57,403 nucleotides of DNA. Origin: Okeania sp. SIO3I5. GTDB lineage: Bacteria; Cyanobacteriota; Cyanobacteriia; Cyanobacteriales; Microcoleaceae. Below the pieces are notes generated by a model. It had not been told where the DNA came from and ran no database searches. It saw only the letters and a list, made by a program, of their open reading frames with translations. This document shows, piece by piece, positions 1 to 57,403 of this stretch. Each line of letters starts with the position of its first letter. The stretch's first letter is position 1. Position numbers and translations under genes: made by a program. Where the stretch lies: NCBI RefSeq assembly GCF_010672085.1, contig NZ_JAAHHT010000004.1:22691-80093 (forward strand), read 5' to 3'.

Positions 1-645
1 TATATTTTTTACTTTCTGGTTGTCAATAGATGATTAGAAAAAATTGAGGATAAGCAAGACTTGGTGCTATTATGAATAACCTCAAAAATCCCAGATATAA
101 ATATTTAATTTTGACCTTAGTTACTGGCTTAGTTATTCTTGTAATTACAGCTACAGTTATTAAGTCAATGACTCAGGCAACTCTTCCTCAAATAACTTTT
201 TTAGCAGAACTGAATTTTTCCACAGGTTGAAAATTTCCAAATACAGAAGTAGGGATAATTTGGGAAGTTTGGGAAGTTTGGGGAGTGTATGTTTTTGACT
301 TTCTAGTTGTAAATAGATGATTAGGAGAAGTCGAGGAGAAGGAAGACTTGGTGCTATTATGAATAATCTCAAAAATCAAAGATATAAATATTTAATTTTG
401 ACCTGAGTTACCTGTTTAGTTATTCTGATAATTACACCTACAGTTATTAAGTCAATGACTAAGGCAACTCTTCCTCAAATAACTTTTTTAGCAGAGGTGA
501 ATTTTCCCGCAGGTTTAAAATTTAAAAATACAGAAGTAGGGATAATTTGGGAAGTTTGGGAAGTTTGGGGAGTGTATGTTTTTGACTTTCTAGTTGTAAA
601 TAGATGATTAGGAGAAGTCGAGGAGAAGGAAGACTTGGTGCTATT
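1..645. repeat. Tandem triplication (287 bp) of the 5' end of the downstream gene
   Basis: The start region of the esterase-like-phytase gene occurs three times, with ATGs at 72, 359 and 646, exactly 287 bp apart. Copy 1 encodes 52 residues that match the true N-terminus (MNNLKNPRYKYLILTLVTG...) and then hits TGA at 228-230. Copy 2 has an in-frame TGA at 404-406 (codon 16). Only copy 3 runs on into a full gene. After the shared AATACAGAAGTAGG, copies 1 and 2 switch to a spacer (GATAATTTGGGAAGTTTGGG...) that leads into the next upstream region. No intact gene lies in 1-645. Confidence 0.93.
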
Positions 646-1770
646 ATGAATAATCTCAAAAATCAAAGATATAAATATTTAATTTTGACCTTAGTTACTT
701 GTTTAGTTATTCTGATAATTACACCTACAGTTATTAAGTCAATGACTAAGGCAACTCTTCCTCAAATAACTTTTTTAGCAGAGGTAAATTTTCCCACAGG
801 TTTAAAATTTAAAAATACAGAAGTAGGCGGACTTTCTGGCATAACCTATAATTTAGATAGACAAATTTATTATGCTATTTCTGATGACCGTAGTATTAAA
901 GCACCAGCGCGATTTTATACTCTGAAAATTGACCTAGAATCAGATAAAATTTCAGAGGAAACTGTAAGTTTTGTAGATGTCACAAATTTATTAAATGAAA
1001 CAGGTAAAATATTTCCTCCTTTGAGTATCGATCCAGAAGGAATTACTTTTAACGGAACTCATTTATTTATCTCTTCTGAAGGAGATAGAGAACGTCAAAT
1101 ACAACCATTTATTAAAGAATTTTCTCTGGAAGGTAAACAATTACGAAGTTTGCCAATTCCTGAAAAGTTTCTGATACAAACTGACAGTGGAATTAGAAAT
1201 AATCTCGCCTGGGAAAATTTAACTATTACTCCTAGCAAAAAATATCTCTTTACGGCTACAGAAAATGCTTTAGTTCAAGATGGTGCAGAAGCTAATATTT
1301 CTACTGGTAGTCCTTGTCGAATTTTACAGTATGATTTAATTTCTGGTCAGCCAGAAAAAGAGTTTCTATATATTACTGAACCTATTACTTCTACATCTAA
1401 TAATTTGGGTGGCTTTAAGACTAATGGTTTAGTAGAACTAATAGCTTTAGATGATACTCATCTTTTAAGTTTAGAAAGGTCTTTTACTCTAGACACTGGA
1501 AATACAATTAAATTATTTCAAGTTGATTTGTCAGATGCAGATAATATTCAACAAATTAATAGTCTAAACGGTAAATTTACTAATATTTCTCCCGTACAAA
1601 AAGAATTAGTTTTAGATTTGAGCAATTTAGAATTAATCTCAGATAATATTGAAGGAATGACCTTTGGCCCAGTATTGCCAGATGGTCGGCGATCGCTCAT
1701 TTTAGTCAGCGATAATAATTTTAATCTCCTACAAGTGACTCAGATTCTCATTTTCAGCAGCAACTTTTAA
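646..1770 (+). CDS. Esterase-like activity of phytase family protein, membrane-anchored or exported
   Basis: A 374-residue protein. I chose the ATG at 646 because the two upstream duplicate copies begin at the same MNNLKN; an upstream ATG at 604 would add 14 residues made of repeat DNA. Residues about 9-28 (YLILTLVTCLVILIITPTVI) form a hydrophobic segment that could be a signal anchor. The rest fits the phytase-like esterase family (PF13449 type): GGLSGITYN, YYAISDDRS, SIDPEGITF, NLAWENLTITP, NGLVELIAL, LLSLERSF, and a closing NIEGMTFGP...LILVSDNNF. Such proteins are predicted beta-propellers acting outside the cytoplasm on phosphate or other esters; the substrate cannot be read from sequence. 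The gene stands alone, with repeats on both sides. Confidence 0.8.
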   Translation: MNNLKNQRYKYLILTLVTCLVILIITPTVIKSMTKATLPQITFLAEVNFPTGLKFKNTEVGGLSGITYNLDRQIYYAISDDRSIKAPARFYTLKIDLESDKISEETVSFVDVTNLLNETGKIFPPLSIDPEGITFNGTHLFISSEGDRERQIQPFIKEFSLEGKQLRSLPIPEKFLIQTDSGIRNNLAWENLTITPSKKYLFTATENALVQDGAEANISTGSPCRILQYDLISGQPEKEFLYITEPITSTSNNLGGFKTNGLVELIALDDTHLLSLERSFTLDTGNTIKLFQVDLSDADNIQQINSLNGKFTNISPVQKELVLDLSNLELISDNIEGMTFGPVLPDGRRSLILVSDNNFNLLQVTQILIFSSNF

Positions 1771-2520
1771 ATTCAAAATTCAAAATTCAAAATTCAAAAG
1801 TTAAAAGTTAAAGAAAGGCACTGAAAATTCAAAAGTTGAAAGTTGAAAGTTGAAAGTTAAATTCAAAATTCAAAATTCAAAAGTTAAAGAAAGGCACTGA
1901 AAATTCAAAAGTTGAAAGTTGAAAGTTGAAAGTTAAATTCAAAATTCAAAATTCAAAATTCAAAAGTTAAAGAAAGGCACTGAAAATTCAAAAGTTGAAA
2001 GTTGAAAGTTGAAAGTTGAAGTAAAAGATATTAAAGGATTTTTCGACTAATCCTAAGCAAGACTGACGTAGAAACCGGGTTGATCAAGGAAAATCAGCAG
2101 CAACCTCTAGCCGGAAAATTCAAAATTCAAAATTCAAAAGTTGAAGAAAGATTATTGAAGGATTTTTCGACTAATCCTAAGCGAGACTGACGTAGAAACC
2201 AGGTTGATCAAGGAAAATCAGCAGCAACCTCTAGCCGGAAAATTCAAAATTCAAAATTCAAAATTCAAAAGTTGAAGAAAGGCGCTGAAAATTCAAAACT
2301 CAAAAGTTAAAAGAAAGGCAATTCTAAATCCTGAAAACCTTTAAAAGTCTGCTGTTCCCAGTTAAGTGTTCCCTAGCGCGTAACGCTATAATTGGGAAAT
2401 CAACCTGGTTTCTTGGTAGATTTGCGTTCTTCATTCAAAATAAAAAAAATGAAACTTTTAAAGCCTTGTCAAGTAAAGGTTTTGGCTACAAGAAACAGAA
2501 AGATTCAAAAAAAATTTAGA
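1771..2520. repeat. AT-rich direct-repeat field downstream of the phytase-like gene
   Basis: No gene seen. Short words such as AATTCAAAATTCAAAA and GTTGAAAGTTGAAAGTT are chained, and a longer unit containing AAAGAAAGGCACTGAAAATT recurs at about 1810, 1886 and 1969. A second unit of about 124 bp (GGATTTTTCGACTAATCC ... GACTGACGTAGAAACC ... CAACCTCTAGCCGG) occurs at about 2035 and 2159. Its AGAAACCGGGTT segment also recurs near 32310. Confidence 0.85.
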
Positions 2521-2527
2521 GAAAGGC

Positions 2528-2556
2528 TTGACAAATAAAATAGAAAGCGCCATAAT
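2528..2556 (+). promoter_or_regulatory. Predicted sigma-70 promoter of tRNA-Asp
   Basis: TTGACA at 2528-2533 and CATAAT at 2551-2556 are separated by 17 bp, which is the consensus spacing. The -10 box lies 21 bp before the mature tRNA 5' end. Confidence 0.7.
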
Positions 2557-2577
2557 TATACATGGCTTGAAAAAAGA

Positions 2578-2651
2578 GGGACTGTAGTTCAACTGGTTAG
2601 AGCACCGCCCTGTCACGGCGGAAGTTGCGGGTTCGAATCCCGTCAGTCCCG
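2578..2651 (+). tRNA. tRNA-Asp (anticodon GTC)
   Basis: A 74-nt cloverleaf. The acceptor stem GGGACTG pairs with CAGTCCC, the discriminator is G, the anticodon stem CCGCC/GGCGG carries CT-GTC-AC, and the T arm reads GCGGGTTCGAATCCCGT. The discriminator G and the GTC anticodon are both Asp identity elements. CCA is not encoded. Confidence 0.97.
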
Positions 2652-2852
2652 TAAAATTGATAACTTAACACTCATAACAAATCTGATAGACATAACTGTT
2701 TGATGAAAGCCTAATTTTTATGGTAAAAGTAGGAAATCAAGTCAGTATAAAAATTAGAGATTTTTACATCATTCTGGTAGATTATATATCTTTTCAGATT
2801 TAATCAGAAGTAGAATAAAATCTAAAAATCAAAAATCAAAATAGAAATTGAT

Positions 2853-5800
2853 ATGAGTGTTAGAGTTCGTCTGGCCCCAAGTCCAACAGGAAATTTACAT
2901 ATCGGTACAGCTAGAACTGCTGTATTTAACTGGTTATTTGCACGGAACCAGAAAGGAAAATTTATTCTGAGAATCGAAGATACAGATGTAGAGCGATCGC
3001 GTCCAGAGTATACAGACAATATTTTGGAGGGACTGAGATGGTTAGGATTAGAATGGGATGAGGGACCATCTTATCAGTCCCAACGTCTAGAACTATACGA
3101 GAAAGCAACTCAAGATTTACTAGACAAAGGATTAGCTTATCGGTGCTATTGTACAGCAGCAGAACTAGAGGAAATGCGGGAAGCTCAGAAAGCAAGAAAA
3201 GAAGCACCCCGCTACGATAACCGCCACCGCAACCTCACAGCTAAAGAACAAGCAGCTTTTGAAGCAGAAGGAAGACAACCAGTAATTCGCTTCAAAATAG
3301 ATGATGAGCGGATAATTACCTGGAACGATCTAGTCCGGGGGACAGTAACTTGGAAAGGTAGTGACTTGGGTGGGGATATGGTAATTTCCCGTGCAGCAGG
3401 GGGAGGGAAAGTAGGGCAACCTCTCTACAATATGGCAGTAGTAGTAGATGATATGGATATGAAAATTACCCATGTGATTCGGGGTGAAGATCATATTGCT
3501 AATACAGCTAAACAAATATTACTTTATGAAGCTTTAGAGGGGAAAGTTCCGAAATTTGGCCACACACCTCTAATTCTCAATACAGAAGGACGAAAATTGT
3601 CAAAACGGGATGGAGTAACTTCAATTTCTGATTTTCAAGAATTGGGTTTTACTCCCGAAGCACTGGCAAATTATATGTGCTTACTGGGATGGACGCCTCC
3701 AGATGCAACGGAAGAAATATTTACCCTACCAGAAGCAGGAGAAAAGTTTAGTTTTGAAAGGGTAAACAAAGCGGGAGCTAAGTTTGATTGGCAGAAGTTG
3801 GATTGGATAAATAGTCAATATTTACATAGTCTACCAGTAGAAAAGCTGACAGATAAATTAATTCCTATATGGCAAAAAGCAGGATATGAATTAGATCCAG
3901 AAGGCGATCGCTCTTGGTTAGAAGAACTAACAGCATTAATCGGACCTAGTTTGACTCGCCTCACAGATGCGGTGGAAATGAGTAAGTTATTCTTCTCTCC
4001 TACTGTAGAACTGGATGAAGCAGCGGCAGCACAAATGCAGAAAGAAGATTCTGTTAAATCTATTAATTCTATTCTAGAAGTGATAGATGCTGATGCACCT
4101 CTGGGAGCAAATGATGCACAGCAAACTATTAAAAAAGTTACTCAGAAAATTAAGGTAAAGAAAGGCATTGTGATGCGATCGCTAAGAGCATCCTTAACAG
4201 GTGCTATGCAAGGACCTGATTTAATTCAGTCGTGGTTACTGCTGCATCAGAAGGGTTTTGATATATTACGCTTCAAAAAATCTGTAGGTGAAGAAATTGA
4301 GGAAACGAATAAAACAGAGACTACTCCTAATCAGAGTGAAGGTACTGTTGTCCTAGAAACAACTCCAAAATCTCCTGCTTTATCAAAAGAAGAAACTAAG
4401 ACAACAAGATCGCCCGAACAAAAACAAGTAGCAGAGAACAAAGAGACAAAAACCTCAATACCCGAAACTCCGACTACTCCGACTACTGGTGCAGCAGCTA
4501 AGACTCCAGGGGAAGCAAAGGTAGAAAAAGAAAACCAAGTTTCCACACCACCAACTCCCACTATTGATGTAGCTGGCAAAACTACAGAACCGACTGTAAA
4601 AAAAGAGAGGAAAATTTCAGCATCACCATCATTAGTAACTCCAACTACTGGTGCAGGAGCTAAGACTCCAACTGAACCGAATGTTGCCAAACAGAGTCAA
4701 GTCTCAACACCAGCAGCAACTCCGACTGCTTCAACTACTGGTGCAACAGCTAAGACTCCAGCGGAACCAAAGGTAGAAAAACAGAGTCAAGTCTCAACAC
4801 CAGGAACTTCCACGACTCCGACTACTGGTGCAGCAGCTAAGACTCCAGTGGAACCAAAGGTAGGCAAAGAGAGTCAAGTTTCCACGCCAGTAGCAACTCC
4901 GATTACTCCGACTACTGGTGCAGTAGCTAAGACTCCAGGGGAAGCAAAAGTAGCAAAAGAAAACCAAGTTTCAACGCCAGCAGCAACTCCGACTACTCCG
5001 ACTACTGGTGCAGCAGCTAAGACTCCAACTGAACCGAATGTTGCCAAAGAGAGTCAAGTTTCCACGCCAACAGCAACTCCGACTGCTTCGACTACTGGTC
5101 CAGCAGCTAAGACTCCAACTGAACCGAAGGTAGCAAAAGAGAGTCAAGTCTCAACACCAAAAACTCCGACTACTGGTGCAGCAGTTAAGACTTCAACTGA
5201 ACCGAATGTTGCCAAAGAGAGTCAAGTTTCCACGCCAGTAGCAACTCCGATTACTCCGACTACTGGTGCAGCAGCTAAGACTCCAGGGGAAGCAAAAGTA
5301 GCAAAAGAAAACCAAGTTTCAACGCCAGCAGCAACTCTGACTACTGCGACTACTGGTGTAGCAGCTAAGACTCCAACTGAACCGAATGTTGCCAAACAGA
5401 GTCAAGTTTCCACGCCAACAGCAACTCCGACTGCTTCGACTACTGGTGCAGCAGCTAAGACTCCAACTGAACCGAATGTTGCCAAACAGAGTCAAGTCTC
5501 AACACCAAAAACTCCGACTACTGGTGCAGCAGTTAAGACTCCAACTGAACCGAAGGTAGCAAAAGAGAGTCAAGTTTCCACGCCAACAGCAATTCCGACT
5601 ACTGCGACTACTGGTGCAGCAGCTAAGACTTCAACTGAACCGAATGTTGCCAAAGAGAGTCAAGTTTCCACGCCAGTAGCAACTCCGATTACTCCGACTA
5701 CTGGTGCAACAGCTAAGACTCCAACTGAACCAAAGGTAGAAAAAGAAAGCAAAGTTTCAACGCCAGCAGCAATTCCGACTACTGCGACTACTGGTGCAGC

Positions 5801-6725
5801 AGCTAAGACTCCAACTGAACCGAATGTTGCCAAAGAGAGTCAAGTTTCCACGCCAACAGCAACTCCGACTGCTTCGACTACTGGTGCAGCAGCTAAGACT
5901 CCAACTGAACCGAATGTTGCCAAAGAGAGTCAAGTCTCAACACCAAAAACTCCGACTACTGGTGCAGCAGTTAAGACTCCAACTGAACCGAAGGTAGCAA
6001 AAGAGAGTCAAGTCTCAACACCAGAAACTCCGACTACTGCGACTACTGGTGCAGCAGCTAAGACTTCAACTGAACCGAATGTTGCCAAAGAGAGTCAAGT
6101 CTCAACACCAGGAACTTCGACAACTCCGACTACTGGTGCAGGAGATAAGACTCCAACTGAACCAAATTTAGGCAAAGAGAGTCAAGTTTCGACGCCAGCA
6201 GCAACTCCGATTATTGATGCAACAGGCAAAACTTCACCCGAACCGACTGTCGCAAAAGAGAGCCAAATTTCCACGCCAGCAGCAACAACTCCTACTACTA
6301 CTGGTACAGAAATCATAGAACAAAAAGTAGCGACTCTGGTTGAAACTTCCATTTTGGATGATCAACAACCTGTAGACACAGTAACTAACAAAACCATCGA
6401 TCTTGAACAACTCAATAGAATTAAAGAGCAATTGATCGATATCTTTTCTAACTTTCCTGAATACATTAGTCAATTCTATCAAGAATATCAAAGTCAGCTT
6501 AAAGTCGTTGGTTACGTGACATTAACAATATTAATTTTGACGTTAATTCTTAGTTTTCTCAAAGCTTTACAAGGAATTCCTATTCTATCAATTAGTTTTG
6601 AATTTATTGGAATGGGATATACAGTTTGGTTTGTTTACCGTTATTTGCTGCGGAAACCTAATCGACAAGAATTATTGGATAAAATTGAAAATATCAAATC
6701 AGAAATTGTTGGTAAGCAATCTTAA
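2853..6725 (+). CDS. gltX: Glutamyl-tRNA synthetase with giant repeat linker and C-terminal CAAD membrane domain
   Basis: A 1290-residue protein against about 480 for ordinary GluRS. Residues 1-478 are a complete class I enzyme that charges tRNA-Glu: HIGT at 16-19 (HIGH motif), GEDH at 211-214 and KLSKR at 248-252 (KMSKS motif). Residues about 479-1183 are a low-complexity Thr/Pro/Ala linker of about 21 units of 26-30 residues, with a core like [20 protein letters not shown]. Residues 1184-1290 ([10 protein letters not shown] ... KSEIVGKQS) fit the cyanobacterial aminoacyl-tRNA synthetase appended domain (CAAD): two hydrophobic segments ([19 protein letters not shown] and [18 protein letters not shown]) between amphipathic helices. 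CAAD is known to anchor some cyanobacterial synthetases to thylakoid membranes, so this enzyme is probably membrane-tethered on a long flexible arm. The reading frame stays open through all repeats. It follows tRNA-Asp by 200 bp but probably has its own promoter. Confidence 0.93.
4460..6310 (+). repeat. In-frame minisatellite coding for the GltX linker
   Basis: About 21 imperfect units of 78-90 bp, each coding for a 26- or 30-residue module around ACTACTGGTGCAGCAGCTAA. Length differences between units are multiples of three, so the frame is kept. Higher-order blocks recur: for example the modules ending in [25 protein letters not shown] and [11 protein letters not shown] come back in similar order, which suggests recent block duplications. 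Confidence 0.9.
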
Positions 6726-6985
6726 ATAAGCCGTCAGCGGTTAGCACTCAGCCATCAGCAGGATAATTTTTTTTTAGGTTTAAAAATGGCTTTTAACCGA
6801 AAAATCAAGGTTTAAAGCCTCTCCTTTCAAGGAGAAAAAAAATTTTCCTTTTTAACCAATCCTTTTCTTTTTAAGAAGAGGTAATAATTAATTAATAATT
6901 AATTATTAATTATTGAAACAGAGTTTCTAAAAGCTGATAGCTAGTTAAATAAGAGTTTGATGTACTAAAAAAGAAAGGGGGGAAA
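6726..6985. repeat. gltX downstream spacer with R8 element
   Basis: No gene. About 6796-6914 is an R8 copy: ACCGAAAAAT, then TTTAAAGCCTCTCC, ending in TAATTAATTAATAATTAATTATTAATTA. Other R8 copies lie near 34.9, 37.2, 38.0, 48.2, 54.6 and 55.0 kb. Confidence 0.7.
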
Positions 6986-7141
6986 TTACAGCAATGCATG
7001 AGGATGGTGAGGTACAGTGTAACACAGCCTTCAAGGCTTTAACAATCTGGAAGGTTGAACTGCAAAAATTACTAATAGGTTTCTAGCTTTTAAGAAATAG
7101 TAAAGCTTTGTACCTCACGCGCAGGCGTGAAACTGCTGTAA
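6986..7141. mobile_element. R1 element copy (MITE-like, 156 bp)
   Basis: Starts TTACAGCAATGCATGAGGA and ends AACTGCTGTAA, giving inverted ends. Internal sub-ends GGTGAGGTACAG and TTTGTACCTCACGCG also pair. It has no coding capacity. Related copies lie at 29030-29181 and, in reverse, at 53589-53743. Confidence 0.85.
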
Positions 7142-7226
7142 ATATATAAAGTGAAATAGTAAAACTTCTGATTCACATTTCCTCTATAATTTTTTTGACC
7201 TTTATTATCAGAAAACAGCACTCTAG

Positions 7227-7727
7227 ATGGATATAAATAAACTCAAAAAAACGATATTATTTTTAGGAGTATTGTTTTCATTAGCAGGTATACAGAAAAC
7301 CACCCCAGTCTTATCTCAAGATTTACAATTGACACCTATATTTGAAGATGTCAACCTGTATCCAAAATCTCCTCAAAACCGAATGATTATTAGAGGGTTA
7401 AGTGGAGGACCTATATCTGCAAAAGAAACAATAGGTAGAGAAAACACTGTAACAGGACCATGTGTAGGTTTTATCGATCGAGAACCAGATCATAGATTAA
7501 TTTTAAATGGCTTTTTTCAATCTCTGAAACTAGAGGTTAAAAGTAGTGAAGATACAACTTTAGTAATTAGAGGTCCTGGAGGTAGTTGGTGTAATGATGA
7601 TTTTGAAGGAAAAAATCCAGGAATTATAGGTCAATGGTTTTCGGGTACTTATGAAGTTTGGATAGGTTCTTACCAAAGAAATAAATATTATCCCTATGTA
7701 ATTAAAATTACTAAAGAAGAAGGATAA
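7227..7727 (+). CDS. Exported protein of unknown function
   Basis: A 166-residue protein. Residues 1-31 form a Sec-type signal peptide: lysines at 5-8, a hydrophobic TILFLGVLFSLAGI core and a likely cleavage after PVLSQ. The mature part has two cysteines (TGPCVGFID and GSWCNDDFEG) and a Gly-rich, all-beta look (TTLVIRGPGG, GQWFSGTYEVWIG). I recognise the TGPCVGFI / RGPGGSWCNDD / GTYEVWIGSY pattern as a family of small cyanobacterial exported proteins without known role; it resembles the PPC-like beta domains that follow secreted peptidases. The ATG lies 85 bp after the R1 element, and R4 begins 9 bp after the stop. Confidence 0.7.
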   Translation: MDINKLKKTILFLGVLFSLAGIQKTTPVLSQDLQLTPIFEDVNLYPKSPQNRMIIRGLSGGPISAKETIGRENTVTGPCVGFIDREPDHRLILNGFFQSLKLEVKSSEDTTLVIRGPGGSWCNDDFEGKNPGIIGQWFSGTYEVWIGSYQRNKYYPYVIKITKEEG

Positions 7728-7735
7728 TCAAAATA

Positions 7736-7905
7736 ATATCATGTTCGGTTAAATACTTATAAATAATTACCAAGGAGTCAGGAGTCAGGAGTCAGGAGTC
7801 AGAATTCCTGGAGATAAGGAGTCAGGAGAAAAGTAGAAGTGTAATATTTTTTCCCTACTGTCAGAGCTGAAGTTTTATTTATAACTGATTATCCGAACAT
7901 GATAT
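7736..7905. mobile_element. R4 element copy
   Basis: Starts ATATCATGTTCGGTTAAATA and ends TATCCGAACATGATAT, so the ends are inverted repeats. The interior holds GGAGTCAGGAGTCAGGAGTC repeats. It starts 9 bp after the previous stop codon. Confidence 0.8.
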
Positions 7906-7992
7906 AATACCGTTTTTTTCTGCCTTAATGCTTTAATTTCCAAACTAATTATAGTTTAGATATTTTTTCTGAGTGACATTCTTTTTTTTAAT

Positions 7993-8104
7993 TAGACATC
8001 TCCGAAAATTAACAATCAAATCAATTCTCCCATTTGAAATTATCTATTCTTTCTTCCAGTTAAGAGTTAAGTGTTCCCTGTTCCCTCTTTTCCGGAGATG
8101 TCTA
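7993..8104. mobile_element. R6 element copy
   Basis: Starts TAGACATCTCCGAAAA and ends TTTCCGGAGATGTCTA. The interior is AT-rich and non-coding. Together with the R4 copy at 7736-7905 it fills most of the 442-bp spacer. Confidence 0.75.
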
Positions 8105-8169
8105 TTACTATAAAACATAGTAGGGAATTTCGATGAAACGTCCCTACTCTCACACATTTTCCCTGTTAC

Positions 8170-9036
8170 CTATTTGTGGGAATGTTGTGGTGCAGATTGC
8201 TTATGATAAGTATTTTTTACTATTGGTTGTGGTTGTGGTACAGATGGTACAGGATGAAGATTTTCGATTGTAGGTTGAGGTCGTGGTATCATAGGATTCA
8301 CAGGTGTAGGTGCTACAGGTTGAGGCGGAATATTTGCCACCATTGGTTGACGTCGGACTACGACAGCATTCACAGGTGTAGGTGCCACAGGTTGAGGCGG
8401 AATATTTGTTACCATTGGTTGACGTCGGACTACGATAGCATTCACAGGTGTAGGTGCCACAGGTTGACGTCGGACTACGATAGCATTCACAGGTATAGGT
8501 GCCACAGGTTGACGTCGGACTACGATAGCATTAACTGGTGTAGGTGCCACAGGTTGACGTCGGACTACAATAGCATTCACTGGTGTAGGTGCCACAGGTT
8601 GACGTCGGACTACGATAGCATTAACTGGTGTAGGTAGTTGGAGGTTGTTAACTTCTGGAATGCCGAATTTATTAGTTTTAGTAGTTTTCCATTGATGAGA
8701 AAAATTTGCACCTTGATATTTAGTTCCAACAACATTATAATTATTTTTTAACTGGGAATTTTGAGAAGTATTAATCTCTTGATTTTGGGAGAGAATAAAA
8801 TAATTCCGATGCTTTGACTCTAAGTTATTTTTATTGACATTATAACTTTGTTGTGATATGTTTTGAGTAGACAGTTGAAGTGTATTTACTAGAGATAAAT
8901 TATCTCTGTCGTGACTGATAGCAAAACTTACTCTTGGCTGAACTAATGTACCAATCGTATATGTTGTAGCAATTAGAGGAACTCCTCCTAGTAAAGCCTT
9001 GAATCTGGTAAGGACTGATTTTAATAAAATTTTCAT
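8170..9036 (-). CDS. Exported or anchored Pro/Val/Arg repeat protein, unknown function
   Basis: A 288-residue protein. Residues 1-40 (MKILLKSVLTRFKALLGG... then ATTYTIGTLV...) look like a weak signal peptide or membrane anchor. Residues about 45-135 are Asn/Gln/Ser-rich and probably unstructured. From about 136 to 250 a 15-residue unit, TPVNAIVVRRQPVAP, is repeated: five close copies, then two longer copies carrying MVTNIPPQP or MVANIPPQP, then a degenerate NPMIPRPQP copy. The tail is Pro/Gln/His-rich. The 45-bp DNA unit shows little divergence, so the array is young or kept similar by recombination. No catalytic motif is visible. A structural or binding role outside the cell is possible but not shown. 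Confidence 0.65.
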   Translation of the reverse strand: MKILLKSVLTRFKALLGGVPLIATTYTIGTLVQPRVSFAISHDRDNLSLVNTLQLSTQNISQQSYNVNKNNLESKHRNYFILSQNQEINTSQNSQLKNNYNVVGTKYQGANFSHQWKTTKTNKFGIPEVNNLQLPTPVNAIVVRRQPVAPTPVNAIVVRRQPVAPTPVNAIVVRRQPVAPIPVNAIVVRRQPVAPTPVNAIVVRRQPMVTNIPPQPVAPTPVNAVVVRRQPMVANIPPQPVAPTPVNPMIPRPQPTIENLHPVPSVPQPQPIVKNTYHKQSAPQHSHK

Positions 9037-9256
9037 ACTACCTATAAACCTTCTACTAATGGATAAAGGTGATTATACTGAAAGCTGTTCGTATTTACTA
9101 TAACATATTATTTATAACACTAACTTAATGTTAAAATTAATTTTTGTAATTCTGCAGCTGAAGGATATCTATCAGCACTATCAATACCTGAGTTAATTCA
9201 TTAGTTAAAATTTATTAACTTAAGATTGAGGCAAAAATCATACTCATATAGATTCT
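9037..9256. promoter_or_regulatory. Divergent intergenic region (220 bp)
   Basis: It separates two divergent genes, so it should hold both promoters. It is AT-rich with AACTTAATGTTAAAATTAAT. No consensus promoter stands out to me. Confidence 0.3.
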
Positions 9257-12031
9257 ATGTTTCCTGTAATAAATAGTTGTATTTGGGTGTTGGATCGAGC
9301 AGGATGCTTTCTAGGAAGTATTCCAGTAGATGGAGAACGATCCTTTTCAGAAGATAACTCCCTGAAATTTCAGATACGTCAAGTTCTTGAAAATACTCAG
9401 AAAAATATTTTGAGCGATCAGATTAAAACTTGTTTAAAAACAAATCGTAAAGTTGAAATCCAACATAACTCTCAAATAGGAGAGGAGGAAGTTAAATTTA
9501 ATGCTAGTATTTATCCCATTAATCAAGAAAAAGTCATATTAATTCCCCATGATATTCAAGTTATTAACTCCCAGAATGAATTACCAGAATCAGATTCGTT
9601 TCTCACCGAAGCAGACGAGCAATTACAAACACTTTTAGAAGCAATACCAGGATTAGTTTCTTGGATTAGTTCAGATTTACATTATCTAGGAGTTAATAGG
9701 CATTTAGCTGAAATATTCAACATGACTCCTGAAGAGTTTATTGGTAAAGACATCGGATTTTTGAATGGAGATGATACAGAATTTACCAGGTTTGTTCGCG
9801 ATTTTTTTGCTAGTGATGCCACCGTTACCGTCCATGAAATGGGATCATCTGTACGTCAATATCTCATAGTTGCTCAAAAATACGATCGGGGTAATGCAGC
9901 GTGTACTGTGGGACTAGATATTACTGAACTTCGGGAAACAGAAACAGCACTAGCACTGACAGGTAAAGCGGTAGAAAGTAGCAGTGAAGCAATTAGTATG
10001 ACTGATGCTAATGGCAATCACATCTTTCAAAATCCAGCATTTACTCAACTTTTTGATTATAGAAATGTATCCGAACTAAATGCTATTGGTGGGTTGCTAA
10101 GTTTGATAGTAGATAAAAGAGTAGCTAAAAAAATATCTGAAAGGATGATGAGTGGAAGTGGATGGAAAGGTGAAGTTACTTGTCGAACTCGCAGAGGTCA
10201 AATTATCCAGATTTTGATGCGGATAGATGTCATTAGAGATGCAACAGATAAAATCACTGGGTTTGTTGCTGTCAGCACCGATATTACAGAACGTAAGCAA
10301 GCAGAAAAACAATTGCGGGAAAATGAACGAAGGTTCAGATCACTAATCGAAAATAGCACAGATATTATCCAGATTTTAGACAGTCATGGCATTTATCAAT
10401 ATGTTAGTCCCTCTCAGGAACGAATTTTAGGTTACACTTCAACAGAATTAATTGGTAAATCTGTATTAGAGTTAATTCACCCTAATGATAGATGGTGGGT
10501 AGAACAGGATATAGAAGAAGTCAAACAATATCCGAAAATGCGCCGAGGTTTAGGTGAATATCAAGTCCGCCATAAAAACGGTAGTTGGTGTGTATTGGAA
10601 GCAATGGTAATGAATTTACTTGATGATGAATCTGTTCAGGGAATTGTAATTAACTGCCATGATGTAACAGAAAAAAAATCTGCACAGGAGAAATTACGAC
10701 GTCAATCTTTCTATGATAGTCTCACAGACTTGCCAAATAGAGCTTTATTAATGGATAGATTACAGCAAGCATTGGGATACATACACATAAACTCTTCTAA
10801 TTTGTTTGCTGTACTTACGATTAATCTAGATCGATTTAAGATTATTAATGAGAGTCATGGTCACTCCATGGGAGACAAACTCCTAATTGAAATTGCTCAA
10901 CGAATCAAAACTTGTTTACGACCGGGAGATACGGTAGCACGAATAGGTAGTGATGAGTTTGTTATTCTCTTGGAGAAAATTGACGATCGCGAAGATGCTA
11001 TTGGTTCGGCAACTCTGATACAAGAAGCGATCGCTCGCCCTCTAGAATTAGATGGTGATAAACTCTCTATTACTGCTAGTATTGGTATTGTTATAAGTTC
11101 TGATGATTATAAATGGGCAGGTGATCTAGTGCGAGATGCTAATATTGCCATGGATCAAGCTAAAGTGCAAAACCCAGGAAGTTATTTGGTCTTCACCAGT
11201 TCCATGCACAGCTACGTTACAGAAATGATGCAGTTAGAGCGCGACTTACGTCAAGCTGTGGATATGCTAGAAGAATTTTCATTTTCTTGTTCCATTGCCA
11301 ACACTTTTTTACTCAATTATCAACCAATTGTTTCTCTATCTACAGGCGACTTAGTAGGGTTTGAAGCTTTAGCGCGGTGGCGAAATTCTGAACGTGGCAT
11401 GGTTTCTCCGATCAAGTTTATTCCCATCGCAGAAGAAACAGGTTTGATTATTCCTCTGGGTCAGTGGGTATTTTGGGAAGCTTGTCGTCAACTGCAAGAA
11501 TGGCAAAAAATTTATTCTCAAACTAACCTGACTATAGCTATCAATATTTCTAGTAAACAGTTTTCCCAATCTAACTTAATTTTACAAATTCAACGTATTT
11601 TGGAAAAGACAGGTATCGATGTTCAAGGATTAAAAATAGAAATCACAGAAAGTGTGGTTATGGATAATGCTGAATCTGCTACTAAAGTTTTATCTCACTT
11701 ACGGGAGTTGGGAATGCAGTTAAGTGTTGATGATTTTGGTACAGGATATTCATCTCTAAGTTATTTGCATCGTTTCCCGATTAATACTCTGAAAATTGAT
11801 AAATCTTTTGTGACAAATATGGGAGTTAATGGGGAAAATTGTGAGATTGTCAGGGCAATTGTTACATTAGCTCATAGTCTGGGATTGGATGTGGTAGCAG
11901 AGGGGATAGAAACAGAGGAACAATTGACTCAACTGAAGGATTTAGGATGTGAATATGGTCAAGGATATTTGTTTTCTAAACCTGTAAATGTGACTGAAGC
12001 AACAGCATTATTAGGTACTAATTTTTTTTAG
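9257..12031 (+). CDS. PAS-PAS-PAS-GGDEF-EAL cyclic-di-GMP signalling protein
   Basis: A 924-residue cytoplasmic protein without membrane segments. An N-terminal part (1-110) is followed by PAS domains at about 122-228, 233-345 and 356-475, the latter two ending in the PAC-like TDITERKQAE and HDVTEKKSAQ. GGDEF spans about 485-645 and EAL about 660-915. The GGDEF signature reads GSDEF at 564-568, one residue off consensus, so cyclase activity is uncertain. The EAL domain keeps its metal and catalytic residues: EAL 703-705, NISSKQF, EITES, DDFGTG, KIDKSF, AEGIE and GQGYLFSKP. It is therefore probably an active c-di-GMP phosphodiesterase controlled by PAS input. No haem or flavin ligand can be assigned to the PAS domains. 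It stands alone as a transcription unit. Confidence 0.92.
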   Translation: MFPVINSCIWVLDRAGCFLGSIPVDGERSFSEDNSLKFQIRQVLENTQKNILSDQIKTCLKTNRKVEIQHNSQIGEEEVKFNASIYPINQEKVILIPHDIQVINSQNELPESDSFLTEADEQLQTLLEAIPGLVSWISSDLHYLGVNRHLAEIFNMTPEEFIGKDIGFLNGDDTEFTRFVRDFFASDATVTVHEMGSSVRQYLIVAQKYDRGNAACTVGLDITELRETETALALTGKAVESSSEAISMTDANGNHIFQNPAFTQLFDYRNVSELNAIGGLLSLIVDKRVAKKISERMMSGSGWKGEVTCRTRRGQIIQILMRIDVIRDATDKITGFVAVSTDITERKQAEKQLRENERRFRSLIENSTDIIQILDSHGIYQYVSPSQERILGYTSTELIGKSVLELIHPNDRWWVEQDIEEVKQYPKMRRGLGEYQVRHKNGSWCVLEAMVMNLLDDESVQGIVINCHDVTEKKSAQEKLRRQSFYDSLTDLPNRALLMDRLQQALGYIHINSSNLFAVLTINLDRFKIINESHGHSMGDKLLIEIAQRIKTCLRPGDTVARIGSDEFVILLEKIDDREDAIGSATLIQEAIARPLELDGDKLSITASIGIVISSDDYKWAGDLVRDANIAMDQAKVQNPGSYLVFTSSMHSYVTEMMQLERDLRQAVDMLEEFSFSCSIANTFLLNYQPIVSLSTGDLVGFEALARWRNSERGMVSPIKFIPIAEETGLIIPLGQWVFWEACRQLQEWQKIYSQTNLTIAINISSKQFSQSNLILQIQRILEKTGIDVQGLKIEITESVVMDNAESATKVLSHLRELGMQLSVDDFGTGYSSLSYLHRFPINTLKIDKSFVTNMGVNGENCEIVRAIVTLAHSLGLDVVAEGIETEEQLTQLKDLGCEYGQGYLFSKPVNVTEATALLGTNFF

Positions 12032-12155
12032 ACATAGGCGTGAAAAATATATAGACTTTTTGTAAAAGTAGGGAACAGGGAACAGGGAACAGGGAAGAGA
12101 TTTTCAGTAAAAATGTACAGGAAATGATTTTATCAGGAAATTTTACAACTCTAGC
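12032..12155. repeat. Short GGGAACA minisatellite
   Basis: About four 7-bp units (AGGGAACAGGGAACAGGGAA) at 12070-12095, the same unit as the large array at 32.7 kb. There is no gene here. Confidence 0.7.
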
Positions 12156-12262
12156 TTACAGCGCTTTTCAGATTGATGAACCACATCGTCACAAGCACAA
12201 CCCAGTAGGGAGGTTCCATGGAACGTCCCTACTGTGGTCTACCGTGCAGGAAAACTGCTGTA
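12156..12262. mobile_element. R2 element copy (107 bp)
   Basis: Starts TTACAGCGCTTTTCAGATTG and ends GGAAAACTGCTGTA. The core palindrome GTTCCATGGAAC sits between GTAGGGAG and GTCCCTAC arms. It is one of six R2 copies in the window. Confidence 0.85.
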
Positions 12263-12298
12263 TGGTAAATAAATGGCAAGTTGATTTTCTGGAGATGT

Positions 12299-13363
12299 CT
12301 ATTTAATACGATCGCCAGATTCTACATCAAACCAATGAATCTGTTTAGTTGGTAATTCTAAAGTTATTAAATCATCCCAAGTTTGATGAGAAGGAACTAA
12401 AACTTTGATATTTTTATCTGAATTTTCTATCTCTAAAATCAATAATTTTTCCTTACCTAAATCCTCTACTAATACAACTTTTCCTTTAATAGTAATCCCC
12501 AAATTTTCAGCAGAAGAAAAACGGATATCTTCCGGTCGAATACCCATAATAATTTGTTTTTTTGTAGCAGAAAAATCTGGTAAATAAATTTTAAAATCTC
12601 CCAAAATTGCATAATTTTCTTCACATTTAAGAGTCAGTAAATTCATTTGCGGACTACCAACAAAACCAGCAACAAATTTATTTGCCGGACGAGCATAAAT
12701 TTGATGGGGTGCATCAATTTGTTGTAAATAACCATCAGATAAAATTGCGACTTTACTTGATAAAGTCATTGCTTCCGTTTGATCGTGAGTCACATAAACT
12801 ACGGGTTTTTGTTGAGCATTAAATAATTGTTTTAATTCTGCACGCACTTGTTCCCGCAATAACGCATCTAAATTACTCAGGGGTTCATCTAATAAAAATA
12901 CCTCCGGGTTTCGCACCAACGAACGAGCTAATGCTACCCGTTGCCTTTGTCCTCCAGACATTTCCTTCGGTTTGCGAGCTAATAAGTTTCCTAAATCTAG
13001 TTTTTGAGCGACATCATTGACTCGTTGTTTAATTTCATCAGGGGGTATTTTGCGGAGTTTCAGGGAAGCAGAAATATTTTCAAAGACTGTCATGTGAGGA
13101 TAGAGAGCATAACTTTGAAACACCATGGCAATGTTGCGGTTTCCTGGTGCTAGATTTGTAACATCGCGATCGCCAATTATCACCCTACCCTGAGTAGGAG
13201 TTTCTAAACCTGCAATGAGTCGTAGTAGGGTTGATTTTCCGCATCCAGAAGGTCCTAATAAGGTTAAAAATTCTCCATCTTCAACTTCAATATTTATGTC
13301 TTTAACAGGAATAACATTAGGAGCAAATTGTTTTCTAAGATTTTTTAATTGCAATTTTGCCAT
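12299..13363 (-). CDS. CUT1-type sugar ABC transporter ATPase (UgpC/MalK/MsmX-like)
   Basis: A 354-residue ATPase that energises sugar or polyol import with the two permeases at 15.8-17.9 kb. Walker A GPSGCGKST is at 37-45, the Q-loop is in VFQSYALYP, the signature MSGGQRQR begins at 135, Walker B VFLLDEP is at 155-161 and the switch histidine in VTHD is at 193. A C-terminal TOBE/OB-like part (about 235-354) is typical of this subfamily, and the length is normal. I start at ATG 13363 rather than the in-frame TTG 9 bp upstream. The stop codon TAG lies inside an R6-type end (GGAGATGTCTATT), so a mobile repeat has touched the 3' end. The gene is separated from the permeases by about 2.4 kb holding tauE and a CRISPR array, so it is not in one tight operon with them. 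Confidence 0.9.
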   Translation of the reverse strand: MAKLQLKNLRKQFAPNVIPVKDINIEVEDGEFLTLLGPSGCGKSTLLRLIAGLETPTQGRVIIGDRDVTNLAPGNRNIAMVFQSYALYPHMTVFENISASLKLRKIPPDEIKQRVNDVAQKLDLGNLLARKPKEMSGGQRQRVALARSLVRNPEVFLLDEPLSNLDALLREQVRAELKQLFNAQQKPVVYVTHDQTEAMTLSSKVAILSDGYLQQIDAPHQIYARPANKFVAGFVGSPQMNLLTLKCEENYAILGDFKIYLPDFSATKKQIIMGIRPEDIRFSSAENLGITIKGKVVLVEDLGKEKLLILEIENSDKNIKVLVPSHQTWDDLITLELPTKQIHWFDVESGDRIK

Positions 13364-13392
13364 AATTTTCAATCGTTTCTACTTCTCTACTT

Positions 13393-13524
13393 ATATCAAA
13401 TCCGGTAGTATCGGTATAATTCAAGACTGTAGGGGTTTGGTCTCCAAACCCTCTACCAACTAGGAGTTTTCACTCTTTTGTGATGGTAGCATTATATTAC
13501 TCCTTTCGCCAGCGGATTTGATAT
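13393..13524. mobile_element. R5 element copy
   Basis: Starts ATATCAAATCCGGTAGTATC and ends GCCAGCGGATTTGATAT. The interior holds TAGGGGTTTGGTCTCCAAAC, a word repeated at about 13670, 17955, 18305 and 18420. It lies just upstream of the ABC ATPase start. Confidence 0.8.
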
Positions 13525-13756
13525 TATATAGCAAGGAAAAGGGAACAGTGGGAAAAACATTTCCTACCCTAAGATTTATCATCAGTCGATGTCCTAAGCA
13601 ATTTTTTCTTAGCTATAAGTATTCAATCAACTATAGCAATCCGACTAAATAGGTTGTAAGATTTTATCGTAGGGGTTTGGTCTCCAAACCCTAGTCAAGA
13701 TAATGGGATTTGGAAACCAAACCCCTACAGTTTTTCTCACATCTCATTTCCATAAA
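13525..13756. repeat. Spacer with GGGGTTTGG-type inverted repeats
   Basis: No gene. GTAGGGGTTTGGTCTCCAAA at about 13671 faces TTTGGAAACCAAACCCCTAC at about 13711, forming a long imperfect hairpin. This is probably a further family of short repeat. Confidence 0.55.
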
Positions 13757-13932
13757 ATAGGGAATAGGGAATAGGGGGAAATAATTGATGATTTATGTAC
13801 GATAATTGATTTGATTTTTTCAGGACTCACGCAAAATACTAAATCATACAACACCTGTAGGGGCGAATGCCATTCGCCCTTACTAGATATAGCGGTACTG
13901 CGTAAGTCCTGTTTTTATTATTGGAGATGTCC
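13757..13932. mobile_element. R6 element interrupted by an R3 element
   Basis: The flanks (AATAATTGATGATTTATG ... GATTTGATTTTTT and TTTTATTATTGGAGATGTC) match the uninterrupted R6-type copy at about 47345-47412. Between them lies an R3 copy (13821-13911) with ends CAGGACTCACGCA and TGCGTAAGTCCTG. This is a clear nested insertion. Confidence 0.75.
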
Positions 13933-13994
13933 CTTATAACTTTTGACTTATGACTTTTGATTTTTGACTTTTATTTTTTTTCGGTTATATTAAA

Positions 13995-14086
13995 CAGGAC
14001 TTACGCAAATTATTAGACAATACGCTATCTGTAGAGGGCGAATGCCATTCGCCCCTACTAGATATGGGGGTTATGCGTAAGTCCTG
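13995..14086. mobile_element. R3 element copy (92 bp)
   Basis: Starts CAGGACTTACGCAAATTATT and ends TTATGCGTAAGTCCTG. The inner palindrome is GGGCGAATGCCATTCGCCC. It is the second R3 copy within 200 bp and lies 48 bp before the tauE start. Confidence 0.85.
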
Positions 14087-14134
14087 ATTAAATTCAAGTT
14101 TACGTCTAATTTTAGTTCAAAATAACTCTTGATA

Positions 14135-14917
14135 ATGATTCCAACAAACCTGTTGATTTTAGCTGTAGGTGGTTTATGTGCGGGTATTCTAGCTGGATTT
14201 TTAGGAATTGGCGGTGGTACGATAATGGTGCCGCTGTTATTAGCTTTAGGATATCAACCTATACAAGCAGTTGCAACTAGCGCTTTAGCTATTACAATTA
14301 CAGCGAGTTCCGGCACTCTACAAAATTGGCGTATGGGTTACATTAAACCTAAAAGAGTTCTGTTGTTGGCGTTGCCGGCATTATTCACCGCCCAAGTTGG
14401 GGTTTATTTGGCGCAAAAATTCTCCTCCACTCTGTTATTGTTAGGTTTTGGTTCACTAATGTTGGTTAATATTTATCTGGTAGAGTTACGCAAGCGTGTT
14501 ATTGCTAAACACAAGGATGCTGAAAACAATGGTGAAAAACGGCAAGGGGCAAATCCTACTATTGCTAGAATTATTACCGGGGGAACAGCAGGGTTATTAG
14601 CTGGTTTATTTGGGGTTGGTGGTGGGGTGATTATGATACCTCTACAAATTCTTTTACTCGGCGAACCTATCAAAGCTGCTATTAGAACAAGTCTAGGTGT
14701 AATTGTTGTTACTTCTATTTCTGCAGCTTTCGGTCATTATTTGAATGGTAATGTTTTGTTTGTAGAAGGTTTGTGTCTAGGTTTTGCGGGTTTGATTAGC
14801 GCTCAAATTAGCACTCGTTTTCTGCCGAAGTTACCTAGTTCAGTTGTGAGTTTTGCTTTTCGGACTTTGTTGGTAATTTTGGCTATTTACACATTCTGGA
14901 AAGCTTGGCAGGTGTAG
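14135..14917 (+). CDS. TauE/SafE-family membrane permease (DUF81)
   Basis: A 260-residue inner-membrane protein with about seven or eight hydrophobic helices and the internal duplication of this family: GGLCAGILAGFLGIGGGTIM near the N-terminus and GGTAGLLAGLFGVGGGVIMI in the middle. Members export or import sulfite, sulfonates or other small anions; the substrate cannot be told here. The start is ATG 14135, not the TTG two codons upstream. Neighbours give no pathway hint: the CRISPR leader lies downstream and repeats upstream. Confidence 0.9.
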   Translation: MIPTNLLILAVGGLCAGILAGFLGIGGGTIMVPLLLALGYQPIQAVATSALAITITASSGTLQNWRMGYIKPKRVLLLALPALFTAQVGVYLAQKFSSTLLLLGFGSLMLVNIYLVELRKRVIAKHKDAENNGEKRQGANPTIARIITGGTAGLLAGLFGVGGGVIMIPLQILLLGEPIKAAIRTSLGVIVVTSISAAFGHYLNGNVLFVEGLCLGFAGLISAQISTRFLPKLPSSVVSFAFRTLLVILAIYTFWKAWQV

Positions 14918-15281
14918 AATTTAGAATTTAGAATTTAGAATTGTTTGAATTTAGAATTTAGGAGTCAACATTTCAAACTGTAGGAAAAGTAGGCTATTTT
15001 TTGATTATTGGGCCAACAAAATTAGGCTATTTGCGACGATCGCTAGGTGTATAAGAGAGAGGGTGAAAAAAAATGGCTGAGGTTGAGTATGGGGAAGGGT
15101 TTGAGTTTTGTGGGAGGTTGGAGGAGGTCGTCGCAACTTTTGTATTGTTTGACTGGCAAGGATTTGGAGGATTTTGCTTGGATAGGGTATTGCAATTTTT
15201 TCAATTTTCATGCTACTTTGATTATGGTCATCGCAAATGTACCTTGAAAATTAAAGATGGCATGGGTTCCACAACCCTGCT
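14918..15281 (+). promoter_or_regulatory. CRISPR leader region
   Basis: This 364-bp stretch has a short GAATTTAGAATTTAGAATTT repeat and then a G-rich segment ending directly at the first CRISPR repeat. The near-terminal GTCATCGCAAATGTACCTTG resembles the TTGCGAACCTTGA-like ends that I remember from cyanobacterial leaders. The intact repeats are on this side and the degenerate repeat is on the far side, so the leader belongs here. Small open frames in it run into the repeats and are not taken as genes. Confidence 0.55.
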
Positions 15282-15755
15282 GTTGAAACTAACCAAAATC
15301 CCTATTAGGGATTGAAACGATTTTCTCTAATTATTTCTCGATCATACTCAACAACTGCAGTTGAAACTAACTAAAATCCCTATTAGGGATTGAAACACTT
15401 ATATGTATAATTCTGGATGTCATCCTCCTCGTTGAAACTAACCAAAATCCCTATTAGGGATTGAAACGATTAATCCTTCTTTGGTTAGGTAGTTCCAAGA
15501 GTTGAAACTAACCAAAATCCCTATTAGGGATTGAAACTTCTGGTATCCAATAAGACTTTTCTAAATTCCTAATTGTTGTCAGTTTAAACTATAGTATTTC
15601 TCAATAAGCGTGAGTTACAGTTCTTTCGATCCCCCCTAACCCCCCTTGAGAAGGGGGGAACTGGAAGTCCCCCTTTTTAAGGGGGATTTAGGGGGATCGT
15701 TCGATGTACCTCACCAACCTGAAAACTGCTATAACTAAAATCCCTATTAGGGATT
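15282..15755 (+). CRISPR. Orphan CRISPR array: four good repeats, three spacers, plus a terminal repeat split by an R7 insertion
   Basis: The 37-bp repeat begins GTTGAAACTAACCAAAATCC and ends CTATTAGGGATTGAAAC. Copies lie at 15282-15318, 15360-15396 (one C-to-T change), 15431-15467 and 15501-15537. Spacers are 41, 34 and 33 nt. A fourth spacer of 44 nt (15538-15581) leads to a degenerate fifth repeat whose first part GTTTAAACTA (15582-15591) is separated by an inserted 140-bp element from TAACTAAAATCCCTATTAGG (15732-15755). The repeat ends in ATTGAAAC, the usual crRNA 5' handle of cyanobacterial type I/III arrays, so transcription is on the plus strand. No cas gene lies in the window, so the array depends on Cas proteins encoded elsewhere, if it works at all. 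Confidence 0.95.
15592..15731. mobile_element. R7 element inserted in the last CRISPR repeat
   Basis: A 140-bp insert with ends TAGTATTTCTC and GAAAACTGCTA, flanked on both sides by TA, as expected for a TA target duplication. The interior has a long hairpin of CCCCCCTAACCCCCCTT and AAGGGGGATTTAGGGGG. A second copy lies at 18025-18168. Confidence 0.8.
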
Positions 15756-15801
15756 CTAAATTCAATTCTGCATTCTAAATTCTAAATTCTACATTCCAAA
15801 T

Positions 15802-16656
15802 TTATCCTTTAACAGCACCGGCAGTAATACCTTGAACAATTCGCCGTTGAGCTATTAATACCAAAATCACCAAGGGAAATGTACCCGTCACTGTTGCCGC
15901 TGCGATCGCTCCATAAGGAATTTCAAACAGAGAAGTCCCCCCTAGTTGAGCAACTGCAACAGGAATAGTATACATTTCTGAACGAGTAATAAAAGTGAGG
16001 GCAAAAATAAACTCATTCCAAGCAAAAATAAAAGTTAAAATTCCTGTAGTTACTAATGCTGGAATTGTGAGAGGTAAAACAATATTCCACAACATAGAAA
16101 TTGTGTTGTAACCATCTATTTTGGCAGAGTCTTCTATATCTTTTGGTAACTGTTGGAAAAAGCTTCTTAAAACCAGAATTGTCAGAGGTAAGTTAATGCC
16201 CGTGTAAGGAATAATTAGGGATATATAATTATTGCCTAAACCAATAGCTCTAATAATTTCTAATAGTCCCAAAAATAACAACACATAGGGAAACAGACTA
16301 ACGATTAAAACACAGGCAATAATAATATTTTCTCCAGGTATTTTTAACCGCGCCAAAACATAAGCAGCAGGCGCTCCTATTCCTAAACAAATAATTGTCG
16401 AAATAATAGAAACAAAAGCACTATTAAAAATATAGCGAAGAAAACCCCAACCGAGACTGAAATAGTGGTCAAAAGTTAATTGGTTTAGGGTAGGAAAATA
16501 GATATTAGGAACTGCTGATATTGCCTCATTAGTTTTGAAAGAAGTTAGTAACTGCCACAAGACAGGAGCGAGGCAAAATATTACAGTTAAAACCACACTT
16601 ATCCACAGAATTATTCTGCCTATTTTGATTGGCGATTTATTTTTTGATATAGACAT
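15802..16656 (-). CDS. Sugar ABC transporter permease, MalG-type
   Basis: A 284-residue inner-membrane subunit with six predicted helices; the first is IGRIILWISVVLTVIFCLAPVLW. The cytoplasmic EAA loop that docks onto the ATPase reads EDSAKIDGYNTISMLWNIVL. The C-terminus, QRRIVQGITAGAVKG, is the classic ending of MalG-type CUT1 permeases. It should form a heterodimer with the MalF-type permease at 16991-17926 and use the ATPase at 12299-13363. It is transcribed in the order binding protein, MalF, MalG, but with 334-643-bp repeat-filled gaps. The substrate is unknown; trehalose/maltose-like sugars or glucosylglycerol are the usual choices in cyanobacteria. Confidence 0.9.
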   Translation of the reverse strand: MSISKNKSPIKIGRIILWISVVLTVIFCLAPVLWQLLTSFKTNEAISAVPNIYFPTLNQLTFDHYFSLGWGFLRYIFNSAFVSIISTIICLGIGAPAAYVLARLKIPGENIIIACVLIVSLFPYVLLFLGLLEIIRAIGLGNNYISLIIPYTGINLPLTILVLRSFFQQLPKDIEDSAKIDGYNTISMLWNIVLPLTIPALVTTGILTFIFAWNEFIFALTFITRSEMYTIPVAVAQLGGTSLFEIPYGAIAAATVTGTFPLVILVLIAQRRIVQGITAGAVKG

Positions 16657-16671
16657 TTTTGATTCCTAATT

Positions 16672-16778
16672 TTACAGCGGTTTTCATTTCAGTAGACCAC
16701 AGTAGGGACGTTCCATGGAACGTCCCTACAAGGTTTTGGTTGTGGCGATGTGGTTCATCAATGTGAAAAGCGCTGTAA
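16672..16778. mobile_element. R2 element copy (107 bp)
   Basis: Starts TTACAGCGGTTTTCATTTCA and ends GTGAAAAGCGCTGTAA, with the core GGGACGTTCCATGGAACGTC. It lies just upstream of the MalG-type gene, within its likely promoter region. Confidence 0.88.
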
Positions 16779-16799
16779 CTTTTGACTTTGAGCTTTTAA

Positions 16800-17035
16800 T
16801 ACCATATCCGGTTCAATTTTGAGTAACTCGGAAGACCTCTCCCCCAACCCCTCTCAAGAGCAGGAGAGGGGAGATGTTCCCCCCTTCCCTTGTAGGGAAG
16901 GGGGTTGGGGGGTTAGGTTTTTTCAACTAACTTTTGAATTTTGAATTTTGAATTCCGCATAAGGGAAGGGGGTTGGGGGGTTAGGTTTTTTCAACTAACT
17001 TTTGAATTTTGACTTTTGAATTTTGAATTCCGCGC
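16800..17035. repeat. Duplicated 67-bp segment reaching into the MalF-type gene end
   Basis: AAGGGGGTTGGGGGGTTAGG followed by TTTTTTCAACTAACTTTTGA and ending at GAATTCCGC occurs twice, at about 16897-16960 and 16964-17035. The second copy contains the stop codon and last residues of the MalF-type permease. Confidence 0.8.
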
Positions 17036-17926
17036 AGCGGTGCTAGCGATCGCTACTACAAAAATTAATAATAGAAATGTTACTACTACTAAAGAAGCTC
17101 CATAACCAAAGTCTAAGTAACGTCTAATAGTAGCATAAATATAGATAGAAATTGTTTCTGTAGCTCCAGCAGGTCCTCCTCCAGTCATTACTTGTACTAA
17201 GTCAAAAATGCCGAATGCTTGAGCAAATCTGAATAACAAAGCAATGATTATTTGTGGCATTAATAGTGGGATAGTAATTTGTTGAAAACTCTGTATTGGG
17301 TTAGCGCCATCAATAGCGTGAGCTTCATATAAATCAGAAGAAATTGATTGTAAACCTGCTAATAAAATAATAGCAATAAATGGCGTTGTTTTCCAAACAT
17401 CAGCAATAATCATTGCCAACATTGCTCGGAATGGATCGCCTAACCAAGTAATATTAGTTTGAATGAATCCTAAACGGAGAAGTATATCGTTAACAATGCC
17501 AAATTGATCATTAAAAATCCACGCCCAACCTAACCCAATAGCTGCAGTTGGTAATGACCAAGGAATGAGATTAATAGTACGAACAAAACCTCTACCTCGG
17601 AATGATTTATCTAATATTAAAGCGATGCTCATTCCTAATATTAATTCTAAGAAAATTGAGAAAGTTGTAAATATTGTTGTGTTCCATAAAGTTTGCCAAA
17701 AACGACCATCAGTTAAGATTCTGTTGTAGTTAGTTAATCCGGAAAAAATAGGCTTTAATTCTGTGCCTAGATTTTGTGTGAATAGACTTAACCAAAAAGC
17801 GCGACTAATTGGATAGGCAAATACAAATAGTAATATTATAATAGCTGGGGTAATTAATAGCCATCCTGTTAATTTTTCTCTTTTTTCAAGAGAGTTGGGA
17901 ATAGAAGTAGTTTGGGAATTTTTCAT
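16991..17926 (-). CDS. Sugar ABC transporter permease, MalF-type
   Basis: A 311-residue inner-membrane subunit. Helix 1 is LLITPAIIILLFVFAYPIS, five more follow, and the EAA loop reads YEAHAIDGANPIQSFQQITI. It pairs with the MalG-type protein downstream. The last 11 or so residues, NSKFKSQNSKVS, are translated repeat DNA (the ATTCAAAATTCAAAA word read in reverse), so the original stop has probably been lost and the protein now ends in junk. This is unlikely to disturb the transmembrane core. The start ATG is well placed and the length is typical. Confidence 0.9.
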   Translation of the reverse strand: MKNSQTTSIPNSLEKREKLTGWLLITPAIIILLFVFAYPISRAFWLSLFTQNLGTELKPIFSGLTNYNRILTDGRFWQTLWNTTIFTTFSIFLELILGMSIALILDKSFRGRGFVRTINLIPWSLPTAAIGLGWAWIFNDQFGIVNDILLRLGFIQTNITWLGDPFRAMLAMIIADVWKTTPFIAIILLAGLQSISSDLYEAHAIDGANPIQSFQQITIPLLMPQIIIALLFRFAQAFGIFDLVQVMTGGGPAGATETISIYIYATIRRYLDFGYGASLVVVTFLLLIFVVAIASTAARNSKFKSQNSKVS

Positions 17927-18569
17927 AGATTGTTTTCAGGAAATAATATCAATATCGTAGGGGTTTTGTGACCAAACCCCTACCAAATTTGGAGCTTTTA
18001 CCCATATTGAAATTCAAATTTATATAGCAATTTCTACAGTTATGAAGTACATTTATGATCCCCCTAAATCCCCCTTAAAAAGGGGGACTTTGAAGGCTTC
18101 AACCTTTTTAAGGAGGGCGGGCAGGAGATCTAAAACTGTAGCTCATAGATTAAAGTAAAAAACTGCTATAGTAACCTTTTAATAGACAAAAATTTACAGC
18201 AGATTCCAGGTATATGAGGTACAAAGATTAACCTTTAAATATTTGTAGTGCGGGCATCTTGCCCGCGATTAATAATAGCAACACCCTTAATTTGTAACAT
18301 TTTATCGTAGGGGTTTGGTCTCCAAACCCATTAATTTTTCTCTGGTTTCAAGGGAGTTAGTAATAGAAGTAGTTTGGGGATTTTTCAGAGATTTTTTTAA
18401 GGAAAAAATCTCAATATCGTAGGGGTTTGGTCACCAAACCCCTACAAATTTGGAGCTTTTGCCCAAGCTGAAATTAAAATTTATAGTAACCTTTCAATCA
18501 ACAAAAATTTACAGTAGATTGCAGATATGTGAGGTACAAATATTAACCTTTAAATCTTTTTACTGAAAA
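17927..18569. repeat. Repeat-filled spacer (R7 copy and GGGGTTTGG words)
   Basis: No gene. An R7 copy lies at about 18025-18168 (TATAGCAATTTCTACAG ... AAAAAACTGCTATA). GTAGGGGTTTTGTGACCAAACC-like words occur near 17955, 18305 and 18420. A segment of the MalF 5' end plus leader (AGTAATAGAAGTAGTTTGGG ...) is repeated at about 18335-18480, so this spacer contains a partial duplication of 17860-18010. Decayed R1-like ends (TTTACAGCAGATT, ATGAGGTACAAA) appear at about 18190 and 18510. Confidence 0.7.
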
Positions 18570-19955
18570 TTAATTCTGTCTCCTGACTCCTGTCTCCTGA
18601 CTCCTTCTTTCTCCTAACAAAACACGAGTTTCTCTAGCTGCAGCTTTCATTGCTGACTCTGGCGTACGGGAACCTGTTAGGGCAGCACTCAAATAACGTT
18701 GTAAAATATCTGAAGCTTGAGCATATTGAGGAATTGGCGGACGTAATACAGAATTATTAACTACTGGAAATAAATTTGGTAAATAAGGAAATTTTTCTAC
18801 CAGGATAGAGTCATTAAAAAGCGATTTTCTCGCCGGAACAAATCCTGTTTCTAAAATAAATTTTCTTTGTACTTCCGGTTGGTTGAAATATTGAATAACT
18901 TCCCATGCTTCCTCTGGATGTTTGGTAGTTTTAGCTATTCCTAAACCCCATCCTCCTAAACAAGCTCCACTATTTTTTCCAGGAGCATGAACCATTGGTT
19001 TAATATCAAAATTTCCAGCTATTTTTGATGCTGATGCTAATGGATAAACATAGGGCCAATTACGCAGAAAAACAGTATTGCCACTTTCAAATAAACGACG
19101 AGTTTCTTCTTCTGCATAAGTAGTAACTCCAGGAGGAGAAATTCCCTGACTAATACTTTTCCGTAAAAAATCTACTGCCGCGATCGCTTCTGGTTTATCT
19201 AAACCTACTTCATTGGTTTCTAAATTCACCCAAAAACCACCATAACCTTCCAGAATTTCGATAAACATTGCTGATAAACCTTCGTATTGTTTACCTTGCC
19301 AAACATAACCCCATTCAACCAATCTTTGTCTTTGCAATTCTTGGGATATTTTGATTATTTCTGCAAAAGTATTAGGAGGTTCAAATCCACCCTTTTTTAA
19401 TAAGTCGGTGCGGTAATAAAGCATACCTCCATCAGAACGGAATGGCATTCGATAGAGTTTATTTTGATAAATTCCGCCTGCTACATCTCCTTGTAAATAT
19501 ATTTTTTGTAATTGTTGGATATCGACTTTTTCTGAAAGGTCTTTTAACCAATTAGCAGCAGCAAATTTTGACACCCAAACTATATCCATATAAACTAAAT
19601 CATAAGGAGAATCTCCTAGTAAAAAAGAAGATGTATATAAATCTTCTATTAGATTAGTATCGTTGGGACCTTTGACAATTTCGAGATTAATATTTGGGTG
19701 AGTTTTGTTAAATTCGGCTTGAATTGGTTCCCAGAAACTAGCTTCTAGAGCTTGTATTAATACTCGGATAGTTACAGGTTTTTCCTGAGTTTTTGCAGGT
19801 AGGATTAATATACATAGAATAGTTAGGAAAACTACTAAAATTAAGATGGTTATTTGGAATTGTTTTTTCAGTCTAATTATTAGGAATTTTAACCAGGCAT
19901 AAATTTTTGATTTGAGTTTTTCTAGAGTATGGTTGAAAAATTTAATATATTTCAT
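18570..19955 (-). CDS. Extracellular sugar-binding protein of the CUT1 ABC transporter
   Basis: A 461-residue binding protein. I start at ATG 19955 (MKYIKFF); a TTG nine codons upstream is the only alternative. A long N-terminal leader with the hydrophobic segment ITILILVVFLTILCILIL (about residues 35-52) ends near ILPAKTQEKP. The mature part has the family 1 pattern: PVTIRVLIQALEASFWEPI, FNKTHPNINLEIV, SPYDLVYMDIVWVSKFAAANWL, YRMPFRSDGGMLYYRTDLL, and NSGACLGGWGLGIAKTTKHPEEAWEVIQYF. It delivers sugar to the MalF/MalG permeases encoded next. The last residues, RRSQETGVRRQN, come from the GGAGTCAGGAGACAGGAGTC repeat, so this 3' end has also been overwritten. Confidence 0.88.
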   Translation of the reverse strand: MKYIKFFNHTLEKLKSKIYAWLKFLIIRLKKQFQITILILVVFLTILCILILPAKTQEKPVTIRVLIQALEASFWEPIQAEFNKTHPNINLEIVKGPNDTNLIEDLYTSSFLLGDSPYDLVYMDIVWVSKFAAANWLKDLSEKVDIQQLQKIYLQGDVAGGIYQNKLYRMPFRSDGGMLYYRTDLLKKGGFEPPNTFAEIIKISQELQRQRLVEWGYVWQGKQYEGLSAMFIEILEGYGGFWVNLETNEVGLDKPEAIAAVDFLRKSISQGISPPGVTTYAEEETRRLFESGNTVFLRNWPYVYPLASASKIAGNFDIKPMVHAPGKNSGACLGGWGLGIAKTTKHPEEAWEVIQYFNQPEVQRKFILETGFVPARKSLFNDSILVEKFPYLPNLFPVVNNSVLRPPIPQYAQASDILQRYLSAALTGSRTPESAMKAAARETRVLLGERRSQETGVRRQN

Positions 19956-20303
19956 TATTTTGCTAGGCGCAAGAATTAACAATGACCAAAAAATTAGGTC
20001 TCAAGCCTCTGGCTTTCCTAGCTCATGCTACGCAAACAGGCAGAGGTACTGATAACTGATAACTGATAACTGATAACTGAAATGACCTCTATAGCACTCA
20101 TAAATAGGTCGAGACAGATATAATAGTAATAATAACATCTCCAGTCAAAATACAAAAAATGCCAGGGGGGATGTGGAGGAGTTTTTGTTGTGGTTTCCTT
20201 CGCTTAAAAGTGAGTTTATTAAATTATTTTAAAGTCTGCCTGAAGTTATCTGAACAATCATGTTAACCTAAAGAAAAACTCATTTTTTCTAAAATTATGA
20301 TAT
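19956..20303. other. Intergenic, no gene seen (348 bp)
   Basis: It contains four or five TGATAACTGATAACTGATAA units at about 20048-20082 and otherwise unremarkable AT-rich DNA. It is divergent between the binding protein and the small-protein pair, so promoters for both should be here. Confidence 0.5.
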
Positions 20304-20537
20304 ATGAACTTTACAATTATTAGTGAAATTACTAATATTGAAATTATTGCAGTTAGTAATTCCATTCGCGATTTAGCAAGATTAAATAAAACCTACGGGA
20401 AAGGGTGTTGGCGTAAATTAAAAGGAGTGGCTACGATTCGTCTTGATAATGGTAGGATTAGAGTTGCTGAATTACACTGGTATGAAGCGCATGGAATTGG
20501 TAAAAAAGAGATTAAACGTAAATTTTATTTGGATTAA
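20304..20537 (+). CDS. Small conserved cyanobacterial protein, first gene of a pair
   Basis: A 77-residue protein. The central RDLARLNKTYGKGCWRKLKG and ELHWYEAHGIGKKEIKRK tail match a small family I remember from many cyanobacteria, usually followed by the same partner as here. It is basic at the C-terminus and has no membrane segment. The stop is 5 bp from the next ATG, so the two are co-transcribed. Pairing and size suggest a toxin-antitoxin module, but no known toxin fold is visible and this stays a guess. Confidence 0.7.
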   Translation: MNFTIISEITNIEIIAVSNSIRDLARLNKTYGKGCWRKLKGVATIRLDNGRIRVAELHWYEAHGIGKKEIKRKFYLD

Positions 20538-20542
20538 AAACT

Positions 20543-20776
20543 ATGAATAATCTGAAATCTGAAGCTCAATTTGCTGTTTGTATTAAAAATAAAGATTATC
20601 CTGCATCTTTAGAATTACATAAAATTTATGTAGTTTTAACTGATGAAGAGGCAATAAAAGATGGGGATTTAAGAATAGTTGATGAAAGTGGAGAAGATTA
20701 TCTTTATCCTGCCGATTATTTTGTAATAATTGAATTACCAAAAGTTGTTCAAAATTCTGTTTTAGCTATTGTTTAA
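20543..20776 (+). CDS. Small conserved cyanobacterial protein, second gene of the pair
   Basis: A 77-residue acidic protein. The features DYPASLELHKIYVVLTDEEA and DESGEDYLYPADYFVIIELP match the usual partner of the preceding family. It is probably all-beta, like an SH3-type fold. It begins 5 bp after the upstream stop. Possible roles are the other half of a toxin-antitoxin pair or a small housekeeping pair. Confidence 0.7.
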   Translation: MNNLKSEAQFAVCIKNKDYPASLELHKIYVVLTDEEAIKDGDLRIVDESGEDYLYPADYFVIIELPKVVQNSVLAIV

Positions 20777-20809
20777 TTAAGTTATTACTAGAAGGCGAAA
20801 GAGGCAATT

Positions 20810-21007
20810 ATGAAATCATAATACGATTTCTCTCAAGCAGAACAAGGCAAGTTTTACCATCCCGATGCTAAGTTTCATTACTCCATTTATCTCGAACCAG
20901 ATGTTGAACAATTTATCACTAAAATTGCTGAACAGAGAAAAATTGACGTACAAATTTTAGTCAATGAATGGTTGAGAAATTATATTAAAAATATGACTGC
21001 TGAGTAA
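20810..21007 (+). pseudogene. Antitoxin-like (CopG/ribbon-helix-helix type) gene with a stop at codon 4
   Basis: The frame reads MKS, TAA (20819-20821), then YDFSQAEQGKFYHPDAKFHY...YLEPDVEQFITKIAEQRK...NEWLRNYIKNMTAE and a normal stop. Intact members of this antitoxin family begin with a Met, a few residues and YDFS, so a single base change made the TAA. There is no in-frame ATG soon after the stop. It is likely dead. No matching toxin gene lies next to it. Confidence 0.8.
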
Positions 21008-21027
21008 AATTATTCTTCCAAAGAATC

Positions 21028-21060
21028 CTAAAGTTTAGATATCGGTTCATCAAAATCAGC
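21028..21060 (-). pseudogene. Remnant of a Phd-type antitoxin C-terminus
   Basis: Read in reverse, this codes for ADFDEPISKL and a stop, which nearly equals the end of the Phd antitoxin at 29274-29492 (ADFDEPMSEL, stop). The flanking bases (CCTAAAG ... GGTTCATCAAAATCAGC) also match. It is a scrap of a lost toxin-antitoxin locus. Confidence 0.7.
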
Positions 21061-21214
21061 GTTTCTACAATTTAATGAAATAACTCCTACTAAGAAATAG
21101 AACAAATATCTGAGTAGTTTCCGTAAAAGAGAAATATTGGCTTGTTCGATATAGTAGGATATGCAAAAAAGGCACAACTGAAATCAAAAATATAGCAGAA
21201 GAGGAAAAGAAAAA

Positions 21215-24200
21215 ATGATTTATCAAAATCCAGAACGTGGCCAAAAATATTTGTTTTTAATAGAACAATTATTGAGGTCTCCTCAAGGTCAGCATGAAAG
21301 TATTTTAGGTGATAATTCAGAACTGCTAGATGCTGGATTAATTGAGATGATAAGACAAAGGGCGGAAGCTGAACAAAATATGGGTAATATTCAGAATTAT
21401 GAGTTATTAAATTCAATTGCAGATAGACTGAATGAAAATTTACCATCATCTTTTTCTAGCAATTTAGATCGAGAGAAAAAGCAAAATATAGAATCATCTA
21501 GTAGTGATAATTTTAATCAACCGGAGACACAACAAAAAATTCCTCAATTACCAGAAGTTCAACAGAGAGTATTGTTTGACATATTTAAAAATATTGAAAA
21601 ATATGGAGTAAATACAGAGATTATTTATCCAATTTTGCAAAAACATTTACCTCAATTTAATCTAGAGTTTGCTGAAAATTTGCGACGTTGGGCAACTGCA
21701 AATTTGTATAAAAACTCGACTCAGGATGCTCATACTTTTGCTTCTTTTTTAGTCAATTTAAGTTTTTTAATTCTCTATTATCCCTTGGGGGATAAAGCAG
21801 CTAATATTGCTATGGTTAGAGCTGGTTATGAAAGTGCTTTAACCTTTTTTACTAGAGAAAAATTCCCTGAAGCTTATGCCGAATTAATGATTAATTTGGG
21901 GATAGCTATTGAAGAAGATCCTCTAGCAGACTCGGTGGAGAAATGGGAAGAAGCGATCGCTTGTTATCAAACAGCATCTCAAATATTTACTCGTGAAGTT
22001 AATCCTGAAAAATGGACATCTATTCAAGACAATTTAGGCAATGCTTATCGCAACCGTCAGCAAGGTGAAATAGAAATTAATTTACAACAATCAATTACTT
22101 TTTATCAGGATGCTTTGCAGATTTTTAATCCTGAAAGACATCCGAAAGTTTGGGGATGTGTTCAACATAATTTAGGAAATTCTTATGCACAATTATTTAC
22201 TCTGAATCTCAAGGAATCTCAAGAAGATAATGAGCAGTTTTTAGAAGCAGCTATTAATTGTTATGAACAAGCATTACAAACTCTGACAAAAAACACTTAC
22301 TCTGACCTATGGGCATTGACAGAATTGAGTTTAGGTCAAGCTTATTGTGGTCGGTTACGAGGAAATCCTTATGATAATTATGAAAAAGCCCAACAATGCT
22401 TTGAAAATGCTTTATTGGTTTATACGCCTCAAACTTATCCTTTTTATTATCAACAGGTAAAAGATGGTAAACAGCAACTTCAAAAGTTCATTACATTTAT
22501 GTCTGAAAGGGATTCAAATATAGAAATAAAAGAGGATTTTTCTTTTATTATTGAACTGTTAAAGCTCACCTTAGCGAGTCAAGGAGACCCACAAAAAGTC
22601 TTCCCGTTTCTGGAAAAAAATTTAGGTGAACTTAATCAAGAGTTTCCCAAAAAATTACTCGTATTTATTGCTTCACTTCGGAGTCAAGACAAAAATACTT
22701 TGCTTAATTTTATGGAAGCTATTTTACAATTTAGCGATCTTATAATGGTTTTTCCCAAGGGGGAAATGAGGATTAATATAAATGTAGCTATTATAGGTTT
22801 TCAATTAGTTTTAGAATATATTTCAAAAGATAAAAATTTACAGCAAGATTCAGAGTCATCATCTCTAATTGGAAGCATAAAACTAAGTTTAGGAGCAGCT
22901 TTTTATGAAAGATATGAGAATAGATGGGGTGATTATTTGCTTGATTTAGAGGAAACTATTAAATATTTTGAAGAAGGCTTTGCTGTTTTGAACTATGAAA
23001 AGGATCCAAATATAAACTGGTTGGCTTATTGTCAAAATCTATTAGGAAATGTCTACGTTACAAGAAATCAAATTCAAGGGGATTATGATGATATTGAAAA
23101 AGCTATTAAGGCTTATAAATCAGCTTTAAAAGCTGATCCAGAAAATACATTACGTTGGGCAATGGTACAAATGAATCTTGGTATTGCTTATGGCAATCGT
23201 CAAGGTAATCCTTTACACAACTTAAACCAAGCCATTGAATGTTATGAAAAATCTTTGATAGTTCGCAAACAAGAGACTTATCCTATAGAATGGGCAGATG
23301 TTCAGAAAAATTTAGGATCGGCATATCGCAAAAGAGGAATGCTCGGACATTCAGAAAGTGCAGAAGATATGGAAAAAGCAATCGAATGTGATAAGAATGC
23401 TTTAAAAGTTTATGACGATCCTAGCAAATACCCTAAACAGTGGGGTGCATTGCAACAAAATTTAGGAAATGCTTATAGCGATCGCCGTAAAGGAAATTCT
23501 GCTGAAAATTTGGAATTGGCAATTGACCATATGAATCAATCTCTGAAAGTAAGAACCAAAGAAGCCGATCCTTATGAATGGGCAATAACACAAAAAAATT
23601 TAGGAGCAATTTACCTTGACCGGAAACTAGGGGGACGAGGGGATAGAATTACTAATTTTAAGTTAGTAATTGAATGCTATGAAAAAGCTTTGCAAGTTCT
23701 TAACCTGGAAAAATATCCTGTTGATTGGGCAAAAACTCAACATAACTTAGTTGCGTGTTACAAAAATCTTGCCGATTTTGTTGAACCTAGAAAAAACTTG
23801 AAAAAAGCTATTGAATATGGAACAAACGTTATCAATCAAGACTGGGTTCGTCCTCAACAATTAGCCAAGACTCAATTTGAGTTGGGAACTTGTTATAAAA
23901 ATTTGGCATTGAAAGGGGAAGAGCGAGAAAAAAATCTAACTCTAGCTATTAAATCTTATCAAGACGCTCTTCGTGTAATTTCCCGTGAAAGTCAGCCTCA
24001 TTTTTGGGCTAATATAAAAAATAGTTTAGGCAATGCTTATCAACATAACGGTCAATATCAAGACGCTATCAACTCTTACCAAAATGCTCTTTTGGTGTAT
24101 ACTCGCAAGACTTTTCCAACTGACTATATCAAAACTGTAATTAATATAGGAAATGCTCATGCAAAATATGAAAAACTAACAGATGCTTTTAACAGCTATC

Positions 24201-26008
24201 AAGAAGCAATTAATGTCTTCGAGGATTTACTGTATCAGTTAGCAACTGATGATGATGCTAAACGCAAATTAGGAGAAGAATGGGTTAAAATATATCAACT
24301 GATGGTTTCAACTTGTTTGAAGTTAGGCAAGGAAAAACCAAAATATTACGCTACAGCTTGGCAATATGTGGAACGAAGTAAAACTCGTCGTTTAGTAGAA
24401 ATTTTTGCACAGACTAAACCTGCTGATGTTTCTGATACTGATTGGCAAGAATTTCAGGATTTAAGAAACCAAATAACTAACGAACAAAAATGGATAGAGG
24501 ATAAAGAGAAGTCAATTATTTTATTAGGAGAATCTGTCGAAAAACCAGAGTTAGATACTCGCAAAATTATTTTAAATAATCTGAAGCAGCAGTTAAATAA
24601 AAAGCTGGAAATCACCCCTAAATTAGCTAGCAGACAAAAGGTTCAATATACTCCTTTTTCTAAATTAGGGGAAAAATTATCAGATGACTATACGGCCATT
24701 ATTCAGTGGTATATTTTAGAAGCTGATGAAAAATTCTGTGCTTTTATTTATAATCATCAAAGTTTTCAACCTTATGTGTGGGAATCAAGCTTTAAAGATT
24801 TAAATAATTTACAGCAGTGGTATGAAGAATATTTTTTGACTTATAACCAATTCATTGAGATAATAAAATTTGAGGCAGTATCTGATAGCTTTGAAGAATT
24901 AAAGCAAAGAATGATTACTAAGTTAGCTTCCATGGCAGAAGATAGTGAAAATATTTTACCTATAGATAACCACAAATACTTCTTATTAAATTATGTAGCT
25001 AATCTCAAAAAACCCGATCAATGGATTGATGAATTACCAGAACGTCTTAATCGTTTAGCTGAAATCTTGCATATTGATGACTTACTAAATTATCTTCCTC
25101 CAAACTGTCAACAAGTTATCCTGATTCCCCACCGTTTTTTACACTTATTCCCCATTCATGCACTACCTATTAAACCAGAAACTTGGCAAAAATTTAATCC
25201 TAATTATGTCAATACCAATCAAACTAATTATTTATTTGAATGTTTTTCAAAAGGAGTCCGCTATGCTCCAAGCTGTCAAACTTTATTAATGTTAGAAAAG
25301 CAAAAATGTCCTAATTTTGAACGATTATTAGCAATAGGAAATCCCACCCAAGACAGCGATTTAGCTGAATTATGTGTCAATACTGTAGATAAGTTTTGGA
25401 AGCAACAAAAACCCCAATCTCAACCTGAAGTTTTATGTGGCTCCAAAGCAACGAAAGACGCATTAATTAATCAATTACAAGACTACCTCCAAAACTGTCA
25501 TACACTTCTCTATTCTGGTCATGGTAGTTTTGAGTCAGAGTCTCCCATTGATTCAGGATTAATTTTGCACGATCATCCTCTTGAATTAAGAGAAATATTT
25601 GGTTTAAACCTACAGAATTGTCGTTTAGTTACCTTAATTGCTTGTGAAGCAGCAATGACAGATGCGGGAAGTATTACTGATGAATATATTGGTTTACCCA
25701 GTGCATTTTTATGGGCGGGAGTATCAGGAATTGTCAGCGCTCTTTGGGCAGTAGAGCAAAAAGCAAGTGTTTTTCTTGGAATTAAATTATATCAAAATTT
25801 ACTAGCTCAAACCGAGAGGGAAAAAGATGTAATTAAAGCCTTGAATGAAGCACAATTATGGCTAAGAACAGTCAACAAAAATCAGTTGCTTAAATGGATA
25901 AAAGATTCTGGGGTTAATGTAGATATAAAAGACTGGTTAAAGAAACAAAATAAGCAACCTTTTAGTAATCCTTATTATTGGGCTGCATTTTGTGTTATTG
26001 GAAAATAA
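21215..26008 (+). CDS. TPR-CHAT caspase-like protease protein
   Basis: A 1597-residue protein. The N-terminal 80 residues (KYLFLIEQLLRSPQGQHESIL, NSELLDAGLIEMIRQ) are the usual opening of cyanobacterial TPR-CHAT proteins. Two related helical modules at about 115-215 and 440-545 share a plan (FPFLEKNLGELNQEFPKKL / PILQKHLPQFNLEFAENL, then FPKGEMRININVAI / YPLGDKAANIAMVR), so this part is duplicated. They alternate with TPR-like repeats of the W..Q.NLG.AY..R...N...AI..Y..AL type at about 220-420 and 550-1010. The C-terminal CHAT domain, about 1230-1597, has the catalytic pair His1436 (YSGHGSF) and Cys1477 (LIACEAA). CHAT proteases are caspase-like enzymes used in cell death and conflict systems. 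The next gene, convergent, is a DUF1822 protein, a common partner. Target and trigger are unknown. Confidence 0.9.
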   Translation: MIYQNPERGQKYLFLIEQLLRSPQGQHESILGDNSELLDAGLIEMIRQRAEAEQNMGNIQNYELLNSIADRLNENLPSSFSSNLDREKKQNIESSSSDNFNQPETQQKIPQLPEVQQRVLFDIFKNIEKYGVNTEIIYPILQKHLPQFNLEFAENLRRWATANLYKNSTQDAHTFASFLVNLSFLILYYPLGDKAANIAMVRAGYESALTFFTREKFPEAYAELMINLGIAIEEDPLADSVEKWEEAIACYQTASQIFTREVNPEKWTSIQDNLGNAYRNRQQGEIEINLQQSITFYQDALQIFNPERHPKVWGCVQHNLGNSYAQLFTLNLKESQEDNEQFLEAAINCYEQALQTLTKNTYSDLWALTELSLGQAYCGRLRGNPYDNYEKAQQCFENALLVYTPQTYPFYYQQVKDGKQQLQKFITFMSERDSNIEIKEDFSFIIELLKLTLASQGDPQKVFPFLEKNLGELNQEFPKKLLVFIASLRSQDKNTLLNFMEAILQFSDLIMVFPKGEMRININVAIIGFQLVLEYISKDKNLQQDSESSSLIGSIKLSLGAAFYERYENRWGDYLLDLEETIKYFEEGFAVLNYEKDPNINWLAYCQNLLGNVYVTRNQIQGDYDDIEKAIKAYKSALKADPENTLRWAMVQMNLGIAYGNRQGNPLHNLNQAIECYEKSLIVRKQETYPIEWADVQKNLGSAYRKRGMLGHSESAEDMEKAIECDKNALKVYDDPSKYPKQWGALQQNLGNAYSDRRKGNSAENLELAIDHMNQSLKVRTKEADPYEWAITQKNLGAIYLDRKLGGRGDRITNFKLVIECYEKALQVLNLEKYPVDWAKTQHNLVACYKNLADFVEPRKNLKKAIEYGTNVINQDWVRPQQLAKTQFELGTCYKNLALKGEEREKNLTLAIKSYQDALRVISRESQPHFWANIKNSLGNAYQHNGQYQDAINSYQNALLVYTRKTFPTDYIKTVINIGNAHAKYEKLTDAFNSYQEAINVFEDLLYQLATDDDAKRKLGEEWVKIYQLMVSTCLKLGKEKPKYYATAWQYVERSKTRRLVEIFAQTKPADVSDTDWQEFQDLRNQITNEQKWIEDKEKSIILLGESVEKPELDTRKIILNNLKQQLNKKLEITPKLASRQKVQYTPFSKLGEKLSDDYTAIIQWYILEADEKFCAFIYNHQSFQPYVWESSFKDLNNLQQWYEEYFLTYNQFIEIIKFEAVSDSFEELKQRMITKLASMAEDSENILPIDNHKYFLLNYVANLKKPDQWIDELPERLNRLAEILHIDDLLNYLPPNCQQVILIPHRFLHLFPIHALPIKPETWQKFNPNYVNTNQTNYLFECFSKGVRYAPSCQTLLMLEKQKCPNFERLLAIGNPTQDSDLAELCVNTVDKFWKQQKPQSQPEVLCGSKATKDALINQLQDYLQNCHTLLYSGHGSFESESPIDSGLILHDHPLELREIFGLNLQNCRLVTLIACEAAMTDAGSITDEYIGLPSAFLWAGVSGIVSALWAVEQKASVFLGIKLYQNLLAQTEREKDVIKALNEAQLWLRTVNKNQLLKWIKDSGVNVDIKDWLKKQNKQPFSNPYYWAAFCVIGK

Positions 26009-26123
26009 TACCAGTTTGATAAATATTTCCTACAAAATCGCGGGCAAGATGCCCGCACTTGCATTTATTTAATTGTTAGTCTCTGTACTTAATATACTTG
26101 GAATCTGCTGTATGTACACAATT
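26009..26123. repeat. Decayed repeat between convergent genes
   Basis: The GCGGGCAAGATGCCCGC hairpin at about 26040 and the end TCTGCTGTA at about 26105 resemble the remnant at about 18190-18280 in reverse. The hairpin could act as a bidirectional terminator. Confidence 0.5.
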
Positions 26124-27635
26124 CTAAATTACAAAATTTTCAATCATATCGCTATCCCCTAAAGAGAATTTAATGCTAAAGAATTGATCTATCCCTCCTA
26201 TAAATTCTAAACTTAAATATCTTTCTTCTTCATTAGTTTCTACCTTTGAAAATATTTCCTCAGTTTCATCTAATAAAGATACTTGTAAACCAACAGGTAA
26301 ATATTCATCTGTAGCTGAGGAAACCTGGATTAAAACATCAATTAAATCATCTTCATTTACTCGCAATGCTAAGAATAAATCAAACCAATCATCAGTAGGA
26401 AACTCTATAGTTTTTGTCTTTCCTACAGCACCTAATAGATTTTCTGGTTCAAGTTTACCTAATGTTAAAGCTAGCTGCCAAAGTGTTTCGCTATCTGTAA
26501 TTGTGGGAATGCAATTAGCTAGAGTATCAATAATTTCTCCAGGAATATTGGTTAAGTCACCTAATTCATAGGCAATAAATTTAATACAGTCTAAATTACT
26601 ATTATTGATATTGAGTAATCTTATTAATATCTGATTACTGGGAATTTCAGATGAATCTAAACCTATTTTTGATAACCATTTTGCAGGGATTTTAGAAACA
26701 ATATTATCTAATAGGTTATTTTTTTCTACTGCCGGATTACCTTTTAAGACAGCAACAGTCGTATCGTTATTTAATTCTTTGACTAACCGACTAGCTTGCA
26801 TTCCTATATCATAAACCCAGTCATTAATTTGAATATTATCAAACCATTGAGTTAACTTAAAACCAATATCAGCAGCATCTTCTGATGCTAATTCATCTAT
26901 TTGTTGAACTTCTAAAATTGGAAATCCTAATATTTCTGTCAGCTCACCCGATTTTATTTTTGATTCAAGTCTTTTAAATCCTTCCAAAGAACCTTCAAAT
27001 TCTATAATTACACATCCCTCTTTAGTACCCACAATTTTATTTCTAGAATCTCTAGATATTTCCATAATTGCTTGACGTATCTTTTCTTGATGTTGTCTAA
27101 TAGTATCCAAATCGCCCTTAAATTTGACCATATACTTAATAATAGTAATTTCTCCTTGAACTTCAACTCCTACAACTGCTTGTTCCACTTGAATATTGCT
27201 ATGCTCCTGAATTTTAGAGGGAGTCTTGGAGAAATTTTCTCGTTTTTGCTTCCATTTATCTTCAAAAATACTCTGGAATATTTCCTCTTTATTTTGTGAA
27301 GCTAATCGCAAGTAAAATCTCAAATTTTTAGCAGCAGCACCTTTTTTAGGACTGTGGCGAACTAAAATTTTTAAGTCTTCTAAATATGCTATAGCTGTCT
27401 GAATATAGCTCTTATATTTTTGTAGCTCTTCACCAACACAATTACGAGCATAAATTATTCTAACAAGGTCTTCTTTTGTAGTATTCTTAACAACTAAATG
27501 ATAAGGTTCAGGATTGCCTTCTTGCCATTCAGCTTCAATTTTTTCATGCTTTTGATAATCTAATAACACTTGCACAAATTTTTCAACTTTCTCTTTATCA
27601 TTATCTGTAAATCGTCTAGATATTAACCTTGGCAT
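26124..27635 (-). CDS. DUF1822 protein with an adaptor-like (effector-associated) N-terminus
   Basis: A 503-residue protein without membrane segments. Residues 1-135 (RRFTDNDKEKVEKFVQVLLDY ... AIAYLEDLKILV ... LRFYLRLAS ... FEDKWKQKRE) resemble a helical domain I remember at the N-terminus of cyanobacterial caspase, NACHT and TIR proteins, where it serves as an adaptor. Residues about 150-240 (TIRQHQEKIRQAIMEISRD, EGCVIIEFEGSLEGFKRLESK, SGELTEILGFPI) fit an alpha/beta domain found in the same proteins. Residues about 255-503 match DUF1822: LTQWFDNIQINDW, ETLWQLALTLGKLEPEN, YLPVGLQVSLLDE, and the terminal FSIKFSLGDSDMIENFVI. I infer a signalling or target-recognition partner for the CHAT protease encoded convergently 115 bp away. 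The domain calls are from memory and unverified. Confidence 0.7.
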   Translation of the reverse strand: MPRLISRRFTDNDKEKVEKFVQVLLDYQKHEKIEAEWQEGNPEPYHLVVKNTTKEDLVRIIYARNCVGEELQKYKSYIQTAIAYLEDLKILVRHSPKKGAAAKNLRFYLRLASQNKEEIFQSIFEDKWKQKRENFSKTPSKIQEHSNIQVEQAVVGVEVQGEITIIKYMVKFKGDLDTIRQHQEKIRQAIMEISRDSRNKIVGTKEGCVIIEFEGSLEGFKRLESKIKSGELTEILGFPILEVQQIDELASEDAADIGFKLTQWFDNIQINDWVYDIGMQASRLVKELNNDTTVAVLKGNPAVEKNNLLDNIVSKIPAKWLSKIGLDSSEIPSNQILIRLLNINNSNLDCIKFIAYELGDLTNIPGEIIDTLANCIPTITDSETLWQLALTLGKLEPENLLGAVGKTKTIEFPTDDWFDLFLALRVNEDDLIDVLIQVSSATDEYLPVGLQVSLLDETEEIFSKVETNEEERYLSLEFIGGIDQFFSIKFSLGDSDMIENFVI

Positions 27636-27808
27636 AGTTTTATTTCTTAATATTAATAACGATTCTGGGATTTGGGATATTCCAGATTTTTAGATGAATA
27701 TTCTCTACCCCGCTTGTGACAAGCTTTAGAATTTTTCTGGGAACCCAAAAGATGCCCTAATAACCCATATTTTATCATTGACTTATAAACTAACAAGAGG
27801 TCAAATTC

Positions 27809-28096
27809 ATGCCTGACAATAGAAATATCCAGAAACTAGGAGCTAATAAACTTTTTACAAGAGTTTTCAACAAGTTATCGGAGATATCTGGTGATAATAA
27901 TAGTACAATTCTAATCTCTTCGATAATATTGCTATTAAGCTCCTTAAGTCCACCATGGCAATTTCATATTACCTTTAACGTTGTTAACAAAAGCGTGCAA
28001 TCTCCCTTAATTGTCGAGACTGATACTGATGAATTTGAGTTTGAAGATATTGAATTCGATCTCTCAATCCTGGAAACAAAAAAACAACCTGATTGA
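27809..28096 (+). CDS. Small protein with one membrane segment, unrecognised
   Basis: A 95-residue protein. An Arg/Lys-rich N-terminal part is followed by one hydrophobic stretch, STILISSIILLLSSLSPPWQF (about residues 36-56), then a strongly acidic tail (VETDTDEFEFEDIEFDLS). AAGAGGTC lies 12 bp before ATG and is a plausible ribosome site. It is divergent from the DUF1822 gene with 170 bp between. I do not recognise a family. A small membrane accessory of the CHAT/DUF1822 locus is a possibility only. Confidence 0.5.
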   Translation: MPDNRNIQKLGANKLFTRVFNKLSEISGDNNSTILISSIILLLSSLSPPWQFHITFNVVNKSVQSPLIVETDTDEFEFEDIEFDLSILETKKQPD

Positions 28097-28137
28097 CTAG
28101 AGTATTAATTCCTCTGGGCGATCGCTTAGTATAGGGT

Positions 28138-28212
28138 AGGACTTACGCAAAAAATGAAATTATGGTTGATTGTCGTTAATCCCACCACACAAAGTGGTTA
28201 TGCGTAAGTCCT
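28138..28212. mobile_element. R3 element copy (75 bp)
   Basis: Starts AGGACTTACGCAAAAAATGA and ends GTTATGCGTAAGTCCT. The inner arms CCACCACACAAAGTGG differ from the other copies, so the interior varies while the ends are kept. Confidence 0.85.
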
Positions 28213-28356
28213 ATTTATAACATTCTTTTTTCAAATTAGTACAATCTGAAAAGCAGCGATCGTAAAACTTGTTATAATAAAAATTAGAATTTATTGTGAT
28301 TTCTGAAACGGGAGCAGGATGCTCCCACTGACCAATTTATTGAGAACTCGATTAAG

Positions 28357-28683
28357 ATGAAATTAAAAGATTTAGAACCCAAACTTTTGGCGCTAACTCC
28401 GGCAGAAAAATTTCAAGCTATTCAACTTTTAACTCAAAGTTTAGCTAGTAATTGGTCTGGTATTGAAAAGACTCCCGGTGTTTGTGGTGGTGATGCTTGT
28501 GTTGCTGGTACTCGTATATCTGTGTGGGTATTGGTGAATTATCGAAATTTAGGGGTAAGCGATACCGAACTTCTCAAGTGTTATCCTACTCTGCGTATTT
28601 CCGATCTAGAAAATGCTTGGGTTTATGCTGAAGCTAATGCTGAGGAAATCAAACGTGCTATTCAGGAAAATGAGGAGGCTTAA
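28357..28683 (+). CDS. DUF433 antitoxin
   Basis: A 108-residue antitoxin. After a helical N-terminus (LTPAEKFQAIQLLTQSLA), the DUF433 winged-helix core reads TPGVCGGDACVAGTRISVWVL, then GVSDTELLKCYPTLRISDLENAWVYAEANAEEI. DUF433 proteins bind DNA and neutralise the DUF5615 toxin encoded 3 bp downstream. The pair is a complete two-gene operon. Confidence 0.9.
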   Translation: MKLKDLEPKLLALTPAEKFQAIQLLTQSLASNWSGIEKTPGVCGGDACVAGTRISVWVLVNYRNLGVSDTELLKCYPTLRISDLENAWVYAEANAEEIKRAIQENEEA

Positions 28684-28686
28684 TGT

Positions 28687-29028
28687 ATGGCACGTTTGTA
28701 TGCAGATGAACAATACCCACTACCAGTTGTAGAATTTTTGCGGAGGTTTGGTCACGATGTACTGACTACACAGGAAGCAGGAAAGGCAGGGCAAAAAATC
28801 CCAGATGAGGAGGTGCTGACTTTTGCTATTGCGGATGACCGTGCTGTTTTGACGGTTAATCGTCGTGATTTTGTTCTATTACATACTTTGCAACCGAACC
28901 ACTACGGTATAATTGTTTGTTCTGAAGACAAAAACTGGGAGAGACAGGCAAAGCTTATTAGTGATTCAATTTCTGCTCAAGAAACATTAAGAGGTCAATT
29001 GATTCGAGTTAAACGTCCACAGCAATAA
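28687..29028 (+). CDS. DUF5615 PIN-like toxin
   Basis: A 113-residue predicted nuclease with a PIN-like fold. The acidic residues are in place: YADEQYP (Asp7/Glu8), DEEVLTFAIADDRAVLTVNRRDF and HYGIIVC. It is the usual partner of DUF433, likely an RNase toxin. An R1 element begins 2 bp after the stop codon but leaves the frame intact, so this module appears functional, in contrast to the neighbouring Phd/VapC locus. Confidence 0.9.
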   Translation: MARLYADEQYPLPVVEFLRRFGHDVLTTQEAGKAGQKIPDEEVLTFAIADDRAVLTVNRRDFVLLHTLQPNHYGIIVCSEDKNWERQAKLISDSISAQETLRGQLIRVKRPQQ

Positions 29029-29029
29029 A

Positions 29030-29181
29030 TTACAGCAATGCATGAGGATGGTGAGGTACAGTTGAAGATTAATCTCTATCTTTGTAGCACAAGCATCTTG
29101 CTTGTTACAACCTGGAAGGTTGTGTTACCACTCATTACTAAATGAAATTTTGTACCTCACGCGCCTCGGAAATTGCTGTAA
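29030..29181. mobile_element. R1 element copy (152 bp)
   Basis: Starts TTACAGCAATGCATGAGGAT and ends GGAAATTGCTGTAA. It sits between the DUF5615 stop and a broken VapC gene and has probably replaced the rest of VapC. Confidence 0.88.
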
Positions 29182-29193
29182 GTTAGCGATCGC

Positions 29194-29259
29194 TCAATCA
29201 GATAATTGACTGGGATTATGCAGTAACCATAACCAAACATGAGTATCAAGTAAAATCAT
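29194..29259 (-). pseudogene. Truncated VapC-type PIN toxin start
   Basis: Reverse reading from ATG 29259 gives MILLDTHVWLWLLHNPSQLS, then D and TGA. MILLDTHVWLWLL is the hallmark opening of VapC ribonucleases, including the first catalytic Asp. Normal length is about 125 residues. After the stop, four more family-like codons (AIAN) run straight into the R1 element. So both a nonsense change and an insertion broke it. It follows the Phd gene by 14 bp, the normal operon layout. Confidence 0.85.
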
Positions 29260-29273
29260 TCTCCTAAAGCATT

Positions 29274-29492
29274 TCAAAGTTCAGACATTGGTTCATCAAA
29301 ATCAGCAGCAATTTTGATTGGCATTCCTCGTAATGGATAATTTTTTGTAACTTGGTCAGAAATAGTATCAGGAACAATACGAGCAACAGGCAAACCTTGG
29401 CGGGTAATAACAACTTCAGACTGGTTAGCAGCAATTTCGTTAATAATCACTGTTAGATCAATATTGGTTTTGTCTAAGTCCAGATGTTTCAT
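29274..29492 (-). CDS. Phd/YefM-type antitoxin (orphaned)
   Basis: A 72-residue antitoxin. The N-terminal DNA-binding part NIDLTVIINEIAANQSEVVITRQGLPVARIVP is typical of Phd/YefM. The C-terminal toxin-binding tail ends MPIKIAADFDEPMSEL. Its toxin partner downstream is broken, so it may now only regulate transcription or neutralise a related toxin elsewhere. A scrap of a second copy lies at 21028-21060. Confidence 0.85.
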   Translation of the reverse strand: MKHLDLDKTNIDLTVIINEIAANQSEVVITRQGLPVARIVPDTISDQVTKNYPLRGMPIKIAADFDEPMSEL

Positions 29493-29560
29493 ACTTTACA
29501 CGGCGATAATAATTTTATATTCTGATTTTAACACGATCTCTTGAAAATAGTTGAATAATT

Positions 29561-32194
29561 ATGATAAAAATTACCAAAGACATATCAAAAAATATTAGAC
29601 AAAAATGGCAGCAAACCACACCTTGGTCAAAATTTATTCTGGGTTTTGCACTGTTGTGTTTGACTGGGCGAGCGCTTCCCTACTTTTTTCCCATTCGCTC
29701 TCAAGACATAGCTCAACATCAACAAACTTTCAAATTTAGCGATCGTAATGCTCTCCCTCTGGGAACTATCCTCACCCGCAACCAAGAAAATACTGTAGTC
29801 GTACCCCTAGATAAAATTTCACCTCTCTTTATCAATGCCATTATTGCAGCGGAAGATAAAAGATATTATCAACATGGCGCTCTGGATATGAAAGCAATTG
29901 GGCGATCGCTCCTGGAAGCTATCCAAGCAAGACAAATAGTCAGTGGTGCTTCTACTATTACGATGCAACTTGCTCGAATGTTGGAACCTACACCGCGCAC
30001 TTTTGGCAACAAGGTTCGAGAAATATGGTTATCTTGGCGACTGACAGCAGGTATGAGCAAAAATCAAATCTTGGAAGCATACATCAACCGTTTACCAATG
30101 GGAGGAAACATTTATGGCGTAGAAGCAGCATCCCGTACTTATTTTGGCATATCCGCTACCGATCTCAACCTCGCCCAAGCAACTATTCTTGCTGCTTTAC
30201 CAAATGACCCGACCGATCTCAACCCCTATTACCACTGGAATATTCTCAAAAAACGTCAAAAGTATGTTCTTGATCGCATGGTTGAAGACAAATATATTAC
30301 CAAAACTCAAGCTGAAAAGACTTTTGCTGAAGAAATAACTTTACAACCAGAAAATCAAGGTATTATTGCAGCGCCACATTTCCTTTTTTGGTTATCTGAA
30401 AATCTATCTACTAATTTAAACCTTGCCTTTAAAGATGAGGTTTTTACAACAGCTACCCCTACAGTTATTCGCACTACTCTCGACCGACCTTTACAACAAT
30501 TTGTCACTGCTCAAGTACGGCAGGTAATTAAAAATATGGAGCCTTATAATGTTAATCATGCTGCTGCTATTGTTATTGATAATTACAGTGGAGAAGTATT
30601 AGCTTATGTGGGTTCTCCTAATTATTTTGATTATCAAAAAATGGGTAGTAATGATGGGGTACAAGCGTTGCGTCAACCTGGTTCGACGTTGAAGCCTTTT
30701 TTATATCAATTAGCATTAGAAAATCGAGTCATTAATCCTAATACAGTTTTGGCAGATGTACCTACATATTATGCAATTCCTGGCGCTCAACTTTATAGTC
30801 CTACTAACTATAATAAAGATCAATTTTTAGGACCAGTTATTGTTAGGGTTGCTTTGGCAAATTCTCTAAATATTCCAGCAGTGCGAGTATTAGAAAAAGT
30901 GGGAGTAGAGAATTTTTTAAACCGTCTACATCAATTAGGTTTTACACATTTACAAGCTTCACCAGAATATTATGGTTTAGGTTTAAGTTTAGGGAGTGGA
31001 GAAGTTAGTTTATGGGAGTTGGCAAAAGCTTATTTAATAATGGCAAGAGAAGGAGAAATTATCCCTATTGTTACAACAAAAAGGCAGAAAGAATCCCCCC
31101 TACCCCCCTTTGAAAGGGGGGGAAGGCAGGAGGTATCCCCCGTAGACCGTTTTGAAAGGCAGAAAGAATCCCCCCTAACCCCCTTTGAAAGGGGGGGAAG
31201 GCAGGAGGTATCCCCCCTAACCCCCTTTGAAAGGCAGAAAGAATCTCCCCTAACCACCTTTGAAAGGCAGAAAGAATCCCCCCTACCCCCCTTTGAAAGG
31301 GGGGAGAGAGAGAAAGATTTGGAAAAATTAAGTTTTTTTCAAGATAGAATGAGAGAAGATTATTCACAGACAAAAACCAAAAATTTACCCCCACTACCTA
31401 AAGCAAAATCTGAATGGATGTTAATCACAGATATGTTGAGCGATACTCATGCCAGAGCTACAGAATTTGGAGTTAATTCGGCTTTAAATTTGCCATTTCC
31501 AGCAGCAGTAAAAACTGGTACTTCTTCAGATTTTAGAGATACTTGGACTGTTGGTTTTTCCAAAGATTATACTGTAGCAGTTTGGGTAGGTAATTTTAGT
31601 GGCAAACCGATGATGCAAATATCAGGAGTTATGGGTGCTGCACCTTTATGGAATCGAATTATGCTGCATTTACATGAAAAGAATGAACCGACTTTTTTCC
31701 CCACACCAAAAAATATGGTTCAGCGCCCAGTTTGTACAATTTCTGGATTGCGTCCTAAATCGGATTGTCCGTCGGTAATGACCGAGTATTTTTATCCAGA
31801 AAAGTTAGCAGAATACGAGGATTTATCTAATAGCGATCGAGTAGAAAATTTGCCTGCTGAATATAATGAGTGGTTGGCAAGAAAAAGTGAGTCTAGTTTG
31901 GTTGATGGTGAGTTAAAAATTTTATTTCCCCAAGAGGATGATTACTTTTTAATTGATAGGAGTGCAGGAGAACAAAAGTTAGAATTTAAGTTGGCAAATT
32001 CAGCCAAAAAATCTGTGGAATGGTGGTTGAATGGAGAGAGGTTAACTGTTAATTCTGGTAATTCTTTTTTTTGGTATTTAACTCCTGGTAAATGGAATTT
32101 AGAAGTACGTTCAGCAGAGATGGTAGACCAAGTGAATTTTGAAGTAATATTGCCAAATAAATCTTCTTATAATGGGTTTTCTCTACTCGAATAG
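29561..32194 (+). CDS. pbpC: Penicillin-binding protein 1C, bifunctional peptidoglycan synthase, with a repeat-derived insertion
   Basis: An 877-residue membrane-anchored enzyme (hydrophobic segment about 22-45) that polymerises and cross-links peptidoglycan in the periplasm. The GT51 transglycosylase has AAEDKRYYQHGALD with Glu98 and GASTITMQLAR at 129-139. The transpeptidase has STLK 375-378 (nucleophile Ser375), SLN 435-437 and KTG 651-653. The C-terminus, about 785-865, is the BiPBP_C/PBP1C-specific domain (KILFPQEDDYFLIDRS ... WWLNGERL). Residues about 508-584 are an extra segment of RQKESPLPPFERGG-like units that comes from a CCCCCCTTTGAAAGGGGG-type DNA repeat inserted in frame between SLN and KTG. 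The insertion is Pro/Arg/Glu-rich and may loop out of the fold. All catalytic motifs remain. Confidence 0.92.
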   Translation: MIKITKDISKNIRQKWQQTTPWSKFILGFALLCLTGRALPYFFPIRSQDIAQHQQTFKFSDRNALPLGTILTRNQENTVVVPLDKISPLFINAIIAAEDKRYYQHGALDMKAIGRSLLEAIQARQIVSGASTITMQLARMLEPTPRTFGNKVREIWLSWRLTAGMSKNQILEAYINRLPMGGNIYGVEAASRTYFGISATDLNLAQATILAALPNDPTDLNPYYHWNILKKRQKYVLDRMVEDKYITKTQAEKTFAEEITLQPENQGIIAAPHFLFWLSENLSTNLNLAFKDEVFTTATPTVIRTTLDRPLQQFVTAQVRQVIKNMEPYNVNHAAAIVIDNYSGEVLAYVGSPNYFDYQKMGSNDGVQALRQPGSTLKPFLYQLALENRVINPNTVLADVPTYYAIPGAQLYSPTNYNKDQFLGPVIVRVALANSLNIPAVRVLEKVGVENFLNRLHQLGFTHLQASPEYYGLGLSLGSGEVSLWELAKAYLIMAREGEIIPIVTTKRQKESPLPPFERGGRQEVSPVDRFERQKESPLTPFERGGRQEVSPLTPFERQKESPLTTFERQKESPLPPFERGEREKDLEKLSFFQDRMREDYSQTKTKNLPPLPKAKSEWMLITDMLSDTHARATEFGVNSALNLPFPAAVKTGTSSDFRDTWTVGFSKDYTVAVWVGNFSGKPMMQISGVMGAAPLWNRIMLHLHEKNEPTFFPTPKNMVQRPVCTISGLRPKSDCPSVMTEYFYPEKLAEYEDLSNSDRVENLPAEYNEWLARKSESSLVDGELKILFPQEDDYFLIDRSAGEQKLEFKLANSAKKSVEWWLNGERLTVNSGNSFFWYLTPGKWNLEVRSAEMVDQVNFEVILPNKSSYNGFSLLE
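31082..31313. repeat. CCCCC/GGGGG repeat expanded inside pbpC
   Basis: At least four units of GGCAGAAAGAATCCCCCCTA and CCCCCTTTGAAAGGGGGG are chained in frame. Single copies of the same palindromic word occur in non-coding DNA at about 15640-15700, 18060-18095 and 41400, which shows it is a dispersed repeat. Confidence 0.85.
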
Positions 32195-32389
32195 GAGGTG
32201 TCGGAGGTGTCGGAGGTGTCGGAGGTGTGCTTAAAGGGTAGATTTTTTTACTTTCTGGTTGTGACAAGACAAGGAGGAGAAGGGAAAAAAAGCAATGATT
32301 AGGACTGACGCAGAAACCGGGTTTATCAAGGAAATTTCGTGAAAAACAATAATCAAGATAATCAACCCGGTTTCTTGTTTGGGTACGTA
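32195..32389. repeat. Short GGAGGTGTC repeats and a phytase-upstream-like scrap
   Basis: The stop codon of pbpC is followed by GGAGGTGTCGGAGGTGTCGG. TTTTTTTACTTTCTGGTTGT at about 32245 matches the start of this window (1-25). AGAAACCGGGTTTATCAAGG with its inverse CAACCCGGTTTCTTG at about 32360 forms a hairpin related to the repeats near 2070 and 2195. Confidence 0.65.
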
Positions 32390-32518
32390 ATATCAAATCC
32401 GGTTCAACAGTTGTCATTGCGACGATAAGAAGCAATTTCCGCGCACCCCTGAGATTGCTTCCTTTCACTCCGTTCCAGTCGCAATGACTTGGGTATAGTA
32501 ATTATCCGGATTTGATAT
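32390..32518. mobile_element. R5 element copy (129 bp)
   Basis: Starts ATATCAAATCCGGTTCAACA and ends TAATTATCCGGATTTGATAT. The interior TTGCGACGATAAGAAGCAA and TTGCTTCC...GTCGCAATGAC arms pair, so the whole element can fold. Confidence 0.85.
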
Positions 32519-32703
32519 AAGTCCTGTGATATTACTTTTGACTTTTGAATTCCTCAAACCCTAATTAGGGTTTTCTGATTAATTCTAAAAGTATTACCAA
32601 ATAAAAGCTTTAGCATTTTTGATCTCAAAAAAAGTGCAAGCTTTTAGGTTGCTCAAGTTCAAAAAGTGGTAGTCCTGTAGATGTAGTGATTTATTGTAGA
32701 GAA

Positions 32704-33070
32704 AGGGAACAGCGAACAGGGAACAGGGAACAGGGAACAGGGAACAGGGAACAGGGAACAGGGAACAGGGAACAGGGAACAGGGAACAGGGAACAGGGAA
32801 CAGGGGATGAGGAGGATGGGGAGGATGGGGAGGATGGGGAGGATGGGGAGGATGGGGAGGATGGGGAGGATGGGGAGGATGGGGAGGATGGGGAGGATGG
32901 GGAGGATGAGGAGGATGAGGAGGATGGGGATACGTAAGCTGCATGAATAAAAGTGGACTTTTCTGCCACACCTCCCACACCTCCCACACTTCCCACACTT
33001 CCCACACTTCCCACACTTCCCACACTTCCCACACTTCCCACACTTCCCACACTTCCCACACTTCCCCACC
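32704..33070. repeat. Three adjoining minisatellites
   Basis: About 32704-32805: a 7-bp unit GGGAACA, roughly 14 copies. About 32806-32931: a 9-bp unit GGAGGATGG. About 32967-33070: a 9-bp unit CTTCCCACA. All reading frames are open through these arrays, so the long open frames here are artefacts. The remainder of 32519-33634 holds an R6-like end at about 33120-33182, TTTTGACTTTTGATTTTTAA words near 33290 and no gene. Confidence 0.9.
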
Positions 33071-33634
33071 CTCTCCTACTTTTTTCTAGGCGTGACAATA
33101 AATTGATCCTGCTCCCAGGAGGGGAAATAATTGATAATTTATGGATAAGAATTGATTTTATTTTTCATTTTTGGAGATAGATATAGCTCATATTCGTTAT
33201 ATAGCAGGGAAGAGGGAACAGTTAGAAAAACATCTCCTAGTCTGATATTTATCATCAGTTTACGTCCTAACCAATTCTTTCTTAGTTATAACTTTTGACT
33301 TTTGATTTTTAACTTTTGACTTAATTAAGATGGGAGTGAAACTTTTGATATTCTGGAAATGTAATTCATTTGACATTCTCAATCAGACATTTCACTCACC
33401 CAAAAATAAATGGGGATAAATTAACGAAGCCATAAGTCAGAAGTAAGGAACCACAAGTCTAGTTACCCCTAACCCAATCCCTCCAAGGAGGTAGGATTGG
33501 GCGACCAAATCCTGTTTGATCAAGAATATTCCTTATTTCAATCCCAATAGTTTACTTGGAGGTACTGATAACTGATAACTGAAATAACCAGGGATTATTG
33601 TAGTAAAACCACATTAAAGGTGTATCGAAACTTT

Positions 33635-34168
33635 ATGACAAATAATAATATTTTTGATAAAACTGAAAAAGCTAATTGGACTAACGTTCATATAGGCGAA
33701 TCCCAAACAGATTTTCAACAGGACAATATTGACCCAGATATTTGTCAAGTGTCCCTAGGCAGTTGTGTCCAATCTCTCGGATTGAGTAAAATTCAGAAAC
33801 ATATTTTTATTTGTGCTGACCAAACTAAACCGAAATGTTGCTCAAAAGAGGTTGGTTTAGAAGCATGGAATTATCTTAAAAAACGTCTAAAAGAATTAAA
33901 ACTTGATGAGCCTAACCCTAGTAAATCGGGCTGTATATTTCGCACTAAAGCTAACTGTTTACGAGTTTGTTGTCAGGGTCCAATTCTAGTTATTTATCCT
34001 GAAGGAATATGGTACCATTCTGCAACTCCTCCTGTGATTGAAAGAATTATTCAAGAACATATCATTGGTTCTCAAGTTGTAGAAGAATATCTTTTTCTGA
34101 CTCATCCTTTGCCAGAATCAACGGTTATTTCATCATCTAATTTTCAGGAAGTAGGGAATAAGGAATAG
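33635..34168 (+). CDS. Thioredoxin-like [2Fe-2S] ferredoxin-domain protein
   Basis: A 177-residue soluble protein if started at ATG 33635; a GTG at 33620 is the alternative. Residues about 55-155 are a (2Fe-2S) ferredoxin-like domain: [15 protein letters not shown] supplies the first cysteines and [19 protein letters not shown] the second group, followed by [11 protein letters not shown] and [11 protein letters not shown], all typical of the thioredoxin-fold ferredoxins found as single proteins or in hydrogenase subunits. It is probably an electron carrier or iron-sulfur sensor. The C-terminal residues ([12 protein letters not shown]) are partly from a TAGGGAATAAGG repeat. It is related in fold to the protein at 45974-46300. 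Confidence 0.8.
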
Positions 34169-34900
34169 GGGAAAACAAAATTATTTGTCAGTTATTTTTG
34201 ATCATAACTTTAGGAGTATCAATACCCATACCCCCGCGCCTGCAAACTTATTTCAATCTTATGCCTAATACCAACTTTAAGATTTAGTTGCTCAACAAGT
34301 CTCTTAATACTTATTTTACCAAGAATCTCTTATACTCTTGCCAAAATAGATAGTCACTTAATAACTAAGCAAAATTCATCAAAAAAAAGCATACGAATTA
34401 TTACCTTCTAGGGCAAATTTTGAGTTAATAAAAACTGTATTTGTATATCGACTTTTTATTTGAAATGCAGAAACCGAGTCCTCTTAAAAAGGGAATAGGG
34501 AATAGGGAATGGGCAATGGTAAAAAATGAAAAATAGTATTTAATTTTGAAAAACACAATAGAATTGGTACTCAATACAGCGTTTTTTTATTATAAAAAAC
34601 TGGCTCTAGATTTACATCTCACTTGAAAACACTATATAATGTTTATGATACTATTAGTAGGGAATATAGTTGAATTATCGTATTTAAACTCTGCCAGGGC
34701 AGAGTATTATCAAAAGTAGTGGCAGCTATTTTCCCCAACTACAAAACTATTATCTAGCTATATCTACCTAAATTATCGGACTATCGAGCAAGTATAAAAT
34801 CTATAATCTATAATAAACAGGGGATCAACTCCCTTTGAGCATATTATGCAGTCCAACCATATATGGGTAACAATATATATTATTAATTTCAGGGAAAGTG
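34169..34900. other. Intergenic, no gene seen (about 730 bp)
   Basis: AT-rich DNA with a few GGGAATA units at about 34492-34512. I see no reading frame that looks coding, no tRNA and no clear hairpin family. Confidence 0.5.
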
Positions 34901-35192
34901 TTCATTAATGGATAATGGATAATGGATAATTACCTCTCCCTAAAAGAGAGAGGTAAGACTAAAAGGAAAAAATTTATTTTTTTTGGTCGATTGGATATGG
35001 CGTTAACGTTAGCGCAGCTCCTCTGTAAGAGGAAGCGGCTCTGCAAGAGCGGGAAACCTTCCCTCCGGGACGCTACGCGAACGCCATCCCACCCTACGGG
35101 AAGCTCCGCTAACGACCGCTTTTTCCCCTTGAAAGGAGAGGCTTTAAAGGTGAATTATTTAATTATTAATTATTAATTATTAATTATTCGGT
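34901..35192. mobile_element. R8 element carrying a GC-rich inner insertion
   Basis: The left end is AATGGATAATTACCTCTCCC and the right end is GAGGCTTTAAAGG...TAATTATTAATTATTCGGT. Inside lies GGTCGATTGGATATGGCG ... CGCCATCCCACCCTACGGGA...CGACCGC. The copy at 37957-38156 has the same inner element but a shorter middle. Here the middle also holds small palindromes (CGTTAACGTTAGCG, GGGACGCTACGCGAACGCC). Confidence 0.7.
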
Positions 35193-35293
35193 CAACCTAC
35201 CCTACTTCCTAAGTATGTTATGTAATGAAAGACGTGGGTTAACCCGTCTGTGAAATGAATTTTTGTAGGAATCAAAAAAGTGAGTTCTTCATT

Positions 35294-35941
35294 ATGAAGG
35301 GAATAAATATTACAGACACGAAACAGTTAATGTTGGTTGATGATGACCCTACTTTAATCTTATTGGTTAAAGATTATTTAGAATTTCGTGGATACCAAGT
35401 AATAACAGCAGAAAATGGCCGAGAAGCTCTAGAACTTCTAGAAGAACAAGTGCCTGACCTAATTATATGTGATGTGATGATGCCAGAAATGGATGGCTAC
35501 ACCCTGGTGCAGCATATCAGAGAAAATACAGCTACAGAATGGGTTCCAGTCCTATTTTTATCTGCCAAGGGCCAAAGTCAAGATCGAATTAAGGGTCTCA
35601 ACACTGGAGCTGATGTCTACATTGTCAAGCCATTTGAACCAGAAGAACTTGTGGCTCAAGTAGAATCTTCTCTTAAACAAGCTTCTCGCCTAATTAAACA
35701 TCAAAATTCCGGTATAAGCGCTGGGCCAACAATTAAGGTGCGCCGAAATGTAGAGTTAACTCCCACAGAGCTGAAGGTAGTCCAATTGGTAGCTAAAGGA
35801 ATGGCTAATCGTGACATTGCACAAATTATGGAAGTTAGTCAAAGAACGATTGAGAGTCATGTGAGTAATATGCTTGGTAAAACAGGTCTACATAATCGGA
35901 CAGAGTTAGCTCGTTGGGCAATTGAAAGTAAGAAGGCTTAG
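35294..35941 (+). CDS. Response regulator with receiver and LuxR-type HTH domains
   Basis: A two-component transcription factor of about 215 residues. The start is uncertain: ATG 35294 (MKGINITD) fits the family, and ATG 35255 would add 13 residues. The receiver has the acidic pocket VDDDP, the phosphorylated Asp in LIICDVMMPEMDG, then LSAKGQSQD and the lysine of ADVYIVKPFEPEEL. The C-terminal helix-turn-helix reads ELTPTELKVVQLVAKGMANRDIAQIMEVSQRTIESHVSNMLGK in pieces, the NarL/LuxR type. The whole resembles the conserved cyanobacterial and algal-plastid Ycf29-like regulators. No cognate histidine kinase is nearby. Confidence 0.88.
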   Translation: MKGINITDTKQLMLVDDDPTLILLVKDYLEFRGYQVITAENGREALELLEEQVPDLIICDVMMPEMDGYTLVQHIRENTATEWVPVLFLSAKGQSQDRIKGLNTGADVYIVKPFEPEELVAQVESSLKQASRLIKHQNSGISAGPTIKVRRNVELTPTELKVVQLVAKGMANRDIAQIMEVSQRTIESHVSNMLGKTGLHNRTELARWAIESKKA

Positions 35942-36095
35942 ATATAATTCTCCAATAATCTATCAGGGGTAAATACAGAAAGGGAAAACTTGTCTAAAGT
36001 TCTTTAAATTTACTCATAAATATAGCTATCAAGCTAAAATGAATAAGTTTTTTCAGTTGTTCCTCCATTGAGTCGTTATCAGCTACAATTAAGAT

Positions 36096-36519
36096 ATGAA
36101 GCTAGTTGAAAGTCATATTATCAACAAATCACATTATTTGTGGTCAGCTTGTTACCATAAGGCTTTTTTGTCTAAAAATTTGTTTAATTTAGCTAACTAT
36201 TATTATCGTCAATATTTCTTTTCCGAACAAAAGAAATTAAATTTTACTGAACTTGATCACCAGGTGTCTAAATGTTCCGATTATCAAGCTTTACCTACCA
36301 AGGTAAGTAAGCAAATTATGTTTAAGATTAGATCAAAGTTGGACTGGTTATTTTTCAGCTTTAAAAGAATGGAAAAAACAACCAAGTAAATTTTCAGGAA
36401 AACCCAAAATCCCCAAATATAAACATAAGACATGCATGCCGAAACCAAACTGCCCTATCCAGATGAATCAATCTACGCGCAAAGTCTTAAAAATTAGAGC
36501 ATATGAACGAGTTAGATAG
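36096..36519 (+). pseudogene. Frameshifted, truncated TnpB (IS200/IS605 OrfB) N-terminus
   Basis: The first frame encodes MKLVESHIINKSHYLWSACY ... AFLSKNLFNLANYYYRQYFF ... YQALPTKVSKQ, the usual N-terminal part of one TnpB subfamily. Near 36312 the reading must shift to the +1 frame to continue LRLDQSWTGYFSALKEWKKQ and PSKFSGKPKIPKYKHK, again typical. After that the similarity to TnpB stops and the frame ends at TAG 36519. The RuvC and zinc-ribbon parts are missing. Confidence 0.85.
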
Positions 36520-37205
36520 AAATAGGGAGAGAAAATTAGAGATTTAAAAAACTCTTTAATTATCAATTATCAATTATCAATTATTCATGTAATTCGCTTT
36601 GGTCTTTTCCCCTTGGAATAAAGGGTTTGCAGTTTAACCCTGTAGTGGTTGAGCCACTTGCGTTCAACTAAGCATTCAGGTTTTCTCGTTCAGTTTGAGT
36701 AAGTTTAGTTGAGCGGTTCAAGTTTTTATCTATACTAATTCCTTGATTTTAGGGCTGTAATGCATGTACTGCCCGAAATTTTCTATATTTATAATTTTGC
36801 ATACATAGCTTTTATAGCGCTACGCGAAGCGTGAATAGGGAATAGTAGAGTTTCAAAGGGTTTTTCTGATAGAGAAATGCTCCGCAAACAGGATTTATAA
36901 ATGTCCTAATCTTAATGTGTAATGCTATATTAAATCAATTATTTTTGATTTGGCTAAATTTTAGATATTAGATTAATCAAATATTAACTTATGGCCTTGA
37001 TGAAAAATTAAGGTTTTGTATGAAAATGCAGCAGGGGATCAATAAATATAACAGGTATAAAAAAAACATATTTTTATAAAAAAAAGCCTGAAATCTAGAA
37101 TACTTAACTGTTAAACTCATTAAAATTCTGGGTAGAGAAAAATATTATCAGTTTATAATATAAGGGTAATTTTTGGCAGTTTAAATATGAAATATGCAAG
37201 GAATA
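36520..37205. other. Intergenic with scattered small repeats (no gene seen)
   Basis: It contains TTATCAATTATCAATTATCA at about 36558 (an R8-like end), the palindrome GCGCTACGCGAAGCG at about 36818, and otherwise AT-rich DNA that I cannot assign. Confidence 0.45.
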
Positions 37206-37208
37206 GTT

Positions 37209-37321
37209 TCAATAATTAATAATTAATAATTACCTCTCCTTGAAAAGAAGAAGATTGACTCAAAGGAAAAATTTTCTTGTTTCTTCTTTAAAGGAGAGGC
37301 TTTAAACCGTAATTATTCGGT
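37209..37321. mobile_element. R8 element copy without inner insertion (113 bp)
   Basis: Starts TCAATAATTAATAATTAATA, continues TTACCTCTCCTTGAAAAGAA, and ends GGAGAGGCTTTAAACCGTAATTATTCGGT in pieces. This is the simplest copy and gives the basic length of the family. Confidence 0.75.
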
Positions 37322-37432
37322 AAGTTTTTTTAGACTAAACAGACTTACATTAATGATCAAAATATTCCTATTGTAATAGATTTAGCCTAAATTATCTAAA
37401 ATCAATATTAACAATATTAAACTTAAGTTTCT

Positions 37433-37948
37433 ATGAAAAATTCTATGAACCGTCTTTCTATATTTGTTGACGGTAATAATATGTTTTATGCTCAACAAAA
37501 AAATGGTTGGTTTTTTGATCCGAGAAGAGTATTAGAATACTTCAACAGACCAGAAGTAAAATTAATAAATGCTTTTTGGTATACAGGTTTAAAAGACCCT
37601 CAAGATCAAAGAGGATTCCGAGATGCTTTAATTAGTTTGGGTTATACAGTACGCACTAAAATTTTAAAAGAATATTATGATGATGTTTCAGGTCGCTATT
37701 CTCAAAAAGCTAACTTAGATATTGAAATTGTTGTAGATATGTTTAATACTGTAGACCAATATGATGAAGTAGTTTTGTTTAGTGGGGATGGGGATTTTGA
37801 AAGAGCTATTGAATTACTACGTTCTAAAAACACTCATATCACAATTGTATCAACTGAAGGAATGATTGCTAGAGAATTGCGCAATGCTACAGACCAATAT
37901 GTAGACTTAAATGATATTCGTGACCAAATAGAAAAAGCAGAATATTAG
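37433..37948 (+). CDS. NYN-domain (LabA-like/DUF88) protein
   Basis: A 171-residue protein; Met5 (37445) is an equally good start. The NYN domain belongs to the PIN-like nuclease superfamily. Acidic sites are visible in IFVDGNNMF (Asp13), ANLDIEIVVDMF and LFSGDGDFERAIELL, followed by GMIARELRNATDQYVDLNDI. It resembles LabA of Synechococcus elongatus, which takes part in circadian output, but the family is large and many members are uncharacterised. A role in RNA processing is the general expectation. R8 elements lie on both sides, 112 bp before and 9 bp after. Confidence 0.85.
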   Translation: MKNSMNRLSIFVDGNNMFYAQQKNGWFFDPRRVLEYFNRPEVKLINAFWYTGLKDPQDQRGFRDALISLGYTVRTKILKEYYDDVSGRYSQKANLDIEIVVDMFNTVDQYDEVVLFSGDGDFERAIELLRSKNTHITIVSTEGMIARELRNATDQYVDLNDIRDQIEKAEY

Positions 37949-37956
37949 GAATAGGG

Positions 37957-38156
37957 TTCAATAATTAATAATTAATAATTAATAATTAATAATTACCTCT
38001 TCTGTAATAGAAGGATTGGTTAAAAGGAATTTTTTTCTTCTCTTGGTCGATTGGATATGGCGAGGAAACCTCGCCATCCCATCCTTCGGAATGCTCCGCT
38101 TGCCGACCGCTTTTTTCTCCTTGCTCATGAGAGGCTTTAAACCTTTATTTTTCGGT
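37957..38156. mobile_element. R8 element with GC-rich inner insertion (200 bp)
   Basis: Starts TTCAATAATTAATAATTAAT and ends GAGAGGCTTTAAACC...TTTTTCGGT. The inner part is GGTCGATTGGATATGGCGAG ... CTCGCCATCCCATCC ... CCGACCGC. Compared with the 37209-37321 copy, about 80 bp have been added inside. Confidence 0.75.
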
Positions 38157-38423
38157 AAGCAAGAAGGAAGAAAGAACAAGAAAGTCAGTTATCAGTTATC
38201 AGTATCTCTTACTAAATAGGGAGTAGGGAATAGGGAATAGGGAATAGGGAATAGGGAATAGGGAATAGGGAGAAATAAGAGAAAAATTTCCTTTAACCCA
38301 ATAATTCTCTTCATTTAGTTAAGAAGGGGTAATTATTAATTGTTAATTGTTGAATCTACTCTCTGAATTTAAGATATAAGAAAAGCTATAGCTTAATTCC
38401 TCTAAACTACAAGGAAAAAAACA
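38157..38423. repeat. GGGAATA minisatellite upstream of leuA
   Basis: About seven 7-bp units (TAGGGAATAGGGAATAGGGA) at 38218-38272, then a degenerate R8 end (TAATTATTAATTGTTAATTG) at about 38330. Any leuA promoter must lie in the last 70-80 bp; GAATTTAAGATATAAG there is a weak candidate. Confidence 0.6.
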
Positions 38424-40037
38424 ATGACCACCAGTCAAGACCGAATTATTATTTTTGATACTACCCTCCGGGATGGCGAACAATCTCCTGGTGCAGCTCT
38501 CAATATAGATGAAAAATTAACCATCGCTCGGCAACTATCCCGCCTGGGAGTAGATGTGATTGAAGCGGGTTTCCCATACTCTAGTCCGGGAGATTTTGAG
38601 GCAGTACAAAAAATTGCTGAGACAGTAGGTGTAGAAGGAGGTCCAACTATCTGCGGTTTGGCAAGAACTACCCGTGCAGATATTGAGGCAGCAGGTAAAG
38701 CAATTAAACCAGCAGCTAAAGGACGTATTCATACTTTTATTGCTACCTCTGATATTCACTTAGCTTATAAACTTAAGAAAACTAGAGCAGAAGTATTAGA
38801 GATTGCTCCCGAAATGGTAGCTTATGCCAAAACTTTTGTAGATGATGTAGAATTTTCCCCGGAAGATGCTGGTCGTTCTGACCCAGAATTTCTCTATCAA
38901 GTCTTGGAAAAGGCGATCGCTGCTGGAGCGACTACTGTTAATATTCCTGATACTGTAGGTTATACGACTCCTGCTGAATTTGGCGCACTCATCCGAGGTA
39001 TTAAGGAAAATGTGCCGAATATTGACCAAGCTATTATTTCGGTTCATGGTCACAATGACTTGGGTTTGGCAGTTGCTAACTTCCTGGAAGCAGTAAAAAA
39101 TGGCGCTCGTCAGTTGGAATGTACTATTAATGGTATTGGCGAACGTGCTGGTAATGCTGCTTTGGAAGAGTTGGTTATGGCGCTGCACGTTCGGCGACAA
39201 TATTTCAATCCATTTTTTGGTCGCCCACCGGAGTCAGAAGCACCACTGACTAATATTGATACGCACCACATTTACAAAACATCTCGTCTGGTTTCTAATT
39301 TGACAGGAATGTTTGTGCAACCAAACAAAGCTATTGTTGGTGCTAATGCTTTTGCTCACGAGTCAGGTATTCACCAAGATGGGGTACTCAAAAATAAACT
39401 GACTTATGAAATTATGGATGCTCAGTTAATTGGGTTGACAGATAATCAGATAGTCTTGGGTAAACTTTCTGGTCGTCATGCTTTCCAGACTCGGTTGAAA
39501 GAACTTGGGTTTGAACTTTCAGAGGAAGACATTAATAAGGCGTTTGTCAAGTTCAAAGACTTGGCAGATAAAAAGAAAGAAATCACAGATTGGGATTTAG
39601 AATCTATTGTTAATAGCGAGGTTCGACAACCACCCGAACTTTTCCGTTTGGAGTTGGTGCAGGTTACCTGTGGCGATCGCTCTCATCCTACTGCCACAGT
39701 TAGTATCCGTACTCCCGATGGAGAAGAATTGACTGATGCTGCTATTGGTACTGGTCCTGTGGATGCTGTGTACAAGGCAATTAACCGAGTAGTGAATGTG
39801 CCGAATGATTTAATTGAGTTTACTGTGCAGTCGGTAACTGCTGGTATTGATGCCATTGGGGAAGTGACTATTCGGTTGCGCCATGAAGGGCGGGTGTATT
39901 CTGGTCATGCTGCCAATACAGATATTATTGTGGCATCTGCTGAAGCTTATGTAAATGCTTTAAATCGGTTGTATGCAGCTTTGGAAAGTGGTGTAGAGAA
40001 AATACATCCGCAACAGAGTCAACCTGCGAAAGTATAG
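38424..40037 (+). CDS. leuA: 2-isopropylmalate synthase
   Basis: A 537-residue enzyme that condenses acetyl-CoA with 2-oxoisovalerate, the first step of leucine synthesis, in the cytoplasm. The catalytic TIM barrel holds [13 protein letters not shown] near residue 12, [23 protein letters not shown] and the metal-binding [14 protein letters not shown], with [19 protein letters not shown] after it. [16 protein letters not shown] marks the linker subdomain. The C-terminal LeuA regulatory domain (about 400-515), site of leucine feedback, includes [22 protein letters not shown] and [12 protein letters not shown]. The length is typical. AAGGAAAAAA precedes the ATG. It is monocistronic here. Confidence 0.96.
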
Positions 40038-40078
40038 TATAGCGCTGCGGGAAACTCAGAAGTTAGAAGTAATCTCTA

Positions 40079-40334
40079 ATATCATGTCCGGTTGAATACT
40101 TACAATGCATGAGGAGGTAAGGTAGAAGGTATCCCCCCATACTCCACGAGTGAAAGGGGGGGGAGGCAGAAGCGGTGCGACTCCGCGTCGCCGTCAGGCG
40201 CAAGCGGTGCGACCCCGCGACGACGACAGCTCGCTTGCGGAATGCGCACCAAGAGAGGGAATGCGCACCAAGAGAGGAAAGAAAAGGTTAGAAGGGAAAA
40301 GGTTTTTTCATCACTGATTATCCGGACATGATAT
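40079..40334. mobile_element. R4 element copy (256 bp)
   Basis: Starts ATATCATGTCCGGTTGAATA and ends TGATTATCCGGACATGATAT. The long interior holds an R1-like CAATGCATGAGGAGGTAAGG, a CCCCCC/GGGGGG word and GCGGTGCGACTCCGCG palindromes, so it has itself collected insertions. Confidence 0.82.
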
Positions 40335-40394
40335 AACTGAGTTTTTCCTGCGAAAATGCTCCGCAAACAGCATTTAGTAATTTCCTGACCTTTA

Positions 40395-41364
40395 TAGCAA
40401 TCGAAGCAAAGGTTAGGACGTTAACTTAACAGCATAATCAACTCTATCTCGAAAATTTTCTATTGTTCCTTCTGACTTTCTGACTCGGTTTTTAATTGGA
40501 AACCAATAATATTCTATTTCATTTAAGTCAGGAGAATATGGTGGTAAATATTCAATTTCACAATTCACTGATTCTATTAATTCTCTAACTTTTGGAGATT
40601 TATGAAAACTTGCATTGTCTAATATTACTAATTGTCCTGTTTTTAATTGTGGCAACAATTTTTCTGCCAACCATTTTTCAAAAACTACACGGTTACAAGA
40701 GCCTTCAAATGTTAATGGAGCAACTAATTTTCCCTCACACAAACCACTTATAATACTTACCCTTAAACTTCTTTTTCCTGACTTTAAATCGTAATATCTT
40801 TTTCCTAATTCATTCCATCCATAACCATAATCTTCTAAGAGTATCCATACCTGATTCATCTATATACACCAGCTGTTCCGGCCTTTTATCGCAAATTTTG
40901 GCGCTTATTTTTTTTTCTTTTGTCTTCATCTCTTTCTCTGTAACCGTAAGTTTTTTTTTCTTGTATAACCAATTTTTTTTAAGGCTTTACTTATAGTGCG
41001 ATCGCGTAGCGGAACGGAGTTCTATCGCTTACCTTATCTGGCCATTCAGAAGCCATTTCTTTTTGAGTTTTACTGCCATTAATCTGGGCAAATTTTCGCT
41101 CATTGTTCTAAGTCTGGTATTTTGGGATTATATCCTTTTTGATAACCTGTTTTTGCTTTTATATCCCCAGTTTCTATTCTTCTATGTAACCAAGTATTGA
41201 TGGTATTACGACTAATCTTAAATATAGAACTTACTTGAGTTTTACTCATGCCACTATCAATGGCCTTAATAACTTTTTGTCTTAAGTCATAGCTATAAGG
41301 AGAAGGCATAATCTTTCCTAGATAATTTTTCTCTATTATGTCCTAATCTTTGCTTCGATTGCTA
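40395..41364 (-). mobile_element. IS630-family insertion sequence, decayed (970 bp)
   Basis: Terminal inverted repeats TAGCAATCGAAGCAAAGGTT and its inverse AATCTTTGCTTCGATTGCTA match at all but one base over about 25 bp. TA flanks both sides, the standard IS630 target duplication. Inside is one minus-strand transposase in pieces. Confidence 0.92.
40413..41309 (-). pseudogene. IS630 transposase, broken by frameshifts and a 23-bp palindrome insertion
   Basis: The N-terminal piece (41309 to 41100) encodes MPSPYSYDLRQKVIKAIDSG and the HTH SKTQVSSIFKISRNTINTWL. The frame is lost at the stop near 41100, where the +1 frame continues NNERKFAQINGSKTQKEMAS. At about 41004-41026 a 23-bp word (CCGTTCCGCTACGCGATCGC plus ACT) interrupts the codons for DRTISKALKKIGYTRKKK. 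The C-terminal DDE piece (40859 to 40413) has LVILDNASFHKSPKV and YLPPYSPDLNEIEYYWFPIK, the second Asp and the Glu of the DDE triad. The first Asp (YIDESGMD) lies just outside the second open frame. It is not functional without suppression. Confidence 0.9.
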
Positions 41365-41635
41365 TAACTTTCCTGGCGGGAAGTCCCGCGCTCTCCATCC
41401 CCCCTAACCCCCCTTTGGAAGGGGGGAGGGGAGCGTCGGGATGAAAGCCTGGGCCAGGATTCGGATACCTTCATAAGCTAAACGTTGATATGCCCTTGAC
41501 ACTTTTAGGAGCATTTTGTTATTGTAAAAGTCAAAACAGGGGGAGGACATCACCTCTGTCATGCGCAGTGGTCAGGGTTTCCCAGACTGAAGAATCCCGC
41601 GTTGTCCCGTAAGGGCAACGTCGGGAGTATGTCAA
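41365..41635. mobile_element. Probable right-end fragment of an IS200/IS605-type element
   Basis: CAGACTGAAGAATCCCGCG followed by the hairpin TTGTCCCGTAAGGGCAA and the final CGTCGGGAGTATGTCAA resembles the right ends of cyanobacterial IS605-type elements (GAATCCC ... GGATGTCAA). No transposase in the matching orientation is present. The first 100 bp hold a CCCCCCTAACCCCCC/GGGGGG hairpin. Confidence 0.55.
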
Positions 41636-41727
41636 TTGGACTGCTATAATAGCAACTGATAGTAAAAGGGTGGGTTGAAACTCACCCTCTTATTTTTTCT
41701 TATTTGTAACTATTGGCTAATATTATT

Positions 41728-41816
41728 AGGACTTACGCATGAACGCTACTGGTAGGGTGTGTTAGCGCTAGCGTAACGCACCAGCACACCATATATAGTG
41801 CCTTTGCGTAAGTCCT
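41728..41816. mobile_element. R3 element copy (89 bp)
   Basis: Starts AGGACTTACGCATGAACGCT and ends GCCTTTGCGTAAGTCCTG. The interior has the inverted pair GGTGTGTTAGCGC and GCACCAGCACACC. Confidence 0.85.
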
Positions 41817-41850
41817 GATTATGTTCGGATAATCACTTATACTGACCGCC

Positions 41851-41980
41851 TACAGCAGTTTTCATTTTGGTAGACCACAAGTAGGGGCGATTTCCTACGG
41901 ACTGCTCCTAATTACGCGAATCGCCCCTACAGGGTTTTGGTTGTAACGATGTGCTTCATCAAGAAAGAAAAGCGCTGTAA
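41851..41980. mobile_element. R2 element copy (130 bp)
   Basis: Starts TACAGCAGTTTTCATTTTGG and ends AAAGAAAAGCGCTGTAA. The core differs from the main type: GTAGGGGCGATT ... AATCGCCCCTAC replaces the GTTCCATGGAAC core. It directly joins the TnpB remnant that follows. Confidence 0.85.
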
Positions 41981-41987
41981 GCTCGAT

Positions 41988-42113
41988 TTAAACTAGCATT
42001 TAAATCTCGTTCGCACGCTAGCGTTGCGAAGCGATCGCAAGTGAAACCACAATGTTCGCAATTGAATACTCTTTCAGATAAAGACAGAGACTCTTTAATC
42101 TGAACTGAGGCCG
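41988..42113 (-). pseudogene. TnpB C-terminal zinc-ribbon remnant
   Basis: Reverse reading gives ASVQIKESLSLSERVFNCEH and CGFTCDR, then a short palindromic insert (coding FATLACE), then RDLNASLNRA. These match the CEHCG...DRDLNAS end of TnpB, split by a GCTAGCGTGCGAA-type palindrome. An R2 element replaces what followed. Confidence 0.75.
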
Positions 42114-42154
42114 TCAAGGGTTACTCATCTTTGGAGAAGTCTAATAGTTTGACA

Positions 42155-42568
42155 TTATCCACTACAAGATTTTAAAAGCCAACCAATAACAATTCCTAAA
42201 CCTCCGAATCTCAAAGCTTGCCAAAATGGTTCTTTTATGCTATTCCAACCAAATAAACTGCTTTCTAGGTTTAATTCTATTGTTTCTAATTCTGTCTGTA
42301 TCTGTTGTAACTCTTCTCGCAATTTATGAGTTTTTTGGCGACGTACTTCCGGTCGTACTTCTTCTAAACGATGCTGGAGTTCTACTTTGCGTTTCTGGTA
42401 ATACTGAACTTGAGAATAACGTTCTTTCAGAGCAGCAAGGTTACGCTCTACCTCGGCCAATGCTTGTCCCAGTTCCATGCCTGAAACTTCTGAGTCCTGA
42501 TTAACTGGGGCATAATTTGAACACTCATTATTTAATTTTTTCGGAGAATGTTCTGGAAAAGGATTCAT
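42155..42568 (-). CDS. Coiled-coil protein with C-terminal membrane anchor
   Basis: A 137-residue protein. A polar N-terminus (1-28) is followed by an almost unbroken heptad-rich helix, about residues 30-100 (GQALAEVERNLAALKERYSQ, VELQHRLEEVRPEVRRQKTH, LREELQQIQTELETIELNLE), and a C-terminal hydrophobic segment FWQALRFGGLGIVIGWLLKS (115-134). This looks like a tail-anchored coiled-coil protein. I recall similar cyanobacterial hypothetical proteins but no function. It is divergent from the DUF6439-like gene, 52 bp apart. Confidence 0.7.
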   Translation of the reverse strand: MNPFPEHSPKKLNNECSNYAPVNQDSEVSGMELGQALAEVERNLAALKERYSQVQYYQKRKVELQHRLEEVRPEVRRQKTHKLREELQQIQTELETIELNLESSLFGWNSIKEPFWQALRFGGLGIVIGWLLKSCSG

Positions 42569-42620
42569 CCTGGCATACTTAAGTATAGTAAGTTCACTGG
42601 AAAAGATTATTTAAGTAGAT

Positions 42621-42935
42621 ATGCTTAACTCTAACTCAACCCCTACAACTACGGCTAAAAAAGTAGACACCTCTAATCATAGAAATTTACAAGATTATAG
42701 TACGCTAGAGCTAGCCCAAGCATTAGCCGAAAGACTTGCCATACGAGAAAAAGACTGGCATCGACTCAAGTCTAATCGCCAAGCTCGTGCATTAGAGCTA
42801 ACTGTTGCTGCCTTGGTTTTTTTGATTAAGGGTCAACCCACTGAAGCGATCGCGCGCCTACACCAAGCAACCAGGTGGTTAGATCGATCTATATCAGCAC
42901 CGCCCTGTCCCACTCATGGTTCTCAGAAAAATTAA
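42621..42935 (+). CDS. Small conserved cyanobacterial protein (DUF6439-like)
   Basis: A 104-residue helical protein. The conserved part, STLELAQALAERLAIREKDW, HRLKSNRQARALELTVAALV and RLHQATRWLDRSISAPPCPTHG in pieces, fits a small family restricted to cyanobacteria that I believe is DUF6439. No enzyme motif and no membrane helix except the short TVAALVFLI. Its function is unknown. Confidence 0.75.
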   Translation: MLNSNSTPTTTAKKVDTSNHRNLQDYSTLELAQALAERLAIREKDWHRLKSNRQARALELTVAALVFLIKGQPTEAIARLHQATRWLDRSISAPPCPTHGSQKN

Positions 42936-42958
42936 TCTGTTTAAGTGCAGTTAATTAT

Positions 42959-43438
42959 TCATCGTACCAAGGGTAATCTAGAGTTATTCCTTACCTTTTT
43001 ACATAGCATTAACTCTGTGCCCTTGGAATTCCATTCAATATAATCAAAAACCTGGTAGATAATGTATATTCCTCGACCACATTCTTTTTCCTCCTCACAA
43101 TTTGTGTCTTTTTCAGGAGAATCAGCATGTAGTTGCTTCTTTTGGTTTGGCCTACAAGGTGGTTTAAAACCATGACCTTGATCTGATATTATCCACCAAT
43201 AGTGGTCTTTGACAATTGAAAAACGGACTAAAATTTTTTTGGTGGGGTCTAAATTGTTTCCATGCTTTGTCGCATTTACTAACGCCTCTTGTAGTCCTAA
43301 TCGCAGTTCTGGATGCCAGTGTTTAGGAACATCCGCCAGTAGCAGATCGAGGATCGGATACAAATAGAGGGTAGAAGCGAAGCTAATTGTCACCCAATTT
43401 TGACCTATTTGACGTGGACGTGATGATATAGCAATCAC
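42959..43438 (-). CDS. Anti-sigma-factor-type serine kinase (HATPase_c, RsbW-like)
   Basis: A 159-residue GHKL ATPase domain protein, GTG start. The N box is QEALVNATKHGN, G1 is ISDQGHGF and G2 is CGRGIYIIYQVFDYIEWN. A polar insertion (PCRPNQKKQLHADSPEKDTN) lies between G1 and G2. Such proteins bind or phosphorylate anti-sigma-antagonist partners and so control a sigma factor or a PP2C phosphatase. No partner STAS or sigma gene is adjacent. The gene end faces the DUF6439-like gene (convergent, 23 bp). Confidence 0.88.
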   Translation of the reverse strand: MIAISSRPRQIGQNWVTISFASTLYLYPILDLLLADVPKHWHPELRLGLQEALVNATKHGNNLDPTKKILVRFSIVKDHYWWIISDQGHGFKPPCRPNQKKQLHADSPEKDTNCEEEKECGRGIYIIYQVFDYIEWNSKGTELMLCKKVRNNSRLPLVR

Positions 43439-43984
43439 TTAAAAAAACTCCTTAGCCTTTGTACAGAGCATAGTCACCAACTACTTTTTTCTAGAGTTGT
43501 GAATTTCCTCTACAGTTGAAAAAGCTTTGATTTGAGCATCGCTGCCCTCATATTTCTTATAGTATCAAAACTCTTAATAAAAATAAAGTACCTAAGCAGA
43601 ATTAATGCAAATTCTTGGAGATGTTCTACGAAAGTATCTAATATCTACTATTGGGACTTGAGAAAAAAGCACTTGAAAAATAGTATGAAAAGGTTACAGA
43701 GTAAAGGTTTTACTTCTCATCAACCCGTTGAGTTATCTATCTAGCGTTTGAGGCATTTTGAGGCTGTTGAACTATTTTCCCAAACCCTGTAGAGCTAACT
43801 CCTGACTGGAAGTTATCAAAATAATTGGGTTGCGCCACCCCGCCTCGATCAGCGAAATCTTTTTGGAGAGTCCCTCGCGCATCCCCGTTACAAAAACAAC
43901 TTCTGACTTCTGATTTCTGACTTATGACTTTGTTAAGGGCAGTTATATCATATAGAATCCGGGTAATTAGTTATCGTATTACTG
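43439..43984. other. Intergenic, no convincing gene (546 bp)
   Basis: One 70-codon open frame with a TTG start (43532-43744) has no family resemblance and no ribosome site, so I leave it out. I see no repeat of the R families here. Confidence 0.45.
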
Positions 43985-44068
43985 AGGAGTAATGAGTAAT
44001 GAGTAATGAGTAATGAGTAAGGAGTAAGGAGTAAGGAGTAAGGAGTAAGGAGTAAGGAGTAAGGAGTA
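43985..44068. repeat. GAGTAAT/GAGTAAG minisatellite
   Basis: Twelve 7-bp units: the first five are GAGTAAT-like and the rest GGAGTAA-like, so two variants have expanded separately. Confidence 0.88.
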
Positions 44069-44168
44069 ATATCAAATCCAGTTGAATACAAGAGTGTATT
44101 GTTGGGGGAGATGGTCCGATTGTCCGATTTAATAATGAACATATACTATATAACCGGATTCTATATCA
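44069..44168. mobile_element. R5 element copy fused to R4
   Basis: Starts ATATCAAATCCAGTTGAATA and ends ATAACCGGATTCTATATCA, where the R4 end begins. It is flanked directly by the minisatellite on its left. Confidence 0.65.
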
Positions 44169-44432
44169 TGTCCGGATCAGAGCGTGATAGAACGACCTTC
44201 CGCTTACGCGACCAAAAAACTTTCTCCTCTTTATAACTTACAGCGCTTTTCAGTTGAGTAGACCCTATTTAGGGACGTTCCATGGAATGTCTCTACTGGG
44301 TTTTGGTTGTGACGATGTGGTTCATCAAGAAAGAAAAGCGCTGTAAAATTCTCTCCTCTTCCCTCCTGACTCCTGAGTCCTGACTCCTGACTCCTCAATT
44401 TTTATTTATAACTATTCAACCGGACATGATAT
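44163..44432. mobile_element. R4 element with an R2 element inserted inside
   Basis: The outer ends are ATATCATGTCCGGATCAG and ACTATTCAACCGGACATGATAT in pieces. Inside, 44238-44346 is a full R2 copy (TTACAGCGCTTTTCAGTTGA ... AAAGCGCTGTAA). This is a clean nested insertion, showing R2 moved after R4. Confidence 0.88.
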
Positions 44433-44644
44433 TAAATATCCCCACACTGACTTGCTTTATCTACAATTAGTTGGGTTTGAACCAAAAGACAAAGATTGAT
44501 TTTGATATCCTGTATCCTGATTCCTTATATTTTTATTGGGATCATTAATAATCAACATTTTGTGAATAAGATTATTCGATCCCATTGAATTTTTGATATA
44601 ATACTTGATGTAATTTAATAAATGTTTATAATTTTTTTTAATGT

Positions 44645-45541
44645 ATGTTAACTAAATCGGAGTTGACCACAGCTACACTTCCTGGTAATTATTGGCAATG
44701 GCGGGATCGGCCAATTTATTATTTATGTGCAGGTCAGTCTGACCAGGCCAATCCACCCTTGCTATTAATACATGGCTTTGGAGCATCTACAGACCATTGG
44801 CGCAAAAATATTGCAGGTCTAAGCCAGTTTTTTCAAGTTTGGGCTCTTGACTTACTAGGATTTGGACGTTCAGACAAACCAAATTGGCAGTATAGTGGTC
44901 AACTATGGCAAGAACAGATCAATGACTTTATTACCGAAGTCATTGGTCGCTCGGTAGTCTTGGCAGGAAATTCTCTTGGAGGCTATGTAGGATTATGCGT
45001 AGCAGCTCAATATCCAACTTCTGTAGCTGGTCTAATACTTATTAATAGCGCCGGACCATTTACCGAATCCCAACCTACTCCTAAACCTCCCTTGTGGAAA
45101 AAAGTTATTTCTCAAAGCACAAAGTGGTTACTTTGGCAAGACTTACCTAGTTTTTTATTGTTTCAATGGACGCGACGACGTAGCACTATTAGAAAAACAC
45201 TACAGAAAGTTTATTTAGATCAAAGTGCTGTTACAGATCAACTAATAGAAGATATATATCGACCTTCTTGCGACCCTGGTGCAGCTAAAGTGTTTGCTTC
45301 TATATTCAAGACACCATCTGGCCAGAAGGTAGATGAATTGTTAGGTCAGTTAAACTGTCCCCTGCTAATGCTCTGGGGAGAAGCTGACCCTTGGATCAAT
45401 ACCAAAACTCGAAGTGCCCAGTTTCGTAAATATTATCCTCAATTAACAGAATACTTCTTAAAAGCAGGTCATTGTCCCCATGACGAAGTTCCTGAACAAG
45501 TTAATAAGTTAATTCAAGAATGGGTTTTCTCACCTTCTTGA
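44645..45541 (+). CDS. Alpha/beta-fold hydrolase
   Basis: A 298-residue soluble hydrolase with a complete triad: nucleophile Ser110 in GNSLGG, Asp248 in LWGEADPW and His276 in AGHCPHDE. The oxyanion loop is LLIHGFGASTDHW and the second strand is WALDLLGFGRSDKP. A cap domain lies at about 125-235. Its family is close to the haloperoxidase/epoxide-hydrolase-like proteins common in cyanobacteria and plants (pheophytinase-type relatives share this start, NYWQWRDRPIYYL...G). The substrate is unknown. It stands alone downstream of repeats. Confidence 0.9.
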   Translation: MLTKSELTTATLPGNYWQWRDRPIYYLCAGQSDQANPPLLLIHGFGASTDHWRKNIAGLSQFFQVWALDLLGFGRSDKPNWQYSGQLWQEQINDFITEVIGRSVVLAGNSLGGYVGLCVAAQYPTSVAGLILINSAGPFTESQPTPKPPLWKKVISQSTKWLLWQDLPSFLLFQWTRRRSTIRKTLQKVYLDQSAVTDQLIEDIYRPSCDPGAAKVFASIFKTPSGQKVDELLGQLNCPLLMLWGEADPWINTKTRSAQFRKYYPQLTEYFLKAGHCPHDEVPEQVNKLIQEWVFSPS

Positions 45542-45679
45542 AAACTAGACACGCGCTAGATATTTGCCATCGGTGAGTGCAAATGATTTCATTACTCACC
45601 CGTTTCAATGTGTACTTGCACAGAAAGTTAATGTTCCGCCCACAAACTATAGGTATAGAGTTCAACCGAATAAGTAGTA
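45542..45679. other. Intergenic, no feature seen
   Basis: A 138-bp stretch after the hydrolase. The short arms TAGACACGCGCTAG could act as a weak hairpin; there is no T run. Confidence 0.3.
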
Positions 45680-45892
45680 ATATCATGTTCGGATAATCAG
45701 TTATGAATGAAATTTCAGCTCTGACAGTAGGGAAAAGATATTACACTTCTACTTTTCTCCTAACTCCTTTCTCCAGGAATTCTGACTTCTGTACGGGCGT
45801 TAACGATAGTTATGCGAAGCAAACGGCCGGAAAACCCCTACGACTCCTGACTCCTTGATAATTATTTATAAGTATTCAAGCGAACATGATAT
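45680..45892. mobile_element. R4 element copy (213 bp)
   Basis: Starts ATATCATGTTCGGATAATCA and ends AAGTATTCAAGCGAACATGATAT in pieces. The interior is close to the 7736-7905 copy in reverse (CAGCTCTGACAGTAGGGAAA), with an extra palindromic GTTAACGATAGTTATGCG piece. Confidence 0.82.
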
Positions 45893-45973
45893 AATTCTAC
45901 TCTTTGCCAATGAATTATTAAAAATAATGATTGATTTTTTGGTATTACCTAAGTTTTGATTTTTTATTATTTA

Positions 45974-46300
45974 CTAAAAGCGAGGATGAATTCTAGGGTT
46001 GAGCATCTCATCTATAGGTTTATTGCCCTTGAGATGTTGTCTAACTATTAATGGTATATGCTCGGGTTGGACTCGGTAATACCAAATTTCATCGGGAATA
46101 ATTCTGACTGTAGGGCCGATGCTACATTGGCCAAGACAACTACTGGGCTCAATATTGACCCCAACCAAATTTTTTGTCTCAGCCTCAAAGGTTTTGAGGA
46201 CTTCTTGAGAGTTTTGGTGGAGACAAGAATGATACTGGCAAACAAATATATGGCGCTCGCCAGAACTAATTTCTGATTTTTGGCCTTCAGATGTTGACAT
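45974..46300 (-). CDS. Thioredoxin-like [2Fe-2S] ferredoxin
   Basis: A 108-residue protein made almost entirely of the ferredoxin-like domain. The ligands are the cysteines in HIFVCQYHSCLHQ and SSCLGQCSIGPTVRIIPDEIWY. C-X4-C and C-X3-C spacing is that of the NuoE/hydrogenase-type thioredoxin-fold [2Fe-2S] proteins. The tail PEHIPLIVRQHLKGNKPIDEM is also typical. It is probably a soluble electron carrier. It shares its fold with the longer protein at 33635-34168. Confidence 0.85.
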   Translation of the reverse strand: MSTSEGQKSEISSGERHIFVCQYHSCLHQNSQEVLKTFEAETKNLVGVNIEPSSCLGQCSIGPTVRIIPDEIWYYRVQPEHIPLIVRQHLKGNKPIDEMLNPRIHPRF

Positions 46301-46439
46301 TAGTTAAAAATTTTTAATATCGCTTTATTTTGTATTGTAAGCTTTGATTTAAGTTTCTTGGGGGGAAGTCCTACCCTATCCAGCTAACTGAGCGTCCTAT
46401 TAGGATAGCCAATTTGAGTCGGACCAGAAGATAGTAATC

Positions 46440-46752
46440 TTGTTTGGCGTTGCTGATGGGTGTACAAAGTGTGGTAATGTTCATCAAAACGAATTAGGCT
46501 CAAAGCATTTTAAATGTCCGCACTGCGGTCACTCAATGCCGAGAGATTGGAACGGCGCTTTGGGGATATTCCTCAAAGCATTGCGAGATACCGCCAATGT
46601 CGATGGTTCTGCCGTCACATTGCTATGAACGGTTTTCCAGACTTTTACCGGGGATTGCCGGGCTTGATGTATCTGTTACAAAGCAGAAACCTAAGTCGTG
46701 ATTAATAGAAATTTTGCACTTTCTTCCTTATAGCAGAGTCGAGAGGATGTCA
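46440..46752 (+). pseudogene. TnpB C-terminus and right end of an IS605-type element
   Basis: 46440-46628 encodes CTKCGNVHQNELGSKHFKCP, then HCGHSMPRDWNGALGIFLKA and LRDTA, the zinc ribbon and closing helix of TnpB, without any upstream part. The DNA after the stop runs to GTCGAGAGGATGTCAA at about 46737-46752, which resembles the right end of such elements. In active elements this stretch encodes the guide (omega) RNA; here only a remnant is left. It belongs to a different subfamily from the fragment at 36.1 kb. Confidence 0.75.
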
Positions 46753-46801
46753 ATTTATAGATCGTTTTTAAATCTACCAGAAAAAAAATTCAGAGGTAAG
46801 T

Positions 46802-47263
46802 ATGACCAACAAAATTGTATCAGACGTTATGAGCTACAATCCAATCTCCGTCAAGCCAGAAATGCCATTGAAAGAAGCAATTAAAATTTTGGCAGAACAA
46901 CGTATTAGTGGTCTTCCTGTAGTTAATGAAAACGGAAAGTTAGTTGGGATCGTATCAGAAACAGATTTAATGTGGCAAGAAAGTGGAGCTACTCCTCCAC
47001 CTTATATTATGTTGCTAGATAGTGTTATCTTCCTAGAAAATCCAGCTCGTTATGAAAAAGAAATTCATAAAGCTTTAGGAGAAACTGTTAAGGATGTAAT
47101 GACTAAAAATCCTCTAACTACTACACCTGATCAATTACTTTCAACGGCAGCTAAACTTATGCACGAACGTAATATTCATCGGTTGCCAGTGCTAGATGAA
47201 AATGACAAAGTTATTGGTATACTAACTCGTGGTGACATTATTAGAGCTATGGCAACTGAGTGA
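46802..47263 (+). CDS. CBS-domain pair protein
   Basis: A 153-residue cytoplasmic protein made of two CBS motifs: VSDVMSYNPISVKPEMPLKE ... GLPVVNENGKLVGIVSETDL and VKDVMTKNPLTTTPDQLLST ... RLPVLDENDKVIGILTRGDI in pieces, joined by an insertion of about 25 residues (PPPYIMLLDSVIFLENPARYEKE). Such stand-alone pairs bind adenine nucleotides and regulate enzymes; chloroplast CBSX proteins, which act on thioredoxin, have the same insertion and may be the closest known relatives. GAGGTAAGT precedes the ATG and is a good ribosome site. Confidence 0.9.
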   Translation: MTNKIVSDVMSYNPISVKPEMPLKEAIKILAEQRISGLPVVNENGKLVGIVSETDLMWQESGATPPPYIMLLDSVIFLENPARYEKEIHKALGETVKDVMTKNPLTTTPDQLLSTAAKLMHERNIHRLPVLDENDKVIGILTRGDIIRAMATE

Positions 47264-47460
47264 GTTTGATTGTATTCAACACAATTTGTAGTAAGGGATC
47301 AGAAATAAACAAATATAATAATTAATTAAATAGGGAGTAGGGAATAGGGGGGAAATAATTGATGATTTATGTGCGATAATTGATTTGATTTTTGATTATT
47401 GGAGACGTCTAATAATATTAAGCCTCATACTGAGCAGCTTCAAAAAATTAAAATAAATTT
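47264..47460. repeat. R6-type element fragment (about 47332-47412)
   Basis: AGGGAGTAGGGAATAGGGGG is followed by AATAATTGATGATTTATGTG, GATTTGATTTTTGATTATTG and GAGACGTCTAATA. This is the uninterrupted form of the R6/R3 nest at 13757-13932. Confidence 0.65.
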
Positions 47461-48129
47461 ATGGAAATGAGTGTTACCCCAGATTCAATTCAGCAACTAC
47501 TAATATCTAAAGAATTAGGCGATCGCCTGCGCGGAGTTAATCAATTACGTCAAATAGAACCAGCGCTCGCTTTTGAATTAATTCAAACTCCCATTAAAGA
47601 CAAAGATACTCGTGTTCGTTACGCTGCCGTGAGCCAAATGTCAAGTTTGGGAGAACAAAACTTAACAATGTCCCAAGAAATATTACTTGACTGTCTGCTG
47701 AACGATCCCGAACCAGATGTCCAAGCAGCGGCAGCAGATGCTCTAGGAGCATTAAAAATAACTCAAGCTTTTGATGACCTACAACAGGTATACCGGGATA
47801 GTCCAGAATGGTTAGTAAAACTGAGTATAGTAGCAGCAGTAGGAGAAATGGGAGAACCAAAAGCATTATTTTTACTAGAAGATGCTCTGAAATCAGACAA
47901 TGAACTAATACAGACTATGGCCATTAGTGCCCTAGGGGAACTAGGAAATTTAGAAGCTATTCCTTTACTAAAACCCTTTGCTGTCCATAGTGACTGGCAA
48001 ATCCGCTATAGACTTGTACAAGCTTTACATAGGTTAGGAAGTCCAGAAGCAAAACAAATAATAGCAGAGTTGGCTAGCGATGGAGTTGAGCAGGTGGCTG
48101 AGGAGGCCAAGTTAGCGCTGGACAGCTAG
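47461..48129 (+). CDS. nblB: HEAT-repeat protein, NblB-like
   Basis: A 222-residue all-helical protein; Met3 (47467, MSVTPDS) is likely the true start. About five HEAT/PBS-lyase-type repeats can be seen, for example DTRVRYAAVSQMSSLGEQ, PDVQAAAADALGALKITQAF, WLVKLSIVAAVGEMGEPKAL, LIQTMAISALGELGNLEAIP and WQIRYRLVQALHRLGSPEAK. The order and wording match the NblB family, which is required for phycobilisome breakdown under nutrient stress and is related to bilin lyases of the CpcE type. The gene symbol is from pattern memory only. It lies downstream of the CBS gene with 197 bp of repeat between. Confidence 0.75.
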   Translation: MEMSVTPDSIQQLLISKELGDRLRGVNQLRQIEPALAFELIQTPIKDKDTRVRYAAVSQMSSLGEQNLTMSQEILLDCLLNDPEPDVQAAAADALGALKITQAFDDLQQVYRDSPEWLVKLSIVAAVGEMGEPKALFLLEDALKSDNELIQTMAISALGELGNLEAIPLLKPFAVHSDWQIRYRLVQALHRLGSPEAKQIIAELASDGVEQVAEEAKLALDS

Positions 48130-48130
48130 T

Positions 48131-48303
48131 TTCAGCAATTAACAATTAACAATCAACAATTAATAATTACCTCTCCGTAAAAGCTATCCCTGATCAGGAA
48201 CTCCTGAAAACCTTGTGGGTAGGGTCGGGAGGATGGGGAGGATGGGAAAGCTTTAAAGGTGAATTATTTAATTAATAATTATTAATTATTAATTATTCGA
48301 TAA
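48131..48303. mobile_element. R8 element copy (about 173 bp)
   Basis: Starts TTCAGCAATTAACAATTAAC, continues TAATTACCTCTCCGTAAAAG and ends AAGCTTTAAAGG...TAATTATTAATTATTCGA. The middle holds a different insert (GGGAGGATGGGGAGGATGGG) from the other copies. Confidence 0.7.
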
Positions 48304-48388
48304 ATGATACTTGCATATTCGCTACATTAGAATATGAGTAAAAATTTTATTTCCTTAGAAATATAGTATTAGCAAGAGGAAAAACTTT

Positions 48389-48607
48389 ATGTTCTTAGAT
48401 GAATTGACCCCAGTTGTAAAAGAATTGATCGAACAGCCAATTGCCTTCTTCGGAGGATTTTTCTCTGGTATACTTCGACTAAATCTTAATGATGATCCTG
48501 TTAAAACTTGGCTTGATCAGCAGAATGGTTATACTCCAACTAACGGTTCTATTACAGAAGCAGATAATAGCAACAGTGAAGGTCCTCAATCTATTACTAT
48601 AGAATAA
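48389..48607 (+). CDS. Small conserved cyanobacterial protein, unknown function
   Basis: A 72-residue protein. MFLDELTPVVKELIEQPIAF, then FGGFFSGILRLNLNDDPVKT and WLDQQ form the conserved part I remember from many cyanobacterial genomes. The C-terminal 25 residues are polar and variable. The central FFGGFFSGILRL could lie in a membrane surface. AGAGGAAAAAC lies before the ATG. A clear terminator follows. Confidence 0.75.
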   Translation: MFLDELTPVVKELIEQPIAFFGGFFSGILRLNLNDDPVKTWLDQQNGYTPTNGSITEADNSNSEGPQSITIE

Positions 48608-48629
48608 TATTGAAGATTTACCAGAAAAT

Positions 48630-48691
48630 GGGGTTTAAAATCTCGCCTTAGAAGGGCGAGTTTTTGATTAAACCCCGCCTGATTGGGCGGG
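48630..48691 (+). terminator. Double hairpin terminator
   Basis: CTCGCC-TTAGAAG-GGCGAG followed by TTTTT (48641-48664) is an intrinsic terminator. Outer arms GGGTTTAAAA and ATTAAACCC extend the stem. A second hairpin CCCCGCCTGATTGGGCGGGG (48672-48691) follows at once. Confidence 0.75.
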
Positions 48692-48781
48692 GATTTGGTT
48701 GCTCAACCCAAGTGGAAATGGGATGAAAAGACCAAACTCCTACAATTTTTTTTCACAAATCATTTACGATCTTTATAGCTG

Positions 48782-48950
48782 ATATCAAATCCGCTCTTCA
48801 TGGAAGTGTTATAATACCTTCGGACTTTGCATAACAAAAATGCGAACGTCCCTACCCCATTGCTCCAGTCTCAAGTCTCGAGTCTCGAGTCTCCTACCTT
48901 CACCCATAAGACTTTTGAGCGCAAACCCTAAGTATTCAGGCGGACATGAT
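48782..48950. mobile_element. R5/R4 hybrid element abutting a start codon
   Basis: The left end is R5-like (ATATCAAATCCGCTCTTCAT) and the right end is R4-like (AGTATTCAGGCGGACATGATAT). The right end finishes at the ATG of the DMT transporter, so the gene's ribosome-binding region is element DNA. The interior has AGTCTCGAGTCTCGAGTCTC. Confidence 0.75.
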
Positions 48951-49904
48951 ATGACTAATCAACTGAAATATTGGCAACAGCAATCCTTGGGAACACCTGT
49001 GGGGATGGCGATCGCCTCATTATTCTTAGGTTTAATGATCCAAGCCTTCACCCCGATTCTAACTAGACTGAGCGAAAGCGAAGTCAGTCCAAATGTCGCA
49101 ATCTTTCATCGCTTCTGGATTACTCTTGCTATCATGGGGCTGTGGAATGGAGTTAAAATAGCAGGCTCTCCACAGTCTGACAAGGAAGTTGAAGCAAAGC
49201 CGCTATATACAGCTCAAGTGCTATGGGTGTTGCTAGCAATGGGAACTATGGGTGCTACTGCTATGCTACTTTGGGCGTGGTCTTTAACTCAAACCTCAAT
49301 TGCCAATTCAGCTCTTGCCTTTAGTATGACTCCTTTATTTAGTTGTTTTTTAGAATGGCTAATTTGGGGTAGACGCTTCGATCTAAAATTTGGCATTGGG
49401 ATGACGATCGCAATCATCGGAAGTTGTACCTTGGGAGTCAAGGATTTCTCAGAAAACGCACTTTACCTACAAGGCGATGCCATTGCCTTGCTAGGGGCAT
49501 TTTTTTTGGCTGCTTACTTGATGCTTGCAGAAAAACTGCGAACTCAGTGGACGGCAACAACTCTATTACTTTGGCGCTATACAGTTAGCTTGATATTAAC
49601 TTTACCCTTAATCTTCGTTGGTAGCGATCGCATTTTTCCCTATTCTTGGATGGGTTGGCTTTTCCTGATTCTTCTAGCCGCCACTACTGCTTCTCAGGTA
49701 TTTATACTTTATAGTCTCAAGCAGTTACCCTCTAGCTTAGTTGCCCTTGCCTTCCTCATAGATCCGGTCTTAAGTGCTATTTTAGCTTGGATAATTTTCT
49801 CCGAACAGCTAGGTTGGTTGAACTGGATCGCTTTTGCAGTAATTTTGTTGGGTGTTTACCTTGCCACCTCCAGCAAATCTACTGTTAAAGCTCAAACAGA
49901 GTGA
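48951..49904 (+). CDS. EamA/DMT-superfamily membrane transporter
   Basis: A 317-residue inner-membrane protein. I start at ATG 48951 (MTNQLKYW); the extra 37 codons to 48840 are repeat DNA. Ten hydrophobic helices in two EamA halves can be seen: SLFLGLMIQAFTPILTRLSE (helix 1), TAMLLWAWSLTQTSIANSAL, PLFSCFLEWLIWGRRFDLKF, AIIGSCTLGVK, ALLGAFFLAAYLMLAEKL, and near the end ASQVFILYSLKQLPSSLVAL and IDPVLSAILAWIIFSEQLGW. Relatives export metabolites or amino acids; the substrate is unknown. No ribosome site is visible because the mobile element reaches the ATG. Confidence 0.88.
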   Translation: MTNQLKYWQQQSLGTPVGMAIASLFLGLMIQAFTPILTRLSESEVSPNVAIFHRFWITLAIMGLWNGVKIAGSPQSDKEVEAKPLYTAQVLWVLLAMGTMGATAMLLWAWSLTQTSIANSALAFSMTPLFSCFLEWLIWGRRFDLKFGIGMTIAIIGSCTLGVKDFSENALYLQGDAIALLGAFFLAAYLMLAEKLRTQWTATTLLLWRYTVSLILTLPLIFVGSDRIFPYSWMGWLFLILLAATTASQVFILYSLKQLPSSLVALAFLIDPVLSAILAWIIFSEQLGWLNWIAFAVILLGVYLATSSKSTVKAQTE

Positions 49905-49957
49905 TAGTTGGAAGACTTAAAATTTTAGGTTTTTTTAGACCTTTGCCAAATTTTTAA

Positions 49958-50104
49958 TTACAGCGGTTTTCCTGCACGGTAGACTACAGTAGGGGCGATT
50001 CGCTGCAGTAGGGGCGATTCGCTACAGTAGGGGCGAGCAAGCGAATCGCCCCTACAGGATTTCGGTTATGGCGATGTGGTTCATCAATCTGAACAGCACT
50101 GTAA
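49958..50104. mobile_element. R2 element copy with triplicated inner word (147 bp)
   Basis: Starts TTACAGCGGTTTTCCTGCAC and ends TGAACAGCACTGTAA. The inner GTAGGGGCGATTCGCTGCA-like word occurs two and a half times in tandem, so the interior is still expanding. Confidence 0.85.
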
Positions 50105-50110
50105 ATCAAT

Positions 50111-50218
50111 TTACAGCGGTTTTCATGTGGGTCAACCACAGTAGGGACGTTCCATGGAACGTCCCTACAATGTTTTGCTTGTGAAGATGTGGTTCATCAA
50201 GAAAGAAAAGCGCTGTAA
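50111..50218. mobile_element. R2 element copy (108 bp)
   Basis: Starts TTACAGCGGTTTTCATGTGG and ends AAAGAAAAGCGCTGTAA with the GTTCCATGGAAC core. It lies 6 bp after the previous copy in the same orientation. Confidence 0.88.
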
Positions 50219-50401
50219 GAGCTGAAATAAATAATTTCATCTCCCTATTCCCTATTTCCTATTCCCTATTCCCTGACTTATGCAAGAAGTCTTTTGAATA
50301 TAGCTGAAGTTCTAGGGATGGCCAAAAAGGCTGATTTCTAGAGCTTTTCTTGACAAAGAAAAACTTTATTTGATTGATAGTTTATGCTAAATTCTATGAT
50401 A
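50219..50401. other. Spacer with GGAATAG-type repeat, no gene
   Basis: CCCTATTCCCTATTTCCTAT at about 50242-50275 is the reverse of the GGGAATA unit. Nothing else is recognised. Confidence 0.5.
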
Positions 50402-50552
50402 ATATCAAATCCACTTGGGTTCGGTATAAAAAAATCTTCATTTTCAGCAAAGAGTAAATCCTTCTAAGTTCTCTTCCCTCGTGACTCCTGACTCCTGACT
50501 CCTGACTCCTAGATTAACTATCTAATTATACCAATGCTACCGGGTCTGATAT
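50402..50552. mobile_element. R5 element copy (151 bp)
   Basis: Starts ATATCAAATCCACTTGGGTT and ends ACCAATGCTACCGGGTCTGATAT in pieces. It contains GACTCCTGACTCCTGACTCC. It ends 50 bp before the asnS start, so it probably overlaps or replaces part of that promoter. Confidence 0.8.
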
Positions 50553-50602
50553 AATACCAAAAATAAATCAAAATAGTAAGTCTAATAGACAGCATTAAAT
50601 AA

Positions 50603-51994
50603 ATGACTAAGCAACGAATTGCAGAAATATTAAGAAGCGGTAAACCTGATACCAAAGTAACAATTCAAGGATGGGTACGCACTAAGCGAGAGTTGAAAGA
50701 ATTTGCTTTTGTAGAAGTTAATGATGGTTCATGTTTGGCTAACTTGCAAGTAGTATTAAATCCTGATATACCAAATTATCAGGAAAGTTTGCAGCAGATG
50801 AATACTGGTGCCTCGGTAGAAGTGACTGGTATTTTGGTAGAGTCGCCAGCAAAGGGGCAAAGAATTGAACTGAAGGCAGAAAGTGCGATCGCTTATGGTG
50901 ATGCCGATCCTGAAACATATCCTTTGCAGAAAAAACGTCACTCTTTTGAGTTTCTCCGCACTATTGCACATTTGCGAGGACGAACTAATACTTATGGAGC
51001 GGTTTTTCGGGTGAGAAATGCTTGTGCTAATGCTGTGCATCAATTTTTTCAAGAACGAGGTTTTTTGTGGGTTCATACTCCTATTATTACTGCTAGTGAC
51101 TGTGAGGGTGCGGGGGAAATGTTTACTGTTACTAATTTCGATTTAAAGAAGGTTCCTTTAACAGAAAAACAAGATGTTGATTTTAGTCAAGACTTCTTTG
51201 GAAAGTCGGCTTTTCTAACAGTAAGTGGGCAGTTAGAAGCGGAAATTATGGCAACTGCTTTTAGTAATGTTTATACGTTTGGTCCGACTTTTCGAGCTGA
51301 AAATTCTAATACTTCTCGGCATTTAGCTGAGTTTTGGATGATTGAACCGGAGATGGCTTTTTGTGATTTGGAAGGGGATATGGATTTGGCTGAGGAATTT
51401 TTGAAACATATTTTTAAGTCTGTTTTGGAAGGTTGTCCGGAGGATATGGAATTTTTCAATAAACGGATTGATAAAACTGTTTTGGAAACAGCGGATACGA
51501 TTATTAATAATAGTTTTGAAAGGATTACTTATACTGAAGCTATTTCTTTATTGGAAAAGACGGATAAAAAGTTTGAATATCCCGTAGAATGGGGTTTAGA
51601 TTTACAGTCGGAACATGAACGTTATTTGTGTGAGGAGTTGTTTAAAAAACCTGTGATTGTAACTGATTATCCGGCAAAAATTAAGGCTTTTTATATGCGG
51701 TTAAGTGATGATGGTAAGACGGTTAGGGCAATGGATGTTTTGGTGCCGAAAGTAGGGGAAATTATTGGAGGTTCTCAGAGGGAAGAACGTTTGGATATTT
51801 TGGAGAAAAGGATAGATGAACAGGAGATGAATAAGGAGGAATTATGGTGGTATTTAGATTTGCGCAGGTATGGTACTGTGCCTCATGCGGGGTTTGGTTT
51901 GGGATTTGAAAGAGTGGTGCAGTTTATGACAGGAATGGGGAATATTCGAGATGTGATTCCTTTTCCAAGAGCGCCTTTAACGGTGGATTTTTAA
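50603..51994 (+). CDS. asnS: Asparaginyl-tRNA synthetase
   Basis: A 463-residue class IIb synthetase that charges tRNA-Asn with asparagine. An N-terminal OB anticodon-binding domain (about 15-100, [20 protein letters not shown]) is followed by the catalytic core: motif 1 around [21 protein letters not shown], motif 2 [20 protein letters not shown], motif 3 [18 protein letters not shown]-like [11 protein letters not shown] and the length fit AsnRS rather than AspRS. The ATG has no strong ribosome site. The 3' end is followed by a spacer with no clear terminator. Confidence 0.96.
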
Positions 51995-52252
51995 AGTTAG
52001 GAATAGTTGGGAAAGTGGGGGCGGTTGCTGGGAGATAATTATCATAATTTTTGGCGGTGAAATTGTTTTGATGATTATGGATTATTTTGGCGATCGCTCC
52101 TATTTATCTGCTGAGTTTATAAGTCTAGTAGCAAAATTGTAGTGGACTGTTTCACCTAAAATAGTGCAATAGAATACCAGCCAAAAGTTACTATTGGACT
52201 GACAAGCGATATAGCTGCCGCACTTGCGGGAGCCAACGCTATAATTTATCTA
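51995..52252. other. Intergenic, no gene seen
   Basis: A 258-bp gap. A 24-codon frame (about 52070-52141) is too short to support. The inverted word CTGCCGCACTTGCGGGAGCC lies near 52215. Confidence 0.4.
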
Positions 52253-52492
52253 ATGTTAATGAAAGCAATCGAAACTAACGGTAAAATTGATGATCAGGGA
52301 AATCTAATTTTAGAACATCCTCTAGAAATAAATACTCCTACAAATGTCCGAGTTATTATTCTTTTGCCGGAAGATTCTGAAAGGCAAGAAATAGAAACTG
52401 ATCGAACCAACGAAGGTAATTTTGAAGAAGCTATGGCTATTTATAAAAAAGGCAGTGAAAAATATAAAAATGCGTTACGAGAATTAGCATAA
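52253..52492 (+). CDS. Antitoxin of a Doc-type module
   Basis: A 79-residue protein; Met3 (52259) is an alternative start. KAIETNGKIDDQGNLILEHP and NVRVIILLPEDSE form a short beta-rich N-terminal domain like the cyanobacterial antitoxins that pair with PIN or Doc toxins; the C-terminal helix (FEEAMAIYKKGSEKYKNALR) should wrap the toxin. Its stop overlaps the toxin start by one base (TAATG), so the two are translationally coupled. Confidence 0.8.
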   Translation: MLMKAIETNGKIDDQGNLILEHPLEINTPTNVRVIILLPEDSERQEIETDRTNEGNFEEAMAIYKKGSEKYKNALRELA

Positions 52493-52878
52493 TGAAGGAA
52501 CCTGTTTGGATAGACGAAATTATTACTAAAGCTATTCATGCAGACCAAATTATTCAACATGGAGGAAGTCCAGGAATTAGAGATAAAAATTTACTTTCTG
52601 CTAGTTTAGCTAGACCTCGACATTTGTTTATTTATGGTGAACCGAATTTATTTGAACTTGCTGCAGCTTATGGTTATAGTCTAGCTAAAAATTATCCTTT
52701 TATTGATGGAAATAAAAGAACAGCTTTTATGGTTATGTATACTTTTTTAGGGGTAAATAATTATTTATTAGAAGTACCCGAAGCCGAAGTTGTAACAATG
52801 ATGGAACAGTTAGCAACTGGAGAAGAAAATCAAGAATCTTTAGGGAGGTGGTTAACAGAAAATTCTGTAGAAATTTAA
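52492..52878 (+). CDS. Doc/Fic-family toxin with His-to-Tyr change in the active site
   Basis: A 128-residue protein with the Doc fold: NLLSASLARPRHLFIYGEPN, ELAAAYGYSLAKNYPFIDGN and KRTAFMVMYTFLGVNNY. Doc toxins are kinases that inactivate EF-Tu and use the motif H-X-F-X-D-A/G-N-K-R. Here the motif reads YPFIDGNKR, so the catalytic His is Tyr68, a single CAT-to-TAT change. In phage P1 Doc the equivalent H66Y mutant is known to be non-toxic. The rest of the motif is kept. The toxin is therefore probably inactive, though it may still bind its antitoxin. Confidence 0.88.
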   Translation: MKEPVWIDEIITKAIHADQIIQHGGSPGIRDKNLLSASLARPRHLFIYGEPNLFELAAAYGYSLAKNYPFIDGNKRTAFMVMYTFLGVNNYLLEVPEAEVVTMMEQLATGEENQESLGRWLTENSVEI

Positions 52879-52975
52879 GCATCAAAATAATAATAAGTGT
52901 AGCTTGGGTTGAGGGACGAAACCCAACAATCATAAAAAAACCTAACCAAAATCAAGCTTTGTTGGGTTTCACTAA
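52879..52975. repeat. GGGTT-type inverted repeat before the pseudogene
   Basis: GGGACGAAACCCAACA and GTTGGGTTTCACTAAG form an inverted pair, the kind of dispersed cyanobacterial repeat with a TTGGGTTTC/GAAACCCAA stem. It seems to have replaced the upstream part of the next gene. Confidence 0.5.
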
Positions 52976-53503
52976 GGAGTTTTTATTGCTTCTGTTCAAC
53001 CTTTTCAACTGGCGCAAGAACGGAAAATTATTGATTTTTATGCCGGAATTTTTAGCTATTTATTTACACTATATTTATGGCAAGAAACAGGTACGCCCAA
53101 AAAGGCGATCGCCTACACTAGCAAACAAATTCCAGCTAGCTTAAAACCAAACCCACTTTATGAAGTAAAACCAGGTACTAAATTAGAAAATGAAAGTGTA
53201 TATTTGACTGAAAATAATTATCCAGTTGCTAATGGAGTAGTTACGAAAGTTGAGGGTAGTCAAGCTCAAGTTTGGTTAGGAGGATTAGATGTAAAACAAA
53301 TTTCTCAATTAACAACTGGTAATGTCTTTAATGTTATTTATCCTCAAGAAAAATCTCGACCTAAATTAATTTTTCAATCCCGCGATGGTTTAGGCGTAAC
53401 AGCAACAATTAAGGGTACTGTCAAACCAGGATATTTATTAGACATCTCCGGAAAAGAGGGAACAGGGAACAGGGAACAGGGAACAGGAAGAAAGAATAGA
53501 TAA
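52976..53503 (+). pseudogene. Gene fragment lacking both ends (exported protein of unknown function)
   Basis: An open frame without a proper start begins right after a TAA at 52973-52975: VFIASVQPFQLAQERKIIDF looks like the end of a signal peptide with a mature start, then YLFTLYLWQETGTPKKAIAY, NPLYEVKPGTKLENESVYLT and VTKVEGSQAQVWLGGLDVKQ. It stays coding until about 53440, where an R6 element enters (LLDIS, then repeat-derived GKEGTGNREQGTGRKNR). The 5' end is lost to an inverted repeat and the 3' end to R6. I do not recognise the family. Confidence 0.6.
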
Positions 53504-53549
53504 TTTATGGATGAGAATTGATTTGATTTTTAATTTTCGGAGATGTCTA
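53439..53549. mobile_element. R6 element copy inside a pseudogene (111 bp)
   Basis: Starts TAGACATCTCCGGAAAAGAG and ends TTTTCGGAGATGTCTA. It contains a short GGGAACA array. It ends the coding similarity of the fragment before it. Confidence 0.85.
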
Positions 53550-53588
53550 TTACAGATTTAAAAAAAAATATTTGCAATATTATTTTAT

Positions 53589-53743
53589 TTACAGCAGTTT
53601 CGGAGGCGCGTGAGGTACAAAGCTTTACTATTTGTTAAAAGCTGGAAACTTGTTAGTAATAAGTGGTAAGACAATCTTCCAGGTTGTTACAGCCTTGAAG
53701 ACTGTGTTACACTGTACTTCACTATCCTCATGCATTGCTGTAA
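53589..53743. mobile_element. R1 element copy, reversed (155 bp)
   Basis: Starts TTACAGCAGTTTCGGAGGCG and ends TCCTCATGCATTGCTGTAA, the reverse orientation of the copies at 6986 and 29030. It ends 16 bp before the methyltransferase start. Confidence 0.88.
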
Positions 53744-53759
53744 TTGTGAGAGAAAAAAA

Positions 53760-54560
53760 ATGCAAGATGAAATACTAGCTAAAGAACGAAAATTCCACGA
53801 TATCTGGGCATCAACTATTGATATTGAAGGTATCCGAGTAGTTGATTATTTTGAAAGTTGTACGGCACCAGAAAATAGATTTATTCTCAAACAAATGGGA
53901 GATTTAACAGATAAATATTTGTTAGATTTAGGTTGTGGTGCCGGAGAAAATAGTGTTTATTTTGCAAAAAAAGGAGCGCGGTGTTTAGCGACAGATTATT
54001 CTCCAGGAATGGTAGATGTTGCTGTTAATTTGGCAGAAAAAAATGGTGTAAAAGTTGAAGGGAAAGTTATGGATGCTATGGCATTAGAATTTCCCGATAA
54101 TACTTTTGATTTTGTTTACGCTTCTAACTTACTTCATCACTTACCAAATCCGACATTAGCAATTAGGGAAATGCACCGAGTTCTTAAACCAGGTGGCAAA
54201 GCTTGTTTTTGGGAACCGTTGAAACATAATCCAGTTATTAATGTTTATCGACGCATTGCGACAAAAGTGAGAACTGAGGATGAAACACCTCTGGATATTA
54301 ATATTATTGATTTTGTCAAATCTCTCTATTCAGAAACAGCTTATGATACTTTTTGGTTGGCGACTTTGTGGATTTTTATCAATTTTTATTTAATTGAAAA
54401 AATTGATCCAAATCAAGAACGTTATTGGAAGAAAATTATTATTGAAAATCAAAGATTAGAACCAATTTATAGCAGATTAGAAAAGTTAGATGTGGTGTTA
54501 AAAAAGTTGCCTTTAATGAAAAGATTTGCTTGGAATTTAGCAGTAGTAGCAACTAAGTAG
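53760..54560 (+). CDS. Class I SAM-dependent methyltransferase
   Basis: A 266-residue cytoplasmic methyltransferase. I start at ATG 53760 (MQDEILAKE), since the upstream ATG at 53730 lies inside an R1 element (it would add MHCCNCERKK). SAM-binding motif I is LLDLGCGAGENSVYFAKKGA, the acidic ribose contact is in ATDYSPGMVDVA, and the post-motif parts are FDFVYASNLLHHLPN and HRVLKPGGKACFWEPLKH. The C-terminal 100 residues are helical, with a hydrophobic TFWLATLWIFINFYLIE. This is a Methyltransf_11-type enzyme with unknown substrate. The ribosome site and promoter region are largely R1 DNA. Confidence 0.88.
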   Translation: MQDEILAKERKFHDIWASTIDIEGIRVVDYFESCTAPENRFILKQMGDLTDKYLLDLGCGAGENSVYFAKKGARCLATDYSPGMVDVAVNLAEKNGVKVEGKVMDAMALEFPDNTFDFVYASNLLHHLPNPTLAIREMHRVLKPGGKACFWEPLKHNPVINVYRRIATKVRTEDETPLDINIIDFVKSLYSETAYDTFWLATLWIFINFYLIEKIDPNQERYWKKIIIENQRLEPIYSRLEKLDVVLKKLPLMKRFAWNLAVVATK

Positions 54561-54704
54561 TTCAATAATTAATAATTAATAATTAATAATTAATAATTAA
54601 TAATTAATAATTACCTCTTCTGTAATAGAGGGATTGGCTAAGAGGAAGTTTGAGGTATAAAAAAGCATTTTTTTGTTGAGATTTTATACTGAATAAAAGT
54701 AATT
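54561..54704. mobile_element. R8 element half (AATAATTAATAATT array and TTACCTCTTC)
   Basis: TTCAATAATTAATAATTAAT is extended to about eight units and followed by TTACCTCTTCTGTAATAGAG, as in the 37957 copy. The right half is missing, so this copy is truncated. Confidence 0.65.
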
Positions 54705-54811
54705 ATATCATGTCCGGTAGCATCGTTTGTGTATAGAATTAGTCCTGAATTGGAAAAAAACCTTCTGCCTTACTTCCTCATGCATTGTAAATATTCAACC
54801 GGACATGATAT
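54705..54811. mobile_element. R4 element copy (107 bp)
   Basis: Starts ATATCATGTCCGGTAGCATC and ends AATATTCAACCGGACATGATAT in pieces. It is the shortest R4 copy. Confidence 0.82.
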
Positions 54812-55126
54812 TACTCATTCCTTTGTTAAAGACTTACCTCTGTCAGCTCCTTTCCCCCAAAACTCTAATTATTCCGGTGCATCTCAATACATGAAAAAAG
54901 CCAAAAATTTATTGCTTTTAGGAAACACTTAACTCTTAACTGGGAATAGAAAAAAAGTATTTTTGCAAATATTGAGATGCACCCAATTATTCAACCGGAT
55001 ATGAATATAAATTACCGAAAAACAAAGGTATAAAGCCTTCTATTTCAAGAGAAAAAAAAGTGCTAGGATATTTCCTTATATTTAATCCGATGGTTTTCCT
55101 TGAGGTAATTATCCATTATCCATTAA
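54812..55126. repeat. Further inverted element and R8 copy downstream of DUF4330 gene
   Basis: GGTGCATCTCAATACATGAA at about 54877 faces AATATTGAGATGCACCC at about 54965, another inverted-end unit of about 110 bp. A reverse R8-like copy (TACCGAAAAACAAAGGTATA ... TTGAGGTAATTATCC) fills about 55013-55128 and reaches the stop of the DUF4330 gene. Confidence 0.6.
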
Positions 55127-55654
55127 TTACTCCCTTACTCGCACATCAATCACACTAGCATTAAAATTATAATCCCTACCTTCCAACTCAATTGTCATCC
55201 CAATTTTTACTTTAATATTTCCTAAAACAGGACCATCATTAGTAACTCTACCTTGACCTTCTAATGTTAATAAAACATTCCGACTAAATAATTCTTTCTC
55301 TCTAGGATCGGGTAAAGCTTTTACTGTTCCATCCGGTTGAGGAACTGCCACTTTTCGAGTCAAGAATTTTACAGATTTTAGGTCAACTTCTCCATAAGGT
55401 TGATTCCGAATAATTAATTGAGTTTTTTCCCCTTCCTTTAATAAATTTTCTGGGTTGCGACCTTTTAAACCTAGAGCAATAGCATCTACTTCAACTGGTT
55501 TAGTCACAATATTACCCACTTGAGCAACAGAATTTTTGTTAGTACCAGGAAAGACAAATATTCCCAATAATACCATGAAAATTATTAACACGGCGCCAAC
55601 GTCTAAGACACTAATTTTACCAAATAATCGTCCTTGAGAATCCAAAATTTTCAT
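55127..55654 (-). CDS. DUF4330 protein, membrane-anchored
   Basis: A 175-residue protein of a family found in cyanobacteria and related bacteria. The N-terminus MKILDSQGRLFGKISVLDVG is the family signature, followed by one membrane helix, AVLIIFMVLLGIFVFPG (21-37). The rest (about 45-175) is a beta-rich periplasmic or lumenal domain: VEVDAIALGLKGRNPENLLK, GEVDLKSVKFLTRKVAVPQP, LLTLEGQGRVTNDGPVLG and VKIGMTIELEGRDYNFNASV. Its function is unknown. The gene ends in an R8-like repeat. Confidence 0.88.
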   Translation of the reverse strand: MKILDSQGRLFGKISVLDVGAVLIIFMVLLGIFVFPGTNKNSVAQVGNIVTKPVEVDAIALGLKGRNPENLLKEGEKTQLIIRNQPYGEVDLKSVKFLTRKVAVPQPDGTVKALPDPREKELFSRNVLLTLEGQGRVTNDGPVLGNIKVKIGMTIELEGRDYNFNASVIDVRVRE

Positions 55655-56122
55655 AACTTCATAACTTAATTTTTACAAAAGTAAACTACTCAAAATTAAA
55701 TCGCCTGATTATCAGATGAGCTTTTGATACTCCTCCAGAATATTAGGTGTGGGAGGTGTGGGAAGTGTGGGAAGTGTGGGAGGTGTGGGAGGTGTGGGAG
55801 TTGTGGGAAGTGTGAGAGGCGTCGGAGGTGTGGGAGGTGTGGGAGGTGTGGAAGGTTTGGTAACCATAATAGTATATAGTTAGTTGTCTGGATACAACAT
55901 CAAAACAAAATTACTCACTTTTTTTATATTTACCACATAAACTATCTATTTGATACAATGTACATAAATTCATAATAAATAGTATTACGATCATTTTTCC
56001 ATAGCTAAAAAGATGTAGTAAATTAAATTAATGATACTCCTACAAAAAAACATCCTCTTAAGTAGGTTAACCATGAGTTAAAGTAAAAATTAGTTTAAAG
56101 AGTGAAGATAAGGAAGTTTGTT
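55655..56122. repeat. GTGTGGGAG minisatellite and AT-rich spacer
   Basis: About 55747-55857 holds roughly twelve 9-bp units (GGTGTGGGAAGTGTGGGAGG). The remaining 260 bp are AT-rich with no gene seen. Confidence 0.8.
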
Positions 56123-56260
56123 ATATCAAATCCGCTTAATTCAGTAGAAAAAAATGTTCCATCTTCAACCATTACCAAATCTTTCTATAATCTCCCCACC
56201 CTTCCCACACTTCCCACCCTTCCCACACTCTTTTTACACCAATGCTACCGGATTTGATAT
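56123..56260. mobile_element. R5 element copy (138 bp)
   Basis: Starts ATATCAAATCCGCTTAATTC and ends ACCAATGCTACCGGATTTGATAT in pieces. It contains CTTCCCACACTTCCCACCC repeats. It lies about 160 bp before the M48 protease gene. Confidence 0.82.
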
Positions 56261-56423
56261 CCGGTAGGTAAACTCCCTTATCTTCCATAAAAAATAAACT
56301 TTTAGCTTTGCGGAAAAGCTGTAGATAACTTTTGTAGTTAACAATAAGATTGGCAAAACATTATTTGCTAATTTATGACATATTAATAAGTGCAAAATTT
56401 AGTACCTCTTAGTAAAAAAGTCC

Positions 56424-57278
56424 ATGTTGAAAAAATTATCCTTGATTTCTAAATCTTCCTATCGTCGAATATCATATCCTTTAATATCTCTAATGGTTGC
56501 TGCTGGTTTATGTGCAGGTACAGCATCCCCCACTCAAGCTATTCCCTGGAGAGAATTAATTTTCCAGGGTGTTCAAATGATGTCAATTTCTAACCTGTCT
56601 GACGATCAAGAAGTTGAACTAGGTAAACAAATTAATCAACAGTTATTGAGAAGCGGAGATGTTAAACTTTATGGCGATCGCGAAGCAAACGAATATATTA
56701 CTAGAATTGGGGAAAGATTAGTTGCAGCAAGTCCTCGCTCGGATATTCCTTATACTTTTCAGGTAGTCGAGGATGATAGTATAAATGCTTTTGCAACTAT
56801 GGGAGGGTTTGTTTATATACATACTGGTTTAATGAAAGCTGCCGATAATGAAGCAGAATTAGCTAGTGTTGTTTCCCACGAAATTGCTCATATTACTGAA
56901 CGCCATGCAGTGAAACAATTACGTCAAACATTATTAGCACAGGGTTTAGCTACTGCAGCAGGTGTAGATGAGAGTGTGGCAGTTCAAGTGGGGGTAGAAT
57001 TAGCATTACGTCGCCCCAAAAGTAGGCGCGCAGAATTTGAAGCGGATCAAGTTGGTATTGAAACCTTGGGAAGAGCGGGATATGCTCAATCTGGTGCAAT
57101 TACATTTATGCAAAAATTGCTGAGAAAAAATTCGCCACCATCTTTTCTTAGCACTCATCCAGCAACATCCGCGCGAATTTCTCAGATGAAACAAATGGTT
57201 GATCCTGAACTCGCTTACAATGGTGATGGTTTGGATGAGAGACGTTATCAGGTAATTGTCAGTAGGTTAGTTCCGTAG
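56424..57278 (+). CDS. M48-family zinc metalloprotease (Oma1/BepA-like), exported or membrane-bound
   Basis: A 284-residue protein. Residues 1-39 are a Sec signal peptide (RRISYPLISLMVAAGLCAGTA, probable cleavage near TQA-IP). The zinc site is HEIAH at 152-156, with the third ligand Glu204 in EFEAD. Conserved neighbours are DSINAFATMGGFVYIHTGLM before it and FLSTHPATSARISQMKQM after it, as in M48C proteases such as Oma1 and the catalytic part of BepA. It is probably a periplasmic quality-control protease. No TPR extension is present. The stop codon TAG is directly followed by a minisatellite. Confidence 0.92.
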   Translation: MLKKLSLISKSSYRRISYPLISLMVAAGLCAGTASPTQAIPWRELIFQGVQMMSISNLSDDQEVELGKQINQQLLRSGDVKLYGDREANEYITRIGERLVAASPRSDIPYTFQVVEDDSINAFATMGGFVYIHTGLMKAADNEAELASVVSHEIAHITERHAVKQLRQTLLAQGLATAAGVDESVAVQVGVELALRRPKSRRAEFEADQVGIETLGRAGYAQSGAITFMQKLLRKNSPPSFLSTHPATSARISQMKQMVDPELAYNGDGLDERRYQVIVSRLVP

Positions 57279-57403
57279 TCGGGGAGTCGGGGAGTCGGGG
57301 AGTCGGGGAGTCGGGGAGTCGGGGAGTCGGGGAGTCGGGGAGTCGGGGAGTCGGGGAGTCGGGGAGTCGGGGAGTCGGGGAGTCGGGGAGTCGGGGAGTC
57401 GGG
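57279..57403. repeat. 8-bp TCGGGGAG minisatellite, cut by the window end
   Basis: At least 15 perfect copies of the 8-bp unit start right after the stop codon of the protease gene and continue to the last base. The homogeneity points to recent expansion. Confidence 0.97.

Follow-up and report, generated by a model that had tools for sequence, protein, structure and literature searches.

The glutamyl-tRNA synthetase (GluRS) encoded in the window (the whole stretch of 57,403 nucleotides that was analysed) is an extreme representative of an already known type of membrane-anchored enzyme. Judged from its domains, the gene is a CAAD-bearing aminoacyl-tRNA synthetase of the GluRS-C kind, with CAAD and synthetase in a single chain; the kind of protein is known, since CAAD-GluRS fusions have already been published (PMC4893482). 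What is new here is that the arm between the two parts, at 722 residues, was the longest of the 46 distinct fused linkers measured. Judged by the GluRS nearest to its own, the host is a member of the Trichodesmium/Okeania clade. We consider it probable that the gene represents a gltX fused to its curT neighbour, with a product tethered to the thylakoid and an arm the length of which is loosely selected.

Domain organisation of the fused gene

One unbroken open reading frame on the forward strand (2853-6725, 1290 residues by ORF translation) encoded a GluRS, a repetitive arm and a CAAD domain. The catalytic and anticodon-binding domains of GluRS occupied residues 1-480 (2853-4292, +; PF00749, PF19269 and TIGR00464), with Pfam matches to tRNA-synt_1c at residues 3-318 (E 2.6e-102) and to Anticodon_2 at residues 334-464 (E 1e-16). 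The equivalog model gltX_bact (NCBIfam TIGR00464) matched residues 3-475 with 584.7 bits against a cut-off of 289.95, and the best solved-structure match of the GluRS part was 2cfo (E 8.3e-200). The low-complexity arm (residues 481-1202; 4293-6458, +), recognised by its composition and units, contained 21 units arrayed in frame, each 26-30 residues long (residues 544-1148; 4482-6296, +), which were delimited by 22 anchors and also found by Tandem Repeats Finder. The CAAD/CURT1 membrane domain (residues 1203-1287; 6459-6713, +) matched PF14159 with an E-value of 1.7e-26 and 92.3 bits (cut-off 30.7). A preliminary description of this DNA had claimed a complete GluRS, about 21 repeats and a C-terminal CAAD domain in one frame of 1290 residues, joined by a linker longer than the enzyme; domains and units were confirmed, and the arm exceeded the GluRS part by 722 to 480 residues. 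The same description had let the anchor start at residue 1184, where the presence of CAAD was borne out but the Pfam match began 19 residues later.

The published GluRS-C of cyanobacteria (PMC4893482) resembles the window protein in combining GluRS and CAAD in one chain without a GluRS paralog. It differs in that the window arm comprises 722 residues and 21 units, whereas neither 'linker' nor 'spacer' occurs anywhere in the main text of that paper. No published account of a GluRS-C linker or its repeats was found at the level of titles and abstract openings. ValRS-C of Anabaena PCC 7120 and LeuRS-C of Lyngbya PCC 8106 are likewise class I synthetases with a CAAD domain (PMC4893482); in these the domain is inserted internally, whereas that of the window protein is C-terminal and follows the long arm. 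The thylakoid curvature proteins CURT1/CurT are homologous to CAAD according to the same source, the window CAAD being fused to GluRS.

The membrane anchor

In an AlphaFold2 model of residues 1186-1290 (mean pLDDT 83.1, pTM 0.40), helices were predicted at model residues 2-55, 58-81 and 86-101, the first of which already spans nearly all of the stretch 1184-1203. Hydropathy showed one broad peak, not two, with hydrophobic windows covering residues 1214-1249. No solved structure was matched by the CAAD domain, either by sequence at E<=0.01 or by Foldseek at E<=10.

Membrane localisation has been reported for ValRS-C and LeuRS-C, while for GluRS-C and others it was assumed and not demonstrated (PMC4893482); no demonstration for GluRS-C was found in the literature covered. 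The same source describes CAAD as directing ValRS to thylakoids and, even in E. coli, to membranes, with catalysis little affected when the domain is removed. The enzyme had been described as held at the thylakoid by a flexible arm. The tethering part of this claim fared well, in that attachment of the window GluRS to a membrane through CAAD is well supported by the homology of that domain; a position at the thylakoid rather than the plasma membrane is suggested by analogy, and a disordered, flexible arm by amino acid composition, from which disorder was read rather than from a dedicated predictor. Under the favoured reading, the CAAD hairpin would be embedded in the thylakoid membrane, and a disordered arm of nearly neutral charge would carry the GluRS head in the cytoplasm. 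By simple polymer formulas, an arm of 722 residues has a contour length of about 260 nm and a coil end-to-end distance of about 14-26 nm, and one of 62 residues about 6 nm; the reach of the arm could be enough for work around membrane-bound ribosomes.

Composition and integrity of the repeat array

The arm was dominated by Thr (169 residues), Ala (98), Pro (91), Lys (67) and Glu (59). Basic residues numbered 70 and acidic ones 67, and there was not a single Met, Cys, His, Trp or Tyr. Tandem Repeats Finder reported a period of 90 bp in 18.0 copies with 81% matches (4638-6210), together with longer periods of 348 bp (84%) and 438 bp (86%), as expected from duplicated blocks of four or five units. 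Repeat cover of the arm was 0.86, whereas 3 shuffled versions of it gave 0.0. Among 18 unit cores, pN/pS was 0.38 (jackknife 0.35-0.39), and third codon positions were 2.6 times as variable as first positions. This ratio and the frame kept throughout make it very probable that the array is translated and that its peptide is under constraint. The constraint on the units could mean that the arm has a sequence-specific role and is not a passive tether.

A misassembled or inflated array could in principle produce an arm of this size, and the assembly is a draft of 562 contigs; N gaps in the arm in 5 of 105 distinct rows of the comparison below also indicate that such arms are hard to assemble. A collapse of repeats would, however, shorten an array and not lengthen it, the longest exact repeat within the arm DNA was 101 bp, and the 90-bp units were only 81% alike, with the reading frame maintained across all 21 of them. 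A 451-base piece of the array gave 6 matches in the 10.5-Mb assembly, all at this locus, and array DNA was thus found nowhere else with this query; together with the 101-bp limit on exact repeats, this makes a chimeric array unlikely. Long arms also occurred elsewhere, with 468 residues in the sister G002 and 303-411 residues in four Okeania. We therefore regard an artefact of assembly as very improbable. No frameshift was present in the region 4.4-6.3 kb, where a split of the gene could have been suspected, and a frameshift artefact was rejected as unlikely in view of the same evidence and the pN/pS value.

Genome context and tRNA charging

Exactly one match to the gltX model was found in the assembly, that of the window gene; a second GluRS copy was looked for with this model and rejected. 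The window GluRS is, on the evidence of being the sole match, probably active. A gatB gene was present (657.2 bits), and no GlnRS scored above cut-off in the assembly, where the only glnS match was the window GluRS itself, below cut-off. In the established indirect route, one GluRS serves tRNA-Glu and, through GatCAB, tRNA-Gln. With one GluRS, gatB and no GlnRS, the window enzyme should charge both tRNAs. The only hemA match in the assembly scored below cut-off and covered 48 codons at the end of a contig (G000:C177:4-147, L194); this fragment is unusable for an argument about tetrapyrroles.

Two further CAAD genes were detected in the assembly, a stand-alone frame of 144 residues and an IleRS (TIGR00392, 1028.1 bits). 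In this IleRS-C, CAAD lay internally at residues 930-1010, between the anticodon domain (to 859) and the zinc finger (1116), and there was no long repetitive arm; it shares the internal plan of ValRS-C and LeuRS-C, unlike the window GluRS. The joint presence of GluRS-C and IleRS-C in a genome has been described before (PMC4893482).

Linker lengths and gene states among relatives

A total of 138 loci with a GluRS were classed, from 58 of 60 chosen regions (a GluRS was absent from L102 and L103) and from the best 80 of 561 matches. After removal of 34 rows with duplicate (identical) GluRS, 104 rows remained, which with the window made 105 distinct rows. Of these, 46 were fused and 5 had an arm interrupted by an N gap; gltX and a CAAD gene lay side by side in 9, CAAD was absent from the vicinity in 36, and 9 were left unassigned at contig edges. 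Most of the 60 chosen regions had been picked for a long GluRS frame, and the share of fused genes is therefore no measure of prevalence. The nearest GluRS in the set, which included the best 80 of 561, was that of Okeania sp. SIO2F4 (93% identical).

The 46 distinct fused linkers ranged from 62 to 722 residues (median 174.5). The window linker (722) was followed by linkers of 468, 411, 386, 365 and 303 residues, and only one of the 46, its own, reached the 480 residues of the enzyme. The linker of 468 residues (L053, from G002) was counted although its GluRS frame was in two pieces with one unknown arm residue, and the partial GluRS was used in the tree. Measured from stop to stop, the longest other frame among the matches listed from 388 genomes of the order was 987 residues, against 1299 in the window. 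At the other end, short linkers of 62-76 residues occurred in 11 of the 46 fused genes, so that length does not seem to be required; great length is for this reason seen as repeat expansion under weak length constraint and not as an adaptation. The extreme length of the window arm would thus mostly reflect repeat expansion in a permissive, composition-constrained linker, with length only loosely selected.

Aromatic residues, Cys, Met and His together made up 0-8% of each of the 46 linkers, and 27 had a repeat cover above 0.3 and above that of their own shuffles. The content of Lys and Arg was 0.10-0.16 in the 8 linkers of the Trichodesmium/Okeania clade, compared to 0.01-0.07 in the other 38. 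These figures bear on the idea of a multivalent scaffold, in which the 21 similar Lys/Glu/Thr/Pro units would bind a partner (ribosome, tRNA, GatCAB or tetrapyrrole enzymes) or condense at the surface of the membrane. The constraint on the unit peptide (pN/pS 0.38) and the occurrence of repeats both in fused linkers (27 of 46) and in adjacent CAAD genes (7 of 9) are in line with such a role; units judged by eye, however, differed between lineages, the charged residues above set 8 linkers apart from the other 38, and repeat-free arms of 62-76 residues exist. We find a scaffold function doubtful.

On a GluRS tree built by a quick method with SH-aLRT support only, the states fused, side by side and none required at least 6 changes, a count from which the 9 contig-edge rows were excluded, in which the 5 N-gapped rows were assumed to be fused, and in which gain and loss are indistinguishable.

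Origin, turnover and loss of the arm

A CAAD gene followed gltX in Planktothrix, Arthrospira, Oscillatoriales USR001 and further relatives (9 of 105 distinct rows). In the five junctions inspected (L178, L125, L085, L128 and L106), the first plausible start lay about 20 bases past the gltX stop. A repetitive stretch preceded the CAAD domain in 7 of the 9 downstream frames, as in the window fusion, with a repeat cover of 0.37-0.69 (0.0 in shuffles); the cover was 0.0 in L125 and L085. Since repeats stand before the domain in 7 of 9 separate genes, the arm probably belonged to the CurT-like partner and predates the fusion, and was not made for GluRS. An origin of GluRS-C by fusion of neighbouring gltX and curt1 genes has already been proposed (PMC4893482); the probable existence of the arm before the fusion is new here. 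In the reading preferred above, gltX would have been joined to the neighbouring curT and the arm of CurT turned into a linker. The row L085 sits among fused relatives on the GluRS tree, and may therefore be a split fusion rather than the ancestral state.

Between the window, G002 and G003, the flanks of the array aligned well on both sides, and for 32 of 33 unit cores the nearest neighbour was in the same genome. This turnover within genomes, along with the range of 62-722 residues between species, agrees with the earlier suggestion that the length of the arm varies by gain and loss of units. For the window compared to G003 and G002, respectively, dN/dS was 0.11 and 0.12 in GluRS, 0.44 and 0.52 in the N-terminal flank of the linker, and 0.31 and 0.32 in CAAD. 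Different lineages had different arm units, as judged by eye. Linkers remained poor in aromatic residues, Cys, Met and His despite changes in length and charge, and selection thus appears to act on the character of the linker rather than on its exact sequence or length.

The arm was absent in L117, from the metagenome-assembled Trichodesmium sp. MAG_R03 (about 4960-5400), where the GluRS frame stopped about 20 residues past the enzyme and, with synteny kept, was closely followed by the gene that is normally downstream of CAAD. No CAAD frame was found near this locus, although CAAD seeds gave weak tblastn matches there (best E 0.031); G005, taken as the genome of L117, had 2 CAAD matches, both on other contigs. 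Going by this metagenome-assembled genome, the tether (arm and anchor) seems to be dispensable in that lineage.

A candidate internal start in Microcoleus-type fusions

In 22 Microcoleus-type fusions (L060, L064, L065, L069, L070, L074, L076, L084, L119, L121, L122, L130, L135, L137, L139, L143, L146, L149, L152, L155, L157 and L161), an ATG in the linker lay within 16 informative codons without synonymous change, the next longest run being 6 (711 informative codons). A stop codon just upstream of this ATG in L085 left a CAAD frame able to start there. These observations suggest a retained internal translation start in Microcoleus-type fusions, or another nucleotide-level element; the former is the simpler interpretation, though not a firm one. 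A GGAG was located only 2 bases ahead of the conserved ATG, a spacing that is short for a canonical site, and a Shine-Dalgarno scan flagged 3 of 45 linkers and left this ATG unflagged; the case for an internal start is thus carried by the synonymous constraint and by the split gene L085, not by a good ribosome-binding site. No outlier run was seen in the Trichodesmium/Okeania set (8 sequences), where the longest was 10, in the CAAD domain, and the next 8. In the fused genes L138, L097 and L099, AGGAGG preceded an ATG at linker residue 8, a further candidate internal start.

An internal start would fit an explanation in which protease cleavage of the arm, or internal initiation, turns the fusion into a soluble GluRS plus an unattached CurT-like protein, and in which the fusion exists for co-expression and not for tethering. 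The conserved Microcoleus-type ATG and the stop in L085 point in this direction, as does the fact that the GluRS and CAAD parts are separate adjacent genes in 9 of 105 distinct rows, and a long unstructured arm is protease-prone, which would favour processing. In the window, on the other hand, the first Met after residue 481 was Met 1254 and the arm contained no ATG, so that internal initiation there would need another start codon. In Anabaena, moreover, ValRS-C with its CAAD domain functions in the membrane fraction (PMC4893482). On balance, we judge processing to be an unlikely explanation.

A tethered enzyme remains our preferred reading for the window, and a wider reading that joins both is put forward tentatively, as one that may well prove wrong. 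In it, gltX and a repeat-armed curT neighbour would have fused on several occasions, and perhaps also come apart; Microcoleus-type genes, keeping an internal translation start, would yield a tethered GluRS and, in addition, a free protein of the CurT type; and the enzyme of the window gene, which is without an ATG in the arm, would perform all charging of tRNA-Glu (and indirectly of tRNA-Gln), and hence sustain chlorophyll and haem supply, on an arm evolving by gain and loss of units. The relatives offer a natural series, from no arm or anchor (the Trichodesmium metagenome-assembled genome) to fused arms of 62-722 residues, together with side-by-side genes and a possible two-product version, by which the reason for anchoring certain cyanobacterial synthetases becomes a comparison that can be tested in the laboratory. 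The series also suggests that the linker of an essential enzyme can be rebuilt from repeat units that differ between lineages, and we consider the origin, turnover and loss of the arm, along with the Microcoleus internal ATG, to be worth more than its length itself.

Other repeats in the window

A second repeat-expanded frame was located 1.4 kb downstream of the fusion gene, on the reverse strand (8170-9036, -), with units like VAPTPVNAIVVRRQP and periods of 45 and 72 bp; it had no Pfam match at E<=0.001. Repeats resembling those of this frame were present near the same place in L007 and L010. At the start of the window (1-827), a 287-bp tandem repeat (2.9 copies, 94%) extended into the start of a phytase-like gene (604-1770). 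Many short arrays with units of 7, 8 and 9 bp (for example, 32704-33066 and 57277-57403) were among the 56 Tandem Repeats Finder rows of the window.
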